Position numbers and translations under genes: made by a program. Shown here in pieces: positions 1 through 64,000 of a DNA stretch of 64,000 nt (position 1 is its first letter; every line of letters begins with the position of its first letter). The notes under the pieces were generated by a model that was not told the DNA's origin, searched no databases, and saw only the letters and a program-made list of their open reading frames with translations. The stretch is from Sedimentibacter sp. SX930 (GTDB taxonomy: Bacteria; Bacillota; Bacilli; Lactobacillales; Aerococcaceae). The stretch spans positions 124,001 through 188,000 of the forward strand of contig MUZD01000001.1 of NCBI GenBank assembly GCA_002155105.1. Reading direction: 5' to 3'.

Positions 1-62
1 TTAATTATTTTTTCATTTATTAGATTCGGTGGCTTGGCATCTGTTTCCTTTCAGGAAGGAAA

Positions 63-111
63 TTGCATTTGGAACAGCGAGGGTATATACTTCATATAGA
101 TAGATGTCTAT
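63..111 (+). promoter_or_regulatory. Promoter and ArsR-type operator of the first ars operon
   Basis: TTGCAT (63-68) and TATACT (86-91) are spaced by 17 bases. Directly behind lies ATAGA-N6-TCTAT (96-111), which would cover the transcription start. The same operator pattern recurs at four other places in the first 3 kb, all in front of ars genes, so autoregulation by an ArsR repressor is the likely role. Confidence 0.75.
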
Positions 112-179
112 GAGAAGGCTTCAAGGGTGACAGAACGGGCTAGGTGCCTCAATAGATATCAGGAAAAGAGGAACTGAGT

Positions 180-470
180 ATGACGATTGAATACAAAACA
201 TACGCGAAATGTCTGAAAGTGTTGTCGGACGAAACTAGATTGGAAATCATGGATTTATTGTCGGAAGGCGAAATGTGTGCCTGTGCGTTGTTGGATCAGT
301 TTTCGATCACCCAACCGACCTTGTCGTATCACATGAAGATGATGAAGGACTGCGGCTTGGTGGCCAGCAGAAAAGACGGCATTTGGGTCAAATATTCCGT
401 GAATCATGAAAAATTGGATGAATTGAAGGACTTTTTCCAGACAATGGCAAAGCAAAGCACCACTGTATAG
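180..470 (+). CDS. arsR: ArsR/SmtB-family metalloregulatory repressor
   Basis: 96-residue winged-helix repressor of the ArsR/SmtB family. The thiol metal site MCACALL (Cys33, Cys35) matches the ELCVCDL signature at the start of the recognition region of arsenite-sensing ArsR proteins; an extra Cys11 could be a third ligand. The recognition helix follows (SITQPTLSYHMKMM, about residues 42-55). Family members leave DNA when As(III) or Sb(III) binds. It is the first gene of a two-gene operon with the CxxC protein 16 bases downstream. An operator at 96-111 suggests autoregulation. The exact metal sensed is not proven. Confidence 0.93.
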   Translation: MTIEYKTYAKCLKVLSDETRLEIMDLLSEGEMCACALLDQFSITQPTLSYHMKMMKDCGLVASRKDGIWVKYSVNHEKLDELKDFFQTMAKQSTTV

Positions 471-486
471 CACGAGAAAGCAGGGG

Positions 487-726
487 ATGGAAATGGAAAT
501 CAAAATACTGGGACCAGGGTGCCGCAACTGCGAGAAACTGCAGGCCAATGCACATGAAGCACTGAAGAAAATCGGCATGGAAGCAACCATCATCAAAGTG
601 GAAGATCCGATAGAAATCGCAAAATACGGCATCATGCAGACTCCGGGCCTGGTCATCAATGAAAAGGTCGTCTCATATGGGCGGATCTTGACACCCAAAC
701 ACATTGCAGAACTGCTGCAAAAGTGA
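487..726 (+). CDS. Small thioredoxin-fold CxxC protein (redox-active disulfide protein 2 type)
   Basis: 79-residue protein of the small thioredoxin-fold family often called redox-active disulfide protein 2. The redox motif GCRNCEK sits at residues 11-17, and the cis-proline segment TPGLVIN near residues 57-63 is typical of thioredoxin folds. ATG codons at 487 and 493 are both possible starts. It is a close paralogue of the protein at 1966-2199. Such proteins commonly neighbour UPF0718 permeases and ars genes. A role in thiol reduction or metal(loid) handover is inference; the substrate is unknown. Confidence 0.85.
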   Translation: MEMEIKILGPGCRNCEKLQANAHEALKKIGMEATIIKVEDPIEIAKYGIMQTPGLVINEKVVSYGRILTPKHIAELLQK

Positions 727-758
727 AGAACAGAGAAAACACCTATCTTTGGATGAAC

Positions 759-804
759 AAGCTGCGAAACTGGGGTTCTGCTCCTGCATTATCGCAGCTT
801 TTTT
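759..804 (+). terminator. Intrinsic terminator
   Basis: AAGCTGCGA pairs with TCGCAGCTT across a 24-base loop and is followed by a T-run (799-804). It ends the arsR-CxxC operon. Confidence 0.7.
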
Positions 805-827
805 GAAGCCTTTCACTACCCAAGAAC

Positions 828-889
828 AACACATTGACATTTATCTATGTGTGGGCGTATACTGACACATAGATAAATGTCAATGTGTT
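828..889 (+). promoter_or_regulatory. 25-bp perfect inverted repeat with promoter: double ArsR operator
   Basis: Bases 828-852 are perfectly complementary to 865-889 with a 12-base centre. Each arm holds one operator: ATTGA-N6-TCTAT at 833-848 and ATAGA-N6-TCAAT at 869-884. The -35 TTGACA (834-839) lies inside the left operator. The -10 TATACT (858-863, spacer 18) lies between the two, and the right operator covers the start of transcription. This predicts tight repression of the permease operon. Confidence 0.8.
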
Positions 890-925
890 ATGTGAAAAAA
901 TACAAAATAGAAGGTGCAGTTCATC

Positions 926-1930
926 ATGGGAATTTTTCAATGGTTAAATGATCAGTTATTAAAAATGCAGTGGCTCAGCGATTTGGTCGCTGTGCTTGTC
1001 CGGGATGTCTTCGGATTGGACCTCGCCAGCAGGGTAGGCGCCAGCATCCACTTCTTCATCTACGACGTCATCAAAATCTTCATTCTGTTGTCGGTGCTGA
1101 TTTTCTCCATTTCATACGTGCAAAGCTTTTTCCCGCCTGAGCGGACGAAGAAAATCTTGGGACGCTTTGATGGGATCACCGCCAATATCCTGGCGGCGTT
1201 GCTGGGGACGATTACACCATTCTGTTCCTGTTCTTCGATTCCACTTTTCATCGGCTTCACCGGATCGGGACTGCCGTTGGGCGTGACGTTTTCGTTCCTG
1301 ATCTCTTCACCGCTTGTTGATTTGGCATCGATTATCCTCTTGGCCAGCATCTTCAACTGGAAAATCGCCATCGCGTATGTCGTTGTGGGATTGATACTTG
1401 CGGTTGTCGGCGGAACCTTCATCGGGAAAGCGCACATGGAGGACCAGGTCGAATCCTTTGTGTTCGGTAGCCCGACAATTGAACTTGAGGAAGCAGAGTT
1501 GACAAGGAGGGATCGTGTCAATTATGCAGTCGATCAAGTGAAGGAAGTCGTCCAGAAAGTGTGGCTGTATGTGCTCCTTGGGGTCGGCATCGGAGCCGCC
1601 ATCCACAACTGGATTCCGGAGTCCGTTATAACGGCTCTGTTGGGCCAAGATAAATGGTATTCGGTATTGGTGGCAACATTCGTCGGGGTTCCGATGTATG
1701 CAGATATTTTCGGGACGCTGCCCATTTCCGAAGCACTTGTCGCAAAAGGGGTCGGATTGGGAACCGTGCTTTCCTTCATGATGGGTGTAACGGCATTGTC
1801 CTTGCCGTCGATGGTCATGCTGAAGCAGGTCGTCAAACCAAAATTGTTGGGCCTCTTCTTCGGAATCGTGGCAGTCGGTATCATCATCATCGGCTATGTG
1901 TTCAATTTCCTGGGACCAATCTTTATGTAA
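926..1930 (+). CDS. UPF0718/YraQ-type permease (ArsP-related)
   Basis: Predicted integral membrane permease of the UPF0718 (DUF318) family, which includes ArsP-type exporters. The translation shows about eight hydrophobic segments with a central cytosolic loop near residues 165-205. A Cys-rich motif PFCSCSSIP lies about residues 95-103 at the start of a membrane helix, as in this family. I prefer ATG 926 (MGIFQWL) because GAAGG at 910-914 is correctly spaced for it; a GTG at 914 is in frame. It is co-transcribed with a CxxC protein 35 bases downstream. The substrate could be an organoarsenical or another thiol-reactive metalloid; this is inference. Confidence 0.82.
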   Translation: MGIFQWLNDQLLKMQWLSDLVAVLVRDVFGLDLASRVGASIHFFIYDVIKIFILLSVLIFSISYVQSFFPPERTKKILGRFDGITANILAALLGTITPFCSCSSIPLFIGFTGSGLPLGVTFSFLISSPLVDLASIILLASIFNWKIAIAYVVVGLILAVVGGTFIGKAHMEDQVESFVFGSPTIELEEAELTRRDRVNYAVDQVKEVVQKVWLYVLLGVGIGAAIHNWIPESVITALLGQDKWYSVLVATFVGVPMYADIFGTLPISEALVAKGVGLGTVLSFMMGVTALSLPSMVMLKQVVKPKLLGLFFGIVAVGIIIIGYVFNFLGPIFM

Positions 1931-1965
1931 TCAAATCAAAAATAATAAGCAGGAGGAATATCATC

Positions 1966-2199
1966 ATGGAAATCAAAATTTTGGGTATAGGCTGCAAAAA
2001 TTGCGTGAATTTGGCTAAGAACACGGAAGAGGCTTTGAAGGAACTGGGGATGGAAGCGACCATCACAAAAGTGACCGATATGAAGGACATCGCGAAATAC
2101 GGCATCATGCGCACACCGGGATTGGTCATCGACGAGAAAGTAGTCTCCTACGGTAAAGTCGCCAGTACGGAAGAAATCACAGAATTGTTGAAAAAATAA
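1966..2199 (+). CDS. Small thioredoxin-fold CxxC protein, second copy
   Basis: 77-residue paralogue of the protein at 487-726, with redox motif GCKNCVN and the same TPGLVI cis-proline segment. The start is ATG 1966, nine bases after a perfect AGGAGG (1951-1956); a longer open frame upstream overlaps the permease and is not needed. It forms an operon with the permease. The pairing of a CxxC protein with the permease, and the duplicate with arsR, suggests thiol-linked handling of a metalloid, but no activity can be assigned from sequence alone. Confidence 0.87.
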   Translation: MEIKILGIGCKNCVNLAKNTEEALKELGMEATITKVTDMKDIAKYGIMRTPGLVIDEKVVSYGKVASTEEITELLKK

Positions 2200-2208
2200 A
2201 AATTTTCG

Positions 2209-2252
2209 GAAGTGCCGGGTGGGGAATTATTCTCTGTCCGGCACTTTCTTTG
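2209..2252 (+). terminator. Intrinsic terminator
   Basis: AAGTGCCGG (2210-2218) pairs with CCGGCACTT (2238-2246), followed by a T-rich stretch. It ends the permease operon. Confidence 0.75.
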
Positions 2253-2271
2253 CACAAATTCTATTTTGTGT

Positions 2272-2300
2272 TTGACTGTAGATTGAAGAAGTTCTATATT
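2272..2300 (+). promoter_or_regulatory. Promoter with overlapping ArsR-type operator
   Basis: TTGACT (2272-2277) and TATATT (2295-2300) are 17 bases apart. ATTGA-N6-TCTAT (2282-2297) fills the spacer and enters the -10. It precedes the ArsD-like gene. Confidence 0.72.
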
Positions 2301-2372
2301 GTAAAGGTAACAAAAAAATTTTAAGCTATCAAAAGCTATTCAAAATACAAACAAGCTAAGGGGAAATGAATC

Positions 2373-2924
2373 ATGACAAACATTACTATTTTTGAACCGG
2401 AAACAAGCAGTAGCTTGTTCAGCAGCCAGGATGCCCTGCGCATTGCAGCAGTAATGGAGGCTTTGGAAGGCTTGGAGAATTACGAGGCATTGCTTTTTAA
2501 TTTGACCGATGATGCGGATCAATTCACGCTAAACAAGGCCGTTAACGAAAAAATCGAGGCGGAAGGCAATAGCGTCTTGCCAATCACTGTTGTGGATGGA
2601 GCAATCGTTAAAAGCGGCAGCTACCCGATCAACGATGAAATCACAAGCTATATCGGCGTCCGCTTCATTGAAGAGACAGAAGGCTCTTGTGGTTGCGGAG
2701 GCTGTGGTTGTGGCGGTTCGGAGGAATTTGCCGAAGCAGAAGAAGTAGAAAAAGAAGAAAAAGAAGAAAAAGAAGAAAAAGAAGAATCTGGCTGCTGCGG
2801 CGGCAATGGCGGAAAAGGCGGCTGTGGCTGCGGTGGTCATGGACACCATCATCACCATAAGCATGAGGAAGCTGCAACAGCAAGTAAGGGCTCATGCGGT
2901 TGTGGACAGGGCGGCTGTTGCTAG
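2373..2924 (+). CDS. ArsD-like protein with Cys/His-rich C-terminal tail
   Basis: 183 residues. Residues 1 to about 100 resemble ArsD, the As(III) metallochaperone and co-repressor (core features NLTDDADQF, NKAVNE, VLPITVVDG, SGSYP). The usual N-terminal Cys-Cys pair that binds As(III) is replaced by serines (ETSSSLFSS). The last 80 residues form an unusual tail of CGCGG repeats, an acidic EEKEEKEEKEE spacer, a second Cys/Gly block, HGHHHHHKH, and a CGCGQGGCC end, giving 12 Cys and 7 His in all. The ORF is continuous and has a suitable SD (GGGG, 2360s). Metal(loid) binding by the tail is a strong inference. It has its own ArsR-type operator and terminator. Confidence 0.8.
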   Translation: MTNITIFEPETSSSLFSSQDALRIAAVMEALEGLENYEALLFNLTDDADQFTLNKAVNEKIEAEGNSVLPITVVDGAIVKSGSYPINDEITSYIGVRFIEETEGSCGCGGCGCGGSEEFAEAEEVEKEEKEEKEEKEESGCCGGNGGKGGCGCGGHGHHHHHKHEEAATASKGSCGCGQGGCC

Positions 2925-2935
2925 CAAAAATAAAG

Positions 2936-2977
2936 AATACTCGTGTCTCGGGATACCCCGGCTCGAGTTTCTTTTTC
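2936..2977 (+). terminator. Intrinsic terminator
   Basis: ACTCG...TCGGG pairs with CCCGG...CGAGT, followed by TTTCTTTTT. It separates the ArsD-like gene from the next arsR. Confidence 0.7.
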
Positions 2978-2985
2978 AGCGATAG

Positions 2986-3001
2986 ATAGAAAAACTTCTA
3001 T
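2986..3001 (+). promoter_or_regulatory. ArsR-type operator
   Basis: ATAGA-N6-TCTAT, identical in both half sites to the operator at 96-111, lies 22 bases before the second arsR start. I cannot fix the -35/-10 elements here with confidence. Confidence 0.7.
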
Positions 3002-3023
3002 ATAAAAAGGAGCATCAGCAATC

Positions 3024-3368
3024 ATGGATTATGAAAATTATGCAAAAATCGCAAAGGCTTTGGCCGACCCGAAGCGCGTAAAAATTGTCGATATGCTTTC
3101 CTGCGGGGCCATGTGTGCCTGCGACATACTGGAACATTTCGATTTTACCCAGCCAACTTTATCCCATCACATCAATCTGTTGGTGAAGGCGGGGCTGGTG
3201 ACGACGGAAAAATCCGGTACGTGGCATTATTACGATCTGAATAAAGACGCTTTCGAAAAATTCAAGATGGATACCGCGGAACTGATAGCCAATACACCGG
3301 CCTGCATCTGTGAACCGGTGCGGTCAAAAGCTGTGTGCACAACGGAAGAAAAAGAAAAAATCAAATGA
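3024..3368 (+). CDS. arsR: ArsR-family repressor, second copy
   Basis: 114-residue ArsR/SmtB repressor. The metal site carries Cys27, Cys31 and Cys33 (LSCGAMCACDIL) and the recognition helix reads FTQPTLSHHINLL. A C-terminal extension contains further cysteines (PACICEP and AVC), not found in the first copy, which could tune sensing. It starts after AAGGAG (3007-3012) and leads an operon with acr3 and the CoA-disulfide reductase. Autoregulation is expected from the operator at 2986-3001. Confidence 0.93.
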   Translation: MDYENYAKIAKALADPKRVKIVDMLSCGAMCACDILEHFDFTQPTLSHHINLLVKAGLVTTEKSGTWHYYDLNKDAFEKFKMDTAELIANTPACICEPVRSKAVCTTEEKEKIK

Positions 3369-3420
3369 CGCAATAATAGTGCTGTAAAGAGCGCAAAACT
3401 ATAAATGGAGGTATAATATA

Positions 3421-4506
3421 ATGAGTGGAAAAGAGCAAACAAGCATCTCGTTCTTCAATAAATATTTGAGTGTCTGGGTAGCAATCTGTATGGTGGCGGG
3501 GGTTCTGGTCGGAAAATATCTGCCGGTCATACCTGAATTCTTCGGGAAATTCGAATATGCGAACGTCTCAATCCCAACGGCCGTGCTGATATGGGTCATG
3601 ATCTACCCGATGATGATGAAGGTAGATTTCCAAAGCGTCCGGGACGTCGGGAATAATCCGAAAGGACTTTATGTCACCTGGGCAGTGAACTGGCTGATCA
3701 AACCTTTTACCATGTACGCGATTTCCGCTTTCTTCTTCTTTATCGTCTTTAAGAATTTCATTACGCCCGAGTTGGCGACGGAATATTTGGCAGGGGCGAT
3801 TCTGCTGGGAGCTGCGCCGTGTACGGCTATGGTATTTGTCTGGAGCCAATTGACAAAGGGCAATCCGGCGTACACTGTCGTTCAGGTTGCGACCAATGAT
3901 CTGATTATCCTGGTAGCCTTCATTCCGATCGTCAAATTTTTATTGGGCGTCAGCAATGTAACGGTGCCTTGGGACACCTTGATCCTGTCCGTTGTCTTGT
4001 TCGTTGTGATTCCATTGGTCGGAGGAGTCCTGACGCGAATTTTCGTCACAAAGAAAAAAGGAGTCACTTATTTCGAGAAGGATTTTCTTTCGAAATTTGA
4101 TGGCGCAACTACAGCTGGGCTGTTGTTGATGCTGGTCTTGCTGTTCTCTTTCCAAGGAGAGGTCATTCTGGAGAACCCGTTGCACATTTTGATGATCGCA
4201 GTACCTTTGATCCTGCAGACATTCCTGATTTTCTTCATTGCCTATTTTGCAAGCAAGGCCTTGAAGCTTCCACACGCAATCGCCGCACCAGCCGGGATGA
4301 TCGGCGCATCGAACTTTTTTGAATTATCGGTGGCGGTTGCCATCGCGTTGTTCGGAATGGATTCTCCAGCAGCATTGGCGACGGTTGTGGGTGTCTTGAC
4401 TGAAGTGCCGGTGATGCTGATTTTGGTGAAAATTGCCAATTCGACAAGACATTGGTTTCCTGGAAAAGAAAAAAGTGTAGTGAATCCTGTAAAAACGGTA
4501 AAATAA
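3421..4506 (+). CDS. acr3: ACR3-family arsenite efflux permease
   Basis: 361 residues with about ten hydrophobic segments, matching the ACR3 family in length and sequence. Family hallmarks include YPMMMKVDF near residue 60, GAAPCTAMVFVWS with the conserved cysteine near residue 137, and PHAIAAPAGMIGASNFFELSVA split across helices 8-9. ACR3 proteins export arsenite (some also antimonite) using the proton motive force. It follows arsR by 52 bases and an SD (TGGAGG). Together with the repressor this is the core arsenic resistance function of the region. Confidence is high. Confidence 0.95.
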   Translation: MSGKEQTSISFFNKYLSVWVAICMVAGVLVGKYLPVIPEFFGKFEYANVSIPTAVLIWVMIYPMMMKVDFQSVRDVGNNPKGLYVTWAVNWLIKPFTMYAISAFFFFIVFKNFITPELATEYLAGAILLGAAPCTAMVFVWSQLTKGNPAYTVVQVATNDLIILVAFIPIVKFLLGVSNVTVPWDTLILSVVLFVVIPLVGGVLTRIFVTKKKGVTYFEKDFLSKFDGATTAGLLLMLVLLFSFQGEVILENPLHILMIAVPLILQTFLIFFIAYFASKALKLPHAIAAPAGMIGASNFFELSVAVAIALFGMDSPAALATVVGVLTEVPVMLILVKIANSTRHWFPGKEKSVVNPVKTVK

Positions 4507-4535
4507 GCCACTTTAACTGAAAAGGAGAATTTATT

Positions 4536-6203
4536 ATGAAAATCATCGTAATCGGTTCGGTAGCGGCGGGTACCTCCGTTGCGGCCAAAGCGCGCAGAAA
4601 CACTGAGGAAGCGGAAATAGTCGTCTATGACCAAGGGAAGGACATTTCCTATTCTGTCTGCGGTATCCCCTACAAAATCGGTGGGGAAGTCGATTCAGTG
4701 GATCGCCTGACGCCGCGGGATGCGAAATGGTTCAAAAAGAGATATGATGTCTCCATTTTTACGGAACATAAAGTGACGAAAGTGGATCATGACTCCAAAA
4801 AGATTCAAGTTAAAGATCTTAAGACCGGCGAAATCAAAGAGGACGCTTATGATGTGTTGGTTTTCGCGACAGGTGCGGCTCCGCTGACGCCTCCGCCTTT
4901 CGATCAGGCTGAATATGATAATGTCTTCCACGTCCGTAACATCCAGGACCTTCGTGACATTGAAAGTTATTCGGAAGCGAACCAACCAAAAAAAGCGCTG
5001 ATCATCGGTGCCGGGTTCATCGGTCTGGAAATGGCCGAACAACTCGTGTATAAAGGTTGGGATGTCTCCATCGTTCAACTGGAAAATCAAGTGATGCCGC
5101 CGATGGATGCGGATATGGCTTTTCGTGTGGAAGAAGTGCTGATGGCCAATGCGGTGCATTTGCACCTTGGTGATACGGTCAAGACCATCGAAGGTAAGGG
5201 GACCGTCAAAAAAGTGGTGACGACAAAAGGCGCCACCATCGAAACGGATATCGTCATCCTGGCTGCCGGCGTGCGTCCGAATATCCAACTGCCGAAGGAA
5301 ATCGGCGTCACGATCGGAGCGACGGGTGCAGTTGCCGTCAACAGTAAAATGCAGACGAACATCCCGGATGTTTATGCGGTCGGAGACGTCGCCGAAAGCT
5401 TCTCGGTCATCACAGGCAAACCGATTTACCGTCCATTGGGCTCTACGGCCAACAAGATGGGACGTATCGCCGGAGACGTAATCACAGGCGGGAATCTGGA
5501 ACACCGTGGGGTGCTGGGTACCGGCATTTTCCGTGTATTCAATCTGCATGTCGGCCAGACAGGCATGACCGAAAGAGAGGCGAAGGCAGCCGGTTATTCC
5601 GTGGAAGTCCTTTACAACATCAAGCCTGACCACGCCGAATACCTTGGCGGCAAGGAACTGATCATCAAGGCATTGGCTGATAAAGCTTCCGGACGCGTTT
5701 TGGGTGCGCAAATCTTAGGAACGCAAGGTGTGGACAAACGGATCGATGTCCTTGCCACGGCCATCACCTTCAAGGCAAAAGCTGAAGATCTGTTCCATCT
5801 CGATCTGGCTTATGCTCCGCCGTTCGCAACGACAAAAGATCCTATCCATTATACAGGCATGGCATTGGATAACGCCTTGCATGGAAACCCTCTGATGACG
5901 CCGGCCCAGGTGGTCGAAACGCAACGTAAAGGCGAATCTATCCAGGTGGTCGATACGCGTTCCGCCAAGGACTTCGAGAAGGGCCACGTCCAAAATGCAA
6001 TCCACATCCCGTTAGGGGAACTGCGTGCACGCGCCGGTGAGCTTTCCAAAGATATCCCGACAGTTACCTACTGCAACAAAGGCGTGACCGGAAATGCCGC
6101 TCAGAATGTCTTGATCAATTTAGGTTTCCAGGAAGTCTACAACCTTTCCGGCGGCAACAAAAATTATCAAAGTTACCTCAAAATGCTGAAGAGAAAAAGC
6201 TGA
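4536..6203 (+). CDS. CoA-disulfide reductase with C-terminal rhodanese domain (ars-linked copy)
   Basis: 555 residues. The first 440 or so are a pyridine-nucleotide disulfide oxidoreductase of the CoA-disulfide reductase/NADH oxidase group: FAD motif IVIGSVAAG at the N terminus, single active-site Cys in YSVCGIPY, NAD(P) motif IIGAGFIGLE, and FAD contact YAVGDVAE. A rhodanese domain follows (about 455-555) with active Cys in YCNKGVTGN. Such fusions reduce CoA disulfide/persulfide or polysulfide. It is the third gene of the arsR-acr3 operon, so a role in repairing the thiol pool during arsenic stress is a fair inference. A paralogue lies at 47828-49483. Confidence 0.9.
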   Translation: MKIIVIGSVAAGTSVAAKARRNTEEAEIVVYDQGKDISYSVCGIPYKIGGEVDSVDRLTPRDAKWFKKRYDVSIFTEHKVTKVDHDSKKIQVKDLKTGEIKEDAYDVLVFATGAAPLTPPPFDQAEYDNVFHVRNIQDLRDIESYSEANQPKKALIIGAGFIGLEMAEQLVYKGWDVSIVQLENQVMPPMDADMAFRVEEVLMANAVHLHLGDTVKTIEGKGTVKKVVTTKGATIETDIVILAAGVRPNIQLPKEIGVTIGATGAVAVNSKMQTNIPDVYAVGDVAESFSVITGKPIYRPLGSTANKMGRIAGDVITGGNLEHRGVLGTGIFRVFNLHVGQTGMTEREAKAAGYSVEVLYNIKPDHAEYLGGKELIIKALADKASGRVLGAQILGTQGVDKRIDVLATAITFKAKAEDLFHLDLAYAPPFATTKDPIHYTGMALDNALHGNPLMTPAQVVETQRKGESIQVVDTRSAKDFEKGHVQNAIHIPLGELRARAGELSKDIPTVTYCNKGVTGNAAQNVLINLGFQEVYNLSGGNKNYQSYLKMLKRKS

Positions 6204-6229
6204 AGATAAGTCTCTGAATGTACGTGAGA

Positions 6230-6266
6230 ATAATGGAGGATCCGAAACGGGTTCTCCATTTTTTTG
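6230..6266 (+). terminator. Intrinsic terminator
   Basis: AATGGAG-GA (6232 on) pairs with TTCTCCATT (6252-6260) around GGATCCGAAACGGG and runs into a T-tract. It ends the arsR-acr3 operon. Confidence 0.75.
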
Positions 6267-6347
6267 GATTAAAATCTGATTAGGGGTGGCAATTGTCAAA
6301 ACGAGTGATAGAATGAAAAGTAAGTCAAATGTTTGGAGGATGAGTAG

Positions 6348-7547
6348 ATGAATTATGATTTCGAAACGCCCGTCAATCGGAGCAATACCGGGTCCGAAAA
6401 ATGGGCAGCCATGTACAGAAGCAATCCGAATGTGGGGAAGGATGTTTATCCTTTTTCTGTAGCGGATTTGGACATAAAGACAGCACCGGAGATCGTCAAA
6501 GGGCTGCAGGAATATATCGAAACAGCCGTAATGGGCTATGATCTGCCGACTGAAGACTATTACCAAGCAATCATCGATTGGATGGGGAATCGCCATGCTT
6601 GGGAAATCAAGAAGGAATGGATTATCTGCACACCGGGCGTCATCGCGGCGTTCTATTCCGCAATCCGGGCATACACAGAACAGGGTGATGGCGTCCTTTA
6701 CATGGGGCCGGTCTATTATCCGTTCATGAAGTCGATCAAGAACACGAAACGCAGGCTCATCAACAATTCGTTGGTCCGCAACGGCGATCGTTACGAAATC
6801 GATTTTGAGGGCTTGGCCGATAAAGCCAAAGATCCGAACACCAAACTGATGCTCTTCAGCAACCCGCATAATCCAGTCGGCCGCGTCTGGACCAAAGCGG
6901 AACTGGCGAAAGTGGTCGATATCTGCGCCGCCAATGATGTCGTGATTTTGGCGGATGAAATCCACCACGATCTGATCATGCCCGGTCATGTCTTCACACC
7001 GATGGCAGCCATTTCTGAAGCAGCAGCGGACATCTGCATCACGGCAACCGCCGCCAGCAAGTCCTTCAATATCGCGGGCCTGCGCAATTCCAACGTCATC
7101 ATTTCGAATCTAAAGCTCCACACAGCTTTCAAGATGGATATGGAAATGACCGGCATCGGCGGAGGAACCAATGTTATCGGCTTGAAGGCGACAGAGATCG
7201 CCTACACGGCAGCCGAGGACTGGCTTGAAGAATTCAAAGCTTTGATCTGGCATAATCACGAAACGCTAAAGGATTTCCTGGCGAAGGAACTGCCGGAAGT
7301 GACTGTCTTCGATCTGGAAGGCACCTACCTGCAATGGATGGATTTCAGTGCCTTCGGTTTGTCGCACAAGCAATTGGAAGAAATCACGGAGCAGGAGGCG
7401 CAAGTGTTCCTGGATGAAGGCTACATCTTCGGGGATGAAGGTCGCGGATACGAAAGAATCAGCCTGGGTGCTCCTACGAAAACGCTGATGGAAGCGATGG
7501 AGCGCCTGGTCGCAGTCATGAAAAAATACCGGAAACAAAATCAATAG
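6348..7547 (+). CDS. MalY/PatB-type aminotransferase (probable cystathionine beta-lyase)
   Basis: 399-residue PLP enzyme, fold type I, of the MalY/PatB subgroup that cleaves C-S bonds of cystathionine or cysteine conjugates. Evidence: N-terminal FPVNRSNTGS-like start, WAxMY, PFSVADLDIKT, substrate/PLP segment NPHNPVGRVW, ADEIHHDL with the PLP-binding Asp, and the Schiff-base lysine in TAASKSFNIAGL. It has a TTGGAGGATG ribosome site. It is monocistronic, followed by a weak hairpin. Its position next to thiol-stress genes fits sulfur metabolism, but neighbours do not prove the substrate. Confidence 0.88.
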   Translation: MNYDFETPVNRSNTGSEKWAAMYRSNPNVGKDVYPFSVADLDIKTAPEIVKGLQEYIETAVMGYDLPTEDYYQAIIDWMGNRHAWEIKKEWIICTPGVIAAFYSAIRAYTEQGDGVLYMGPVYYPFMKSIKNTKRRLINNSLVRNGDRYEIDFEGLADKAKDPNTKLMLFSNPHNPVGRVWTKAELAKVVDICAANDVVILADEIHHDLIMPGHVFTPMAAISEAAADICITATAASKSFNIAGLRNSNVIISNLKLHTAFKMDMEMTGIGGGTNVIGLKATEIAYTAAEDWLEEFKALIWHNHETLKDFLAKELPEVTVFDLEGTYLQWMDFSAFGLSHKQLEEITEQEAQVFLDEGYIFGDEGRGYERISLGAPTKTLMEAMERLVAVMKKYRKQNQ

Positions 7548-7554
7548 ATAACTA

Positions 7555-7583
7555 GGGCTGTCTCATCGGGGCAGCCTTTGGTT
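7555..7583 (+). terminator. Weak hairpin after the MalY-type gene
   Basis: GGCTG (7556-7560) pairs with CAGCC (7572-7576), followed by TTTGGTTT. The T-run is poor, so termination is uncertain. Confidence 0.4.
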
Positions 7584-7603
7584 TGGTGAAAATCCACGAG
7601 CAG

Positions 7604-7760
7604 CAGCGCGCTGCTCCGGTGAGCGGAGGCTTGGCCGTAGTTTAGCCAACATTCCTGATGTGTCCTCCGATGAGCGCAGCCTGGCCGGAGTTGAGCACGA
7701 AATTTACCGGTGTCCTCCGGTGGGCGAATCCCTCTCCGGAGCAGGGGCTTGCTCATGCTG
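7604..7760. repeat. GC-rich palindromic dispersed repeat, copy A
   Basis: About 150 bp of imperfect CTCCGGTGAGCG...GCCGGAG units that alternate with less conserved spacers. It aligns along most of its length with copy B at 17431-17578, sharing TCCTCCGATGAGCG and GCCGGAGTTG. There is no coding potential. It fills the gap between the MalY-type gene and the peptidase gene. Confidence 0.72.
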
Positions 7761-7905
7761 ATTTCCTCCGGCCAAGCGGAATCCGGTTTTGCGAATAACA
7801 ATATCTAAAGAAATTCATAAAATTACATAAGCGTAAGCATCCTTCATCCTTTCTTCACAATCGGATGCTATACTGTAGAGTAACTAAAAGAAAGGTTGAT
7901 GAGAC

Positions 7906-8604
7906 ATGTTGTATCCATTCTTCGATAGCACCTATATATTGATCATCCTCGGTATCGTGGTTTCCATGATCGCTTCGGGATTCGTCAAACGTACCTTCAA
8001 TACCTATAACAAAGTGAAAAGCCAAAACGGTTACACCGCTACGGATGCAGCACGCTTCATCCTGGAGCAATCGGGCATCCATGATGTTCAGATCGAGCGC
8101 GTCCGCGGAGATCTGACGGACCACTATGACTCGCGCGCCAAAGTGCTACGCCTTTCCGACACGACAGCCAACTCGACTTCGGTCGCGGCCATCGGCGTTG
8201 CTGCCCATGAAGTCGGTCACGCAATCCAGGACCAAAAGAATTACATTCCGTTGCGCTTGCGCGCCGGTTTGGTCCCGGCCGCCAATTTAGGCCAGACGCT
8301 TTCCATGCCGATGATCATGATCGGCGTGTTCGCAGGCATGAACCAGACGTTCCTCAATTTGGGGATTCTTTTCTTCTCGTTCAGTTTCCTCTTCCAAGTG
8401 GTCACATTGCCTGTAGAGTTCAATGCATCCGGCCGCGCGCTGAAGATCCTTTCGAACGGCGGCATCCTGAATGCGCAAGAAGTGCCGAAAGCCCGCAAAG
8501 TTCTTGTCGCAGCAGCCATGACGTATGTCGCGGCGGCCTTCATGAGCTTCCTGCAACTGCTCCGTCTGCTGTTGCTTTTCGGCGGCGGAAACAACGACGA
8601 TTAA
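7906..8604 (+). CDS. YugP-type membrane zinc metallopeptidase
   Basis: 232-residue protein of the zinc-dependent peptidase family typified by Bacillus YugP (PF04298). It has an N-terminal membrane segment (residues 4-24), the zinc motif HEVGHAIQD near residue 104, two further hydrophobic segments (about 130-165 and 205-225), and FNASGRAL that may supply a later ligand region. The active site faces the membrane interface in such integral metallopeptidases. It is monocistronic with a terminator 35 bases downstream. The substrate is unknown. Confidence 0.88.
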   Translation: MLYPFFDSTYILIILGIVVSMIASGFVKRTFNTYNKVKSQNGYTATDAARFILEQSGIHDVQIERVRGDLTDHYDSRAKVLRLSDTTANSTSVAAIGVAAHEVGHAIQDQKNYIPLRLRAGLVPAANLGQTLSMPMIMIGVFAGMNQTFLNLGILFFSFSFLFQVVTLPVEFNASGRALKILSNGGILNAQEVPKARKVLVAAAMTYVAAAFMSFLQLLRLLLLFGGGNNDD

Positions 8605-8639
8605 CCAACAGGAGCGCGATCAGTCCGCCTTCCATCCGA

Positions 8640-8689
8640 AAAAGCTGCTTCGGTCCATTCCAACGGACCAGAGCAGCTTTTTTTTGCTG
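8640..8689 (+). terminator. Intrinsic terminator
   Basis: AAAGCTGCT-TCGGTCC pairs with GGACC-AGAGCAGCTTT, followed by eight T. It is strong. Confidence 0.85.
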
Positions 8690-8818
8690 TGCTGGATCCC
8701 CTGAAAGGCGGCCATTAAACTTGTTATCTTGGGGTGGCTATACTATAATCATGTTAGCATTTTGGAAGTCTATATCAAGAAAGAGTTCCAAATCAAACTC
8801 TGGAAGTAGGAGCAATCA

Positions 8819-9424
8819 ATGAAGCTGGATAAACAATCACAAGACAAGCGTGTCATAGCCACAAAGAAAAACCTTCTGCAGGCGTTGATAACGTTGCTGG
8901 AAGAAAAATCCATCGAAGAAGTGACGGTAAGGGAGCTTACCCAGCGTGCAAAAGTGAACCGAGGAACTTTTTACCTGCATTATGTAGACAAACATGATCT
9001 GTTGGACAAAAATATCGATGCGCTGATCCTGGAACTCCAGGACAGAGGGAAAGCCATCACAAAAACGGTTTTGTCCGATACAGCAGAAATAGAATTCAGG
9101 CAAGTAACGGTTGAGGCGTTCACGGATATCTTCAACTACATCAAAGAAAATGAACGTTTCTTCAGTGTTCTTTTCAATGGGAGAAGCAGCTATTCCTTTT
9201 CGCTCAAATTCAACACCTATCTGAGGGGACAGTTGGAGGAACAGATCCGGTCGAAAAAAACCGTCATACCTTATGAACACTGGATTACCGCCGTTTCCTT
9301 CGCCTATCAAGGGATGATTTACTCATGGGTGACGAACGGCATGAAAGACTCGCCGGAACGGATGGGCGAGTATGGGTATTATTTCATTTCCCAAAGCGTG
9401 GTGGAAATAACCAGAGGAACGTGA
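8819..9424 (+). CDS. TetR/AcrR-family transcriptional regulator
   Basis: 201 residues. The N-terminal helix-turn-helix (about 12-60) shows VTVRELTQRAKVNRGTFYLHY, the classical TetR recognition region. The C-terminal part (FSVLFNGRSSYSF, YQGMIYSWV) resembles the TetR_C_8 type found in DhaS-like regulators. The start follows GTAGGAG at 8807-8813. A broken dyad TTGGAA...TTCCAA (about 8762-8793) upstream may be its own operator. It lies 49 bases before the GTPase gene in the same direction and could be co-transcribed with it. The ligand is unknown. Confidence 0.88.
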   Translation: MKLDKQSQDKRVIATKKNLLQALITLLEEKSIEEVTVRELTQRAKVNRGTFYLHYVDKHDLLDKNIDALILELQDRGKAITKTVLSDTAEIEFRQVTVEAFTDIFNYIKENERFFSVLFNGRSSYSFSLKFNTYLRGQLEEQIRSKKTVIPYEHWITAVSFAYQGMIYSWVTNGMKDSPERMGEYGYYFISQSVVEITRGT

Positions 9425-9473
9425 TCGTTCTATAATAAAGTATATTTGCGGTCGAGCGACAGGGGGAAACAGC

Positions 9474-10664
9474 ATGGGAAGAGCCAACCTTGATTTGAAT
9501 GTGGTCCAGGAGATACTGAACAAGACAAAAGAAGAAGTGGAAAACATGCACCCCGTCAATATCCTGCTGGCGGGGAAGACGGGTGTCGGGAAAAGCACGC
9601 TGATCAACAATGTCTTCCGGGAACGGATGGCTGAGACCGGCATCGGGAAACCCGTCACGAAACATCTGCGTCGGATCGCGAAGGAAGGCATGCCGATCGT
9701 GCTGTATGATACGCGCGGGCTGGAATTGGGACATCCGATCCAAACCGAAGTTAAGAAGGAAATCATCGAGGCCATCAAGAAAAGCCAAAAGGAAGGATCC
9801 GACAAGGCGATCCATTTGGTCTACTATTGCATCAACGCGCATTCTTCCCGCATCGAGGAATCCGAAATTGCCTTCATGGAAGAACTTTCCGGCTTGTTGC
9901 CGGTGCTGGTCGTCCTGACGCAATCGATCGGACAGCCTGCGAAAGAGCTGAAGCAATACATCGAAAACCTGAACTTGCCGATTGCCGGGGTGCTGACAGT
10001 GATGGCGGAACCCTACACCATCACGGATGAACTGGTGCTTCCACAGAGCGGATTGAAGGAACTGGTCGAGCGTACGTTTGCGGTGCTGCCGGAGGAGACG
10101 AAAGAGGCTTTTAACAACGCCCAACAGGTGGATATCGCGCGTAAAGCGAAAGCATCCCGAAGTTGGGCGACCAAATACATCGCGACCACATTCGGCGTTG
10201 GCTTCACACCGATCCCTTTTTCCGATGCGACTCTGCTGGTGCCGATGCAGATCGGCATGTTGGCCCATATCACAGCCATCTTCGGCATCTCGATGGATAA
10301 AGCCGCCATCACCAGTGTGATCGGCGCTGTCGGCGGAACAGGGGGAGCCACTTATCTGGGGAGGTACATCGTCTCCAACCTGCTGAAACTGATTCCCGGC
10401 GCAGGAACGATCGTCGGAGGGGTCATCAGCGGCGCTACGGCTGCCGTCCTGACGACCGCTTTGGCGATGAGTTACATCGAGGTGCTGACGGTCGTGGCCA
10501 AAGGGGAAAAGGACGGCAAGTACCCGGATCTCAGCAACATCGAGACGCTGATGCGCGAAAAAATGCAGGAGCGCCTCAAAATGGGGACCAAGGATCAGGA
10601 CGTCAAAGAGGTGCTGGAAAATCTGAAGAAGAGCAGTCCATTGAAAAAATGGCTGAAAAAATAG
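9474..10664 (+). CDS. Era-like GTPase with C-terminal DUF697 membrane domain
   Basis: 396 residues. The first 200 form a TrmE-Era-EngA-like GTPase domain with a P-loop in GKTGVGKSTLINN (about 32-44), a switch DTRGLELG near residue 83, and VVLTQS in place of the usual NKxD base-recognition motif. Residues 220-345 carry Gly/Ala-rich hydrophobic stretches typical of DUF697 (YcjF-like) domains that associate with membranes. The tail is Lys-rich. The start has AGGGGGAAACAGC upstream. The function of this family is poorly known; it may follow the TetR gene as an operon. Confidence 0.82.
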   Translation: MGRANLDLNVVQEILNKTKEEVENMHPVNILLAGKTGVGKSTLINNVFRERMAETGIGKPVTKHLRRIAKEGMPIVLYDTRGLELGHPIQTEVKKEIIEAIKKSQKEGSDKAIHLVYYCINAHSSRIEESEIAFMEELSGLLPVLVVLTQSIGQPAKELKQYIENLNLPIAGVLTVMAEPYTITDELVLPQSGLKELVERTFAVLPEETKEAFNNAQQVDIARKAKASRSWATKYIATTFGVGFTPIPFSDATLLVPMQIGMLAHITAIFGISMDKAAITSVIGAVGGTGGATYLGRYIVSNLLKLIPGAGTIVGGVISGATAAVLTTALAMSYIEVLTVVAKGEKDGKYPDLSNIETLMREKMQERLKMGTKDQDVKEVLENLKKSSPLKKWLKK

Positions 10665-10668
10665 AACA

Positions 10669-10704
10669 CAAAAAAGCACAGTCAGCCGACTGTGCTTTTT
10701 TTCT
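10669..10704. terminator. Bidirectional terminator
   Basis: AAAAAGCACAGTC and GACTGTGCTTTTT form a perfect 13-bp stem around AGCC with A- and T-tracts on both sides. It serves the convergent GTPase and MFS genes. Confidence 0.88.
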
Positions 10705-10716
10705 ACATACCTGAAT

Positions 10717-11955
10717 TTAGATGCCGGTTACGTTCAAAGGCTGTTTCAACGGTCCTCTTTTCAGTGCGAAAAGGTAACAGCTGCCGTAGATGACAGCCAG
10801 GCCCATCATCGCGTACATGCCAATTGCATAAGAGCCGGTCACATCGTAAACGGCTCCCCAAAGCGGGCCTGAGATGGACATCCCGATGGAAGGCGCCATT
10901 CCGAGGATGGACCAGATACGCGGGTAATCCCCGATACCGAAGACTTCGCTCACGACTAACGGGGTCAACACAGCGGGTCCGCCGAGTCCGAACGCGAGGA
11001 TGAACATGACGATAGATAAGGCCAGGAAAGAGCGGGTGGTCGCAAGGAAGAACAAGGCGATCACCATGCAGATAACGACAACTGTAAGCGTGATGGTCGA
11101 ATCGATTTTGTCATTGATGGCCCCGACTGAAATGTTGGCGATGATCATGCCTGCCATGACGAGCGAGAACAGCGTACCGACCTGTCCGGATGTGAAGTCC
11201 ATGCCGCTGAAGTGCGCCGGCAAATGTTGCATCATCCCGCCTCCGAAAGCGGAAAGGAAAATGCCTATGAATAAAATGTAAAACGGTTTCATCCTTTTGG
11301 CATCTTCATAAGTTATGGATACATCATGTACAGGGTGATTGCCTTGGGTTTGAGCGGACAATTCATCCCCGTAAGCGTTCAGGCCGATGGCACCGGGATT
11401 TTCAACCAACAAAAAGAGGGCATTCGGTACAGTCAAGAGCGCGAAAAGTCCTGCAATCAGAAAGTAACCCATGCGCCAACCAAAATTATCCAAAAATGTC
11501 GGCATGATCATAGAAACGATGGCTCCCGCAAGTCCCCCGGAGGCATTCAACAAGCCCATCATCAATCCTTTTTTGGCCGTGAACCAATTGTTGATCAATA
11601 AAATTGCCAGAAACATGGTGATCGGCATCATGAACAAACCTAGGAAAATACCTCCCAGATAAAATTGCCACAGACGCGTGGCGAATGCCAACCAAACAAA
11701 TCCAAGCGAAACCCAGAGTCCTCCTCCGATCAGCAATCGCTTCGCACCAAATTTAGGAAGGAATTGACCGATCAGTGGAAGTACGAAGACGCCGGTCAAA
11801 GTCGACAGGCTGATGTAAAGCGAAAAGGCACTGCGTGTGAAACCTAATTCTGCGGTGATGGGCTCAACGAAGAAACCAACCGCATTCCCGGCAATGTACA
11901 TGGCCATGATCAAAAAGGCCGCAGAAAAAAAAGATAAATAGTGGCGTAAGGTCAT
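10717..11955 (-). CDS. MFS transporter
   Basis: 412 residues with 12 predicted membrane helices. Features typical of the major facilitator superfamily are GQFLPKFGAKRLL after helix 2, GLFMMPITMF, GLLNASGGLAGA, and a central cytosolic loop (about 195-225). The overall pattern resembles the monocarboxylate/oxalate-formate antiporter group, but I cannot name the substrate. It runs leftward and ends at the bidirectional terminator. The start has AGAGAGGAAC upstream. A palindrome GTTTCATGAAAC (12047-12058) in its upstream region may be a regulator site. Confidence 0.85.
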   Translation of the reverse strand: MTLRHYLSFFSAAFLIMAMYIAGNAVGFFVEPITAELGFTRSAFSLYISLSTLTGVFVLPLIGQFLPKFGAKRLLIGGGLWVSLGFVWLAFATRLWQFYLGGIFLGLFMMPITMFLAILLINNWFTAKKGLMMGLLNASGGLAGAIVSMIMPTFLDNFGWRMGYFLIAGLFALLTVPNALFLLVENPGAIGLNAYGDELSAQTQGNHPVHDVSITYEDAKRMKPFYILFIGIFLSAFGGGMMQHLPAHFSGMDFTSGQVGTLFSLVMAGMIIANISVGAINDKIDSTITLTVVVICMVIALFFLATTRSFLALSIVMFILAFGLGGPAVLTPLVVSEVFGIGDYPRIWSILGMAPSIGMSISGPLWGAVYDVTGSYAIGMYAMMGLAVIYGSCYLFALKRGPLKQPLNVTGI

Positions 11956-12046
11956 ATAACAGTTCCTCTCTACATCATAATAAATAAAATGTGATCCATG
12001 TCAGGTTTTCCGTATAACAAAAAGGCATCCCACAATATGGAATGTC

Positions 12047-12058
12047 GTTTCATGAAAC
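12047..12058. promoter_or_regulatory. Perfect 12-bp palindrome upstream of MFS gene
   Basis: GTTTCATGAAAC lies 92 bases before the MFS start. Its length and position fit an operator, possibly for the adjacent ROK regulator. This is inference. Confidence 0.35.
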
Positions 12059-12123
12059 CGAATACATGTTTCTTTATTTAAAATATTATATTAATAATCA
12101 ACAAAAAGCAATAGAATGTCAAA

Positions 12124-12157
12124 AAAATCGTCACACCTGTGAAGATGTGACGACAGA
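12124..12157 (-). terminator. Intrinsic terminator of the ROK gene
   Basis: Read leftward, TCGTCACA (12153-12146) pairs with TGTGACGA (12135-12128) and runs into a T-tract (the A-run 12121-12127 on the + strand). Confidence 0.8.
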
Positions 12158-12184
12158 AAGAGGCACATAAATTTTCTGAAGATT

Positions 12185-13342
12185 TCAATCTTCAAAATGC
12201 AGTTGCAGTTGCGGAACCTGGAAGAAATGCTGAAGTGCCAATGCGATTCCACCCAAAAGTGCTCCGTTTCCCCCCAGTGTGGACAAACTAACTGGAACAT
12301 TGTGCCCGGATTTTCGGTTCAATTCCGTTTCGATTGCTGTCACACATTCGGGTAACGAACGGAAAAGCTTCCCATTCAGATAGACTTTTTCCGGATCGAG
12401 CAGGCTGACGACATTGCCGATTGCGATGCTCATATGCAGCACGAGATGTTCGACTAAATTTTTTGCTTCTTCATCGCCGGTTTTGTACAAGGCAATCAGA
12501 TCAGCCAGCTGAAGCGTGGGATCCTTTTTCATGTCCCTGATTTCCGCAACCAACGCAGCTGTTGAACAATATTGGTTCAGGCAGCCTTGTTTGCCGCAGT
12601 CGCAATCTTTTCCGAATGGATAGAGGATTGTGTGCCCCAGATTGCCGGCCAAGCTGTTTTTGCTGCGGAACAACCGGTTCTGCAACAATATGCCGGAACC
12701 GATGCCATCATCCAGATCGATACTGATGATGTTCCCCGGAGAGTGGGCGAATACGGCTTCGGCGATAACCGCCAGATTATTCTGGTTCTCCAGAAAGATC
12801 GGGCAGTCGATGGCGTCGCTCTCCAGATGTTTGGCGGTCAGATGCTCTAACATTTTGTTAGTTGATGATACTATCTCATCCTCATGCACAAAGCCGTCGA
12901 TGGACACAACAATACCCACGAAGCGGAACGGCGTCTTATTCAGGTTCTTCCTGTGGAAAAGGACCACTTCCTCGATGCTGTCGATGATATTGCTGGCCTC
13001 CACTTTTCTGACTAAATCGTGCTGGGCGATGATTCTGCCTTGAAGATTGCAGACGAGAGAAGAAATCTTTGTTTGTGTAATGGTCAAACTCATCGCGTAT
13101 CCGCCATTCGCATTCACCTTCAACAACACCGGTTTTCTCCCGCCAACGACGGAACTTTGACCTGTACCGAGTTCGACGACAAGTTTTTCCTTAAGAAGTT
13201 TTTTGACAATTTCGGATACGGTTGCCTTATTGAGTCCGGAATCATGAGAGATGGCCGCTCGTGAAGTATTGGGATGATTGATGATTGCTGTCAAAACGAT
13301 GGTCTCGTTTTGTTCCCTGATTGTGTTGCGGTTGACGATCAT
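12185..13342 (-). CDS. ROK-family transcriptional repressor (NagC/XylR type)
   Basis: 385 residues. An N-terminal winged helix-turn-helix (about 10-70; SRAAISHDSGLNKATVSEIVKKL) is joined to a ROK sugar-kinase-like domain. The zinc site of ROK repressors is visible: GHTILYPFGKDCDCGKQGC near residues 235-253. The phosphate motif and ligand region (DLDDGIGSGIL) are present but kinase activity is not expected in this subgroup. A dyad GGTGTG-T-CACACC (13343-13355) overlaps its ribosome site and could mediate autoregulation. It points away from the TauE gene and toward the MFS gene, which it may control. The effector is unknown. Confidence 0.9.
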   Translation of the reverse strand: MIVNRNTIREQNETIVLTAIINHPNTSRAAISHDSGLNKATVSEIVKKLLKEKLVVELGTGQSSVVGGRKPVLLKVNANGGYAMSLTITQTKISSLVCNLQGRIIAQHDLVRKVEASNIIDSIEEVVLFHRKNLNKTPFRFVGIVVSIDGFVHEDEIVSSTNKMLEHLTAKHLESDAIDCPIFLENQNNLAVIAEAVFAHSPGNIISIDLDDGIGSGILLQNRLFRSKNSLAGNLGHTILYPFGKDCDCGKQGCLNQYCSTAALVAEIRDMKKDPTLQLADLIALYKTGDEEAKNLVEHLVLHMSIAIGNVVSLLDPEKVYLNGKLFRSLPECVTAIETELNRKSGHNVPVSLSTLGGNGALLGGIALALQHFFQVPQLQLHFED

Positions 13343-13774
13343 GGTGTGTCACACCCTTTACAAATTTTTTTGAGTTTTGGGCGCAGAAAGGTGATGGATC
13401 TGAAAAATATACAAAGAAAGGCCATCTTGAAGCAGAGTCGAACGTGGTCCAGAAAGTCTTTTGGAGGTGGAATTACCTTGTATAGTTGTCAGAAATTCGG
13501 TTGTGAAGGCGGTTACATGGATGAAGACAAGAGTGGGCTCGTTGAAGAGCGATGGGTGGGGAAAACAGTCATTGCGGGCATACGTCTTTGCATACATTTT
13601 AACACTTTCCGCTGATAATTGCGAGGTTTGGATGACTGCCAAACCCAATTCATGAGTACTTTTTTCATGCAACCGAAAGGATTAAGCGATTTCCGGATTG
13701 TGGTTTCTGAGTCATTGTCATTTTTGGGGATAATCGGTAAAATGAAAGGAATCGTGGGAGGGGGTTTTTACAGA
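13343..13774. other. 432-base gap without a convincing gene
   Basis: Overlapping frames of 60-110 codons exist on both strands, but none has a good ribosome site and a recognisable sequence. A leftward frame (13358-13672) starting MHEKSTHELGLAVIQ and a rightward one (13461-13655) could be decayed gene remains. Only the ROK start dyad and the TauE ribosome site can be supported here. Confidence 0.4.
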
Positions 13775-14515
13775 ATGTTGGGTTTGAACGGAATTGAATG
13801 GATGATGTTGATCATCGCAGCGATCATCATCGGTTTTTCCAAAACAGGCATACAAGGCGCGACAATTCCGGCAGTGGCGCTCGTTGCCGTCCTATTCGGC
13901 GGAAAGGCATCAGCCGGAATCATGTTGCCGATGCTGATGCTGGGGGATCTGATTGCCATCTTTCAATACGGCAAACAGGGGAAATTGAGTGACGTACTAA
14001 AATTGTTGCCTGCAGCAGTGATCGGAATCGCCGGCGGAGCCATCGCGGGCAATTATCTCGATGATAAGCAGTTCAAAGCCTTGTTGGGTATCGTCGTGTT
14101 GATTTGTTTGGGGCTATTGGTATACCGAGAGGTGGCCAATAGAGTTTTGCTGCTTCCGAAAAATCCGATTTTCCACTGGCTGGTGGGGGCTGTCAGCGGA
14201 TTTTCATCGATGGTAGGGAATGCCGCAGGGCCCATATTCAACGTCTATGTGCTGTCGCAGGACCTAACCAAGAACAAGATGATCGGAACGACTGCTTGGT
14301 TCTTCCTGTTGATGAACATTGTGAAATTGCCTTTTCATATCTTCATGTGGGGAACCGTCACCTGGGGAACGCTCAGGTACATGCTGCTGATGATACCATT
14401 TATCGCATTCGGCAGCATGTTAGGCGTCAACTTCGTCAGGAAAATCAACGAAATGTGGTATAAACGCATCATCATGATCATGACCGCGATTGCGGCGATT
14501 CGCCTATTCATCTAA
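13775..14515 (+). CDS. TauE/SafE-family sulfite/anion exporter
   Basis: 246 residues, TauE/SafE (DUF81) membrane protein with about eight helices. The N-terminal half shows IIIGFSKTGIQGA and the second half repeats the pattern as VSGFSSMVGNAAGPIFNVY, the inverted-repeat layout usual for the family. ATG 13775 is preferred: GGAGGGGGT lies 11 bases upstream, and the extra residues of longer frames are not hydrophobic or conserved. Members export sulfite, sulfoacetate or other organic anions. The substrate here is open. Confidence 0.87.
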   Translation: MLGLNGIEWMMLIIAAIIIGFSKTGIQGATIPAVALVAVLFGGKASAGIMLPMLMLGDLIAIFQYGKQGKLSDVLKLLPAAVIGIAGGAIAGNYLDDKQFKALLGIVVLICLGLLVYREVANRVLLLPKNPIFHWLVGAVSGFSSMVGNAAGPIFNVYVLSQDLTKNKMIGTTAWFFLLMNIVKLPFHIFMWGTVTWGTLRYMLLMIPFIAFGSMLGVNFVRKINEMWYKRIIMIMTAIAAIRLFI

Positions 14516-14570
14516 AAAGAGATGCCATAATGAAGGGAGTAAAATCCTTTCATTAGGCATCTCTTTTTGT
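14513..14570. terminator. Strong bidirectional terminator
   Basis: A long hairpin starting AAAAAGAGATGCC and ending GGCATCTCTTTTT, with inner stem TAATGAAGG/CCTTTCATTA. It serves the convergent TauE and DUF1576 genes. Confidence 0.9.
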
Positions 14571-14598
14571 GTTTCTAAAAACTGGCTGAATATTTCTG

Positions 14599-15939
14599 CT
14601 ACTTAAGGTTTTCCACTTCTACTTCATCAGCCGGATCGACTGGTCCACGCAAAGCCCGTTGGTTGGCCCGGTGAAGGTGGAAAGCTTCCAGGATCGGAAC
14701 CAATATCGAAGCCACGAGTCCGCCCGAAAAGCCATTATTGTAGAGGTTGACGCCGCCATGGAGATAGCCTATATTCATGACCAATGTCAGATGCATGGCT
14801 CCGGCGATGATGCCCGCAATGTTCCCGTAGCGACCAGCCAGCGGTGCCAAGGTTGTACCGAAAAGTGCCGATATCAGCACGATAGTGGACTGATTGTCCT
14901 GATAGTTGAGTCGGCCCATCAGTGTGACCCCAATCAGAATCGGCAGGACATTCTTGACGTTTTTCCCGAAGGCTCCAAAGCCTATGACAGTGAAGATTCC
15001 GCCCAAAACGGGACCGTTGATTTCTCCACCCATAAGCAGAATGTAAGTCGTAGACAGGAATCCAAGCAAAGACATGTTGATGAGCGTCGCACCCAAACCA
15101 CCCAGTTCCAAGTAATCAGTGGACAATTGGCCCGAATGGCGCATGATCCGCTTCAACCCTTTGAAGCTCCAACCGTTGAGCCACAAGCCAATCAGGAACA
15201 TGCCGCTGAACAATGAATAGAGCATCACTGAAAATGGACCATTGTAGCCGCTGGCAAGGATATTTGCTGTTTTTATCTCAAAACCGAAGTTGCGCATCAA
15301 AGAGATGAAGACCGTTCCGATGATGCCGCAAGTGAAGCCGACGTTATAGAGGCTGAATCCTCTTGTGAAGGTAACGAAATGATGCGCCAGTGGGGGAATC
15401 AGGAAGCCGGAAATGAAACCGGCGCCCAGCCCTATAAGCACTCCATAGGGTTGACCGATGCCGAGGCTGAAGGAGAGTTCACTGACCAGCGGTGCCAAGG
15501 CTGTCCCGAAAAGGGCGGCCAGCAACGATTTGTGCATCGGTACTTTTGTGACTCTTGCATATGTGAAGGCACCGATGCTGATCGGCATGGAATTGAATAA
15601 GTTCTTGCCAAAAAAGGCGAATCCCGCAATCGTCAAAATGCCGGCTATGACCGGACCGTTAATCTTGGCATCCGCCATCCGGACGATCCAAAGAGCCTGC
15701 AAGGTCATCAAGGCAACGTTGAACAAGGCCGCGCCGACGTTCGTCAACGCCATGTAATCCGTAAACAGATTAGCCGGAGAGGCCAGGATGGTGAGGTTGC
15801 CTTCATAAATTTCGCGTGGGCTGTTGAACAGGAAAGCCACACCGCCCATCAATAAGGCGAAGCCGGCCAATAACCCAAATTTTAATCGCTCGTAGAGTTC
15901 CTCTGCGCCACTCATAGTAGGCTGTCTTTTCTGTATCAT
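14599..15939 (-). CDS. DUF1576 multi-pass membrane protein
   Basis: 446 residues with about 11-12 hydrophobic segments. It matches my recollection of the DUF1576 family, whose function is unknown. Two halves look related: FFGKNLFNSMPISIGAF near residue 115 and GAFGKNVKNVLPILIGV near residue 320, each after a GPV(I/L)xGI segment, so the protein is probably an internal duplication, as in many transporters. It has a good ribosome site (GGGGGAC). A cre-like site sits 100 bases upstream of the start, which hints at control by carbon source. Confidence 0.78.
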   Translation of the reverse strand: MIQKRQPTMSGAEELYERLKFGLLAGFALLMGGVAFLFNSPREIYEGNLTILASPANLFTDYMALTNVGAALFNVALMTLQALWIVRMADAKINGPVIAGILTIAGFAFFGKNLFNSMPISIGAFTYARVTKVPMHKSLLAALFGTALAPLVSELSFSLGIGQPYGVLIGLGAGFISGFLIPPLAHHFVTFTRGFSLYNVGFTCGIIGTVFISLMRNFGFEIKTANILASGYNGPFSVMLYSLFSGMFLIGLWLNGWSFKGLKRIMRHSGQLSTDYLELGGLGATLINMSLLGFLSTTYILLMGGEINGPVLGGIFTVIGFGAFGKNVKNVLPILIGVTLMGRLNYQDNQSTIVLISALFGTTLAPLAGRYGNIAGIIAGAMHLTLVMNIGYLHGGVNLYNNGFSGGLVASILVPILEAFHLHRANQRALRGPVDPADEVEVENLK

Positions 15940-16038
15940 TAGTGTCCCCCAATCTTATAGTGTTGAAACTGATTAATGAAAATAAAATATGGAAATTGCT
16001 GTTTGTCGCTATTGTTAGACCCCAAGCTGACAAACTCA

Positions 16039-16052
16039 TGTAAACGTTAACT
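16039..16052. promoter_or_regulatory. cre-like CcpA site upstream of DUF1576 gene
   Basis: TGTAAACGTTAACT matches the catabolite-responsive consensus TGWNANCGNTNWCA at all but the last base. It lies within the divergent gap between the DUF1576 and dehydrogenase genes and could act on either. Confidence 0.5.
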
Positions 16053-16296
16053 TACATTTAATTATACAGTGCCGGAGCGACTCTCACAATATTTATTTTC
16101 AACTTTACTAAAATCCACTAATATTGCAACAGGAAATACACAAATGGAACAATCTGCGCTGAACATTTGGTCCAAAAGGCAGCGTCCGGTCGAAAAAAGG
16201 CTGCACTTTTGTACCGATTCAGCCCGGATTTGTTTACATTCCGATATATACCGCTACAATATAGAGAGAAGAATCAATCATTTAGGGGGAAAAAAT

Positions 16297-17313
16297 ATGC
16301 TGACAATCGGATACATCGGAAACGGAAAGAGCACGAACCGGTATCATCTGCCGTTTTCTTTATCAAGAAGCAACATAAAAGTCAAAACAATCTATAGCCG
16401 GAATCCGGAGAAGAGCGATTGGGAAAAAATCGAGGGCATCCACTACACCGGGAATATTGCGGATGTTCTGGAGGATGATGACATCCAATTGGTGGTCATC
16501 TGCACGCATACGAATTCCCACTACGAGTTCGCCAAACAAGCGTTGGACCACGGCAAAAATGTGCTGGTCGAAAAACCGTTCATGGCAACTTCCGAAGAAG
16601 CGGCCGCCATTTTTGCTTACGCAAAAGAAAAGGGCTTGCTGGTCCAGTGTTACCAGAACAGACGCTACGATTCGGACTTCCTGACGACGCAGAAAGTAAT
16701 CGAAAGCGGCAAATTAGGCGATCTGTTGGAAGTCGAGATAGCCATTGATTATTATCGCCCGGAAATTCCCTTGTCTATCGATAGCTTCACCAAGGATACC
16801 AGCTACCTGTACGGAATCGGCAGCCATACCATCGATCAGGTCCTTTCCTATTTCGGCAAACCGGACAAAATCCATTATGATGTGCGGCAATTGTTGGGGC
16901 CGGGCCGGATGAACGATTATTTCGATTTGGATTTCCACTATCAGAATCTGAAGGTTTCCATCAAATCCAGCTTCTTCAGACTGAAAGAGCGTCCGAGTTT
17001 TGTCGCTTACGGCAAAAAGGGCATGTTTGTGAAACAGACCCGAGACCGTCAAGAAGAGCATCTGAAAATGTTCCACATGCCGAACAATTCCGATTTCGGT
17101 GTCGACCTGCCTGAACATTACGGAGTTCTGACGTATATGGATGATGAAGGCGTCTACCATGAAGAAAAAGTGGTCTCCGAAAAAGGCGATTACGCCAGAG
17201 TCTACGATGATCTGTACAACGCAATCGTGAACGGTGCGGAAAAAGTCACCAAGGATGAAGAGACCCTGCTGCAGATGGAAATCATCGAAACAGGCATAGA
17301 GGGTATGGTCTGA
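16297..17313 (+). CDS. Gfo/Idh/MocA-family NAD(P)-dependent oxidoreductase
   Basis: 338 residues. An N-terminal Rossmann domain (GYIGNGKSTNRYH near residue 5) is followed by the family signature EKPFMAT around residue 93 and a C-terminal alpha/beta domain with YGIGSHTIDQVL, the sugar-binding/catalytic His region. Such enzymes oxidise or reduce sugars, inositols or related polyols with a bound or free nicotinamide. ATG 16297 follows AGGGGGA; the frame is open further upstream but overlaps promoter-like sequence (TTTACA ... TACAAT, about 16231-16260). It is monocistronic. Confidence 0.88.
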   Translation: MLTIGYIGNGKSTNRYHLPFSLSRSNIKVKTIYSRNPEKSDWEKIEGIHYTGNIADVLEDDDIQLVVICTHTNSHYEFAKQALDHGKNVLVEKPFMATSEEAAAIFAYAKEKGLLVQCYQNRRYDSDFLTTQKVIESGKLGDLLEVEIAIDYYRPEIPLSIDSFTKDTSYLYGIGSHTIDQVLSYFGKPDKIHYDVRQLLGPGRMNDYFDLDFHYQNLKVSIKSSFFRLKERPSFVAYGKKGMFVKQTRDRQEEHLKMFHMPNNSDFGVDLPEHYGVLTYMDDEGVYHEEKVVSEKGDYARVYDDLYNAIVNGAEKVTKDEETLLQMEIIETGIEGMV

Positions 17314-17325
17314 GGAGTATGATAC

Positions 17326-17380
17326 TGAAAGAACCCAGGGGTTGCCTCGAATGCGAGGCGGCCCCTGGGTTCTTTGTTTT
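17326..17380 (+). terminator. Strong intrinsic terminator
   Basis: AAAGAACCCAGGGG-TT-GCCTCG pairs with CGAGGC-GG-CCCCTGGGTTCTTT and is followed by a T-tract. Confidence 0.9.
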
Positions 17381-17430
17381 TTTCGATTGTCCGGTAACTT
17401 TCTTTTTGAAGGGTTTGTGGCCAGCGGGGG

Positions 17431-17578
17431 CTCTACCTCCGGTGAACGGTGCCTTCGCCGTAGTTAGGTCAACATTCCGCTGGCGTCCTCCGATGAGCGA
17501 AGCCTCGCCGGAGTTGCGGCTGAAAATTACCGAAGAGCTTCGGTGAGCGTACGCCTCACCGGAGCAGCGCACTCGCAT
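17431..17578. repeat. GC-rich palindromic dispersed repeat, copy B
   Basis: The sequence is alignable to copy A at 7604-7760. It contains three hairpin-forming units of the type CTCCGATGAGCG...CGCCGGAG at about 55-base intervals. The remaining gap between the dehydrogenase and the aldo/keto reductase holds only two terminators. Confidence 0.72.
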
Positions 17579-17618
17579 TGATTGCTATTTTTCGTAAAAA
17601 TTACCATCTATAAAAATA

Positions 17619-17663
17619 GAAAAAACTTAAAATGGGCATTCATACCCATTTTAAGTTTTTTTG
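17619..17663. terminator. Bidirectional terminator
   Basis: AAAAACTTAAAATGGG pairs with CCCATTTTAAGTTTTT around CATTCATA. It mainly serves the leftward aldo/keto reductase. Confidence 0.85.
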
Positions 17664-17671
17664 TTGATTAT

Positions 17672-18490
17672 TTAATTTGCGCGGACGTCCTTCATCGCAT
17701 CCAGAACGGCCACATCTTCCGGCGAAATGGTGAAATCCAGCTGCGCATTCTCGATGATGCGCGCTTCATGCGTGGACTTCGGCAAAGGCAACGTATCCTT
17801 CTCCAGACAGTAACGGATGGATAATTGTGCCGGCGTAACGCCGTATTTTTCAGCCATCTGCTTGATTTCCGGGCTATCCAGAATCGCGCCGGTAGCCAAA
17901 GGCGAATAGGCTTCGACAACGATTTTGTGCGTTTTGCAGAAAGTCAGCAGGTCTTTTTGGTCGCGGCCGATGTAGAAAGGAATCTGATTCGCCATCGGGA
18001 CGATGTCGCAGTTGTCGAGGATCGCTTGCAAGTCTTTGATGGAGAAGTTAGAAACTCCGATTGCGCGGATCCGGCCTTCGTCATAGAGCTGTTCCATGGC
18101 TTTCCAGACTTGGATATTGCCTTCGGTACAGTCTTTGCCGATCTCGTCCCATGGCCATGGCGCATGGATCAGATAGAGGTCCAAATAATCCAAGCCAAGA
18201 TTGCTCATAGTTTCTTCGAAGTGCTGCAGTGCACCGTCAAAATCTTTGATTTGCGCAGGCAACTTGCTGGTCACGAACACTTCTTCGCGCGCAATACCGA
18301 AATCGCGGATCGCTTTTCCGACATTTTCTTCGTTGTGATAAGCATGTGCCGTATCGATGTGCGTATAGCCATTCTTCAAAGCCATCGTCACCGCTTCGTA
18401 GGCTTCTTCGTTAGGGATTTGCCATGTCCCGAAACCGATAGAGGGAATCGTTACACCGTTGTAAAAAGTGAATACATCTTTAGTTGTCAT
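17672..18490 (-). CDS. Aldo/keto reductase
   Basis: 272 residues, AKR family TIM barrel of the 2,5-diketogluconate reductase-like group. The catalytic tetrad is present: Asp in HIDTAHAY (about 47-54), Tyr in the same motif, Lys in VTSKLP and His in LIHAPWPW. NADPH contacts appear as GVSNFS and the C-terminal PLPKSTHEARI. Such enzymes reduce aldehydes, ketones or methylglyoxal. A cre-like site (18508-18521) lies just upstream of the ribosome site. It is monocistronic. Confidence 0.92.
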   Translation of the reverse strand: MTTKDVFTFYNGVTIPSIGFGTWQIPNEEAYEAVTMALKNGYTHIDTAHAYHNEENVGKAIRDFGIAREEVFVTSKLPAQIKDFDGALQHFEETMSNLGLDYLDLYLIHAPWPWDEIGKDCTEGNIQVWKAMEQLYDEGRIRAIGVSNFSIKDLQAILDNCDIVPMANQIPFYIGRDQKDLLTFCKTHKIVVEAYSPLATGAILDSPEIKQMAEKYGVTPAQLSIRYCLEKDTLPLPKSTHEARIIENAQLDFTISPEDVAVLDAMKDVRAN

Positions 18491-18507
18491 TAAATAACCT
18501 CCTGATA

Positions 18508-18521
18508 TGATAACGTTTACT
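18508..18521. promoter_or_regulatory. cre-like CcpA site upstream of aldo/keto reductase
   Basis: TGATAACGTTTACT fits TGWNANCGNTNWCA except for the last base. It lies 18 bases before the start codon, a position that would favour repression. Confidence 0.45.
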
Positions 18522-18689
18522 ATTATTCAGTTTAGAACAGTCAGCAGCAGATGTAAAAGAATACACCTCGAAAGGCCAAAAGAGATGCAATTAAGATATG
18601 CGTATATAGAATAATTATCTCTATATGATCTGGTAATATATTATCAATATGATAAACTCATGAGTATAGAGAAAAAGCGAGGTGAAGCC

Positions 18690-21551
18690 ATGTATTCGTT
18701 AATTACCAACAGTAAAAAAGGGACCTTGTTGGATGAATTAGTCCAATCTTTGGAAACGTGCCAACGCTTTTACCTGAACGTGGCCTTCATCAACTTTTCC
18801 GGACTGCAATTATTGTTGGATCCTATCCAAAAAGCGGCAGAGAATGGAGCGTCGGGAAAGATACTGACCGGGACTTACCTGAATTTTACGGAACCCTATG
18901 CATTGACCCGTTTAAAAGCCTTCCAGCATATCGATACCCGTATTTTTGTAGCCACTCAACAAACCGGCTTTCATCCAAAAGCCTATATTTTTGAATACAC
19001 CAATTATTATAAAGTCATCGTCGGCTCATCCAATATTACCCAAAGCGCTTTGAAGAGCAACATCGAATGGAATCTTCAGATCATCACCAAGGACGGTAAT
19101 GAGGACGAGGAATTCATCTCGGAAATCATGGAAGCCTACAACCTGATTTGGGGGAGCAGCGAAATATTGGATGACGCCTTCATCAATGATTACGCAAGCT
19201 TCTTGAGCGATCGCAAAAAAGACCTCATTGTCCAAGAGTCCTATCCTATGGTTTTCCAATTCACGCGCGGACCCTCGATCAAGCCAAACATGATGCAGGA
19301 ATTGGCGATGGAAAAACTGATGCAGCTGCGCGAAAAGCACCAGGAGAAGGCTTTGGTCATTGCTGCCACGGGAACTGGTAAAACGTACATGGCCGCTTTT
19401 GATGTGAAACAGACAAAACCAGAGCGGCTTTTATTTCTGGTGCATCGAGAAGACATCCTGCATAGTGCGATGTCGTCCTTCAAAAAAATAATCAATCTGA
19501 AAGACAAATCGACCGGCATTTTATCCGGAACATCCAAAGAGCACCAGTCTGATTATTTGTTTGCGACGATCCAAAGCATGAAGAATATTTATGCAGAATA
19601 TGATCCGGGGCACTTCGACTATATCATCGTGGATGAGGCGCACCATGCGACCAGTCCGAGATATATGGAGGTTCTCGAACATTTTAATCCCAAATTCCTG
19701 TTAGGGATGACTGCGACGCCGGAGCGGACGGATGGCGGCAACATCTTTGACCTGTTCGATAACAATGTACCGTTTGAAATTCGGTTGCGCGAAGCTTTGG
19801 AATACGATTTGCTGGTGCCGTTCCACTATTTTGGCATCACCGATGAATCGGGTGTCGATTTAAAGGATTCGGATAATCTGACGCCTGATCAAATTGCAAA
19901 GCGCCTCAGTGTTCATCGAAGGGTAGATTTTATCATCGAAAAAATGAACTACTATGGTCATGATGGCTTGAAACGAAAAGCGTTAGGCTTCTGTATGACG
20001 ATTGCGCATGCAGAATTTATGGCTGAAGAATTCAATAAACGGGGTATCCCAAGCATCGCCTTATCCGGTGGCGATAAAGTATCCAGAAGAGAAGCCTACA
20101 CGAAGTTACTGGAAGCGGAAGATTCTGATCTGGAAGTGATCTTCACCGTGGACATTTTCAATGAAGGCATCGATATTCCCGGCGTCAATCTGGTCATGAT
20201 GCTGCGGCCGACCCAATCTTCCATTGTGTTCACACAACAATTGGGACGTGGCTTGCGCAAAAAAGGCAACAAGGAATTCCTGACGGTCTTGGACTTCATC
20301 GGCAACTACAGCAAAAGCTTCCTGATCGCAATCGCTCTGAACGGGCGCCGTTTTTATGATAAAGACAGCGTCAAAACGTCAGTGAAGCGCAATTTCTCGG
20401 ATTTGCCGGGAGCGACCCATATCCAGTTAGACGAAGTCAGCAAACAACAGATTCTGGAGCAAATTGATTTTGAGAACTTTTCTACACTGGCCTATTTAAA
20501 GAATACGTACAATGAATTCAAAAACTTGAATAGCGGAAGAATTCCTTGGCTGTTGCAGGATTATTTAAAGGTCGATGCTGCACCAGACCCGGTTAAATTC
20601 TTCTCCAGATCCGGTAGTTTTAAAGCGAAGAACTACATCGAATTTTTGGATAAAGTCGAGCCGAATAATGAGCTAGTGATGGAATTGCAAGGTAATCCTT
20701 TATTCATGGCTATGTTGACTGATTTGTCACAAAAATTACCTTTAGTTCGGCTGCATGAAAATATGCTCATAACCTATCTGCTGACACATGAAACCTGTAC
20801 TTTGGAGACTGCAAGAGCAGAATTACTAGAGTATTTGGATACAGTCGATGACGAGACTATTCTGCATGCTTTCCGCACTTTGAATATGGAGTTTTCCGAT
20901 AAAGGGGAATTGAAATCTGCCAGACGCTTGGTGACTTTGGATGAAAGGAATGTGTTGCATCGGACGGAAGATTTTTCAATCATCTTGGCAGATGAACAGT
21001 ATCGTCCTTTTATCGAAGATGTCCTCCATTACGGCAGAATGCGCTATTTAAAAACATTTGGCTCAATGAACTATGGCATTCCGCATTTAAAACTATACGA
21101 AGAGTACACGATGAGGGACATCGCCGTTGTTTCAAACTATAAAAAAATACATTCTTCCTTCCGAGGGCAAGGCGTGCTGAAGAATGATGAAATCAATCAT
21201 TACTTCTATTTTGTGGATCTTCATAAAGGTGACGACGTAGAAGAACGCGTGAACTACAAGGATAAGTTCATCAACACAAAGCAGTTCCAATGGGAATCGC
21301 CTAACTCCACAAAAGTAGACTCTGACCGAGGGCAAGACTTCATCAATGCGAAAAAACGAGGCGTAACCCTGCATCTGTTCGCGCGGAAATTCAAACAAAT
21401 CGATAATGTGACTTCTAAGTTCATCTATTTAGGCAAAATAAACCCATTGTCATACCGAAATGAAAAACCGATTGAGATTCAGTATAAGCTTCAAAACGAA
21501 GTACCCTGGGAGTTGTATCAAGAGTTTGAACCGGAACTTTCAATAAAGTAG
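18690..21551 (+). CDS. PLD-domain DEAD/DEAH helicase with DUF3427
   Basis: 953 residues. Domain order: phospholipase D-like nuclease domain (about 1-170; one HxK-type motif in HPKAYIF and GSSNITQSAL), superfamily 2 helicase (P-loop AATGTGKTYMA near 235; VDEAHHA near 320; GMTATPERTDG near 343; helicase C with QLGRGLRKKG near 530), and a C-terminal DUF3427 domain (about 650-950; YEEYTMRDI, FFYVDLHKG-like segments). ATG 18690 is preferred because GAGGTG lies just upstream; an ATG at 18660 is also in frame. It is a solitary gene between unrelated metabolic genes. This architecture is common in nuclease-helicase proteins linked to DNA defence or repair, but no function is established here. Confidence 0.87.
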   Translation: MYSLITNSKKGTLLDELVQSLETCQRFYLNVAFINFSGLQLLLDPIQKAAENGASGKILTGTYLNFTEPYALTRLKAFQHIDTRIFVATQQTGFHPKAYIFEYTNYYKVIVGSSNITQSALKSNIEWNLQIITKDGNEDEEFISEIMEAYNLIWGSSEILDDAFINDYASFLSDRKKDLIVQESYPMVFQFTRGPSIKPNMMQELAMEKLMQLREKHQEKALVIAATGTGKTYMAAFDVKQTKPERLLFLVHREDILHSAMSSFKKIINLKDKSTGILSGTSKEHQSDYLFATIQSMKNIYAEYDPGHFDYIIVDEAHHATSPRYMEVLEHFNPKFLLGMTATPERTDGGNIFDLFDNNVPFEIRLREALEYDLLVPFHYFGITDESGVDLKDSDNLTPDQIAKRLSVHRRVDFIIEKMNYYGHDGLKRKALGFCMTIAHAEFMAEEFNKRGIPSIALSGGDKVSRREAYTKLLEAEDSDLEVIFTVDIFNEGIDIPGVNLVMMLRPTQSSIVFTQQLGRGLRKKGNKEFLTVLDFIGNYSKSFLIAIALNGRRFYDKDSVKTSVKRNFSDLPGATHIQLDEVSKQQILEQIDFENFSTLAYLKNTYNEFKNLNSGRIPWLLQDYLKVDAAPDPVKFFSRSGSFKAKNYIEFLDKVEPNNELVMELQGNPLFMAMLTDLSQKLPLVRLHENMLITYLLTHETCTLETARAELLEYLDTVDDETILHAFRTLNMEFSDKGELKSARRLVTLDERNVLHRTEDFSIILADEQYRPFIEDVLHYGRMRYLKTFGSMNYGIPHLKLYEEYTMRDIAVVSNYKKIHSSFRGQGVLKNDEINHYFYFVDLHKGDDVEERVNYKDKFINTKQFQWESPNSTKVDSDRGQDFINAKKRGVTLHLFARKFKQIDNVTSKFIYLGKINPLSYRNEKPIEIQYKLQNEVPWELYQEFEPELSIK

Positions 21552-21756
21552 AACCAGTTATTTTAAGTTTACCGGAAACGGCAGCCGAGATTATAGCCGA
21601 GCTCCAGTTTCAGGTATTTGTCTTTAAACATGTGCGCGGATCGGGCTTCGTCAGAAAATGATACAACCATTGTCAGGGTTAATTTGATAGCGCTTGAAAA
21701 AAACAGTATATTTTAAGCTAGGGTGGATGCTATAATTTCGCCAAGGGGGAATGGCA

Positions 21757-22920
21757 ATGGGCTTCGATAGGAATCAGTATTTACGTGAATTGGAGACGAT
21801 CGTCAATATCGACAGTGGCAGCAGAAATCCTGCAGGCACACGGGAAGTGGCGGCGTTTTTGGAAGAGAAATATAGGCAGCAAGGGTTTCTGACCGAGCTG
21901 GTTTCGGTCGGTCCGGAAGTGGGACCTGTTCTGGTGGCGACGAATGCACCGGACGAACCCATCGATCTGCTCTTCATCGGCCATACCGATACTGTGTTCC
22001 TGGATGGGGAAGCGAGCAGACGGCCTTTCACGATAGAGGGAGAGCGGCTTTATGGTCCGGGTGTCTATGACATGAAAGGCTGCAGCCTGTTGACGGCTTA
22101 TTTGCTGGAAAACTTGCCGGAAGAACTGAAGGGGAACCTCAACATTTGTGTGATCCACAATCCGGATGAGGAGATCAGTTCCTTTTATTCCCGCGAAGTG
22201 ATCATCGAGAAAGCGAAAACGGCCAAGTTCGCCTTCGTCATGGAGCCGAGTTCAGCGGACGGTTCGATGATCAAGGAGAGGAAAGGCATCGAAAAACTGA
22301 AGATCCATTTCAAGGGTCGGCCTTCCCACGCTGGCGATGCTCCCCAGGAAGGGCGCAGTGCCATCAACGAACTGGCTCATTGGATCGTTCGCATGAATAC
22401 CTTGATCGATTACGCTGCCGGTGTGTCGGTAAATGCGGGCACCATCCAGGGCGGCAGCGTGCCGAATGTCGTCCCCGAGCATGCCCAGCTGGAATTGGAC
22501 TACCGTTACTCAAACCCCGCGGACGTCACGGCTTTCTTTGATATGCTGGAGGAATTGCAGGCGCATGCCGCCGCAATGGAGATCGGCATCGACATCGAAG
22601 TCATCGGCAAGCGGCCGCCTATGGTCGACGTTCCTGGAGCGAAAGCGTTGCGGAGCGTCTTCGAGGATGTCGGCAAGCAAATGGACACGGTCGTTTCGTT
22701 CAAGAAATCGGGAGGCGTATCCGACGCCAACTTCACGACCAGCGTCGGGGTTCCGACGGTCTGCAGCATCGGTCTGATCGGTGGTGCTTTCCATACCGAT
22801 CACGAATATGTGGAGCTGGATTCCATTCAGCAACGCTTGGATCTATTGACGGCAGTCATAAAAGAAATGAGTCGGCGGGAAATGTTCTGTGAAAGCGCAG
22901 ATCGGATTTCCATCTCGTGA
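21757..22920 (+). CDS. M20-family metallopeptidase (carboxypeptidase G2-like)
   Basis: 387 residues, M20 dinuclear zinc peptidase. Metal and catalytic residues can be seen in order: His in IGHTDTVF, bridging Asp in GPGVYDMKG, the Glu pair in NPDEEISS, a ligand in VMEPSS, and His in FHTDHEYV. A dimerisation domain separates them (about 170-285). The length and order fit the carboxypeptidase G2-like branch that removes C-terminal Glu or related groups. ATG 21757 is preferred because AAGGGGGA is six bases upstream; ATG 21751 lies directly against that site. A -10 TATAAT is at 21731. Confidence 0.9.
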   Translation: MGFDRNQYLRELETIVNIDSGSRNPAGTREVAAFLEEKYRQQGFLTELVSVGPEVGPVLVATNAPDEPIDLLFIGHTDTVFLDGEASRRPFTIEGERLYGPGVYDMKGCSLLTAYLLENLPEELKGNLNICVIHNPDEEISSFYSREVIIEKAKTAKFAFVMEPSSADGSMIKERKGIEKLKIHFKGRPSHAGDAPQEGRSAINELAHWIVRMNTLIDYAAGVSVNAGTIQGGSVPNVVPEHAQLELDYRYSNPADVTAFFDMLEELQAHAAAMEIGIDIEVIGKRPPMVDVPGAKALRSVFEDVGKQMDTVVSFKKSGGVSDANFTTSVGVPTVCSIGLIGGAFHTDHEYVELDSIQQRLDLLTAVIKEMSRREMFCESADRISIS

Positions 22921-22954
22921 GCCCCAACGATGCAGATATGAAGAATTATAAATT

Positions 22955-23005
22955 TAACAGCAGTGCGAAGGTCCGTTTCCGGTCCTCTGCGCTGCTGTTT
23001 TTTTT
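22955..23005 (+). terminator. Intrinsic terminator
   Basis: AACAGCAGTGC pairs with GCGCTGCTGTT, with an inner GGTCC/GGTCC-like segment, and is followed by eight T. Confidence 0.82.
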
Positions 23006-23193
23006 GATGGACAGCGCAGTGTTCCGCGGCGGAAATACTTGCCGAAGCACACCGGAAGAACAGCACTTTTGCCGTTCCGGATGCGATAATAGGGGTATAG
23101 CATTTCAGCCGTAAATACCGATTCGCGTAGACTACAGGCCGAGCAAATGAGTGATTGGATGTTTCCGGGGGATTAAGCAGAAGGGGTGGTAAC

Positions 23194-23691
23194 ATGGTGA
23201 AAATTGGTGAGAAGACAGTTGTGTCCGTAACGTGCCAAGATGTTATTCTGCAATTAGCTGAGCAGTATTGTTCTGAAGGGGAGTACCTTCATTTCGGGAT
23301 GAAAGAGAATCCGAAGAAATATGTGTTGGTGACCGACGAAAAAATATACCTGATCAAATCCAAAGCGATGGCTGAGGACAAGCATAAAGAGGATGTATTC
23401 AGCATCCAGTACACGCAGATGCGAAAAGAGGAATTAAGGATGAAGTTTGATGGCTGGTTTGTGGAAATGTCCACCAACAGCGCCATGAAGCAAGAGCCTC
23501 ATTTCCATGTCATTTTGGATAAAATACAAGGCTTGCGTCCGGATGAAAAAGAGACTTTCTTAGAAAGACCGCAACTCGTTTTGCCGGATTACCTGGATGC
23601 GGAGATCAACTGCTTAAAAGAAATATTGGCGGAAGGCCTCATCACGCAGGAAGAATACGAAAGCGTGAAGGACAGACTTTCGGAAATGTAA
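23194..23691 (+). CDS. SHOCT-domain protein of unknown function
   Basis: 165 residues, cytosolic by lack of a signal or membrane helix. The C-terminal 25 residues (LKEILAEGLITQEEYESVKDR region, shortened here) match the SHOCT short C-terminal domain that is thought to mediate oligomer contacts. The N-terminal 110 residues (YVLVTDEKIYLIKSK, a beta-rich stretch) look like a PH-type fold as in YokE/bPH proteins. ATG 23194 follows AAGGGGTGG. It is monocistronic, with a terminator downstream. Function unknown. Confidence 0.75.
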   Translation: MVKIGEKTVVSVTCQDVILQLAEQYCSEGEYLHFGMKENPKKYVLVTDEKIYLIKSKAMAEDKHKEDVFSIQYTQMRKEELRMKFDGWFVEMSTNSAMKQEPHFHVILDKIQGLRPDEKETFLERPQLVLPDYLDAEINCLKEILAEGLITQEEYESVKDRLSEM

Positions 23692-23732
23692 TCAAGCAAC
23701 CGGTTCCGCTGCGTCGCGATACAGTATATAAT

Positions 23733-23782
23733 AAGAAAAAACATGGAGCTGCCTCGTTTTCGAGAGAGCTCCATGTTTTTTG
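23733..23782 (+). terminator. Intrinsic terminator
   Basis: ACATGGAGCT (23741-23750) pairs with AGCTCCATGT (23767-23776) and runs into TTTTTT. Confidence 0.85.
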
Positions 23783-23822
23783 TGGTTCGGTGCTATGATT
23801 GTCTGGTCTGGGGTCAAGCTCG

Positions 23823-23964
23823 TGGCGGAATTCCCCGCCAAAATGGTTTTGAAGGGTAATCTCGTGTTGTCCGCGGACGTTTTTCCCCGCCAAGGTGGTT
23901 TTGGAGGGTTATCTGACCGTGATTTGAACTGATTTTCCCCGCCAAAGCGCTTTTGGCGGGGAAA
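23823..23964. repeat. Three imperfect repeats containing TTCCCCGCCAA
   Basis: Copies start at 23831, 23883 and 23935. The first two share TTCCCCGCCAA-N2-TGGTTTTG-N-AGGGT-N-ATCT. The third forms a perfect 13-bp hairpin TTTCCCCGCCAAA/TTTGGCGGGGAAA (23934-23964), which may also end the leftward MerR-like gene. Confidence 0.7.
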
Positions 23965-23989
23965 CGGACAACTTTTCCTGGAATTAAAC

Positions 23990-24586
23990 TCAGATTGCCA
24001 AGCCCGTTCTCTTGAATGTGTTGAATTGATCGCGCAGAAGGGCGCGCGTCAGGTGATCTTCAAATGTCACGTTCAGGTTTGGCAGTTTTGCGATATTGTA
24101 GATGTCGTTTGTATCTTCCACGAGCACCCAATTGTTCAATACCTTCACGACGATGGAGGACAGCGGTTCTGCATGGCTGCACTTGAACAGCGTATCATCC
24201 ACAAATTTTTTGAAAGGGTTGACCAACTGTTCTTCCGGCAGCATGTTCTCCGCCAAGTCCAAGGCATCATCCCGATAAATCGTGAATTCTTTCTCATAAA
24301 CGGGAGGGGATTGTTTGATGAGTTCGTAATCCCGTTCCTTTATGTAAGCCAAGGCATCCTGGTATCCTTTGCGGTATTCCTTAGTGGATTTGATGCCGCT
24401 GTTCATATAGGTTTTGGCTGCGATGACTTCTTCCAATGAATCTTCAGGAATCAACCAACCCTCTTTGTTGCTGAATTTCACGGCATCCTTGATTTTTCCT
24501 TTGCGGATCCATCTGCGCACCATTTCTTCTGAATGGGTAATATTTTTTTTGCTGAGTATTTTGACTGCTTCGGCTACGGTAAGCAC
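23990..24586 (-). CDS. MerR/HTH_17-like DNA-binding protein
   Basis: 198 residues. The N-terminal 60 residues form a MerR-like or excisionase-type helix-turn-helix (MLTVAEAVKILS ... MVRRWIRKGKI ... GWLIPEDSLEEV). The rest has no domain that I recognise; it is acidic and mixed alpha/beta. No Cys-based metal site is visible. It has a near-palindromic hairpin at its 3' end and is divergent from pckA. It could regulate pckA, but nothing in the sequence proves this. Confidence 0.7.
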   Translation of the reverse strand: MLTVAEAVKILSKKNITHSEEMVRRWIRKGKIKDAVKFSNKEGWLIPEDSLEEVIAAKTYMNSGIKSTKEYRKGYQDALAYIKERDYELIKQSPPVYEKEFTIYRDDALDLAENMLPEEQLVNPFKKFVDDTLFKCSHAEPLSSIVVKVLNNWVLVEDTNDIYNIAKLPNLNVTFEDHLTRALLRDQFNTFKRTGLAI

Positions 24587-24685
24587 TATTCATTCCTCCG
24601 TTATTACTTGTTTAGTTGACTCTATAGTAGCATTAAGCTTTCGGGATGTGGTGTTTCTTTTGTGTACTCCTAAACATAGTACAGT

Positions 24686-24741
24686 GAAAAAACACTTCGC
24701 GGATGCAAAAAAGTCCCATACACCAAGAAAGTGTTTTTTTT
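24686..24741. terminator. Orphan terminator-like hairpin in a divergent gap
   Basis: AAAAAACACTT (24687-24697) pairs with AAGTGTTTTTT (24729-24739) around a 31-base loop. It looks like a bidirectional terminator, yet both flanking genes start, not end, here. Confidence 0.45.
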
Positions 24742-24840
24742 CTGTTCAAAATATCAAGCACATCATAAGTACACCTCAATATCGGCACAAACACAGAAAA
24801 GCATACTATAATGAAGGCATCAAAACTACGGAGGTCGCAT

Positions 24841-26484
24841 ATGGCAACAATTGAAACGTACCAAAGATCTGCATTGAAGAAGACCAATCCATTGTTAACT
24901 AAATTACGCACGACAGTCGAAACTGCTTTCTACGGCAGCAATATGCATGAAGTGACGACACTTGCCGAAGCCTATGAATTGGCGAAAACATCCCCAGGGG
25001 TCATCGTAACCGACCTTCCCATCAAAGAGACGGAAAAATTGGGCCTGCCTGAAGATGCCAAAGTGTTGGTCGAAAACGGCGGCAAGATAGTCGGACGGAC
25101 AGCTAAAGCAAGAAGGATTGTTGGCGAGGACAAAACAGAAGACGAACAATTGATAGCGCTGGTCCGTGAAGTCATCTACCAGAACCGCACGAAGAAATAC
25201 CACCAGACAACCGGCTATGTCGGATTGGATGAAGAGTTCATCATTAAAGCGCACATCGCCTTTCCGGAAGGCAACGAAAATAATCTATATTCCTGGTTGT
25301 TGAACTTCCAGTGGGCCAATGATATGTACAACGAATTGTACGCGCATTCAAAAAAATATGAGGAAGGGGATATCTACATCTATACGGATCCCGACTGGCG
25401 CCATCCCGATTATCCGCTGGGTCTGGCTTACTTCGAACCCGATCATAACGTCGCCTGCATTTTGGGCATGCAGTATTTTGGGGAATTCAAGAAAGGCACG
25501 CTATCCTTGGCATGGGGCACCGCGCACCGCAACGGGTATGCTTCTTGTCACGGCGGTCTGAAGAAATTTGTGTTGAAAGACAAGAAGCGCGTCTTTGCGT
25601 TCTTCGGCCTGTCCGGTTCGGGCAAGTCGACGCTGACGCATTCGAAGCACAACGGAAAGTACAAAGTGAAAGTATTGCATGATGATGCCTTCATCATCGA
25701 TCTGCTCGACGGCTCCTCGATTGCATTGGAACCGGCTTACTTCGACAAGACTCAGGACTATCCGGCAGATCATCCTGAGCAGGAATATTTCCTGACGGCA
25801 CAGAACGTAGGCGTGACGAAGGACGTGGACGGGAAACGTGTCTTGGTGACGGAAGATATCCGCAACGGCAATGGCCGCACCGTCAAGTCGCGATACGTGA
25901 CGCCTGACCGAGTGGACAAGTTCCATTCGGCGATCGAGGGAATCTACTGGATCATGAAAGATGACGCCTTGCCGCCGCTCGTTAAAATCGAGAATCCGAT
26001 CCTTGCCGCCACTTTCGGAGCAACGTTGGCCACGAAACGGTCGACTGCGGAAACCGCCAGAAAGGGCGAGGACAGAGACCGATTGGTTATCGAACCTTAT
26101 GCCAATCCGTTCCGCGTCTATCCGCTGATCGAAGATTACGAAGATTTTAAAGCTTTACTGAGCAAAGAGGCAGTGGACTGCTACATCATCAACACCGGCG
26201 CTTTCCTGGACAAGGACATCACCAAGGATGTCACCCTCGGCGTGATCGAAAGCATCGTCGAAGAGACAGCCACATTCAAACCTTTCGGGGACGGGACCGG
26301 CTTGGCGTACTTGGATGTGCCTGGATATGAACCACCTATGGAAGACGAGAGCTATAAAAAGCTGGTGAAGGAACGGATGACGATGCGGATTGATTTCTTG
26401 CAGACGTTCAACCAAGAACATCCGGAATTCCCGCTTCCGGATGAGGCTATCCATGCATTTGACCAGATTGTCCAATCTCTGTGA
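24841..26484 (+). CDS. pckA: Phosphoenolpyruvate carboxykinase (ATP)
   Basis: 547 residues, matching ATP-type PEP carboxykinase in length. It converts oxaloacetate and ATP to PEP and CO2 (or the reverse in anaerobes). The kinase loop appears as FFGLSGSGKSTLTH near residue 258 and the metal/lid region as HDDAFIIDL. ATG 24841 follows ACGGAGG; a -10 TATAAT is at 24807. The neighbouring citrate cluster makes oxaloacetate, so the enzyme may link citrate to gluconeogenesis or run in the carboxylating direction. It is monocistronic. Confidence 0.93.
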   Translation: MATIETYQRSALKKTNPLLTKLRTTVETAFYGSNMHEVTTLAEAYELAKTSPGVIVTDLPIKETEKLGLPEDAKVLVENGGKIVGRTAKARRIVGEDKTEDEQLIALVREVIYQNRTKKYHQTTGYVGLDEEFIIKAHIAFPEGNENNLYSWLLNFQWANDMYNELYAHSKKYEEGDIYIYTDPDWRHPDYPLGLAYFEPDHNVACILGMQYFGEFKKGTLSLAWGTAHRNGYASCHGGLKKFVLKDKKRVFAFFGLSGSGKSTLTHSKHNGKYKVKVLHDDAFIIDLLDGSSIALEPAYFDKTQDYPADHPEQEYFLTAQNVGVTKDVDGKRVLVTEDIRNGNGRTVKSRYVTPDRVDKFHSAIEGIYWIMKDDALPPLVKIENPILAATFGATLATKRSTAETARKGEDRDRLVIEPYANPFRVYPLIEDYEDFKALLSKEAVDCYIINTGAFLDKDITKDVTLGVIESIVEETATFKPFGDGTGLAYLDVPGYEPPMEDESYKKLVKERMTMRIDFLQTFNQEHPEFPLPDEAIHAFDQIVQSL

Positions 26485-26518
26485 ATACCAGCAGATCGGT
26501 AGAGCACTGATCTGAAAA

Positions 26519-26572
26519 TAAAAAACCAGCAGCATTGTCCCCGTCAATCAGGATTAATGCTGTTGGTTTTCA
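26519..26572. terminator. Bidirectional terminator
   Basis: AAAACCAGCAGCATT (26521-26535) pairs with AATGCTGTTGGTTTT (26555-26569). It serves pckA and the convergent histidine kinase gene. Confidence 0.82.
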
Positions 26573-26584
26573 TTTTTTGTTGTA

Positions 26585-28426
26585 TCAGCTTTTCTGGAGG
26601 GGAATGTTGACGAGGACGGTCAGACCTTTTTGGGCTCTGTCCAGTCTGATTTGCCAATCATATTTATCAGCGATGGAAGAAACCACAAACAATCCCAGAC
26701 CGGACCCGTTGCTGCCTTTGGTGGTGAAGAAAGGATCGAACAGGTCGTTGCTCTCCAATCCTTCCGCGATTCCGGGGCCATCGTCTGTGATGGACAGGAC
26801 CGCATATTCTTTGTCCTTCGTCACAATCGAGCGCTTCTGCAAATCGGCGTTGCATTCGGCATCAGCTTTTTTCAGCCTGATCGTGACATTGCCGGGACGC
26901 GTATCGATTGCTTGAAAGGCGTTTGTCAGAAGGTTATACAGGACCACTTGCAAGTCTTGCTTGTCGAAGCCTTCAACCAAGATGCCGGGAGTGATGTCAC
27001 TCTCGACTTTGATGCTCTTAGGCGTCAGGATCGTGATTTCGGAAATGGTTTCCTTGAGTACTTGCGAAAGGTCGTGCGCGGTATCTTGTTGTCCTTCGCT
27101 GACCTTGGAAAAACGCAACACGTTCGTTGAGAGATCCTTGCCTTTTTCTGCCGCCAGGTAGATTTCCTTCAGCTCGCTGACCAAGTCCTCGTTCTCAGCG
27201 TAATCTTCCATCAACAACTGGGCATTTCCTAGGATAGGGGTCAGGAAATTATTCATGTCGTGAACAATCGTCGTGGTCAAAAGTCCGATTGCTTCCAATT
27301 TGCTTTCTTTCAGGATCCGTTTTTCCAGTTGATGGCGCTCATTTTCGAATTTTTGTTTTTCGATGAGGCGTTGGCTTTCTTCGTAGGCCTGGTTTTTTTT
27401 GTTGTAGCCCCTAATCAAAAGGATGAAGATGAGAATTATAGCAGAAATCAGCAATAACAGACTTAATAGGATATAATTGTTTTGAATAGGGACGCGGTTG
27501 TGCTCATAGAAATCCGAGTTCAGGGCAATGACCCAGTGGGCTGCACCGATGTCGATCCACTCGAAGGCACCCAACTTCAGAACCTTGGTCGGATTCTCTT
27601 CGTCCCACCAATAGGAATAATAGCTGAGCGTTCCTTCTTCTTGAGTGAGCTGGGCTTCCTCCAAACGCCTCAGATCGGAAAGATCCAAATCCGGGAACTG
27701 CTCCTGGCGGCCGGAGATGATATCAAGTCCGACTTGGCTCTCGACAGGATGGATGACGACTTCCATATCGGCGTTCTTCACCAATGGATAGCCACTGTAG
27801 TCGCTTGTGTCGCTGAATATTTCCGCCTTGAACATATTTTCAAGGTTCAAAGGTGCGATAAAATAACCGGTGATTTGGCCATCGTCCGCAACAATCGGGG
27901 AATAAAGGTTGACGAACGATTGGTTCTCAAGAAAATAATCGCTGCTGTTTTGGACGAGCGAGCCGCTGCCGAGTAAAGATTCCAGGGTCGGGTCCGCTTT
28001 CAGATAAGTTTCGGCGATATCTCCGGAGAGTTCCTGGAGGGCGCCATTTTTGAACTGCCAGGCCTCCGCCAAAACACCAGAGCCGTCAAGCTGGATCAAA
28101 AGATTCGTCTGATCTGCATAGGCCCCCAAATAAGTGGCGATGATCACTTCTTTGTCGGCTTCGCCGAGTGGCGCTTCCGGGTGATTATCGGAAGTCAGCT
28201 CATGGGAGAATTGCTGAAGCGATAAGGACCTGTTTTCGATGACAAGCTTCAGGTTGTTCGTCACATAATTCAAGGTGCGCATCAGTTGTTCCTGGCCGCT
28301 TTTCTTGGCATTCTGTTCGACGGTGTAGAAGCTGCCGGCGATCGTGACCAAGGTAATTGCGATGATGATGAATAATCCTGCCATGATGATGTTGATGATA
28401 CGTGTCGTTGGTTTATTTTCCATCAT
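26585..28426 (-). CDS. Sensor histidine kinase with extracellular dCache-like domain
   Basis: 613 residues. A first membrane helix (about 11-33) is followed by a roughly 270-residue extracellular region with dCache-like character (GSLVQNSSDYFL, VNLYSPI, GYFIAPLNL), a second membrane helix (about 315-338), a coiled linker, and a kinase core. The H box is VHDMNNFLTPI, of the NtrB/HDxNN type, the N box NLLTNAFQAI, then DDGPGIAEG, FTTKGSNGSGLGL. The response regulator gene runs divergently 95 bases away. Because pckA and the citrate genes flank it, a carboxylate ligand is a reasonable guess only. Confidence 0.9.
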   Translation of the reverse strand: MMENKPTTRIINIIMAGLFIIIAITLVTIAGSFYTVEQNAKKSGQEQLMRTLNYVTNNLKLVIENRSLSLQQFSHELTSDNHPEAPLGEADKEVIIATYLGAYADQTNLLIQLDGSGVLAEAWQFKNGALQELSGDIAETYLKADPTLESLLGSGSLVQNSSDYFLENQSFVNLYSPIVADDGQITGYFIAPLNLENMFKAEIFSDTSDYSGYPLVKNADMEVVIHPVESQVGLDIISGRQEQFPDLDLSDLRRLEEAQLTQEEGTLSYYSYWWDEENPTKVLKLGAFEWIDIGAAHWVIALNSDFYEHNRVPIQNNYILLSLLLLISAIILIFILLIRGYNKKNQAYEESQRLIEKQKFENERHQLEKRILKESKLEAIGLLTTTIVHDMNNFLTPILGNAQLLMEDYAENEDLVSELKEIYLAAEKGKDLSTNVLRFSKVSEGQQDTAHDLSQVLKETISEITILTPKSIKVESDITPGILVEGFDKQDLQVVLYNLLTNAFQAIDTRPGNVTIRLKKADAECNADLQKRSIVTKDKEYAVLSITDDGPGIAEGLESNDLFDPFFTTKGSNGSGLGLFVVSSIADKYDWQIRLDRAQKGLTVLVNIPLQKS

Positions 28427-28521
28427 AAGAACCCTTTCTTAAAAAATACACAGTATGTAAATTATCAGTTGACAAAACGATGTTCCACTTGCGAAACTAG
28501 AGAACATTGAGGAGGAAAAAT

Positions 28522-29232
28522 ATGAACAATCAAAAAATACTCGTCGTTGATGACGATATCGCAATTCGGCGGCTGATTTGGAAGTCGCTGCAATCAACGG
28601 GCGTTCTTATTTACCAAAGTGATTCCATCGAAAAAACACTGGATATCATGACCCGTGTGACTTTTGATCTTTTTCTGTTGGATATCAGTCTGGAATATGA
28701 GAATGACGGTTACCATCTGGCGCAGCTGATCCGCGCTGATTACCCGTTGACCCCTATTATATTTATAAGCGGCAAAAAAAGCGAGACCGATATTATCAAC
28801 GGTCTCGAAACAGGGGCGGACTATTATATTACGAAGCCTTTTTCGCCAAATCTTTTGCGGGCTCAAATTTTGAGCACGTTGCAAAGAATGAAGACCATCC
28901 AGTCACAACAATCAAATCCAACCAGCCGTGTCCTCAAAGTGGGCGATTTTACTTTCGACAAAAATCTATATCAACTGCAGAAGCGGGGGCAGGATATCGC
29001 CCTGTCATCCAAAGAAATCCAATTGATGCTGTTTTTCCTGGAAAATCCGAATCAAGTTTTTTCGAAGGAGCAGATCTATGCGAATGTATGGAATGATGGA
29101 GAGATGGATAATAACCTGATCATGGTTTACATCAGCTATCTGCGCAACAAGATTGAGGATGACTCGAAAAAGCCGCGTTATTTGAAGACCGTCTGGGGAA
29201 TCGGCTATACGTTCAGCCCAGACGGCGAGTAA
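28522..29232 (+). CDS. OmpR/PhoB-family response regulator
   Basis: 236 residues. A receiver domain (1-120) shows DDD near residue 11, phospho-acceptor Asp in LFLLDISL near residue 52, and the conserved Lys in YYITKPFSP. A winged-helix DNA-binding domain (about 135-236) contains LSSKEIQLMLFFLENPNQVFSKEQI split over the recognition helix, and YISYLRNKIE. ATG 28522 follows GAGGAGG. It most likely pairs with the divergent histidine kinase. The promoter region of 95 bases is shared, so coordinated control is plausible. Confidence 0.92.
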   Translation: MNNQKILVVDDDIAIRRLIWKSLQSTGVLIYQSDSIEKTLDIMTRVTFDLFLLDISLEYENDGYHLAQLIRADYPLTPIIFISGKKSETDIINGLETGADYYITKPFSPNLLRAQILSTLQRMKTIQSQQSNPTSRVLKVGDFTFDKNLYQLQKRGQDIALSSKEIQLMLFFLENPNQVFSKEQIYANVWNDGEMDNNLIMVYISYLRNKIEDDSKKPRYLKTVWGIGYTFSPDGE

Positions 29233-29234
29233 AA

Positions 29235-30092
29235 TCAGAATAAATTTTCCAATTTTGCAAAAAAGATACCTAAGGATAAAAGATCGGCAGCTCCGCCTGG
29301 GCTCAAGTGTCTTTCTATCAAGACCAGGTCATAGCTGTACATCAACTCTTTCAGGTTTCCTTCATGTGAATCTTGCAGGAGTTGTTTTGCTTCCATTTTG
29401 ATTGTCTGCCAGGCGTCGATGCCTCCGCGGTGTATGATGTTGCCATCTTCAACTTGGCTCATCAACAGGAGCAGCGCCTTTAATAATAGTGATTCAATGG
29501 GCTGACTTTGATTTGCTCTTAAAAACGGCAAAATCAGTTCGCTCAAGGCAGGGTAGCCGGCTTCGGCTTCGCCGCGGATACCGGTGATGCCATAGCTGAG
29601 GTATAATTTTTCTCCATACGTCAAGGAGGTTTTGGCAGCGAGATCAGCAAAATCATCCGTCACCAATCCATGGCTCATTTCTTGGGCATAGGCGAGTACT
29701 GCTTGCGTATCATTTTGTGTGAAAGGAGGCTGCAGACCCTGACTGATGCAAGCACCGGTCGCTCCCAACAGTACAGCGAAAGAGAAGTTCGCGCCTTTGT
29801 GCGTATTGATGTTTTTGGTGGCAGCCAGCATCGCTTTTTCGGCATGGACGCCCATTGAGCGGACTTTATGGAATAGCTCTTTTGCGGTTCCTTCATGTTC
29901 CATCCCTAATTTTACATATTGATAAAGGTAAGGGCTCAGGCTGACGATGCTGTCCAAGAAAGTAAAGAAATCCATGTCGGAGTGGGCACCGCTGTTGTTG
30001 CGGTCCACCAGACCGGGTTTTGGTGTCAATGCTACCTCATAAAGGAGAGCTTTCTCGGCTTGCCCGGCAATTTCGACAAGTAGCTCATTCAT
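29235..30092 (-). CDS. citG: Triphosphoribosyl-dephospho-CoA synthase
   Basis: 285 residues. CitG makes 2'-(5''-triphosphoribosyl)-3'-dephospho-CoA, the precursor of the citrate lyase prosthetic group. The signature TPKPGLVDRNNSGAHSDM is near the N terminus, and NTHKGANFSFAVLLGA and GIRGEAEAGYP are also family hallmarks. ATG 30092 overlaps the stop of the GntR gene by eight bases, pointing to translational coupling; a TTG at 30107 is in frame without a clear ribosome site. It completes the pathway served by citX and citD in the rightward operon. Confidence 0.93.
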   Translation of the reverse strand: MNELLVEIAGQAEKALLYEVALTPKPGLVDRNNSGAHSDMDFFTFLDSIVSLSPYLYQYVKLGMEHEGTAKELFHKVRSMGVHAEKAMLAATKNINTHKGANFSFAVLLGATGACISQGLQPPFTQNDTQAVLAYAQEMSHGLVTDDFADLAAKTSLTYGEKLYLSYGITGIRGEAEAGYPALSELILPFLRANQSQPIESLLLKALLLLMSQVEDGNIIHRGGIDAWQTIKMEAKQLLQDSHEGNLKELMYSYDLVLIERHLSPGGAADLLSLGIFFAKLENLF

Positions 30093-30795
30093 TGGTTTCA
30101 AAGTCAATTTTACGTTTCTCCATTTCTTTGACGATAAAATTCAGTGAGCGATCCAAATGTTCGTGGGTGATGAGTTGGATCTGGAGAGCATCCTGTGTCT
30201 TCATCCCGCGGTAGATCAACCAGTGTTCCGCCAATGCAAAATCACGCCGTTCCTTCGAACTGATCGAGATGTCCCTGAAGTACATCAAGTATTCCGAGAG
30301 CTTCAAAACGATGGACTTCAAGCGTTGCATCTGGCTTTTTTCGTATATGAAATCATTGAATTCAAAAAATTTCTGCTGCAATTCATCAACTTTATCTTCC
30401 TGATTCAGCATTTCGCAGTATTCCAAATGCAGTCGCATCACTTTGAAATCCTCGGCTGTCATCAGCTTCATGGCTGTTGTTGTAGCGAGGGTATCCAGTG
30501 CTTTGCGGATATCGTAAATTTCGTACGCATCTTTGATGCTGATGCCTTTTACGACGACGCCGACTCCAGGGACGTGTTTCACTAAATCTTCTTCGGTCAA
30601 CTTTTTCAGAGCGTAGCGGATGGGTGTGCGGCTGATGTTCATATTTTCGGAGAACTCTTTTTCGTTGATGCGCTCTCCAGCTGGGATTTCGCCTAAAATG
30701 ACGGTCTTGCGAAAAGCCTCGTAAATCAGGTCTTTAAGCGGCTTATTTTGGCTAAGGTCTAAATTTTTGCTGACTGCTTTGATTATAGTGCTCAT
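30085..30795 (-). CDS. citO: GntR-family regulator of citrate genes (CitO-like)
   Basis: 236 residues: N-terminal GntR winged helix (LKDLIYEAFRKTVILGEIPAG, then FSENMNISRTPIRYALKKLTEEDLV split across the recognition helix) and a C-terminal all-helical FCD-like ligand domain. By position (between citG and a CitMHS transporter, divergent from oad/cit genes) it matches CitO, the citrate-responsive activator of Enterococcus faecalis; that parallel is established knowledge, the assignment here is inference. ATG 30795 follows AAGGGG; ATG 30810 is in frame with a weaker site. Confidence 0.85.
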   Translation of the reverse strand: MSTIIKAVSKNLDLSQNKPLKDLIYEAFRKTVILGEIPAGERINEKEFSENMNISRTPIRYALKKLTEEDLVKHVPGVGVVVKGISIKDAYEIYDIRKALDTLATTTAMKLMTAEDFKVMRLHLEYCEMLNQEDKVDELQQKFFEFNDFIYEKSQMQRLKSIVLKLSEYLMYFRDISISSKERRDFALAEHWLIYRGMKTQDALQIQLITHEHLDRSLNFIVKEMEKRKIDFETNE

Positions 30796-30821
30796 CTTTT
30801 TCCCCTTCATCCTATTATTTT

Positions 30822-30840
30822 TTGGTTAGCTATTGGTTAG
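30822..30840. promoter_or_regulatory. Direct repeat TTGGTTAG x2 upstream of GntR gene
   Basis: TTGGTTAG occurs at 30822-30829 and 30833-30840, 11 bases apart, i.e. on one DNA face. A related TTAACCAA lies at 32497-32504 in the divergent control region. These are candidate CitO sites. Confidence 0.4.
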
Positions 30841-30868
30841 TTCTAAATGAGAGCGATTCCTTTTATAC

Positions 30869-30900
30869 TAAAAAGCCGAGCAGAGTCGCCCGGCTTTCCA
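30869..30900 (-). terminator. Intrinsic terminator of the citrate transporter gene
   Basis: Read leftward, AAGCCGGGC pairs with GCTCGGCTT and is followed by TTTT. It separates the transporter from the GntR-citG pair. Confidence 0.75.
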
Positions 30901-30925
30901 TTCCTTATTAGGATTATACGTTTTT

Positions 30926-32269
30926 TTATTGCGGGATGTAAAGCGGCATTTGGCCGAACAATACGATTGTCACTAAGAAGATTACGAAAATTCCTAGTGC
31001 ATATTTTGCAGATTCTTTCTGCCAAGCGCCCATATCCAAACCAGTCAAACGAAGCAACAGGTAGATGAATGCTACTAATGGGCTCAACAAGTGGAATGCT
31101 TGACCCATCAGGGAAGCCAAAGCCATTTGCATGTTTGTGAATCCGTAAGAGCGACCAGCTTCAGCCAATACAGGCAAGACACCGAAGTAGAAGCCATCAT
31201 TGGAGATGAAGAAAGTACCTGGTGCAGAGATAAGGGCGATGATGATTCCCCAGAAACCTGCCAATTGTTTAGGAATGATTGTTGCAAAGCTTTCTGCCAA
31301 AGCAGTAGCCATTCCGGAACCTTGGAACAAGCCCATGAATACGCCAGCTGCGAATACCAGGATAACTACTTGAACAGCGTCGCCGCCGTTTGCGCCGATA
31401 CGGGAAGATTGATCTTTAAGAGCAGGGTAGTTAACCATCAAAGCGATACACGTACCAACCAAGAATAACATCAAAGGTGGCATTGAGATAGCTTCGATGA
31501 ATGATCCAGCAACCAACCAGCCGATCAAGCCGATTGTAAGGATACCATTGAATGCGAAGTTTTGTGGACGACGGATTTCTTGTGTTTCAGGGTCTGTAAC
31601 AGTAGTCATTTCTTCGATTTCTTCATCAGTCAGGACTTTAACGCCTAAACGAGCGCGTTCTTTGCGGCCCATGTGTGGGGCAACCCAGAAAGTGACATAA
31701 AGTAAAGCCAATACCATACCAGGAGCAAGGTAAGAAAGGATGCTTGCATCAACTTCCAGAACAGCCATCGCACGAGCAGTAGGGCCGCCCCATGGAAGCA
31801 AGTTCATGATTGTGTTTTGCAGGATAACCAAGACAGCAAGGTTCATCAGGTTCATATTTAATTTCTTATAGATAGGAATAAAAGCTGAACAGCAGATCAA
31901 AGTTGTTGTAGTACCGTCACCATTCAAGGAAACAGTGGCAGCAACGACAGCAGTTGCCATCAAGACTTTCATCGGATCGCCTTTAGCGAAGTGGATCATT
32001 TTTTTGGTGATAGGGTCGAATAGACCAGTATCCAACATGATAGAGAAGTAAAGAATAGCGAACAATAACATGATACCAGTTTTAGAAGTTGTGGTTACCC
32101 CTTCCAAAACAAATTCCCCGATATTTCCAGAGGTAACACCCGTTGCCAAAGCGATAAGCGTAAAAACAAGTGGGATGATTACTAATGCGGTGAACGGTGA
32201 TAATTTCTTTTTCATGATCACGTACATGAAGATCGCGATCATTCCATAAGACAATACTGTAAGTAACAT
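30926..32269 (-). CDS. CitMHS-family citrate/metal-citrate transporter
   Basis: 447 residues with about 11-12 membrane helices. It fits the CitMHS family of proton-coupled Mg2+- or Ca2+-citrate symporters: GVTTTSKTGIMLLFA, LNGDGTTTTLICCSAF, MNLLPWGGPTARA, and ISNDGFYFGVLP near the second half repeat. In E. faecalis the equivalent gene is citH. It runs leftward, divergent from the oad/cit operon, with AAGGAG before the start. It would feed citrate to CitDEF. The metal preference cannot be read from the sequence. Confidence 0.92.
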   Translation of the reverse strand: MLLTVLSYGMIAIFMYVIMKKKLSPFTALVIIPLVFTLIALATGVTSGNIGEFVLEGVTTTSKTGIMLLFAILYFSIMLDTGLFDPITKKMIHFAKGDPMKVLMATAVVAATVSLNGDGTTTTLICCSAFIPIYKKLNMNLMNLAVLVILQNTIMNLLPWGGPTARAMAVLEVDASILSYLAPGMVLALLYVTFWVAPHMGRKERARLGVKVLTDEEIEEMTTVTDPETQEIRRPQNFAFNGILTIGLIGWLVAGSFIEAISMPPLMLFLVGTCIALMVNYPALKDQSSRIGANGGDAVQVVILVFAAGVFMGLFQGSGMATALAESFATIIPKQLAGFWGIIIALISAPGTFFISNDGFYFGVLPVLAEAGRSYGFTNMQMALASLMGQAFHLLSPLVAFIYLLLRLTGLDMGAWQKESAKYALGIFVIFLVTIVLFGQMPLYIPQ

Positions 32270-32668
32270 TTTTTTTCTCCTTCCGACTATAAAAAAGTTT
32301 TTTGAGAGTACCCGATTCCTTTGATAGTCAAACTAGGAAGTGAATAGATTCACATTTTTTCTAATTTAAAAATCCCAAAGTTGATTGGGCTGTCTCTCTA
32401 AGAGCAATAATAGTTACTTTGCAAGTTAATTGAAAGCCGTTACTTAAAAAAAACACAAAAAACACACGCTAATTGAAACGCTTTCTTAAATGCGGCTTAA
32501 CCAAATATTAAAAAAGTCTTAAATGCCCAAAAACGTTGATATGACAACGTTTGTAGTGTTTGGTCGTTTTTGAGAACATAAAAAAAACAATAAAAGAGGC
32601 TTAATGGCCTGTTTTTAATGAGAGAAATTTCTATAATGGGATTAAATCCATAGAAAGGACGTGAGAAA
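32270..32668. promoter_or_regulatory. Divergent control region of the citrate cluster
   Basis: 399 AT-rich bases without a gene. It contains TTAACCAA (32497-32504), a perfect inverted repeat AAACGTTG-N6-CAACGTTT (32531-32552), a cre-like but shortened TTGAAACGCTTTCT (near 32474-32487), and a -10 TATAAT (32632-32637) for the rightward operon. The inverted repeat and TTAACCAA are candidate CitO or CcpA targets. Confidence 0.6.
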
Positions 32669-32995
32669 ATGATTTTTTTCAAAGGTTTCTTTGGGAAAAA
32701 GGACACAATAGCGCCTAAGCCAGTACCGCCAGCAACTGTTTCTGCAAGTGAACCCGTGAATGACCTGATTGAAATTCCAGCTTTTATACCCACTGATCCG
32801 AATGAATATGAATTAGTCAGTGTCATCGCGACAGCAATCGCTGCAGGAGATCATCCTAAATCGCAGTTTGTGGTAAAGAATATTATGAAGCGTAATCCCG
32901 AGGCTCATCTTGTTTCGCTGATTTCCGCAAGTATTGCGGCAGGCACTATGCCTGAAAGTAAATTTGTCGTAAAAAAAATAAGTCAGGTTAAATAA
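32669..32995 (+). CDS. oadH: OadH-type oxaloacetate decarboxylase accessory subunit, internally duplicated
   Basis: 108 residues. First gene of the operon, at the place of oadH in E. faecalis. A short basic N terminus (MIFFKGFFGKKD) and a Pro/Ala linker are followed by two copies of one motif: LVSVIATAIAAGDHPKSQFV (about 47-66) and LVSLISASIAAGTMPESKFV (about 83-102). The motif resembles the C-terminal VIAAAIA...VRSI element of gamma/delta subunits (OadG, MmdD, MmdE) of sodium-pumping decarboxylases. I infer that it binds the alpha subunit. Confidence in coding is high, in role moderate. Confidence 0.82.
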   Translation: MIFFKGFFGKKDTIAPKPVPPATVSASEPVNDLIEIPAFIPTDPNEYELVSVIATAIAAGDHPKSQFVVKNIMKRNPEAHLVSLISASIAAGTMPESKFVVKKISQVK

Positions 32996-33011
32996 TAAGG
33001 AGGAATTATAA

Positions 33012-33407
33012 ATGTTAAGAAAATTCAAGATTGCAATCGATGGTAAGGAATACTTAGTAGAAATGGAAGAAATCGGCGGCGTGCAACAACCGGTTCAAGC
33101 ACCAGTTGCAGCAGCACCAGCAGCGCCAGTAGCAGCACCAGCAGCACCAGCAGAACAAGCAGCACCAGCTGCAGCGCCAGTTTCAGCAGCTTCAGGAGAC
33201 GCAATGACATCCCCAATGCCAGGAACTATCCTAAGACTATTAGTGAACATCGGTGATGAAGTGAAAGAAAATCAACCATTGATGATCCTTGAAGCCATGA
33301 AGATGGAAAATGAAGTTGTCGCAAACCATGCTGGTAAAGTAGCTGGCATCCATGTGAACCAAGGTCAAGTCGTAAATGCCGGCGATGCATTAATCACAAT
33401 CGCATAA
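33012..33407 (+). CDS. oadD: Biotin carrier subunit of oxaloacetate decarboxylase
   Basis: 131 residues. An N-terminal segment (MLRKFKIAIDGKEYLVEMEE) is followed by a Pro/Ala-rich flexible linker (about 27-62) and a biotinyl domain with the biotin-accepting Lys in EAMKMEN. It carries carboxybiotin from OadA to the membrane subunit OadB. In this cluster the biotin domain is a separate protein, as in E. faecalis, not fused to OadA. It has an AGGAGG site and lies 16 bases after oadH. Confidence 0.95.
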   Translation: MLRKFKIAIDGKEYLVEMEEIGGVQQPVQAPVAAAPAAPVAAPAAPAEQAAPAAAPVSAASGDAMTSPMPGTILRLLVNIGDEVKENQPLMILEAMKMENEVVANHAGKVAGIHVNQGQVVNAGDALITIA

Positions 33408-33433
33408 TTATTTTATTAGGAGGAAGTGAATAA

Positions 33434-34555
33434 ATGGAGACACTATTAGCAGGAATTACATCCATTACGATTGGCCAAATCGTGATGATGCTTATCGGGG
33501 CTACCCTGATTTATTTAGGAATAAAGAAAGAGTACGAACCTACATTATTAGTGCCTATGGGACTGGGTACTATCTTGGTCAACTTCCCAGGGACAGGCGT
33601 TCTGACCCAAATGGTCAACGGATCTGAATCAGAGGGCGTTTTGGATGTTCTTTTTGAAGCAGGTATCAGCACAGAGTTGTTCCCGCTGCTGATTTTCATC
33701 GGTATCGGTGCCATGATCGATTTCGGGCCGCTGTTGCAAAACCCGTTCATGTTATTATTCGGAGCTGCCGCTCAATTCGGTATCTTCTTTACAATCGTAG
33801 TCGCTATCTTCTTCGGATTCGATATCAGAGAAGCTGCTTCAATTGGTATCATCGGTGCAGCTGATGGCCCGACAGCCATCTTCGTATCCAACCAGTTGGC
33901 GCCTAATCTATTAGGACCGATCACGGTTGCCGCTTATTCCTACATGGCGCTTGTTCCGATCATCCAACCGATCGCGATCAAAGCTGTCACTACCAAAGCA
34001 GAACGTCGCATCCGCATGACTTATAAAGCGGAAGGCGTATCCAAAATGACAAAAATTCTTTTCCCGATCATCATTTCGATCGTTGCCGGTTTTATCGCAC
34101 CAATTTCCCTTCCATTGGTAGGTTTCCTGATGTTCGGTAACTTGTTGCGCGAATGTGGCGTTTTGGACAGACTTTCATTGACTGCCCAAAACGAATTGGT
34201 CAACATCATCAGTATCCTGTTGGGGCTTACAATTTCCGTAAAAATGCAGGCTGACTTGTTCTTGAATTTCCAAACACTGATGATCATCGCTTTCGGTTTG
34301 GTTGCCTTCATCATGGACACAATCGGTGGCGTATTGTTCGCAAAACTGCTGAACTTGTTCAGAACCGAAAAAATCAATCCAATGATCGGTGGCGCCGGTA
34401 TTTCCGCATTCCCAATGTCAAGCCGTGTAATCCAAAAAATGGCTACGGATGAAGATCCTCAAAACTTTATTTTGATGTATGCTGTCGGTGCGAACGTATC
34501 CGGACAAATTGCATCTGTTATCGCTGGTGGTTTAGTACTTGCCTTCTTTAGTTAA
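33434..34555 (+). CDS. oadB: Sodium-translocating oxaloacetate decarboxylase beta subunit
   Basis: 373 residues, nine or so membrane helices. It matches the OadB/MmdB/GcdB family that decarboxylates carboxybiotin and exports Na+. Conserved features are IGIGAMIDFGPLL near residue 95, the Asp region GIIGAADGPTAIFVSNQLAP near 140-160 (Na+/proton path), and GGAGISAFPMSSRV near 320. It lies 26 bases after oadD with AGGAGG. It is part of a membrane complex with OadA, OadD and the small subunits. Confidence 0.95.
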   Translation: METLLAGITSITIGQIVMMLIGATLIYLGIKKEYEPTLLVPMGLGTILVNFPGTGVLTQMVNGSESEGVLDVLFEAGISTELFPLLIFIGIGAMIDFGPLLQNPFMLLFGAAAQFGIFFTIVVAIFFGFDIREAASIGIIGAADGPTAIFVSNQLAPNLLGPITVAAYSYMALVPIIQPIAIKAVTTKAERRIRMTYKAEGVSKMTKILFPIIISIVAGFIAPISLPLVGFLMFGNLLRECGVLDRLSLTAQNELVNIISILLGLTISVKMQADLFLNFQTLMIIAFGLVAFIMDTIGGVLFAKLLNLFRTEKINPMIGGAGISAFPMSSRVIQKMATDEDPQNFILMYAVGANVSGQIASVIAGGLVLAFFS

Positions 34556-34581
34556 GAAGGTTCATTGAAAGGAGAATTATT

Positions 34582-34710
34582 ATGGTATTTGATCCAGAAG
34601 CTTTAAAAATTGCATTTGAATTGATGATTTTCGGTATGGGCGGCATCTTCCTGGTCCTATTCCTTTTGTATGTTGTATCGATTGTATTGATCAAACGTTT
34701 TCCAGCCTAA
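34582..34710 (+). CDS. 42-residue single-helix OadG-like subunit
   Basis: A very short gene, MVFDPEALKIAFELMIFGMG then GIFLVLFLLYVVSIVLIKRF-PA. It has a good ribosome site (AAAGGAG) and fits exactly between oadB and citC. The one membrane helix with GMGGIFLVLFLLY resembles the N-terminal helix of OadG-type gamma subunits, but the usual linker and C-terminal zinc/alpha-contact part is absent. I infer a reduced gamma subunit whose missing motif is supplied by OadH. Confidence 0.8.
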   Translation: MVFDPEALKIAFELMIFGMGGIFLVLFLLYVVSIVLIKRFPA

Positions 34711-34734
34711 AAATAAAACAAAGAAGGCTCACCT

Positions 34735-35760
34735 ATGTATGAACTGAAAAGAATCTGGATAACGCGTGTTCCAGCGGACAAAAAAGCTTGGGAGGATTTA
34801 TTGTTCTTAGGCGGACTTGTCCCGGACGAGCAAGTCGACTATACAGTAGGCCTCTATGACCGAAACAAATTAGTCGCTACCGGATCGACTTATCAAAACA
34901 TCATCAAACTGGTCGCTGTCGATCCTGAGTATCAAAGCGAAAATTTATTGACAAAAATCGTGATGGCTTTATCTTCCAAGCTTCACGATGAGGGCATTAT
35001 CCACTTCTTTTTGTACACGAAACCCTGCGTGGCGATTTCCTTTGCGTCCCTTGGCTTTAAAGAGATTATCCGCACAAACACGATTCTCTTTATGGAACAA
35101 GGTTCTCCCGATTTTTCGGACTACTTGGCCTTGCTAGAGAGCCGCAAGAGGGATGCCGATCATGCGGGAGCCATCGTAATGAATGCGAATCCGTTCACTA
35201 AAGGTCATTTGTACTTAGTCGAAACGGCTGCTGCTCAAGTTGATGTTCTCTATCTTTTTGTCCTGTCCGACGATCGCTCCGAATTTTCGACGGAAGAGCG
35301 ATCAAAGCTTGTCAAGGCGGGCACACAGCACCTTCCGAATGTGGTCATTCTCCCGACAAGGGATTATCAAGTGTCATCCGCTACTTTCCCATCCTACTTT
35401 CTGAAGGATCAGGCAGTAGAAAGCATAGCCCGCGTACAGGCAACGCTGGATGCAACCTTGTTCAAGGAGAGGATCGCGCCTGCTCTCCAGATCAAAACGC
35501 GCTTTGTAGGGGAAGAACCATTATCCCCCGTTACAGAGGTATATAACGAGAGTATGCGTGAGATTTTTTCTGATACGCTTGCCCTGACAGTCGTTCCCCG
35601 GATCGAACTGGATGGACAGGTCATCAGTGCTACACGTGTACGAAAAGCATTGAAAGAAGATGATTTTCAAACAATTAAAAAACTTGTACCAGCAACAACG
35701 TATTTGTATTTAATAGAAAATTATGGAAAAATTAATAGGGGTGAAAAAAGTGGAAATTAA
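34735..35760 (+). CDS. citC: [Citrate (pro-3S)-lyase] ligase
   Basis: 341 residues. CitC acetylates the prosthetic thiol of the citrate lyase acyl carrier CitD with ATP and acetate, which activates the enzyme. An N-terminal GNAT-like region (about 1-125) precedes a nucleotidyltransferase domain with the (H/T)xGH-like motif [13 protein letters not shown] near residue 150 and [10 protein letters not shown] near 300. It overlaps citD by 11 bases, which suggests coupling. Confidence 0.95.
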
Positions 35761-36058
35761 AAAATATGCAGTAGCTGGAACGACTGAATCAAGTGACATC
35801 ATGATCGTCGTTGAACCTAGCGATAACAATGAAGTTGCAGTGACACTGGATTCAAGCGTGGAAAAACAATATGGCGATCGTATCGAGGAAGTCATCATCG
35901 CAACACTTAAAAATCTGGGCATCACAAGCGCGAAAGTATCCGCTGTTGACAAAGGTGCATTGGATTGCACGATCGAAGCGCGTACAGTAACAGCCATTCA
36001 TCGTGCTGCTGAAAACAACGACTACAACTGGAAGGAGATGGACACATGGAACGTTTAA
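35750..36058 (+). CDS. citD: Citrate lyase acyl carrier protein (gamma subunit)
   Basis: 102 residues. Small acyl carrier that holds the phosphoribosyl-dephospho-CoA group, attached to the Ser in AGTTESSD near residue 14. GTG 35750 (KKYAVAGT then follows) gives the family length; GGGGTG is placed six bases before it. An ATG at 35723 would add nine residues and a longer overlap with citC. The last codons overlap citE by 13 bases. Together with CitE and CitF it forms citrate lyase. Confidence 0.93.
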
Positions 36059-36933
36059 GAAGAACTATGATGTTTGTCCCTGGCGCAAATGCTGCAATGC
36101 TTAGGGATGCACCCCTGTATGGTGCTGATTCAATCATGTTTGACTTGGAGGACGCGGTTTCTCTGAAAGAAAAAGATTCAGCCCGCACATTGGTGCATTT
36201 TGCGTTGAAAACATTTGATTACAGCAAATCAGAAACAGTTGTACGTATCAATAGTTTAGACACTGTTGGAAAACTAGACATTGAAGCTGTAGTTTTGGCT
36301 GGCGTAAATGTTATCAGACTCCCAAAAACAGAAACTGCTCAAGATATCATTGATGTAGATGAAGTAATCACTGAAGTCGAAACAAAATATGGTATCAAAA
36401 TCGGAACAACTAAAATGATGGCAGCCATCGAATCTGCTGAAGGTACATTGAATGCTCGTGAAATCGCAAAAGCATCTACTCGTTTAATCGGGATTGCATT
36501 AGGCGCAGAAGACTACGTAACAAACATGAAAACAAAACGCTACCCTGACGGACAAGAATTGTTCTTCGCAAGAAGCTACATTCTTCATGCTGCTCGTGCA
36601 GCTGGAATCGCTGCTATTGATACAGTTTACTCTGACGTTGAGAATGTACAGGGCTTCTCCAGAGAAGTTGAACTTGTTAAACAACTTGGTTTTGATGGTA
36701 AATCTGTTATTAATCCTCGTCAAATCCCAATCGTGAACAAGATTTACGCACCAACAGAAAAAGAAATTCAAAATGCAAAAGAAGTTATCTGGGCAATCAG
36801 AGAAGCAGAAGAAAAAGGTTCAGGCGTCATCTCATTGAAGGGTAAGATGGTTGACAAACCAATTGTTGAACGTGCACAACGCGTTATTGCATTGGCCAAA
36901 GCGGCTAAACTGATTAACGAGGAGGAAATTTAA
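36046..36933 (+). CDS. citE: Citrate lyase beta subunit
   Basis: 295 residues, TIM-barrel citryl-ACP lyase. Family hallmarks are [14 protein letters not shown] at the N terminus, MFDLEDAVS with metal ligands near residue 30, [19 protein letters not shown] and [13 protein letters not shown]. It splits citryl-ACP into oxaloacetate and acetyl-ACP. It overlaps citD and is followed by citF after two bases. Codon use is slightly richer in A/T than in oadA. Confidence 0.96.
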
Positions 36934-36935
36934 TA

Positions 36936-38468
36936 ATGGCCATCAATAAAGTTGGAAAAGACATTCCTGAAGTATTTGCTCAACAATACGGTGTTTATGA
37001 CGGGGAATTAGCAAACATCGCTGATTACGAAGAGTCTACTCGTAAACTTCATCCTGTAAAGCCTAACGACAAAAAGATGTTAGGTAGCATTCGTGAAGCG
37101 ATTGAAAAAACAGGACTTAAAGACGGCATGACAATTTCTTTTCACCATCATTTCCGCGAAGGCGACTTCGTAATGAACATGGTTATGGATCAAATTGCTA
37201 AAATGGGTTTCAAAAACATTTCTATCGCACCAAGCTCCATTGCAAATGTTCATGAACCATTAATTGGACATATTAAATCAGGTGTTGTGACAAACATTAC
37301 ATCAAGCGGATTACGTGATAAAGTTGGGGCAGCTATTTCCCAAGGTATCATGGAAAACCCTGTTGTGATTCGCTCTCATGGCGGACGTGCCAGAGCAATC
37401 GTCCGTGGAGATATCCATATCGATGTTGCTTTCTTAGGCGCTCCAAGTTCTGATGAATATGGTAATGTGAATGGAACATCAGGAAAAACAACGTGCGGAT
37501 CTTTAGGCTACGCTATGGTAGATGCAAAGTATGCTGATAAAGTTGTCGCTATTACTGACTCATTGATGCCTTATCCAAACACACCAATCAGTATTCCTCA
37601 AACAGATGTTGATTATGTTGTTGTCGTTGATGCAATTGGCGATCCTGAAGGAATTGCTAAAGGGGCAACACGGTTCACTAAAAACCCTAAAGAACTATTG
37701 ATTGCAGAATATGCTTCTAAAGTAATCATTAACTCTCCTTATTATAAACAAGGTTTCTCTTTCCAAACAGGTACCGGTGGAGCATCTCTTGCTGTAACGC
37801 GCTTCTTGAAAGATTCTATGATTGAAGATGGTATCAAAGCTAGCTTTGCTTTAGGTGGTATTACTAACGCAATGGTAGAATTGCTTGAAGAAGGACTTGT
37901 TGGGAAAATCATCGACGTGCAAGATTTTGACCATCCGTCTGCTGTTTCTTTAGGAAATAATGTTAACCATTATGAAATTGATGCAAACATGTATGCTTCT
38001 CCATTAAGCAAAGGCGCTGTCATCAATCAATTGGATACAGCTATTTTATCTGCGCTAGAAATCGATACCGACTTTAACGTGAATGTAATAACAGGTTCTG
38101 ATGGTGTTATTCGTGGCGCTTCAGGCGGACACTCAGATACAAGTGCGGCATGTAAAATGAGTTTGGTTATTTCACCACTTATTCGTGGACGTATCCCAAC
38201 AATTGTTGATACAGTAAATACTGTCGTTACACCAGGTGCTAGTGTAGATGTAGTTGTTACCGAAGTTGGTATTGCTATCAATCCTGAACGTAAAGATTTA
38301 ATTGAACACTTCAGTAATCTTGATGTTCCTCAATTTACAATTGAACAATTAAAAGACATTGCATATTCTGTAGTAGGAGCACCAGAACCTATTGAATACG
38401 GAAACAAAGTAGTTGCTTTAATCGAATACCGTGATGGCACGATAATCGATGTGGTAAAAAATGTCTAA
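36936..38468 (+). CDS. citF: Citrate lyase alpha subunit (citrate-ACP transferase)
   Basis: 510 residues. CitF swaps acetate for citrate on the acyl carrier. Family features are FHHHFREGD near residue 68, IRSHGGRARAIVRGDIHIDVAFL (split region about 145-168), FQTGTGGASLAVTRF and GGHSDTSAA. The length fits the family. Its stop overlaps citX by eight bases (ATG inside the last codons). Confidence 0.96.
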   Translation: MAINKVGKDIPEVFAQQYGVYDGELANIADYEESTRKLHPVKPNDKKMLGSIREAIEKTGLKDGMTISFHHHFREGDFVMNMVMDQIAKMGFKNISIAPSSIANVHEPLIGHIKSGVVTNITSSGLRDKVGAAISQGIMENPVVIRSHGGRARAIVRGDIHIDVAFLGAPSSDEYGNVNGTSGKTTCGSLGYAMVDAKYADKVVAITDSLMPYPNTPISIPQTDVDYVVVVDAIGDPEGIAKGATRFTKNPKELLIAEYASKVIINSPYYKQGFSFQTGTGGASLAVTRFLKDSMIEDGIKASFALGGITNAMVELLEEGLVGKIIDVQDFDHPSAVSLGNNVNHYEIDANMYASPLSKGAVINQLDTAILSALEIDTDFNVNVITGSDGVIRGASGGHSDTSAACKMSLVISPLIRGRIPTIVDTVNTVVTPGASVDVVVTEVGIAINPERKDLIEHFSNLDVPQFTIEQLKDIAYSVVGAPEPIEYGNKVVALIEYRDGTIIDVVKNV

Positions 38469-39018
38469 TACAACCCTTTTTACTGAAGGAGAACGCGTTA
38501 CTTTAGCAGAAATGTTGGAGGTGCGTGAAAAACGTGTCGCCATCCAACGGGAATTATTGAGCAGCCAGAAAGAGGACAGCCTCTTGATGGCACTCATGAA
38601 TATTCCGGGTCCTATAAAAAACAATCAGCAGTTGGAAGCTGTCTTTACTGAAGTTCTGGAACGCATAGAAGAAGTGCTGGGCAATCATCTGCCGCAAGCT
38701 TCCCTCTACCGGAACCTGAAGACAGGGGCGGAATATTATTTCCTTTCGCCATTGACGCCAGCACAACTGAAGGAAAAAATGGTGATGATCGAAGAAACGC
38801 ATCCTTTCGGCCGATTGTTTGACCTGGATGTTCTTTGGATGGAAGGCAATGATCTGAAGAGCATCAGCCGGACCGAATTGGGCCTGAACACGAGACGCTG
38901 CTTCATCTGCAATCGTGATGCAAAAGATTGCGGACGCAGCCGTCGCCACACAATTGAAGAAATGCAAGATGCCATTTCTAAAATAATACAAGAAGGAAGT
39001 GACCAATTACATGACTAA
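38461..39018 (+). CDS. citX: Apo-citrate lyase phosphoribosyl-dephospho-CoA transferase
   Basis: 185 residues. CitX transfers the triphosphoribosyl-dephospho-CoA made by CitG to CitD. Features: EMLEVREKRVAIQRELL near the N terminus, LMNIPGPIKN, GRLFDLDVLW, and the Cys-containing RRCFICNRDAKDCGRSR near the C terminus. It overlaps citF by eight bases and oadA by eight bases. Confidence 0.95.
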   Translation: MSNTTLFTEGERVTLAEMLEVREKRVAIQRELLSSQKEDSLLMALMNIPGPIKNNQQLEAVFTEVLERIEEVLGNHLPQASLYRNLKTGAEYYFLSPLTPAQLKEKMVMIEETHPFGRLFDLDVLWMEGNDLKSISRTELGLNTRRCFICNRDAKDCGRSRRHTIEEMQDAISKIIQEGSDQLHD

Positions 39019-40405
39019 AGAAATCCGTTTTATGGAAACGGTCTTGCGTGATGGTCAACAAAGTTTGATTGCAACACGTATGCCACTTTCAGATATGTTG
39101 CCGATCATCAAAACCATGGATGAAGCAGGCTACCACTCCATCGAAATGTGGGGAGGCGCTACCTTTGATTCTTGTATCCGTTATTTGAACGAGGATCCTT
39201 GGGAACGTCTTCGCACAATCCGTAAAGAAGTCAAAAATGCAAAACTGCAAATGCTTTTGCGTGGCCAAAACTTATTGGGATACAAACATTATTCCGATGA
39301 TGTCGTCAGCGCATTCGTCGAAAAATCAATCGAAAACGGTATCGATGTTGTGCGTGTCTTCGATGCGTTGAATGACCTGCGCAACCTGAAGACAGCCATC
39401 GATATCACCAAAAAGGCTGGCGGCCATTGCCAGACTGCAATCTCTTATACAACCAGCGAATTCCACACAGTCGACTATTTCGTCGGCTTGACGAAGGAAA
39501 TGGCTAAAATGGGCGCAGATTCCATCTGCATCAAGGACATGGCCGGCGTTTTGACGCCAGCCGTCGCTTTTGAATTGGTAAGCAAAATCAAAGCTGCAGT
39601 TGATTTGCCTTTGGAAGTCCACACACATGCGACAAGCGGCATTGCTGAAATGACGTACCTGAAGGCTGTTGAAGCCGGTGCTGATATCATCGACACAGCC
39701 ATCTCCCCGTTTGCTGGCGGCACAAGCCAACCAGCTACGGAATCCGTCGCAATCGCGTTGGAAGGCCTGGGTTACAACACGGGTCTTGATATGAACAAAC
39801 TGGCAGAAATCGCCGATCACTTTGCACCAATCAGGGATCGTTTCCGCAACGACGGCATCCTGAACCCTAAAGTGAAGGACGTCGAGCCGAAAACATTGCT
39901 GTATCAAGTACCAGGCGGTATGCTTTCCAACTTGTTGAGCCAACTGACTGAACAAGGCCTGCAGGACAAATACGACGATGTATTGGCAGAAGTTCCGAAA
40001 GTGCGTGCGGACTTAGGCTATCCTCCATTGGTTACCCCGTTATCGCAAATGGTCGGTACGCAAGCCTTGATGAACGTCATCTCAGGCGAGCGCTACAAAC
40101 TTGTGCCTAACGAAATCAAGGAATATGTAAGAGGTCAATACGGCAAACCGCCAGTAGCGATTTCTGCAGAAATCACGAAAAAAATCATCGGCAACGAAGG
40201 CATCACAACAGTGAGACCTGCCGACCTGATCTTGCCGCAAATGCCTAAATTTGAAAAAGAGATCAGCCAATACGCTAAATCCACAGAAGACGTCTTGATG
40301 TACGCTTTGTTCCCGCAACAAGCAAAAGACTTCCTTGGACGCAGAGAAGACAGATTCTACGATGTTCCAGTACAGACGATCGATGTTTCCATCGACGTAC
40401 AATAA
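39011..40405 (+). CDS. oadA: Oxaloacetate decarboxylase alpha subunit (carboxyltransferase)
   Basis: 464 residues. Carboxyltransferase TIM barrel: ETVLRDGQQSL with metal-binding Asp, RGQNLLGYKHY, FDALNDLRN, CIKDMAGVL with the carbamylated-type Lys region, EVHTHATSG and ISPFAGGTSQPATES. It ends before the biotin domain present in longer OadA proteins; OadD supplies it. ATG 39011 follows AAGGAAG. It transfers CO2 from oxaloacetate to biotin and yields pyruvate. It is the last gene of the operon. Confidence 0.96.
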   Translation: MTKEIRFMETVLRDGQQSLIATRMPLSDMLPIIKTMDEAGYHSIEMWGGATFDSCIRYLNEDPWERLRTIRKEVKNAKLQMLLRGQNLLGYKHYSDDVVSAFVEKSIENGIDVVRVFDALNDLRNLKTAIDITKKAGGHCQTAISYTTSEFHTVDYFVGLTKEMAKMGADSICIKDMAGVLTPAVAFELVSKIKAAVDLPLEVHTHATSGIAEMTYLKAVEAGADIIDTAISPFAGGTSQPATESVAIALEGLGYNTGLDMNKLAEIADHFAPIRDRFRNDGILNPKVKDVEPKTLLYQVPGGMLSNLLSQLTEQGLQDKYDDVLAEVPKVRADLGYPPLVTPLSQMVGTQALMNVISGERYKLVPNEIKEYVRGQYGKPPVAISAEITKKIIGNEGITTVRPADLILPQMPKFEKEISQYAKSTEDVLMYALFPQQAKDFLGRREDRFYDVPVQTIDVSIDVQ

Positions 40406-40418
40406 TCCTAGAGTAATC

Positions 40419-40463
40419 AAAAACTTCAAGCCAACCTTAATCGGTTCGCTTGAAGTTTTTTTT
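40419..40463 (+). terminator. Intrinsic terminator of the citrate operon
   Basis: AAAAACTTCAAGC (40419-40431) pairs with GCTTGAAGTTTTT (40448-40460) and continues with T residues. Confidence 0.88.
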
Positions 40464-40465
40464 GG

Positions 40466-40754
40466 GTTAAGGAGACCATCACCGAAATTTTTAAGCAGGT
40501 CATCCAGGACGGCAAAGGGATCGAAGTGAACACGTCCTCGCACCGATACGGCCTGAAGGATCTGACACCATCCAGAGCCATTTTGAGGCTATACAAGGAC
40601 TTGAACGGCAAAATTGTGAGCATAGGGTAGCGACAGCAATGTATAGCACCACCTGGGGGCATATATCGAAGATACCAAGTTGGAATTGAATGCGTTGGGC
40701 TATGAGCAGTAATGCACCTTCGAAGGGATGCAACCGATATTCCACGAATTGTAG
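40466..40754 (+). pseudogene. 3' remnant of a PHP-type histidinol phosphatase (HisJ-like)
   Basis: Read from 40472 the translation gives ETITEIFKQVIQDGKGIEVN, then TSSHRYGLKDLTPSRAILRL and YKDLNGKIVSIG before a stop. After a frame change it continues SDSNV-stop-HHLGAYIEDTKLELNALGYEQ-stop-CTFEGMQPIFHEL-stop. The GSDSH-type metal segment, GYE-YCTFE and KPIFH end are typical of PHP-domain histidinol phosphatases. The 5' part is missing and at least one frameshift and two internal stops are present, so it cannot be functional. Confidence 0.75.
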
Positions 40755-40757
40755 AAC

Positions 40758-40804
40758 GACAAAAAGAAGAGCTGAATGCCCGCGGGCGTTTCGGCTCTTC
40801 TTTC
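40758..40804. terminator. Bidirectional terminator-like hairpin
   Basis: AAAGAAGAGC pairs with GCTCTTCTTT around an inner GCCCGCGGGC. Located 3' of both the pseudogene and the leftward thioesterase. Confidence 0.75.
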
Positions 40805-40805
40805 G

Positions 40806-41333
40806 TCACTTATCCCAAATCTGTTTTGTGGAAAGGCCGGAAAGCAGGCGGCTGTTCTGGTTGCGTTTGACCAGGTTGTTGATTCTGCGCTCCTCGTAGC
40901 CGGCGCAAATCATCTTTTCTTCCTCCGACTCGGGCTGGATCAGTGGCATCACAAAGTCCGGATCAGAGCTGTCGGTGATGACGAAAGTCAGGAAGGCGTA
41001 GGCGCAGATGCGGCTTTCGCCAGAGCTCACATCGGTGGCGGTCAGCTTGGCGAAGGCCTCCACGGATGTGTTCCCGCAGCCGGAGACATACGCTTCCACG
41101 TAGATGGCCTCATTTTTCCGGACGGGCTGGATGAAGGCAACCAAATCGACAGTCGCAGTGAAGGAAGGCCGCTTGACGAAATTGAATACGGCCCTGCCGC
41201 AGGCTGAGTCGAAATGCGACATGATTTCACCGCCGAACAGGGTATCTTTATCGTTCAATTCGCTGTAGGACACGAACGCAGTGCGCACGTTCCGCGTCTG
41301 GTTGCATGTCAGTTCTTTTTTTGTATGGTCCAT
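40806..41333 (-). CDS. Acyl-CoA thioesterase (hotdog fold)
   Basis: 175 residues, hotdog-fold thioesterase of the BACH/YkhA type. Signature regions are LNDKDTLFGGEIMSHFDSAC (active Asp and helix), FIQPVRKNEAIYVEAYV and CAYAFLTFV. Members hydrolyse acyl-CoA to free acid and CoA. ATG 41333 follows AAGGAATGATGAT; longer in-frame starts exist to 41414 but lack support. It is leftward and monocistronic. Confidence 0.88.
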   Translation of the reverse strand: MDHTKKELTCNQTRNVRTAFVSYSELNDKDTLFGGEIMSHFDSACGRAVFNFVKRPSFTATVDLVAFIQPVRKNEAIYVEAYVSGCGNTSVEAFAKLTATDVSSGESRICAYAFLTFVITDSSDPDFVMPLIQPESEEEKMICAGYEERRINNLVKRNQNSRLLSGLSTKQIWDK

Positions 41334-41550
41334 ATCATCATTCCTTGTTTGGATTATTTTTTTCATTGTATCACAGCTTTTGGCTTCAGAAGTGTCTTCT
41401 GATCGCTTTTGCATTTTGCCGGTCGAGGCTTCTGGTTTGTATCCATTTGCATAACGTTATAAAATGGAAACAGGAGATGCGTTTCCTTTGGGTAAGAAGC
41501 GCTGCTTGCATCTTTTATCCGAAACCAGCAGAAGAAAAGAGGGCTCAGTA

Positions 41551-42885
41551 ATGAACAGAAAACTGATGCGCATGCTGATTGTTGCCGCTTATATCCTTCT
41601 CCCTGTATTTATCGCTGCAGTCTCTCTCAGGAACAGAAGCTTTCTTTCCGCAGGACCGCCTTTTCTGGGGATTGTATCCTATACTTGGCTTTTGACGGGA
41701 GTCATCATCGCATCCCGTCCGAGGTTCATCGAACACTACTTCAGCTTGGACAAGCTGAATCGATTCCATGCCATCATGGCCGTCGTCGCCTTATCGATCG
41801 GAGTCACGCATAAATTATGGGTGACTGTTCTCTGGGGCTGGGTATACCGCTACTCGACCATCTTCGGGGATTTGGCCATCATCTTCTTTTTGACCATCGC
41901 CGTCCTTTCTGCCCTCATCCTAACGAACTGGTTCGGACGAAAAAAAATCGTCAAAACAGCCAAAACAACCCTCAAAAAATATCCTATCGCCAACTACGAG
42001 AAGATGAAATTCGTACATAATTTCAACATCCTAGCCGCCACTTTTTTGGCTATCCATGTCTTGACCATGACCGTGATCGTGCAGGGCGACTACCTAGCCG
42101 CCGCCATTTTCGGAGGCTATTTCGCTTTGGCGTTTGGCTTGTACATCAACCACAAATTCCTCAAGCCGGTCAGACTAAAAAAAAATCTATATACAGTCAC
42201 TGCCACAAAACCGGAAAAGGGCAATGTCCTGGAAGTCCATCTGAAGCCGGACAATGGCGAAATATTCCCTTACCAAGCCGGGCAGTTTGTCTTTCTGCGC
42301 CTCTATGACCCACAGTATTCATCGGAAGAGCATCCTTTCTCGCTGATCAGTGCCCCGCAGGATCGGGATGAAGTTGCACTGGCCATCAAGGATTCCGGGG
42401 ATTACACCCACCGTTTCCAAACGCTGCAGCCGGGAGTCAAAGCGTCGCTTGAAGGCCCTCATGGCGGTATGTGGCATGTTCAGGAAGGGATGCACGATAA
42501 AACGGTGAGTATGGTCATGTTTGCGGGAGGCATCGGGATCACACCGATGCTGGGGATATTGGAAAATAGTGCGCACCTACAATTCCCAAACAGAATGGTG
42601 TTGGTCTGGAGTCTGAAAAGTCAGGAGGAGTATGGGTTTACCGATAAGCTCCAATCGTTGAAGGACAGGCTCTCTGATTTCCGTTTGGTGCCTTTCTTTG
42701 CCAATGAGAGCGGCTTTCTCGATGAAGGGAAAATCGATAAGATTCTCCAGGACAATGAAATCCGATACGAGGCTGCTGAGTACCTGTTGTGCGGTCCACC
42801 GCCATTCATGAACGCCGTCGAAGCAGTTCTGCTTAAAAAAGGTGTTTCCAAAGACCGCATCCATTATGAAACATTTGGTTTATGA
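41551..42885 (+). CDS. Ferric-reductase-like transmembrane flavoprotein
   Basis: 444 residues. The N-terminal 205 residues have six hydrophobic segments and paired His residues (NRFHAIMA, IGVTHKLWV, KFVHNFNILA, AIHVLTMT) as in ferric-reductase-like heme b domains. The C-terminal part is a ferredoxin-NADP reductase module: FAD motif HPFSLIS, AGGIGITPML for NAD(P), and LLCGPPPFMNAV. It should pass electrons from NAD(P)H across the membrane. ATG 41551 follows GAGGG. The next gene, a secreted cytochrome b5-type lipoprotein, starts 18 bases downstream. Confidence 0.86.
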   Translation: MNRKLMRMLIVAAYILLPVFIAAVSLRNRSFLSAGPPFLGIVSYTWLLTGVIIASRPRFIEHYFSLDKLNRFHAIMAVVALSIGVTHKLWVTVLWGWVYRYSTIFGDLAIIFFLTIAVLSALILTNWFGRKKIVKTAKTTLKKYPIANYEKMKFVHNFNILAATFLAIHVLTMTVIVQGDYLAAAIFGGYFALAFGLYINHKFLKPVRLKKNLYTVTATKPEKGNVLEVHLKPDNGEIFPYQAGQFVFLRLYDPQYSSEEHPFSLISAPQDRDEVALAIKDSGDYTHRFQTLQPGVKASLEGPHGGMWHVQEGMHDKTVSMVMFAGGIGITPMLGILENSAHLQFPNRMVLVWSLKSQEEYGFTDKLQSLKDRLSDFRLVPFFANESGFLDEGKIDKILQDNEIRYEAAEYLLCGPPPFMNAVEAVLLKKGVSKDRIHYETFGL

Positions 42886-42902
42886 TGAAGGAGGAACCGA
42901 AG

Positions 42903-43277
42903 ATGTCGAAAATAAAATTGAGCCTGATGCTGCAAGCAGGGATAGCCGGCTTGTTGTTGGTCGCGTGTGCGCCTGCCATAGTCGAAGATAGCGCAACAAC
43001 GAGTTCCAAAGTCGTATCGGTCAGCAGTTCAGCTGAAGAAATGCGAACCTTCACGCTCGAAGAACTCAGCCAATACAACGGCAAGGACGGTCAGCCGGCT
43101 TATGTAGCCGTCGATGGGGTAGTCTACGACGTCACAAATGTGGAAGCATGGAAAGACGGAAACCATAAAATGGGATTGACTGCAGGCAATGAACTGACGG
43201 AAGAAATCACCAACCAGTCGCCTCACGGCCTAAAGGTCCTTGAAGGTCTGCCGATAGTCGGCGAGCTTGTGGAGTGA
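42903..43277 (+). CDS. Cytochrome b5-domain lipoprotein
   Basis: 124 residues. A signal peptide ends in lipobox LLVAC (Cys near residue 22), so the protein is probably lipid-anchored outside the membrane. After a Ser-rich linker, residues 50-124 form a small cytochrome b5-like heme/steroid-binding domain (FTLEELSQYNG, YVAVDGVVYDVTNV), with possible heme His in GNHKMG and SPHGLKVL. AAGGAGG precedes ATG 42903. Its operon with the transmembrane flavoprotein suggests a membrane-to-surface electron path. Heme binding is inference. Confidence 0.85.
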   Translation: MSKIKLSLMLQAGIAGLLLVACAPAIVEDSATTSSKVVSVSSSAEEMRTFTLEELSQYNGKDGQPAYVAVDGVVYDVTNVEAWKDGNHKMGLTAGNELTEEITNQSPHGLKVLEGLPIVGELVE

Positions 43278-43290
43278 TTGTTGCAATCGC

Positions 43291-43336
43291 AAATAGAAAA
43301 TGGAGCTCTCCCAAGGAAAGCTCCATTTTCTATTTG
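43291..43336 (+). terminator. Strong intrinsic terminator
   Basis: AAATAGAAAATGGAGCT and AGCTCCATTTTCTATTT form a perfect 17-bp stem. The rest of the 350-base gap up to the GH3 gene shows only a possible promoter (TATACT near 43561). Confidence 0.85.
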
Positions 43337-43628
43337 GACGGATACTGTGACAAAAAAGTGACAAATTTTCAAGGCTTCTTTTTTGTGTGTAGGGATTTTC
43401 CGAAGCATTATATAATTTGAAGAAATGGCTACATAGAGAGGTTTGTTGACGTTTTGAGAGTCTTTTGTTAACCGTTTTGATCCGATGATTCAATTTTGAA
43501 CAGAATCCGAACCTTTCAAAAACAGGTTGAAAGTGCCTTCATTTTTTCGGATAAACTGCCTATACTTGTTCTTGTAGGAAAGACGGTGCATCTGTCTGTT
43601 CCAGAACTATTTTGAAAGGGGAAAAATC

Positions 43629-45392
43629 ATGAGAGTCGATTTAACTACTAAACCTTATAACTTGGATGCCGAGGGAATCAATTGGGTCAAAGATACGATC
43701 GCAGGCATGTCTGTCGAAGAAAAAATCGGACAACTGTTTATTAATATGGGTTCAGAACGCACGGAGGAATATTTGACGGGCGTATTGAATAACTATCATA
43801 TCGGCGGAGTCCGCTACAATCCTGGTATGGCGGAAGAAGTTTACGAACAAAACAAAATTCTGCAGGAAAACAGCAAAATCCCTTTGTTGATCGCTGCCAA
43901 CACAGAAGCAGGCGGCAACGGTGCATGTAAAGACGGCACGTATGTCGGCGTTGAAGTGAAAATCGCAGCTACAAACGATACAAAGTACGCATACGAAATG
44001 GGCCGCGTTTCCGGTGTTGAAGCTGCTGCAATCGGCTGCAACTGGAGTTTCGCTCCAATCGTGGACATCAACCGCAACTGGCGTAACCCGATCATCGCAA
44101 CCCGCACGTGGAGCGGCGATGTGGACAAAACCATCGCATTGTCATTGGCATACATGAAGGGTATCCAGGAAAGCGGCATCGCGCCTGCGGCAAAACACTT
44201 CCCTGGCGACGGAATCGATGAGCGCGATCAACATTTATCATTCAGCGTAAACCCATATTCCACTGAAGAGTGGGACGCTACTTTCGGTAAAGTGTACGGC
44301 ACTTTGTTCGATGCCGGCTTACCTTCTATCATGGCTGGGCACATCTCCTTGCCTGAATACGTGAAACATTTCAACCCGGCAGCTACCGTTCAAGAACAAA
44401 TTATGCCGGCTACTTTGAACAAATACATCCTGACTGATCTGTTGCGCGACAAAATGGGCTTCAACGGTCTGGTCGTTACAGATGCCAGCCACATGGTTGC
44501 GATGACTTCTGCCATGAAACGTCAAGATATGCTGCCGACAGCAATCGCTGCAGGTTCTGACCTGTTCTTGTTCTTCAACGATCCGGACGAAGATTTCCAA
44601 TGGATGTTGGATGGCTACAACAATGGCGTCATCACGGACGAGCGTTTGGAAGAAGCTTTGACGCGCATCTTGGGCACAAAAGCTGCTTTAGGTCTGCACA
44701 AAAAAGCGAAAACAGAAATCTTGCCATCCAAAGAAGAAGCGATGGCTAAAATCGGCTTGCCGGAAAACAAAGCGATCGCAGTTGAAGTTGCCGACAAAGC
44801 AATCACTTTGGTCAAAAACAACCAAAACATCTTCCCAATCTCACCGGATAAAACGAAACGTGTTCTTTTGGTCAACGTTGAAGGCCACAAAGGCGGCTTC
44901 GGCGCAATGATCGGCGGCGAAGCGGTTCGTCCTGTCGATACATTGAAAGGTATCCTGGAAGCGGAAGGCTTTGAAGTTTCCATCTGGGAATCTACTGAAG
45001 AACGGATCAACAAATTACCGGAAGAAGAAAGAGCCGCTGCCGTTGCTAACGTGTACGCTCAAAAACGTCCGATCAAAGATTTGATTGCTGCTTACGATTT
45101 GGTCATCAACGTGGCTTCGGTACAACCGAATACGGATCAACGCATCCAATGGCCAGCTTCAAAAGGAACACCGGACATTCCATTTTATGTCCACGAAATC
45201 CCGACAATCTTTGTATCTGTCCAAGCACCGAACCATTTGGCTGACGTGCCGCAAGTACAAACGTACATCAACACATACGATTCAAAAGACTTCACACTGC
45301 AAGCTCTTGTCAACAAAATGGTCGGCCGTTCCGAATTCACCGGCGTTTCTCCAGTAGATGCATTCTGCGGATTCCTGGATACGCGTTATTAA
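43629..45392 (+). CDS. Glycoside hydrolase family 3 protein (NagZ-like N-terminal domain)
   Basis: 587 residues. The first 350 residues are a GH3 barrel with the NagZ-type loop AAKHFPGDGIDERDQHLSF (the Asp-His acid/base pair region) and the nucleophile region GLVVTDASHM. The remaining 230 residues form a second alpha/beta domain, as in two-domain Bacillota N-acetylglucosaminidases. There is no signal peptide, so it should act in the cytosol, for instance on muropeptides or N-acetyl-hexosamine glycosides. Start ATG 43629 follows AAAGGGGAAA. It is monocistronic. Confidence 0.88.
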   Translation: MRVDLTTKPYNLDAEGINWVKDTIAGMSVEEKIGQLFINMGSERTEEYLTGVLNNYHIGGVRYNPGMAEEVYEQNKILQENSKIPLLIAANTEAGGNGACKDGTYVGVEVKIAATNDTKYAYEMGRVSGVEAAAIGCNWSFAPIVDINRNWRNPIIATRTWSGDVDKTIALSLAYMKGIQESGIAPAAKHFPGDGIDERDQHLSFSVNPYSTEEWDATFGKVYGTLFDAGLPSIMAGHISLPEYVKHFNPAATVQEQIMPATLNKYILTDLLRDKMGFNGLVVTDASHMVAMTSAMKRQDMLPTAIAAGSDLFLFFNDPDEDFQWMLDGYNNGVITDERLEEALTRILGTKAALGLHKKAKTEILPSKEEAMAKIGLPENKAIAVEVADKAITLVKNNQNIFPISPDKTKRVLLVNVEGHKGGFGAMIGGEAVRPVDTLKGILEAEGFEVSIWESTEERINKLPEEERAAAVANVYAQKRPIKDLIAAYDLVINVASVQPNTDQRIQWPASKGTPDIPFYVHEIPTIFVSVQAPNHLADVPQVQTYINTYDSKDFTLQALVNKMVGRSEFTGVSPVDAFCGFLDTRY

Positions 45393-45401
45393 TCGATAAG
45401 G

Positions 45402-45448
45402 AAAAAACTTCACAAGTCCGCGCTCCGCGAGCTTGTGGAGTTTTTTTG
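45402..45448 (+). terminator. Intrinsic terminator
   Basis: AAACTTCACAAG pairs with CTTGTGGAGTTT and is followed by TTTTTTT. An inner GCGCTCCGCG loop may add a second stem. Confidence 0.85.
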
Positions 45449-45612
45449 CGATTTTTCCAGTGTTGTTGCGCTATCCCAACAACCACCATTCCCGAAAACA
45501 TATTTGCAAGTGCCTGTCAGGGGTGATAAAATGAAAGAAATTTCATTTATCAAAAAATGAATAATAGAGCCTGAAAATGGCCCGAATGCGTACAGCCAGA
45601 GGAGGCAAAACG

Positions 45613-46107
45613 ATGAAAAACGAATTGAAGGAAAAGATTCTGAAGATTATTGAAAAGAACAACAAACTGACTGATGAAGAAGTTGCCGTGATGTTGGGCG
45701 TGGACACAGAAGTAGTGGCGGTTGCCGTGAAAGAACTGGAAGCGGACAAAATCATCTGCGGCTACCATACTTTGATCAACTGGGACAAGACCGGCGATGA
45801 CGAAGTTTCTGCCATCATCGAGCTTCGCGTAAATCCGCAAAGAGGGTCCGGATTCGACCGTATCGCGGAAAAAGTATACCAATTCCCCGAAGTGGAGACC
45901 GTATTCCTGATGTCCGGCGGGTTCGATTTTATGGTGCAACTGAAGAAAGCTCCAATGAAAGAGATTGCTCTGTTTGTTGCGAAACGCCTTTCTGTGATCG
46001 ACGAAGTACAATCAACCACCACTCATTTCGTATTGAAACGTTATAAAGACCACGGCACGTTGTTCGTGGATGAGGGTGACGACAAACGGATGGTGCTGAC
46101 TCCATGA
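45613..46107 (+). CDS. Lrp/AsnC-family regulator (AlaR-like)
   Basis: 164 residues. An AsnC-type helix-turn-helix (about 1-50; LTDEEVAVMLGVDTEVVAVAV) is joined to a RAM ligand-binding domain (DEVSAIIELRV, FPEVETVFLMSGGFDF). ATG 45613 follows AGAGGAGG. Its stop overlaps the aminotransferase start (ATGA), so the two are translated together. In Bacillus subtilis a similar Lrp-aminotransferase pair (alaR-alaT) handles alanine; the parallel is by arrangement and family. Confidence 0.9.
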   Translation: MKNELKEKILKIIEKNNKLTDEEVAVMLGVDTEVVAVAVKELEADKIICGYHTLINWDKTGDDEVSAIIELRVNPQRGSGFDRIAEKVYQFPEVETVFLMSGGFDFMVQLKKAPMKEIALFVAKRLSVIDEVQSTTTHFVLKRYKDHGTLFVDEGDDKRMVLTP

Positions 46108-47285
46108 GAAATCCGATAAATGCTAAGGTGCGGGAAATCAAACCTTCCGGCATCCGGAGATTTTTTGATATTGCGAATGAGATACCCGGAGTGATTTCAT
46201 TGGGGGTAGGCGAGCCCGACTTTGACACCCCCTGGATTGTGCGTGACGAGGGCATGTATACCCTCCAAAAAGGGCGCACCTTCTACACAGCTAATGCCGG
46301 TTTGGCCGAACTGCGCCAGGAAATCTGCTTATACTTGGAACGCCGCTATAATCTGCACTATTCCCCCGAGGATGAAACGGTCGTGACGGTTGGCGGAAGC
46401 GAAGCCATCGATTTGGCGCTGCGTGCCATGCTGGATCCGGGCGATGAGGTCGTCTACGCGGAGCCTTGCTATGTTTCCTATCTTCCGTGCATCGTATTGG
46501 CTGACGGGGTTCCCGTCGCTATCCCGCTGCAGGAGAAGAACCAATTCCGTTTGACGAAAGAAGAGCTGGAAGCGGCGATCACTCCGAAAACAAAAGTTCT
46601 GATTCTTTCTTATCCGAATAATCCGACTGGGGCCGTTATGTCCAAAGAGGACCTGGAAGCGATCGCTGAAGTCATCATCGCCCATGATCTATTCGTCATC
46701 ACTGATGAAATTTATAGTGAACTTTCCTACAATGGAAATCACTTCAGCATTGCCGCCTTGCCGGGAATGAAGGAACGGACCGTTTACATCAATGGCTTCT
46801 CGAAAGGGTATGCGATGACCGGTTGGCGTCTGGGCTATGCAACTGCTCCGCCAATCATTATGGAACAGATGATCAAAATCCATCAATTCGCCATCATGGC
46901 CGCACCGACGACAAGTCAGTACGCCGGTATCGTTGCATTACGGAACTGCGATGACAATGTTGCCGAGATGCGTGAAAGCTACAATCAACGCCGCCGTTAT
47001 CTAATGAAAGTCCTAAAAGATTTGGACTTGCCTTGTTTTGTGCCTTATGGCGCCTTTTATATCTTCCCGAACATAACCGAATTCGGCTTGACTTCGGAAG
47101 AGTTCGCTACCCGTTTGGTTCAGGAGGAGAAAGTGGCCGTAGTGCCAGGCTCAGCCTTCGGCGAAAGCGGAGAGGGTTTCATCCGTATTTCCTACGCTTA
47201 TTCAATCGAAGAGCTGAAAGAAGCCTTCGAACACATAAAAAGCTTTATCGAACGCCTACGTGCAGAGAATAAAAGCAATCAATAA
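46104..47285 (+). CDS. Class I/II aminotransferase (AlaT/YugH-like)
   Basis: 393-residue PLP aminotransferase, fold type I. Visible features: GVGEPDFDTPW near residue 36, SYPNNPTGAVMS with the PLP-stacking region, TDEIYSELSYNG, the Schiff-base Lys in INGFSKGYAMTGWRLGY, and FIRISYAYS with the carboxylate-binding Arg. It overlaps the Lrp-family gene by four bases, which suggests that the regulator controls this enzyme. The amino donor is not determined by sequence; alanine or aspartate is likely from the family. Confidence 0.92.
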   Translation: MRNPINAKVREIKPSGIRRFFDIANEIPGVISLGVGEPDFDTPWIVRDEGMYTLQKGRTFYTANAGLAELRQEICLYLERRYNLHYSPEDETVVTVGGSEAIDLALRAMLDPGDEVVYAEPCYVSYLPCIVLADGVPVAIPLQEKNQFRLTKEELEAAITPKTKVLILSYPNNPTGAVMSKEDLEAIAEVIIAHDLFVITDEIYSELSYNGNHFSIAALPGMKERTVYINGFSKGYAMTGWRLGYATAPPIIMEQMIKIHQFAIMAAPTTSQYAGIVALRNCDDNVAEMRESYNQRRRYLMKVLKDLDLPCFVPYGAFYIFPNITEFGLTSEEFATRLVQEEKVAVVPGSAFGESGEGFIRISYAYSIEELKEAFEHIKSFIERLRAENKSNQ

Positions 47286-47290
47286 GAAGA

Positions 47291-47336
47291 AAGACTGCAG
47301 AGTTGCGTTCCTACGCAACTTTTGCGGTCTTTTTTC
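47291..47336 (+). terminator. Intrinsic terminator
   Basis: AAGACTGCAGAGTTGCG pairs with CGCAACTTTTGCGGTCTT and is followed by TTTTT. Confidence 0.85.
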
Positions 47337-47443
47337 TCTATACTATGCGGGAGAGCTGTTTGTGTGTTAATTTTGTTCAGTATCAGAAGAATGGCTATGT
47401 ATCAGGCTTTTTTTACATTTTTGAAATTTTTGAATAAAAATGG

Positions 47444-47472
47444 TTTACAAAATATACCCTATGGGGTATTAT
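47444..47472 (+). promoter_or_regulatory. Promoter with CstR/CsoR-type operator
   Basis: -35 TTTACA (47444-47449) and -10 TATTAT (47467-47472) have a 17-base spacer. ATACCC-TATG-GGGTAT (47454-47469), the classic CsoR/CstR half-site arrangement, fills the spacer. The CstR-like gene is the last of the operon, so autoregulation is expected. Confidence 0.85.
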
Positions 47473-47516
47473 AAGTCCATAAGCGATTGATACTACTTAC
47501 GAAAAAGGAGCCAAGT

Positions 47517-47831
47517 ATGCTATTTAATTTATTCAACAGTATGCCTTCCGTATCCACTAAGGAACTGGAAGCAAAATTAACTGAAAAACCACAAATAATC
47601 GATGTCCGTGAACCGAACGAATTCATCGCAGGACATATTCCAGGCGCAAAAAATGTTCCGTTGAGAAAAGCGGAAACATATACCCCTAAGGGTAAAGTGT
47701 ATGTGATCTGCCAATCAGGTGGACGCAGCAAACGTGCAGCAACTATCTTAAAATCCAAAGGCTACGATGTAGTCAATGTCAAAGGCGGCATGTCCGCATG
47801 GTCAGGCCCTACAAGAGGAGGAAAACTATGA
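47517..47831 (+). CDS. Single-domain rhodanese
   Basis: 104 residues. Rhodanese sulfurtransferase with active Cys in VICQSGGRSKR near residue 72 and the CH2-type IIDVREPNEFIAGHIPGA. It accepts persulfide sulfur. ATG 47517 follows AAAGGAG. The start of the next gene overlaps its stop (ATGA). A second CstR-like palindrome lies inside the gene (47680-47695). Confidence 0.92.
   Translation: MLFNLFNSMPSVSTKELEAKLTEKPQIIDVREPNEFIAGHIPGAKNVPLRKAETYTPKGKVYVICQSGGRSKRAATILKSKGYDVVNVKGGMSAWSGPTRGGKL
47680..47695. promoter_or_regulatory. Intragenic CstR-like operator
   Basis: ATACCC-CTAA-GGGTAA has the same spacing as the promoter operator and differs from it in one outer base. It lies about 220 bases downstream of the promoter, inside the rhodanese gene. 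Confidence 0.5.
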
Positions 47832-49483
47832 TGAAAATTGTTATTATCGGTGGAGTGGCAGGCGGTATGTCCGCTGCAACACGTTTGAGAAGATTGAATG
47901 AAGATGCAGAAATCATCGTACTGGAAAAAGGACCTTTCGTTTCCTTTGCGAACTGTGGCTTGCCTTATTATGTTTCAGGCGATATCCAAGAACGCAGCGA
48001 TCTCTTGGTTCAAACCCCTGAGCAATTGCGTGCGCGTTTTGACTTGGATGTCCGTCCTTTCAGCGAAGCGACCGCAATCGATCCGGATAAAAAAGAAGTG
48101 ACAGTCCGTTCTAAAGATGGCGAATACCAACTGGCTTACGATAAAGTCATTTTATCCCCAGGAGCAAAACCATTCGTACCGCCAGCTGAAGGTCTGTCCG
48201 AAGCCAAAAACATCTTTACGATGCGCAATGTACCGGATGTGGATGCTGTCACAGGTTTCATCCTTGAACATAAACCGAAAAAAGCAGTCGTCATCGGAGC
48301 AGGATTCATCGGTCTTGAAATGGCAGAAAGCTTAGCGCACCGCGGTTTGGCTGTAACAATCGTTGAAAAAGCACCGCATGTCTTGCCTCCATTCGATGAA
48401 GAAATGGCTGCTTACTTAGCGGATGAATTGAAGGCGAACGGCGTGACGCTGTATACAGGCGTTGCGGCTACGGCTTTCCAAAATGAAGGTAAAACAATCG
48501 TCCTTGAAAACGGCGTGACACTGGAAAGCGATTTGACAATCATGTCAGTCGGCGTCCAACCTGAGAACAGCCTAGCGATTGCTGCGGGTATCGAAACAGG
48601 CATGCGCGGCGGTATCTTGGTCGATGAGAACTATGAAACAAGCAAAAAAGACATCTATGCAGTCGGCGACGCAATCATCGTGAAGCAACAGATCACCGGT
48701 GAAGACACCATGATCGCTTTGGCTTCGCCTGCGAACCGTCAAGGACGTCAAGTAGCTGATGTCATCAGCGGCTTGAACAGAAAAAATAAAGGCAGCATCG
48801 GAACCGCAATCGTGCGTGTATTCGGTTTGGCCGGCGCTTCCACAGGTATGAACGAGCGCCAATTGCAGCTGTCAGGAAAAGAGTATGCAGTCGTGCATAT
48901 CCAAGGAAAGAACCATGCCGGCTACTATCCGAATGCGTCAGCGATTGTCCTGAAATTGGTTTTCCATCCGAAAACAGGTGAAATTTACGGAGCGCAAGCT
49001 ATCGGGGCAGATGGCGTAGATAAACGTATCGATATCATCGCTACAGCAATCAAAGGCAAATTGACGGTCCATGATTTGCCGGAATTGGAATTCACTTACG
49101 CGCCGCCGTTCGGTTCAGCCAAAGATCCAGTCAATATGGCCGGCTACGCAGCCATGAACATCATCGAAGGCGTTTCTGAATCCATCCAATGGTATGAATT
49201 GGAAAAGATGCAGGAAGCAGGCTATCAACTGTTGGACGTCCGCGGTGAGGGCGAAATCGCAAGACTAGGAGCCTTGAAGGGCGCCATCAACATCCCAGTC
49301 GATGATTTACGCGCACGTATCGGAGAATTATCGAAGGAAACACCGATCATCGTCAGCTGCCAAAGCGGCTTGCGTAGCTATATAGCAGAACGTGTATTGA
49401 AACAAAATGGATTCACAGTCAAAAATTTAGATGGTGCATTCAGTTTATATGCAACCGTCAGACCAGAAAAGGTGGTAAAATAA
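47828..49483 (+). CDS. cdr: CoA-disulfide reductase with C-terminal rhodanese domain (cst copy)
   Basis: 551 residues, same architecture as the ars-linked copy: FAD motif IIGGVAGGMSAA, single active Cys in FANCGLPYY, NAD(P) motif IGAGFIGLEMAE, YAVGDAI, and a rhodanese domain from about 455 with active Cys in VSCQSGLRS. Such enzymes reduce CoA persulfide/polysulfide and are typical of CstR-controlled sulfide-detoxification operons. ATG 47828 follows AGAGGAGG and overlaps the first rhodanese stop. Confidence 0.93.
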   Translation: MMKIVIIGGVAGGMSAATRLRRLNEDAEIIVLEKGPFVSFANCGLPYYVSGDIQERSDLLVQTPEQLRARFDLDVRPFSEATAIDPDKKEVTVRSKDGEYQLAYDKVILSPGAKPFVPPAEGLSEAKNIFTMRNVPDVDAVTGFILEHKPKKAVVIGAGFIGLEMAESLAHRGLAVTIVEKAPHVLPPFDEEMAAYLADELKANGVTLYTGVAATAFQNEGKTIVLENGVTLESDLTIMSVGVQPENSLAIAAGIETGMRGGILVDENYETSKKDIYAVGDAIIVKQQITGEDTMIALASPANRQGRQVADVISGLNRKNKGSIGTAIVRVFGLAGASTGMNERQLQLSGKEYAVVHIQGKNHAGYYPNASAIVLKLVFHPKTGEIYGAQAIGADGVDKRIDIIATAIKGKLTVHDLPELEFTYAPPFGSAKDPVNMAGYAAMNIIEGVSESIQWYELEKMQEAGYQLLDVRGEGEIARLGALKGAINIPVDDLRARIGELSKETPIIVSCQSGLRSYIAERVLKQNGFTVKNLDGAFSLYATVRPEKVVK

Positions 49484-49484
49484 T

Positions 49485-49781
49485 ATGTATCAATCAATTA
49501 CAATGCCGGAATTCGAACAATTATGGAAAAAAACTCCTGTCAAACTAGTGGACGTACGTGAAGCAGACGAATATGCACATGCACACGTTGATGGTGCCAT
49601 CTCTATGCCTTTGAGCGGTTTAGAAGACACTGTTGATCAATTGGATAAGGATGAAAATTACTATGTTATGTGCCTGAGCGGTGCTCGCTCAGCTGCAGCT
49701 TGCCAATATCTTGCTTCAAAGGGCTACAAAGTAACGAACGTAATGGGAGGCATTTCGGCCTGGAGGGGTGAAGTTGTGTGA
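49485..49781 (+). CDS. Single-domain rhodanese, second copy
   Basis: 98 residues with LVDVREADEYAHAHVDGA and active Cys in MCLSGARSAA. It follows the reductase after one base and overlaps the CstR start by four bases. Together with the first rhodanese it gives three rhodanese modules in the operon. Separate sulfur donors or acceptors are likely but unknown. Confidence 0.92.
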   Translation: MYQSITMPEFEQLWKKTPVKLVDVREADEYAHAHVDGAISMPLSGLEDTVDQLDKDENYYVMCLSGARSAAACQYLASKGYKVTNVMGGISAWRGEVV

Positions 49782-50041
49782 ACCAATACAACAAAAATAT
49801 AATCAACCGCATTAAGCGTGCGGAAGGACAAATGCGTGGCATTCTTGCCATGATGGAAGACGGAAAGAACTGTTCCGACGTCGTGACGCAATTGTCCGCA
49901 GTCCGATCCAGCATCGACCGCGCAATGGGCATCATCGTTGCGGAAAATTTGGTTTCCTGTGTGAATGACCAGGAAAAAGACAACATTTCGAAAGAAGAAA
50001 GCGTCCAACAAGCAATCAATCTGTTGGTGAAGAGTCGATAG
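49778..50041 (+). CDS. cstR: CstR-type (CsoR-family) persulfide-sensing repressor
   Basis: 87 residues, all-helical CsoR/DUF156 fold: INRIKRAEGQMRGILAMMED, then Cys31 in KNCSDVV and Cys near residue 61 in ENLVSC. The copper-binding His of CsoR proteins is replaced by Asn (AENLVSC), as in CstR proteins that sense per- and polysulfides through a Cys pair. It starts with GTG 49778, overlapping the rhodanese stop. Control of the operator at 47454-47469 follows from family knowledge. Confidence 0.88.
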   Translation: MNQYNKNIINRIKRAEGQMRGILAMMEDGKNCSDVVTQLSAVRSSIDRAMGIIVAENLVSCVNDQEKDNISKEESVQQAINLLVKSR

Positions 50042-50046
50042 AACGA

Positions 50047-50223
50047 TTTATCGGACAACCAGAGAAGGCCTCGCGCCTTGGTTGTCCGATATTTTTGGTT
50101 TATCGGACAATTAGAGAAGGCCTCGCGCCTTGGTTGTCCGATATTTTTGGTTTATCGGACAATTAGAGAAGGCCCCGCGCCTTGGTTGTCCGATATATTC
50201 GGTTTATCGGACAATTAGAGAAG
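50047..50223. repeat. 52-bp tandem repeat of terminator-like hairpins
   Basis: Three full copies start at 50047, 50099 and 50151, and a partial fourth at 50203. Each contains TCGGACAA(C/T) and GGTTGTCCGA as hairpin arms around AGAGAAGGCCTCGCGCCT, followed by a short T-run. The copies differ at only a few bases. The first copy directly follows the cstR stop and could end the operon. The rest of the gap up to the ABC gene has nothing clear beyond a CCGCTCGCCGGAG fragment. Confidence 0.85.
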
Positions 50224-50380
50224 TCCCTCCGCTCGCCGGAGCACACATGCAAAAAAATGAATACCGTACTCCAGCGTACAATTATTTTGTCTCCATTCGC
50301 CATTCTGATACACTGAACATGAAGAAGTTTTTTTATATTCTGGATGGGCAGTGCTTCGCTATCAGAGAGGGTGTTTTCAG

Positions 50381-51295
50381 TTGGAAAAAATCATAGAAGT
50401 CAAAGGCTTATCAAAGCGTTTCGGAGATGTGCAAGCGGTCAAGGACATCGATTTCCATGTGAATGCCGGCCAGCTTTTTGCATTTTTGGGGCCGAACGGA
50501 GCAGGCAAGTCGACGACGATCGATATCATCTGCACACTGCTGCAGGCGGACAGCGGAGAAGTCACGATAAATGGATTCACTATAGGCAAGGATGACTTTG
50601 CGATCCGTTCCAATATTGGCGTCGTCTTCCAAACAAACTTGTTGGACAAACTGCTGACAGTCAAGGAAAATCTTGAGGTGAGAGGGAGTTTTTACGGATT
50701 ATCCAAATCGGAATGGGAACCGGCTTTCCTTCGAGCAACTCAGGCTGCCGGGGTGACGGAGTTTTTGGAAAGGCCATACGGAAAGTTGTCCGGTGGGCAG
50801 AAACGGCGAGCGGATATCGCGCGGGCATTGATCAACACGCCGAAGATTCTCTTTTTGGATGAGCCGACGACCGGATTGGATCCTCAAACCCGCAAGAATG
50901 TTTGGGATACGATCCGGAAACTCCAAGCGGAGCACGGGATGACGATTTTTCTGACGACGCATTACATGGAGGAGGCGGCCAGCGCTGATTATGTCGTCAT
51001 CATCGATGAAGGGGAAATCATCGCCGAAGGAACGCCTGATGCACTGCGGGAAAGGTACAGCTCTGACGTATTGAAGATGCGGACCGGAACAGTTTCCGAA
51101 GTGAGCCGTATTTTGGATGCTCAACAGGCACCGTATGAGCTGCAGCAAGATCTCTTCCGTGTGAAATTAGCCAAAACGATGGATGCATTGCCCATTCTGG
51201 AGCAATGCAAACCATATCTGACATACTTTGAGGTGGTGGCTGGTTCGATGGACGATGCCTTTATTGCGATCACAGGAAAGCAGGTGCAGGAATGA
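50381..51295 (+). CDS. ABC transporter ATP-binding protein
   Basis: 304 residues. Walker A GPNGAGKSTT, Q-loop VVFQTNLLD, signature KLSGGQKRRADIARAL, Walker B ILFLDEPTTGLD and H-loop LTTHYMEEA are all present; the tail has a DrrA-like extension. TTG 50381 is the likely start: GAGAGGGTG lies seven bases upstream. It overlaps the permease gene by four bases (ATGA). The pair is of the drug/antibiotic export type. Confidence 0.9.
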   Translation: MEKIIEVKGLSKRFGDVQAVKDIDFHVNAGQLFAFLGPNGAGKSTTIDIICTLLQADSGEVTINGFTIGKDDFAIRSNIGVVFQTNLLDKLLTVKENLEVRGSFYGLSKSEWEPAFLRATQAAGVTEFLERPYGKLSGGQKRRADIARALINTPKILFLDEPTTGLDPQTRKNVWDTIRKLQAEHGMTIFLTTHYMEEAASADYVVIIDEGEIIAEGTPDALRERYSSDVLKMRTGTVSEVSRILDAQQAPYELQQDLFRVKLAKTMDALPILEQCKPYLTYFEVVAGSMDDAFIAITGKQVQE

Positions 51296-52146
51296 TACCG
51301 ATCATTGGCCGCAACATAAAAATATTTTTCAGGGATAAGGCGAATGTTTTCTTCTCCTTGTTGGCAGTGCTGATCATCATCGGACTCTACGTCTTTTTCT
51401 TGGGTAAAAATCTGACGAACTCTCTGGGGGATACAGTAGGCGCGCAGTACGTCATGGACAGCTGGATCATGTCCGGCGTCATCTCGGTTTCCGGAGTGAC
51501 GACGACGATGGGGGCATTCGCCGTCATGATCGATGACCGGGCCAATAAAATATTGAAGGACTTTACGGTCTCGCCAATCCGCTCGAGCAGATTGGCGGCA
51601 GGCTATATCCTGAGTTCAGTGGTTGTTGGGTTCATCATGAGCATCGTAACGTTCGTGTTGGCCGAAGCGTACATCTTCCTCAACGGTGGGGAGTTGCTGC
51701 CTCCCATGGCCATGCTGAAGATGATAGGCCTGATCATGCTCACCGTGTTGACGAGCAGTGCGATGGTCTATTTCCTGACTTCCTTCTTCCGAAGCCAGAA
51801 CGCTTTCGCGACAGCCAGCACGATCCTCGGCACCATCATCGGCTTCCTTGCCGGGGTCTATGTGCCGATCGGGCAGTTCTCGGACAGTGTGCAGACGGTC
51901 ATCAAACTGTTCCCGATGACCTATTCGGCCTCCTTGATGAGGCAAGTGATGATGGAGGAACCTTTGAAAATCTCTTTCGCAGGGGTTCCGGTTGAAGGGT
52001 TGGATGCCTTCAAACTGATGATGGGTCATACCATCCGCTTCGGGGAAACCGCAGTGACTCCCTTCACCAGCATCCTGATCCTGAGCGGCACCGCGCTGTT
52101 GCTCTACGGCATGTCCATCCTGAACATCTCCAGAAAAGCGAAATAA
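51292..52146 (+). CDS. ABC-2 type permease
   Basis: 284 residues with six predicted membrane helices. It matches ABC-2/DrrB-type export permeases (RDKANVFFSLL near the N terminus, KDFTVSPIRSSRLAAGYIL, FLAGVYVPIGQF). Its start overlaps the ATPase stop. Together they probably export a hydrophobic compound. Substrate unknown. Confidence 0.88.
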   Translation: MIPIIGRNIKIFFRDKANVFFSLLAVLIIIGLYVFFLGKNLTNSLGDTVGAQYVMDSWIMSGVISVSGVTTTMGAFAVMIDDRANKILKDFTVSPIRSSRLAAGYILSSVVVGFIMSIVTFVLAEAYIFLNGGELLPPMAMLKMIGLIMLTVLTSSAMVYFLTSFFRSQNAFATASTILGTIIGFLAGVYVPIGQFSDSVQTVIKLFPMTYSASLMRQVMMEEPLKISFAGVPVEGLDAFKLMMGHTIRFGETAVTPFTSILILSGTALLLYGMSILNISRKAK

Positions 52147-52147
52147 A

Positions 52148-52191
52148 CAAAGAACCGACGGCCTCGCATTGAGCGCCGTCGGTTCTTTTGT
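52148..52191. terminator. Bidirectional terminator
   Basis: AAAGAACCGACGGC and GCCGTCGGTTCTTT form a perfect 14-bp stem. It serves the ABC operon and the convergent nucleoid-associated protein gene. Confidence 0.88.
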
Positions 52192-52193
52192 GG

Positions 52194-53195
52194 TTAAAAC
52201 AGGTTTTTGATTTTCTCGATGTTTTTGATGATGACGGATGTTGTGCCGTCGGGATTGTTGATGAATTCCACAACATCCGGGTCTTTGTATAGCTCCAGCG
52301 GAATGCTGATTTCGATGCCGTTGTCGAGTCGGAATTTTTGTTTGGAATATTTCGGTCCGGCGATTGCCGCTTCCGCGGGGGCGCGATCGACATAGCCCAA
52401 TTCCTCGACCTGTTCGAAATATTTCTGCTTTTTGGCGAAGTTATCGCCGAATAAGGCCTCAGCGATTTTTTCGTTATCGATTAGGTTATCTTCCTGCATG
52501 CTTGTGACGATGGCTTCCTTCGTTTCGGCCAACACCTGAAATTCTTCATCATTGAAGGCTTTGCTTGTCTTTTGGACGGCCTTTTTGATTATCGAGATGT
52601 TCTCCTTCAGGCTCGGCTTTGGCGTGTCTTCGAGGAACATTTCCGTGAAGTAGTTTACTTTTTCACCCAGTTCGGCGATCATGTGCTTTTTCTCGATGAC
52701 ATGGTATACCAGCTGCTCCAGATTCACGACAAGGCCTTCCTGGATGGCTTGTCTTTGCGAAGGTAGGATGGCACGGTTCAAGATGATTTGGTTGGTCAAA
52801 ACGTCCCCTTCGTAGGAGACAAAGTGCGTATAGCTGTCTGAGTAGTTCAGTTTGAACACCCCGAGGCAAGGTACTTCATCCAATTCAAAATGCGCAATAA
52901 GCAGATCCGCAGGCGGGATTTCGGGATTCAATTTGGTCACATTGAAGAATTTTTCCGACAAGGCTTTCGTGCCTTCGACAAAATCGCTTTGGCAATTCTT
53001 GAACAGGGCAGTCATCGGATTATCCTCTTCCAAAATCCCGTCCTTCATGCTGTCTGAATCTTCGACCTTTGCGACCATCGCTTCGATATATTCGATCATC
53101 ATGCGCTCTGACGTATCCAGTCCGGCATAGGAAAAAATCGGTTCATTCGTGTTGATGTCCAAAATGTGTAAAATGGCTTCTTTAATGCGTATCAA
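52194..53195 (-). CDS. 37-kDa nucleoid-associated protein (NdpA/YejK family)
   Basis: 333 residues, family PF04245. N-terminal MIRIKEAILHILDINTNEPI, the motif YIEAMVAKVE, and PADLLIAHFELDE are similar to nucleoid-associated proteins. A C-terminal helical section (about 200-285) precedes IEISIPLELYKDP. The start is TTG 53195, nine bases after GGAGGT. The role is presumed DNA binding; details are not known for Bacillota members. Confidence 0.85.
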   Translation of the reverse strand: MIRIKEAILHILDINTNEPIFSYAGLDTSERMMIEYIEAMVAKVEDSDSMKDGILEEDNPMTALFKNCQSDFVEGTKALSEKFFNVTKLNPEIPPADLLIAHFELDEVPCLGVFKLNYSDSYTHFVSYEGDVLTNQIILNRAILPSQRQAIQEGLVVNLEQLVYHVIEKKHMIAELGEKVNYFTEMFLEDTPKPSLKENISIIKKAVQKTSKAFNDEEFQVLAETKEAIVTSMQEDNLIDNEKIAEALFGDNFAKKQKYFEQVEELGYVDRAPAEAAIAGPKYSKQKFRLDNGIEISIPLELYKDPDVVEFINNPDGTTSVIIKNIEKIKNLF

Positions 53196-53339
53196 GTTTT
53201 TCTACCTCCGTTTTTGTTCACGTCTATCAGTATCCCACAAAATCGCTTTTCGGACAAAGCAAAAATATCAGCTTTCTATTTGTCCGGTCATCGCATATAA
53301 TGATGTTATTTGAAAAAAATAAAGGAATGGAGGGATGGA

Positions 53340-54269
53340 ATGTCTCAATATAAATCCGGCGTGCTGTTCACTGTTGTAGGGGCGCTGCTGTGGGGGATTT
53401 CGGGGACCAGTGGGCAGTTTCTGCTTCAGCAGCGCGGGTTGACCTCCGGCTGGCTGGTTGCCGTCAGGATGCTGATGGCCGGCCTGATTTTGTTGGTGCT
53501 ATGCTACAAAAAAGAGAAGGACGCCATCTTTCGGGTCTGGAAAGACAAGCGGGACCGCAAGGACTTGTTCCTGTTCGCGTCTTTGGGCCTGTCTTTTTGC
53601 CAATACACCTATTTTGCGACAATCAGCCATTCGAACGCGGGAACGGCTACCGTTCTGCAATTTTTGGCCCCGGTCCTGATCATGATTTACCTCTCCGTCA
53701 AGAACAAAAAATTACCGCGGCCAGCTGAAATGGCAGCCATTGTCTTTGCGGTTGCCGGCATTTTCCTGTTGGCCACACATGGCCGATTGGATAGTCTGGC
53801 CATTTCGCAGGAAGCATTAATGTACGGTTTATTGTCGGCTGTTTCTGTCGTCATCTACAATCTTCAGCCTGCCCGTCTGATCAAAACTTATGGGACGCTG
53901 CTCTCGTTGGGTTGGGGGATGCTGATAGGTGGCGTTCTGCTTTCGATAGTCTATCAGCCTTGGCGGATCATCGGCACTTGGGACATCGCTGCATGGGCTG
54001 CCATGCTGGTCATCATCTTGTTGGGGACAGTCATTTCCTTCAGTCTCTATCTGGAGGGTGTGCATCGCATCGGCGCAACTGTCGGAAGCCTGTTGTCATC
54101 GGCCGAACCTCTTTCTGCAACATTCCTTTCCGTTTTTTGGTTAGGGACCAGTCTGCACTGGACGGATCTGCTCGGCATCGCCTTGATCCTGTCAACCGTG
54201 TTCTTGTTGACGCTGAAATCAAAACCAATAAAATCAAGCGAGGCTATCCAAACAGAACCGAATATTTGA
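53340..54269 (+). CDS. EamA/DMT-family transporter
   Basis: 309 residues with ten predicted membrane helices in two EamA repeats (GALLWGISGTSGQFLL near residue 15; LYGLLSAVSVVIYNLQP-like start of the second repeat near 155; the later EPLSATFLSVFWLG). This matches drug/metabolite transporters. ATG 53340 follows GGAGGGATGG. It is monocistronic with a terminator. Substrate unknown. Confidence 0.9.
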   Translation: MSQYKSGVLFTVVGALLWGISGTSGQFLLQQRGLTSGWLVAVRMLMAGLILLVLCYKKEKDAIFRVWKDKRDRKDLFLFASLGLSFCQYTYFATISHSNAGTATVLQFLAPVLIMIYLSVKNKKLPRPAEMAAIVFAVAGIFLLATHGRLDSLAISQEALMYGLLSAVSVVIYNLQPARLIKTYGTLLSLGWGMLIGGVLLSIVYQPWRIIGTWDIAAWAAMLVIILLGTVISFSLYLEGVHRIGATVGSLLSSAEPLSATFLSVFWLGTSLHWTDLLGIALILSTVFLLTLKSKPIKSSEAIQTEPNI

Positions 54270-54272
54270 ATA

Positions 54273-54313
54273 CCGCAAAAACGTGATGCCGAAAAGCATC
54301 GCGTTTTTGTCTT
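54273..54313 (+). terminator. Intrinsic terminator
   Basis: GCAAAAACGTGATGC pairs with GCATCGCGTTTTTGT, then TTTT. Confidence 0.8.
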
Positions 54314-54416
54314 TTGACAGCGTCATAATTTCTAAACCAACGCATTTGTTCTATAATGAAGACAGGTAAATGTCAGGTTATGATGAAGACGGTCAATTCA
54401 GAAATGAGGGGCTAAC

Positions 54417-55850
54417 ATGGTGAAAAAGACGAAGATAGTCTGCACGATTGGACCAGCCAGCGATTCCGTCGATGTGCTGGTAAGGATGATGAACAGCGGC
54501 ATGAATGTGGCGCGGCTGAATTTTTCGCACGGCGAACATGAAACGCATATGGTCAGTCTGAATAATGTCAGGGAAGCTGCGCGGTTGGCAAACAAAAACA
54601 TAGGAATCATGATGGATATCCAAGGCCAAAAAATCCGGACAAATAAAATGACCGATGATGCTGTTACGTTGGTTTCCGGAGAGTCGGTAGTCATCAGCAT
54701 GGAACCCGTGCTGGGAACAAAAGAAAAATTCTCTGTCACCTATCCTGAGCTGATCAATGATGTGACGATCGGCATGCATATTTTGATCGATGACGGACTG
54801 TTGGTTCTGGAGGTTACGGATATCAATTATGAAGCCAAAGAGATCATAGCCATAGTCCAAGTGGACGGCATCCTGAAAAATTCAAAGGGCATCAATGTGC
54901 CGGAAGCTAAATTCAGTATGCCTGGGCTGACGGAAAAGGATGCTTCGGATATCCGTTTTGGTGTCCAGCAGGGAGTGGATTTCATCGCCGCCAGCTTTGT
55001 CCGCAGAGCCAGTGATATCCTGGAAATTATCGAAATCCTTGAAGAAATGGATGCGACGGATACGCAAATCATCGCCAAAATCGAAAACCAGGAAGGCGTT
55101 CAGAATGCCGAAGAGATACTTAAGGTGTGCAGCGGCTTGATGGTGGCGCGCGGCGATTTGGGTGTTGAAATCAACGGTGGCGATGTGCCTATCGTCCAGA
55201 AAGATCTGATCCGGAAATGCAATCTGGCCGGAAAACAAGTCATCACCGCCACTCAGATGTTGGACTCCATGCAATGGAACCCACGGCCGACAAGGGCAGA
55301 AGCGAGCGACGTCGCGAATGCTATATTTGATGGAACAGACGCAGTCATGCTTTCCGGCGAATCGGCTGTCGGCCAGTACCCCGTGGAGACTGTAGCGATG
55401 ATGGCGCGGATTGCGGAACGGACGGAGGAAGCTTTGGAGGCAAATGGTGGGAATCTATCCACAATGGACTTGTTCGATAAGGCATCCGTTACCGAAGCCA
55501 TCAGTCAGGCTGCTGCACGCACGGTCATGAACTTGGGCATCAAAACGATTGTAGCGGCGACCAGTTCCGGGCACACGGCCCGCATGATTTCCAAATACCG
55601 GCCGAAAGCGAACATTTTGGCGGCAACCTACAGTGAAAGGGTTCAGAGAGGGCTGACGCTTGTCTGGGGAGTTCAGTCTTTCGTCATCGAAGAGCCTGAA
55701 AATGTTGATGATATGCTTAGCAAGGTAACCGCATTGGCGAAAGAAAAGGGCTTTGCGCAACCTGGAGACGCCATTGTCATCACTGCCGGGACGCCGATAA
55801 AAGAAAGCGGCACGACCAATCTGATGAAGATCGAACGGATACCCGATTGA
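54417..55850 (+). CDS. pyk: Pyruvate kinase (divergent, short form)
   Basis: 477 residues. Most hallmarks of pyruvate kinase are present: KTKIVCTIGPAS, NVARLNFSHG, catalytic Lys in IIAKIENQEG, MVARGDLGVEI, ITATQMLDSM, NPRPTRAEASDVANAI and DAVMLSGESA. The normally strict DTKGPEIRT is changed to DIQGQKIRT, and IPAEEV-type to INGGDV. The extra C-terminal PEP-utiliser domain found in many Bacillota enzymes is absent. It may be a second isozyme adapted to another regulator or function. Monocistronic. Confidence 0.9.
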   Translation: MVKKTKIVCTIGPASDSVDVLVRMMNSGMNVARLNFSHGEHETHMVSLNNVREAARLANKNIGIMMDIQGQKIRTNKMTDDAVTLVSGESVVISMEPVLGTKEKFSVTYPELINDVTIGMHILIDDGLLVLEVTDINYEAKEIIAIVQVDGILKNSKGINVPEAKFSMPGLTEKDASDIRFGVQQGVDFIAASFVRRASDILEIIEILEEMDATDTQIIAKIENQEGVQNAEEILKVCSGLMVARGDLGVEINGGDVPIVQKDLIRKCNLAGKQVITATQMLDSMQWNPRPTRAEASDVANAIFDGTDAVMLSGESAVGQYPVETVAMMARIAERTEEALEANGGNLSTMDLFDKASVTEAISQAAARTVMNLGIKTIVAATSSGHTARMISKYRPKANILAATYSERVQRGLTLVWGVQSFVIEEPENVDDMLSKVTALAKEKGFAQPGDAIVITAGTPIKESGTTNLMKIERIPD

Positions 55851-55888
55851 ATGCAGCGCATTTAGTGGAACGGTTTTTCTGAGGGCAC

Positions 55889-55940
55889 TAAAAAATGCGG
55901 GACCGCCAGTTTTTGGCAGCCCCGCATTTCTTTTTTTTTC
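55889..55940. terminator. Bidirectional terminator
   Basis: AAATGCGGG pairs with CCCGCATTT around an inner GCCAGTTTTTGGC hairpin, with A-run and T-run ends. It serves pyk and argH. Confidence 0.85.
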
Positions 55941-55946
55941 CTGTTA

Positions 55947-57338
55947 TCAGGAAATGATCTGGTAGTCTTCTAATTTTGTTTTGACTGCTTCGATGTGCTC
56001 TTTCACGCGTTCCGGTGCCGGTCCGCCGGCCACATTTCTGCGGATGACGCATTCCTTCAGGTCAACCTTCTTGTAGATGGTTTCATCAAAAGCATCCGAG
56101 TGTTTTTTGTACATCTCCAACGGGAAGTTTTCCAGCGTCAGGTTCTGTTCTTCGCACTCTTTCAGGATGTTTCCGGTGATCTTGTAAGCGTCACGGAAAG
56201 GGATGCCTTTTTCGACAAGGTAATCAGCGCAGTCGGTGGCATTCAGATAGCCTTTTTGCGAAGCCTTCAGCATGGCTGCTTCCATCACGTCCATATCGTT
56301 GAGCATTGCGGGCAGGATTTCCAGACAGAATGTGACCGTGTCGATTGCTTCGAACAGCAATTCTTTTTCTTCCTGCATGTCTTTGTTGTATGCAAGCGGT
56401 AAACCTTTCATCAAAGTCAATACGCCCATCAAGTCGCCGAAGACACGGCCGGATTTGCCGCGCAGCAATTCCGCGATGTCCGGATTTTTCTTCTGCGGCA
56501 TGATGCTGGAGCCGGAAGAGAAAGTATCCCGGATTTTCACAAAACCGAATTCCTGCGATGACCAGATGATGACTTCTTCAGCCAGACGGGAAATGTGGAC
56601 CATGATGATCGACATATCCGACAACATTTCCAATGAATGGTCGCGATCGGATACGCCATCCAAACTATTCCGGGAAAAATCCTTGAAGCCGAGTGCTTCA
56701 GCAGTGAAGGCGCGGTCCAATGGCAAGGTAGTTGTCGCAAGCGCGGCACTGCCCAGCGGCATATAATGCAGTACCCGTTCTTTGGCATCATCCAGACGGG
56801 ATTTGTCCCTCAGGAACATCTCCGTGTAAGCCATCAGGTGATGAGCAAATGTGATAGGTTGTGCACGTTGCAGATGGGTATAACCAGGCATGATCGTTTC
56901 CAGATGCTGTTCGGCTTTTTCGCTCAATGCGAGGGCAACGTTGGCAGTAAGACTGGACAGATGCTCCAACGCTGAAACAGAATACAACTTCAAAGCTGTC
57001 GCTACTTGATCGTTACGGCTTCTGCCAGTGTGGACCTTTTTGCCGATAGCGCCAAGACGACGCGTCAATTCCGCTTCCAGGAAGCTGTGGATATCTTCTT
57101 CCGAGAAATCGATGGTGAGATCGCCATCCTGCAGCTCATCATTCATTTTGCCCAATTCATTGACGAGAGCATCCGCTTCTTCGCGGGGAATGATTTCGGT
57201 TTTGCCCAACATTTTTGCGTGAGCGATGCTTCCGGCGATATCCGCATAGACCAGACGGGCATCCGCATCGATGGATGAATTGAATTCAAATGCCTTTTCA
57301 TTCATGGAACCGTGATAATTATTTGACCAAATTGCCAT
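55947..57338 (-). CDS. argH: Argininosuccinate lyase
   Basis: 463 residues, fumarase/aspartase superfamily. Signature GSSIMPQKKNPD with catalytic Ser loop, THLQRAQPITFAHHL with catalytic His, HTGRSRNDQV and SDRDHSLE are all present. It splits argininosuccinate to arginine and fumarate. ATG 57338 follows GGAGG; an upstream in-frame ATG/GTG region at 57389 lacks one. It stands alone; argG is not adjacent in this window. Confidence 0.95.
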   Translation of the reverse strand: MAIWSNNYHGSMNEKAFEFNSSIDADARLVYADIAGSIAHAKMLGKTEIIPREEADALVNELGKMNDELQDGDLTIDFSEEDIHSFLEAELTRRLGAIGKKVHTGRSRNDQVATALKLYSVSALEHLSSLTANVALALSEKAEQHLETIMPGYTHLQRAQPITFAHHLMAYTEMFLRDKSRLDDAKERVLHYMPLGSAALATTTLPLDRAFTAEALGFKDFSRNSLDGVSDRDHSLEMLSDMSIIMVHISRLAEEVIIWSSQEFGFVKIRDTFSSGSSIMPQKKNPDIAELLRGKSGRVFGDLMGVLTLMKGLPLAYNKDMQEEKELLFEAIDTVTFCLEILPAMLNDMDVMEAAMLKASQKGYLNATDCADYLVEKGIPFRDAYKITGNILKECEEQNLTLENFPLEMYKKHSDAFDETIYKKVDLKECVIRRNVAGGPAPERVKEHIEAVKTKLEDYQIIS

Positions 57339-57700
57339 AATTTCCTCCTCGGCAGGGTGTTTGTCTTGATGTGGATGACCACACCGCAATCCCTGGCTCT
57401 TTTCGATAGTATTCTAATACGCTTCAGTATTGCTTCTTTATTCTTTTGCTTCTGTCAATTGTACAATTGTTTCGAACGCGAGTTCAATCCCTTTTTGCAA
57501 TTGCGCATAATCTGTCCATTTTTAATGCTACTCATTCCTGAAACTTTATGCCAAAGCAAGTATTCTCATTCTTTTTTAATTTTATTTTCTATATTGAATC
57601 CTAGAGCAAAAACATACAAAAAGCAAGGGAAATCAAGGATATTCATGAAAAATGGAGAATTTAAATGAGATGCTGCAATGAAAAACGCCACAACTCGTCA
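57339..57700. other. Gap upstream of argH without a supported gene
   Basis: About 360 AT-rich bases. A 103-codon rightward frame (57357-57668) lacks a ribosome site and resembles nothing known. I see no clear ARG box or terminator here. Confidence 0.4.
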
Positions 57701-57729
57701 TTGACAGAGGGTGGACAGCACGTTACAAT
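57701..57729 (+). promoter_or_regulatory. Promoter of the leader ORF and C26 amidotransferase
   Basis: Perfect -35 TTGACA (57701-57706), 17-base spacer and -10 TACAAT (57724-57729). It gives a leader of about 215 bases before the amidotransferase start. Confidence 0.8.
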
Positions 57730-57805
57730 AGCATTAATTTATTTTTAAATGTGAATTTGGTGAAAAAATTTATCGAATAGCAATAATAGGGGCGGGGGAA
57801 TGAGA

Positions 57806-57877
57806 ATGATGGACGGCTATATGGACATGCATATGTGTTGCAGAAAAGTTAAGCATGTACGTCGTGCGCTCATTTGA
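57806..57877 (+). CDS. Short Met/Cys/Arg-rich leader ORF
   Basis: 23-residue ORF MMDGYMDMHMCCRKV then KHVRRALI, within the leader of the C26 amidotransferase mRNA. A very strong purine tract AGGGGCGGGGG ends seven bases before ATG 57806 (an ATG at 57800 is also in frame). Five Met, two adjacent Cys and several Arg/Lys codons suggest a regulatory leader peptide, for example for Cys or Met supply. No clear terminator follows, only a GAAGTG/CACTTC hairpin (about 57890-57918). The role is inference. Confidence 0.6.
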   Translation: MMDGYMDMHMCCRKVKHVRRALI

Positions 57878-57951
57878 ACAGCCTTTTTGGGAAGTGTCTG
57901 CAGATCATAATCGCACTTCATTAGAGAACAATGTGACGGGAGGAATAATGG

Positions 57952-58701
57952 ATGAAACCGATTATAGGAATTGGAGGCAACCATTTGAGTGCTGAACTCG
58001 GCAATCAGATGGAAAAAACATACACACCGCAAGGGTTTATCGATGGTGTACAAGTAGCAGGAGGGATTCCGCTTGTGATTCCCATCAGCGATCCAATGGA
58101 TGCAGAGCATTACATCAATGCTGTGGACGGATTGATTTTGGCAGGCGGGCAGGACGTATCCCCGATTCTTTATGATGAGGAGCCGACGCATCGGTTGGGT
58201 GTCACGCATCCGGCCAGGGACGCTTTCGAGATTGCTTTGGCCCGAGAAGCCTACAATCAATGTAAACCGATTTTTGCGGTATGCCGCGGTATGCAACTGA
58301 TCAATGTCGCTTTTGGCGGAAGCCTGCATCAGGATATCAGCCAGCTGGAAGAGTATGATGTCCAACATGACCAAAAAACGAACATCCAGTATGCTTCCCA
58401 TTCGATTTCGATTGCCCCGAATAATTTCTTGCGTTCCTTTTTAGGGGAGAAGCATCTCGTCAACTCTTTCCATCATCAGGGCGTCAAGGAATTGGCGGAG
58501 CCTTTTGAGGCCATCGCTTGGAGCTCTGACGGGTTGATTGAATCCTTCCAAGCAAAAGAAAGAAGCCAAAATATCTTTGCCGTGCAGTGGCATCCGGAAT
58601 TTATGCTGGCCTCCTCCCAGAAAATGCAATATTTCTTTGATGAAATCGTCTTCCTGGCGGGAACAGGCATCCATTATCAAGACAACGTGATACATTATTG
58701 A
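57952..58701 (+). CDS. Class C26 gamma-glutamyl hydrolase-like amidotransferase
   Basis: 249 residues, class I glutamine amidotransferase fold of peptidase family C26 (PuuD-like). Nucleophile Cys in VCRGMQLINVAFGG near residue 109, His in VNSFHHQGVKEL and the His-Glu pair in VQWHPEF form the triad. The family cleaves gamma-glutamyl bonds, e.g. gamma-Glu-GABA. The upstream leader ORF may regulate it. No polyamine catabolism gene is adjacent, so another gamma-glutamyl substrate is open. Confidence 0.9.
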   Translation: MKPIIGIGGNHLSAELGNQMEKTYTPQGFIDGVQVAGGIPLVIPISDPMDAEHYINAVDGLILAGGQDVSPILYDEEPTHRLGVTHPARDAFEIALAREAYNQCKPIFAVCRGMQLINVAFGGSLHQDISQLEEYDVQHDQKTNIQYASHSISIAPNNFLRSFLGEKHLVNSFHHQGVKELAEPFEAIAWSSDGLIESFQAKERSQNIFAVQWHPEFMLASSQKMQYFFDEIVFLAGTGIHYQDNVIHY

Positions 58702-58709
58702 GAATCGTT

Positions 58710-58754
58710 CAGAAACCTGCTGCCATCCGGCTGCTGGGTCTCTGGACTTTTTTT
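58710..58754 (+). terminator. Intrinsic terminator
   Basis: CAGAAACCTGCTGCC pairs imperfectly with GGCTGCTGGGTCTCTG and is followed by TTTTTTT. Confidence 0.78.
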
Positions 58755-58847
58755 GTGCTTTAGGCTCCGCTTAAAATAGCTAAAGAACGCGCTATAGATT
58801 AAAATATAAGTAAGAAGAACGCCAATGGTAGCTGGGAGGCCAAATTT

Positions 58848-59393
58848 ATGAAACGTGTACCGAACATCCTTACGCTGATACGCCTGTTTTTGATCCCTTT
58901 TTATTTGATGGTCTTCTATTCCGATACGGCGCATCCGGTCCGTTGGGCGATGATCATTTTTCTGGTCGCCAGCCTTACCGACATCATCGATGGCTACATC
59001 GCCAGGAAATATGATGCCATCACGAAATTTGGGCAGGTGGCTGACCCGTTTGCGGACAAAGTGATGCAGATTTCGGTTCTGTACACATTGATGGACATCG
59101 GGTATATCGAAAACTGGTTTTTCCTGATTGTATTGATAAAAGACGGTTTGCAGATATTCCTAGGAGTGGCTTTGCTGAATGTCGAGCCGAAGATCATCGT
59201 GCCGGCGAATGTATTCGGGAAGGCCACGACCGTCCTGGTTTTTGCTACGATCCTGCTTTCCTTGTTCCGTCTGCCGGGATTGATCTATCTGCAGCTGTTC
59301 GTCGGGGGATTGGCAGTCATCACCTTCTCCCAGTATGCTTACCATGTCTGGCGAGCATGGGGAAAAAATAAGTCAGCCAAGACTGAAAACTAA
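58848..59393 (+). CDS. pgsA: CDP-alcohol phosphatidyltransferase (PgsA-like)
   Basis: 181 residues, four or five membrane helices. The CDP-alcohol phosphotransferase motif is complete: DGYIARKYDAITKFG then QVADPFADK (D-G-x2-A-R-x8-G-x3-D-x3-D). N-terminal PNILTLIRLFLIPFYL is typical of PgsA, which makes phosphatidylglycerophosphate. The usual neighbours of the housekeeping pgsA are not here, so it might be a paralogue. GGGAGG precedes the start. Confidence 0.88.
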   Translation: MKRVPNILTLIRLFLIPFYLMVFYSDTAHPVRWAMIIFLVASLTDIIDGYIARKYDAITKFGQVADPFADKVMQISVLYTLMDIGYIENWFFLIVLIKDGLQIFLGVALLNVEPKIIVPANVFGKATTVLVFATILLSLFRLPGLIYLQLFVGGLAVITFSQYAYHVWRAWGKNKSAKTEN

Positions 59394-59397
59394 TGAT

Positions 59398-59431
59398 TAA
59401 AAAAACGACGAGGAAACTCGTCGTTTTTTTG
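59398..59431. terminator. Bidirectional terminator
   Basis: AAAAACGACGAG-GAAA-CTCGTCGTTTTT is a perfect hairpin with flanking A/T tracts. It serves pgsA and the convergent aminotransferase. Confidence 0.9.
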
Positions 59432-59432
59432 T

Positions 59433-60602
59433 CTATAAATTCGGATAAGCTTTTATGATATAGGCTTTGATGCGGTCAATGGCCTCCTGCAGGACTTCTT
59501 CCGATTCCGCGAATGGGATCCTCAAGTAGCCTTCGCCCATTTTCCCGAAAGCGGAGCCCGGCGTCAGCGCCACATGGGTTTCCGTCAAGATTTCCATCGC
59601 AAAATCATAGGAAGACTTACCGAATGCCTTGATGTTCGGGAAGGCATAGAAGGCGCCTTCCGTATTCAGACAATTGAAGCCGGGGATCTGGTTCAAGCCA
59701 TCGACGATGATGTGGCGGCGACGGTCATATTGTTCCAGAAAATAACGGACATCATCCTGCGGTCCGGTGATTGCAGCGATTGCGGCTTCCTGGATGAAGG
59801 GCGGGACGCAGAATCCGACGCCTTCCCTGAACTCAGCCATGCGATCGATGGCTTCATGATTGCCGACGACATATCCGATCCGCCAACCCGTCATCGCATA
59901 GGTTTTGGACAAGCTGTTCACTACGAAATGATTATCTTTTGCACCGGGTATCTGGAACAGGCTGAAATGTTTCTTTCCATCGTAAATGAGACTTTCGTAG
60001 ACTTCATCCGACAGAATCGCAATCTGATGGAGATCAGCCAATGCCACGATGGCTTCCATATCGCTCGGATCAAGGATTGAACCCATCGGATTATTCGGGG
60101 TATTCAGAATGATCAAACGCGTTTTGTCGGTCATGACCTGCTCAATGTCGGAAGCCTGCATTTTGAATGAATTTTCTTCGTAGACAGGCACCGGCACAAC
60201 TTTGGCTCCCAAAAGCATGATTTGACCGAGATAATTCGGATAGCTCGGGTCGGCGATGATCACTTCGTCACCTGGATTCAGGATTGACATCATAACATGC
60301 AGAATGCCTTCCGTTCCGCCGAAAGTCGCCATGACTTCATTCGGTTCGAAGGGGATGCCGGTCTGGTCCGTGTATTTTTTTGCGACGGCTTGCTGAAAAG
60401 CGAGCTCGCCGACATTCGGCCCGTAGTGCGTATGATTGGCGGCGATGGCATCCTGCGCTGCTTTTTTGATATATTCCGGGGTTTCGAAATTCGGTTCGCC
60501 CATGGTCAGCATCAGGGTGTCATCAAATTGGGCGGCCAGCTTCGCCATCTTTCGGATGCTGGATGCCGGATAGTTTTTGGATAGTTCAGACCAATGGTAC
60601 AT
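59433..60602 (-). CDS. Class I/II aminotransferase (PatA/AspB-like)
   Basis: 389-residue PLP enzyme. Motifs: MGEPNFETPEYI near residue 35, NTPNNPMGSILDP, SDEVYESLIYDG, Schiff-base Lys in VNSLSKTYAMTGWRIGY and YLRIPFAES with the carboxylate Arg. A second member of this group lies at 46104-47285. The N terminus MYHWSELSKNYPASSIRKM is well formed. Substrate not assigned. It is monocistronic and leftward. Confidence 0.9.
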   Translation of the reverse strand: MYHWSELSKNYPASSIRKMAKLAAQFDDTLMLTMGEPNFETPEYIKKAAQDAIAANHTHYGPNVGELAFQQAVAKKYTDQTGIPFEPNEVMATFGGTEGILHVMMSILNPGDEVIIADPSYPNYLGQIMLLGAKVVPVPVYEENSFKMQASDIEQVMTDKTRLIILNTPNNPMGSILDPSDMEAIVALADLHQIAILSDEVYESLIYDGKKHFSLFQIPGAKDNHFVVNSLSKTYAMTGWRIGYVVGNHEAIDRMAEFREGVGFCVPPFIQEAAIAAITGPQDDVRYFLEQYDRRRHIIVDGLNQIPGFNCLNTEGAFYAFPNIKAFGKSSYDFAMEILTETHVALTPGSAFGKMGEGYLRIPFAESEEVLQEAIDRIKAYIIKAYPNL

Positions 60603-60756
60603 GTAGGTGTGCTCCTTTTAATAAACTTTACTTCAATTTTTTCTGTTTTTCTTCTATTTTTCTACTATCTTATCAGAAATTCTTCGACTATCCTAGTGTC
60701 GGGAGCGGAGGAGACGAATGGACCCCAAAGGAAGATAAAGATAATTTTCTGAAAAG

Positions 60757-60787
60757 TTGCATTCAGCCGGACTGTTTTTGGTATAAT
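60757..60787 (+). promoter_or_regulatory. Possible promoter of the papain-fold gene
   Basis: TTGCAT (60757-60762) and TATAAT (60782-60787), spacer 19. The rest of the 308-base divergent gap has no supported gene. Confidence 0.45.
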
Positions 60788-60910
60788 GAAAGGATGGATA
60801 CAAAAACAGAACGACTTTTCATTTGCTGCAACGGGATGGCCTATCTTATCGTTAATTTTATTTAAATGGGTGGAAGTCAGGTTTTGTAATAACAAATTAG
60901 GAGCAACAAG

Positions 60911-61555
60911 ATGTCAGACCAGAAGATTTATTTATTATTGACGGATACAGGATCGATGTTGACTCGGACCATCAAACTGTTTACGAGAAAAAAATATAAC
61001 CACGTATCCTTGGCGTTTGACGCAGAACTGGCGGATACCTTCAGTTTCGGCCGCAAAAAAGCCAATAACCCTTTTATCGGTGGGTTCATACACGAAGATG
61101 TGACATCTGATTTCTACAGCCGGGCAAAATGCGCGGTTTATGAGTTGACCGTGTCAGAGAAACAGGCGGCTGTGATGAGAGGCTATGTCTCTTCATTCGA
61201 GAAGGACAAAGAAAAATACCATTATAATCTGCTGGGGTTATTGCCGGCTCTGTTCAATAAGGTATGGGACAGGGAAAATTATTATTTTTGTTCCCATTTT
61301 ATTTCGACTGTATTAGTGGAGGGGGACGTGCTGCAAGCCAACAAGCCAGTGGCCCTGATGAGGCCGACAGATGTTTTGGAAGCATTGCCGTTTGTACCTT
61401 TGTATGAAGGGGTTCTTTATCATTTCAATGAGCTGTCCACGAGTGCAAGCGCGCAAGGTTTGGCATATGAAGCTGAAAACATAATCGAGTCCATTGATTC
61501 GGATAGTGCTGACCTCTATTTTCCGGATAACTTTTCGCCTGTCCCTATCCTTTAA
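60911..61555 (+). CDS. Permuted papain-fold (NlpC/P60-like, YiiX-type) protein
   Basis: 214 residues. The arrangement His first and Cys later (KYNHVSLAFD near residue 34, YYFCSHFIST near 130) fits the circularly permuted NlpC/P60 papain-like group (YiiX/YebB-like). No signal peptide or membrane helix is visible. It might be a cytosolic amidase or thioesterase acting on lipids or peptides, but no substrate is known. AGGAGC lies before ATG 60911. Monocistronic. Confidence 0.75.
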   Translation: MSDQKIYLLLTDTGSMLTRTIKLFTRKKYNHVSLAFDAELADTFSFGRKKANNPFIGGFIHEDVTSDFYSRAKCAVYELTVSEKQAAVMRGYVSSFEKDKEKYHYNLLGLLPALFNKVWDRENYYFCSHFISTVLVEGDVLQANKPVALMRPTDVLEALPFVPLYEGVLYHFNELSTSASAQGLAYEAENIIESIDSDSADLYFPDNFSPVPIL

Positions 61556-61608
61556 TCAACCCGATGGATTGAGGTAGATGAACGGATTATGAAAGAAGAA
61601 TAAAAGCA

Positions 61609-61637
61609 TTGACTTATTTCTAATTTAGATTTAATAT
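61609..61637 (+). promoter_or_regulatory. Promoter of the ilvD transcript
   Basis: TTGACT (61609-61614) and TAATAT (61632-61637) with a 17-base spacer, in front of the leader peptide. Confidence 0.65.
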
Positions 61638-61667
61638 TTAAAGAAAGATAATGAAAGGAGTTGCAGT

Positions 61668-61745
61668 ATGATGAGAAAAATGAACGCACACAGTACGACA
61701 GCTTGCCATGCTGTAAACACTTTATTAGTCATTATTATGCCCTAG
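61668..61745 (+). CDS. ilvD leader peptide
   Basis: 25-residue peptide MMRKMNAHSTTACHAV then NTLLVIIMP. Ribosome site AAAGGAG is seven bases upstream. The run Leu-Leu-Val-Ile-Ile directly before the stop is the classical sensor of branched-chain amino acid supply in attenuators. It sits between the promoter and the hairpins at 61765-61837, ahead of ilvD, an enzyme of that pathway. Not a T-box: no T-box sequence is seen. Confidence 0.85.
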   Translation: MMRKMNAHSTTACHAVNTLLVIIMP

Positions 61746-61764
61746 GATTCAAACTATTCAATTA

Positions 61765-61837
61765 GTTGAGTCCTATTCTTAGTGAATCAGGGCTCGACGT
61801 AAGCTGGAGCCCTATGTCACATGAGGGCTTCTTTTTT
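61765..61837 (+). promoter_or_regulatory. ilvD attenuator (competing hairpins and terminator)
   Basis: Four segments: GAGTCCT (61768-61774), AGGGCTC (61789-61795), GAGCCCT (61807-61813), AGGGCT (61824-61829) followed by TTCTTTTTT. Segments 1:2 and 3:4 pair (3:4 is the terminator), whereas 2:3 pair perfectly as antiterminator. Segment 1 begins 23 bases after the leader stop, so a ribosome stalled at the Ile codons would barely reach it; the exact trigger is open. Confidence 0.82.
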
Positions 61838-61866
61838 ATAAATATACGGAAAAAGGGGAGACAGCA

Positions 61867-63564
61867 ATGCGTAGTGATAAAATCAAAAAGGGAATAGATA
61901 AAGCGCCACATCGTTCCTTGTTGCGAGCGACCGGACAAATCAGGGAAGAAGGGGACATGGACAAACCGTTCATAGCTGTCTGCAATTCCTATACAGATAT
62001 CGTGCCTGGTCACGTGCATTTGAGAGAATTGGGTGATATCGCCAAAGAAGCGATCCGTGAAGCCGGCGGGATTCCTTTTGAATTCAACACTATCGGTGTC
62101 GACGACGGGATCGCGATGGGACACATCGGGATGCGCTACTCATTGCCATCACGCGAAATCATTGCTGATGCCGCTGAAACGGTCATCAACGCACACTGGT
62201 TCGACGGTGTTTTCTACATCCCGAACTGCGATAAGATTACTCCGGGTATGCTTTTGGCTGCTGTCCGCACCAATGTTCCGGCGATTTTCTGCTCAGGCGG
62301 CCCAATGAAGGCGGGACTTTCAGCTACCGGACAGGCTCTGACATTGTCATCCATGTTTGAAGCGGTCGGCACTTTCAAAGAAGGCAACATGACCGAGGAA
62401 GAATTCTTCGACATGGAAGCAAACGCTTGTCCAACATGCGGTTCTTGTGCGGGGATGTTCACCGCCAACTCGATGAACTGTTTGATGGAAGTATTGGGAT
62501 TGGCATTGCCATACAACGGTACTGCTTTGGCAGTCAGCGACGAGAGAAGAGAACTGATCCGCGAAGCGGCCTTCAAATTGATGGACTTAGTCAAAAAAGA
62601 CATCAAACCGCGTGACATCATCACTGCTGAAGCAATCGATGATGCCTTCGCCTTGGATATGGCGATGGGTGGCTCGACGAATACAGTGCTGCATACATTG
62701 GCTTTGGCGAAAGAAGCGGGAATCGACTATGACATGAACCGCATCAACGAGATCGCGGAAACAACCCCTTACCTATCAAAAATCGCACCATCATCTGTTT
62801 ACTCCATGCATGATGTGCATGAGGCGGGTGGTGTGCCGGCGATCATGAATGAATTGATCAAACACGGCAACCTGCATCCGGACCGTATCACTGTAACCAG
62901 CAAAACGATCCGCGAAAATGTTGCGGACCATGAAATCAAGAACGAAGAAGTCATCCATAAATACGAGAATGCCTATTCTCCAGTCGGTGGCTTGTCCATC
63001 CTGAACGGCAATATCGCTCCTTTCGGCGGCGTCATCAAAGTAGGCGGCGTGGATGCCGACATAAAAAAATTCGTCGGAAAAGCGATCTGCTTCAGCAGCC
63101 ATGATGAAGCGGTGGAAGCAATAGATAACCGTACAGTCAAAAAAGGACATGTTGTCGTCATCCGTTATGAGGGTCCTAAAGGCGGACCTGGAATGCCGGA
63201 AATGTTGGCTCCAACTTCTTCCATCGTGGGACGCGGCTTAGGCCGCGATGTTGCACTGATCACTGACGGCCGTTTCTCCGGTGCCACACGCGGTATCGCG
63301 ATCGGACACATCTCTCCGGAAGCTGCTTCAGGCGGCCCAATCGGCTTGATTGAAGATGGCGATGAAATCGTCATCGATTTGGAGCACCGCACAATCAACG
63401 TAAGTGTCGCTGATGAAGTGTTGGAAGAGAGAAAGAAAAAACAAACACGCTTCATGCCTAAAGTGAAGACAGGTTGGTTGGCACGTTACGCCGCGTTGGT
63501 TACATCAGCCAATACCGGTGGCGTTCTGAAGACGCCAGAAGAATTATTTGCAGAATACGAATAA
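61867..63564 (+). CDS. ilvD: Dihydroxy-acid dehydratase
   Basis: 565 residues. Iron-sulfur dehydratase of branched-chain amino acid synthesis; it turns 2,3-dihydroxy-isovalerate or -3-methylvalerate into the 2-oxo acids. Cluster ligand motifs [10 protein letters not shown] and [19 protein letters not shown], and the C-terminal [10 protein letters not shown]-type segment ([16 protein letters not shown]) are present. AAAAGGGGAG precedes the start. No ilvBHCA genes follow; a strong terminator ends the transcript. Confidence 0.96.
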
Positions 63565-63614
63565 AACAAAAAATTCCAGCCGGAAAACAATCCGGTTGGA
63601 ATTTTTTGTTTTGG
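63561..63614. terminator. Bidirectional terminator
   Basis: AAAACAAAAAATTCCAGCCGGA pairs (one wobble) with TCCGGTTGGAATTTTTTGTTTT. Serves ilvD and the convergent transporter gene. (Arms given in full are 22 bases; the inner 15 bp are perfect apart from a G-T pair.). Confidence 0.85.
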
Positions 63615-63644
63615 AATTCAGTCCATTCGTTTGCTGCGGACGAA

Positions 63645-64000
63645 TTATTCTTCGTCGCGACCCAGAGCGACTTGCATCTCTGCAACAGTCTTACTGTCCA
63701 AGTTGAAGATGAACTGGAAGCAGATGAAGATGAGGATGTAGCCAATCAATGGGAACAGGGCAGCCATATCACGGATGGCCTGTGAATTTTCGGCGGTCCA
63801 TGTCATGGCGTCCTTGACATCCAGTGTAGGTATCAGGATGGCGATGGCTGCTGGAATGAATGATTGGCCGAAGCCTTGTGCGACTTTACGCAGCATGGAG
63901 TAGGTTGCGTAAACGGAACCTTCGTTACGGATGCCTGTCTTCCATTCTTGATAATCGATCGCGTCAGCAACCATACCCCAAGTATAGATGGTCAAACCGA
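63645..64000 (-). CDS. GPH-family sugar transporter, C-terminal part (cut by window edge)
   Basis: At least 118 residues, leftward, with the start outside the window. The segment DAIDYQEWKTGIRNEGSVYA and YSMLRKVAQGFGQSF are hallmarks of the glycoside-pentoside-hexuronide:cation symporter family (MelB/XynP-like); two hydrophobic helices follow. The substrate is not readable. Confidence 0.88.
   Translation of the reverse strand, partial: GLTIYTWGMVADAIDYQEWKTGIRNEGSVYATYSMLRKVAQGFGQSFIPAAIAILIPTLDVKDAMTWTAENSQAIRDMAALFPLIGYILIFICFQFIFNLDSKTVAEMQVALGRDEE

Follow-up and report, generated by a model that had tools for sequence, protein, structure and literature searches.

An ArsD-like protein of Trichococcus lacking the N-terminal cysteine site and carrying a Cys/His-rich tail

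Background

What can an ArsD-like protein do when its N-terminal arsenite site is missing and all of its cysteines are found in a C-terminal tail? The question is raised by a gene contained within an arsenic cluster, located in the 64,000-nucleotide stretch of DNA analysed here as a whole and referred to as the window. The closest named relative of the source genome is Trichococcus pasteurii (98% best-segment identity). In ordinary ArsD, As(III) is bound by Cys12, Cys13 and Cys18 and transferred to ArsA. In R773 ArsD these residues are needed for chaperoning to ArsA, whereas regulation depends on vicinal pairs near the C-terminus (PMC4562236, PMC12607644); of the Cys pairs, Cys12-Cys13 is described as the sole one conserved across all ArsD homologues (PMC12607644). 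The open-access literature yielded no description of an ArsD that carries a Cys/His tail or has lost the Cys12/13/18 site.

Results

Anatomy of the gene and its product

The gene and the regions of its product are reported below, with coordinates relative to the window.

2373..2924, + strand: arsD-like gene, open reading frame from ATG to TAG, 183 aa, matching PF06953; kept in 13 of 13 Trichococcus genomes examined
2373..2672, + strand: ArsD core, residues 1-100, 0 Cys; thioredoxin-like ArsD fold, predicted from homology
2400..2429, + strand: N-terminal ETSSSLFSSQ block, found in place of AMCCNTGVCGPSIDQ (DNA alignment of 12 congeners)
2673..2921, + strand: C-terminal tail, residues 101-183, 83 aa, with three CGCGG, CCGG, HGHHHHHKH and a CGCGQGGCC end; likely disordered
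2733..2786, + strand: 9-bp tandem repeat coding for an acidic (KEE)n spacer (TRF; species comparison)

The initial annotation, made from the sequence alone, had described the core as ArsD-like, and the profile search bears this out: the Pfam ArsD model PF06953 matches residues 1-114 with 64.6 bits, against a cut-off of 27. It is the sole Pfam match, the FKBP-type prolyl isomerase domain of SlyD being absent, and no DNA-binding domain model was matched in the Pfam and NCBIfam scan. The NCBIfam ArsD equivalog NF033727 yields 52.8 bits, below its cut-off of 90, with an alignment beginning at residue 19. The core was also matched to the ArsD structure 3ktb (phmmer E 7e-9; profile E 3.6e-38). The AF2 model, built on a 4-row alignment, is of low confidence (mean pLDDT 47, about 33-41 in the tail); its strand order appears to fit ArsD, and no more is claimed for it.

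The loss of the As(III) site, reported in the same annotation together with a Ser-rich stretch at residues 12-13, was equally found: SSS occupies residues 12-14, followed by LFSS, and the core contains no Cys. The count of 12 Cys and 7 His in the tail was reproduced on residues 101-183; a simple binomial, based on the long ORFs of the window as background (Cys 0.7%, His 2.1%, reverse-frame ORFs possibly included), gives P(>=12 Cys) of about 7e-13 and P(>=7 His) of about 0.002. C-terminal vicinal CC pairs, as known from the R773-type ArsD repressor, are located at positions 141-142 and 182-183 of the protein. Across the genome the codon pattern for CGCGG was counted six times, three of them inside the arsD-like gene, against four in the reversed control.

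Neighbouring genes

The gene is surrounded by the following elements.

180..470, + strand: arsR1 (NF033788, 93.5 bits)
487..726, + strand: ArsE-type thioredoxin-like protein 1 (TIGR00412, 92.8 bits, cut-off 62)
914..1930, + strand: ArsP_1-family permease (PF03773, 227.9 bits)
1966..2199, + strand: ArsE-type thioredoxin-like protein 2 (TIGR00412, 104.3 bits)
3024..3368, + strand: arsR2, ArsR/SmtB repressor (NF033788, 91.7 bits, cut-off 55)
3421..4506, + strand: acr3, arsenite efflux pump (TIGR00832, 375.8 bits, cut-off 282.8); with arsR2, it stands where genome G006 has arsA-arsR (synteny)
4536..6203, + strand: CoA-disulfide-reductase-like flavoprotein (CoADR) with a rhodanese domain, next gene of the cluster (profile matches; conserved order)

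The tail is, as had been suggested, built like a metal-binding module, and the gene lies within an arsenic locus (ArsR, ACR3). At 828-889 of the window, the ArsP_1 permease promoter is overlapped by an inverted repeat with perfect 25-bp arms separated by 12 nt, which is probably an ArsR-type operator. Elsewhere in the source genome, a second PF06953 match (L125:7746-8075, contig 10) is Cys-free and tail-less, within an unrelated neighbourhood.

Distribution within the genus and order of events

The arsD-like gene was found in all 13 Trichococcus genomes, 11 of which encode the SSS type (SSSLFSS, no Cys in the core) and two, G006 and G009, the CC type, where an ordinary CCxTGVCGP motif coexists with a 12-Cys tail; the tail of G009 contains 12 Cys and a single His. 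The N-terminal block shows no variation among the 11 SSS-type proteins. At the DNA level, the codons for Cys12 and Cys13 are changed from TGC-TGC to AGC-AGC (or AGT), and 15 nt, corresponding to 5 residues, are deleted.

In the tree of the cores, the 13 Trichococcus proteins group in a single clade (support 96), surrounded by CC-type ArsDs; within this clade G009 branches lowest, followed by G006 and then by the SSS set, the split between G006 and the latter being supported at 65%. The position of these two proteins, their CC motif and their tail indicate that the CC state is ancestral, that the tail is older than the loss of the site and that the loss is derived. The initial annotation had treated the tail as a newly acquired module standing in for the lost site, with the pair lost before the tail was gained: G006 and G009, having CCxTGVC together with a 12-Cys tail and branching below the SSS clade, contradict the former view and reverse the latter order. 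Gain of the tail as a compensation for Cys loss is consequently rejected. Homologues retaining the Cys pair along with the tail, which according to the same annotation would make the tail a common ArsD feature, do exist within the genus, but a long tail is uncommon in other ArsDs: those read outside Trichococcus have either no tail or a short CC...CC one.

In the tree of the flanking genes, the placement of G006 among the SSS species is not resolved (support 27-37%), so that a recombination replacing the G006 locus is possible. The loss of the Cys site is essentially a single event in one genus. In plasmids, tblastn matches were limited to ordinary ArsDs sharing less than 60% identity, in no case over the greater part of the query, and no other ArsD was found in the viral contigs scanned.

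Exchange of ArsA and ACR3 at the locus

A two-half ArsA ATPase is present in only two of the 13 Trichococcus genomes, again G006 and G009; elsewhere in the genus weak P-loop matches are found, and in the source genome the search for an ArsA partner gave only such P-loop ATPase matches (best E 1.2e-5). ACR3 was detected in 10 of 10 SSS genomes with a complete locus, the eleventh, G007, being about half complete and its contig stopping inside arsD; it was not found in G006 or G009. No match to ArsB reached the cut-off in any genome of the genus. Loss of the Cys site thus tracks loss of the ArsA partner, a match for which no honest P value can be given, the loss being essentially a single event.

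In G006, whose assembly is 63% complete with the ars locus whole, the gene order is arsR1-trx-permease-trx-arsD-arsA-arsR-CoADR, compared to arsR1-(trx)-permease-trx-arsD'-arsR2-acr3-CoADR in other genomes. The outer neighbours are the same, and arsA occupies the syntenic slot taken elsewhere by arsR2-acr3. In G009 the tailed arsD is solitary under the shared operator, and arsA is located on another contig beside a second, tail-less CC arsD. An aquaporin-like (MIP) gene, identified by eye, is found near arsD/CoADR in the two ArsA-bearing genomes (L053:14159-14878; L054:1-160, minus strand).

ArsDs outside the genus

The comparison was extended to 80 further genomes with an ArsD match. ArsA is over the cut-off at full length in 61 of them and split or partial in 10, and the CC motif is kept in all these 71. 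Two genomes, G124 and G210, contain only ArsA remnants, adjoining a shortened arsD. ArsA is absent from the other seven: three (G024, G098, G099) have no N-terminal Cys, three (G065, G066, G075) a shifted CCGGSxxC motif, and G091 a CC-type arsD, in a locus (L176:7180-10690) with arsR, acr3 and CoADR.

G091, which keeps CC with ACR3 and without ArsA, is a possible intermediate state, and indicates that the Cys site need not disappear as soon as ArsA does. Every genome of the outside sample that has ArsA thus retains CC, and ArsA can go before CC; the independent events behind this pattern are few, and it is given no P value. The Cys-free ArsD-like proteins of the G024 type, also without ArsA, form a deep separate lineage with different neighbours.

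Two further groups were observed. In genus g14, all three genomes (L122:7981-8328, L123:5324-5683, L124:8173-8556) encode ArsD-like proteins without N-terminal Cys and with a short His/Cys tail; their genes overlap a lipoate-ligase-like gene, identified by eye; ArsA is absent, and the surroundings contain no ars genes. In genus g8 (L126:7314-7697), an ArsD-like protein with a CCGGSxxC motif is found in genomes without ArsA.

Selection on core and tail

The median dN/dS of the core is 0.073 (54 pairs), that of the tail 0.16, i.e. the tail evolves faster. Within the tail, Cys are retained at 93%; leaving Cys and His aside, the figure for the remaining residues is 76%. In complete SSS-type copies the tail ranges in length between 56 and 95 aa and contains 9-14 Cys and 5 to 18 His. 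The acidic KEE spacer, regarded in the initial annotation as a component of the tail, is indeed present here as a 9-bp tandem repeat, but its copy number varies between species and it is absent in G001 and G003; as judged by comparing the sequences, it is a slippery spacer and not a fixed design element. No broken copy occurs among the 11 SSS genomes, one being cut by a contig end. Since purifying selection on it is strong (dN/dS about 0.07), the Cys-free core is not decaying.

Promoter and putative operator

Upstream of the arsD-like gene, and again ahead of arsR2-acr3, the following elements were detected.

2272..2300, + strand: sigma-70-like promoter of the arsD-like gene, TTGACT-17-TATATT; conserved in congeners, by scan alone not above shuffles
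2278..2299, + strand: putative ArsR operator GTAGATTGAAGAAGTTCTATAT, inside the arsD-like promoter (pattern search; conserved in G006 and G009)
2982..3003, + strand: second copy of the putative operator, ahead of arsR2-acr3 (pattern search)

The pattern ATAGATNGAAGAANNTCTATAT, with up to 3 mismatches allowed, has two matches in 64 kb against 0.04 expected by chance, one between the -35 and -10 elements of the arsD-like promoter, the other just ahead of arsR2-acr3. The operator call is based on this count and on conservation, not on the promoter scan, as the promoter and terminator scan alone performed no better than shuffles. ArsR2 would be the protein binding both putative operators, and arsenite-induced expression is expected, because the arsD-like gene lies under a putative ArsR operator.

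Discussion

The reading that we prefer, with a probability of roughly 0.5, is that the protein may act as an arsenite-induced, ArsA-independent, thiol-rich metal(loid) buffer beside ACR3. The more specific proposal of a distinct ArsD subfamily, which would have dropped the ATPase hand-off and would serve ACR3 on its own, as a tail-based metal(loid) buffer induced by arsenite, is put forward more tentatively. Loss of the site together with retention of the tail suggests that a delivery protein was converted to soaking up or sensing metal(loid)s. The anatomy, the relative order of tail and Cys loss, the exchange of arsA and acr3, the operator sequence in common and the strong purifying selection are shown by the present analysis; we infer that arsenite induces the gene, that the tail binds metal(loid)s and that the protein cooperates with ACR3.

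The course of events could have been as follows. ArsD would have been released from the ArsA ATPase, arsA being absent in most Trichococcus species, with arsR2-acr3 in its place. Once there was no ATPase left to supply, the site for As(III) transfer could have been removed, two Cys being replaced by Ser and 5 residues deleted; the C-terminal tail, older and rich in Cys, would have stayed, expanding its Cys set and gaining His. Kept under the ArsR operator, the gene would be expressed upon arsenite entry, and the 9-14 thiols of the tail, along with the His cluster, may capture As(III), or other soft metals set free by stress. The tail would then work as a reversible buffer, lowering free As(III) until ACR3 exports it.

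The protein might instead be mainly a regulator, i.e. the repressor half of ArsD without the chaperone half, whose core binds ars promoters and whose vicinal tail Cys sense As(III), capping acr3 expression. Such a role, which we consider unlikely, would agree with the presence of Cys only in the C-terminal part, the region linked to regulation in R773 ArsD (PMC4562236), and of the operator at both the arsD-like and the arsR2-acr3 promoters. The operator, however, is already accounted for by ArsR2, no DNA-binding domain model was matched, and Bacillus CDB3 ArsD failed to bind its own promoter; moreover, a sensor needs fewer residues than the 9-14 Cys and as many as 18 His present in the tails, and the tail of G004 is without any CC pair.

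A slightly lower chance is given to a store for another metal, SlyD- or metallothionein-like, holding Zn, Ni or Cu on an ArsD scaffold, with arsenic only as the inducer. A His cluster is an atypical As(III) ligand set, and for this reason the metal of the tail may be other than arsenic. The number of His varies from 5 to 18 across SSS-type congeners with complete tails, Cys being steady at 9-14, and a Cys/His-rich disordered tail is the design of SlyD, which binds Ni(II) and Zn(II) (PMC7055735). Against this stand the arsenic genes found as neighbours, the operator in common with arsR2-acr3 and the basal G009 tail, whose 12 Cys and single His indicate that the thiols are the older, steadier feature.

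Highly improbable is a decaying ArsD left after arsA loss, with a tail drifting by repeat slippage, as the variable tail length (56-95 aa) and KEE repeat might suggest, in view of the core dN/dS of 0.073, the lack of broken copies, the invariant N-terminal block, the 93% retention of tail Cys and the conserved promoter and operator; pseudogene decay is contradicted by the purifying selection on the core.

Trichococcus constitutes a natural experiment, in which the same gene and locus occur with and without ArsA, and with and without the Cys site. This makes testable the function of ArsD apart from ArsA, the role of its C-terminal Cys and the fate of a metallochaperone once its client is gone; the tail is in addition a compact candidate As-binding sequence. 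If the subfamily proposal is true, a delivery chaperone would have evolved into a storage protein, and the change would be captured at a single syntenic locus that carries arsA in some genomes and acr3 in others.

Comparison with known systems

E. coli R773 ArsD (PDB 3kgk, 3mwh, 3ktb) shares with the Trichococcus protein homology over the whole core domain, location in an ars cluster and a C-terminal ending with vicinal CC. The protein encoded in the window differs in lacking both the Cys12/13/18 (CCxxGxC) site and an ArsA in the genome, in falling below the NCBIfam ArsD cut-off and in the length (about 80 aa) and content (12 Cys, 7 His) of its tail. The tailed canonical ArsDs of G006 and G009 represent the same gene, with the same promoter, operator and tail style, and in G006 the same syntenic locus; unlike the SSS type, they keep CCxTGVC, ArsA is present and no ACR3 was found. 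The ArsD-like proteins of genus g14 (L085, L091, L092) have a PF06953-like core without N-terminal Cys, a short His/Cys tail and no ArsA, but form a deep separate branch and adjoin a lipoate-ligase-like gene outside any ars cluster. SlyD, an FKBP-type Ni chaperone whose Cys/His-rich disordered tail binds several Ni(II) and also Zn(II) (PMC7055735), similarly carries a disordered metal-binding tail on a folded domain; its core is unrelated, with no shared ancestry shown, and its context is nickel rather than arsenic; the likeness is one of working only.
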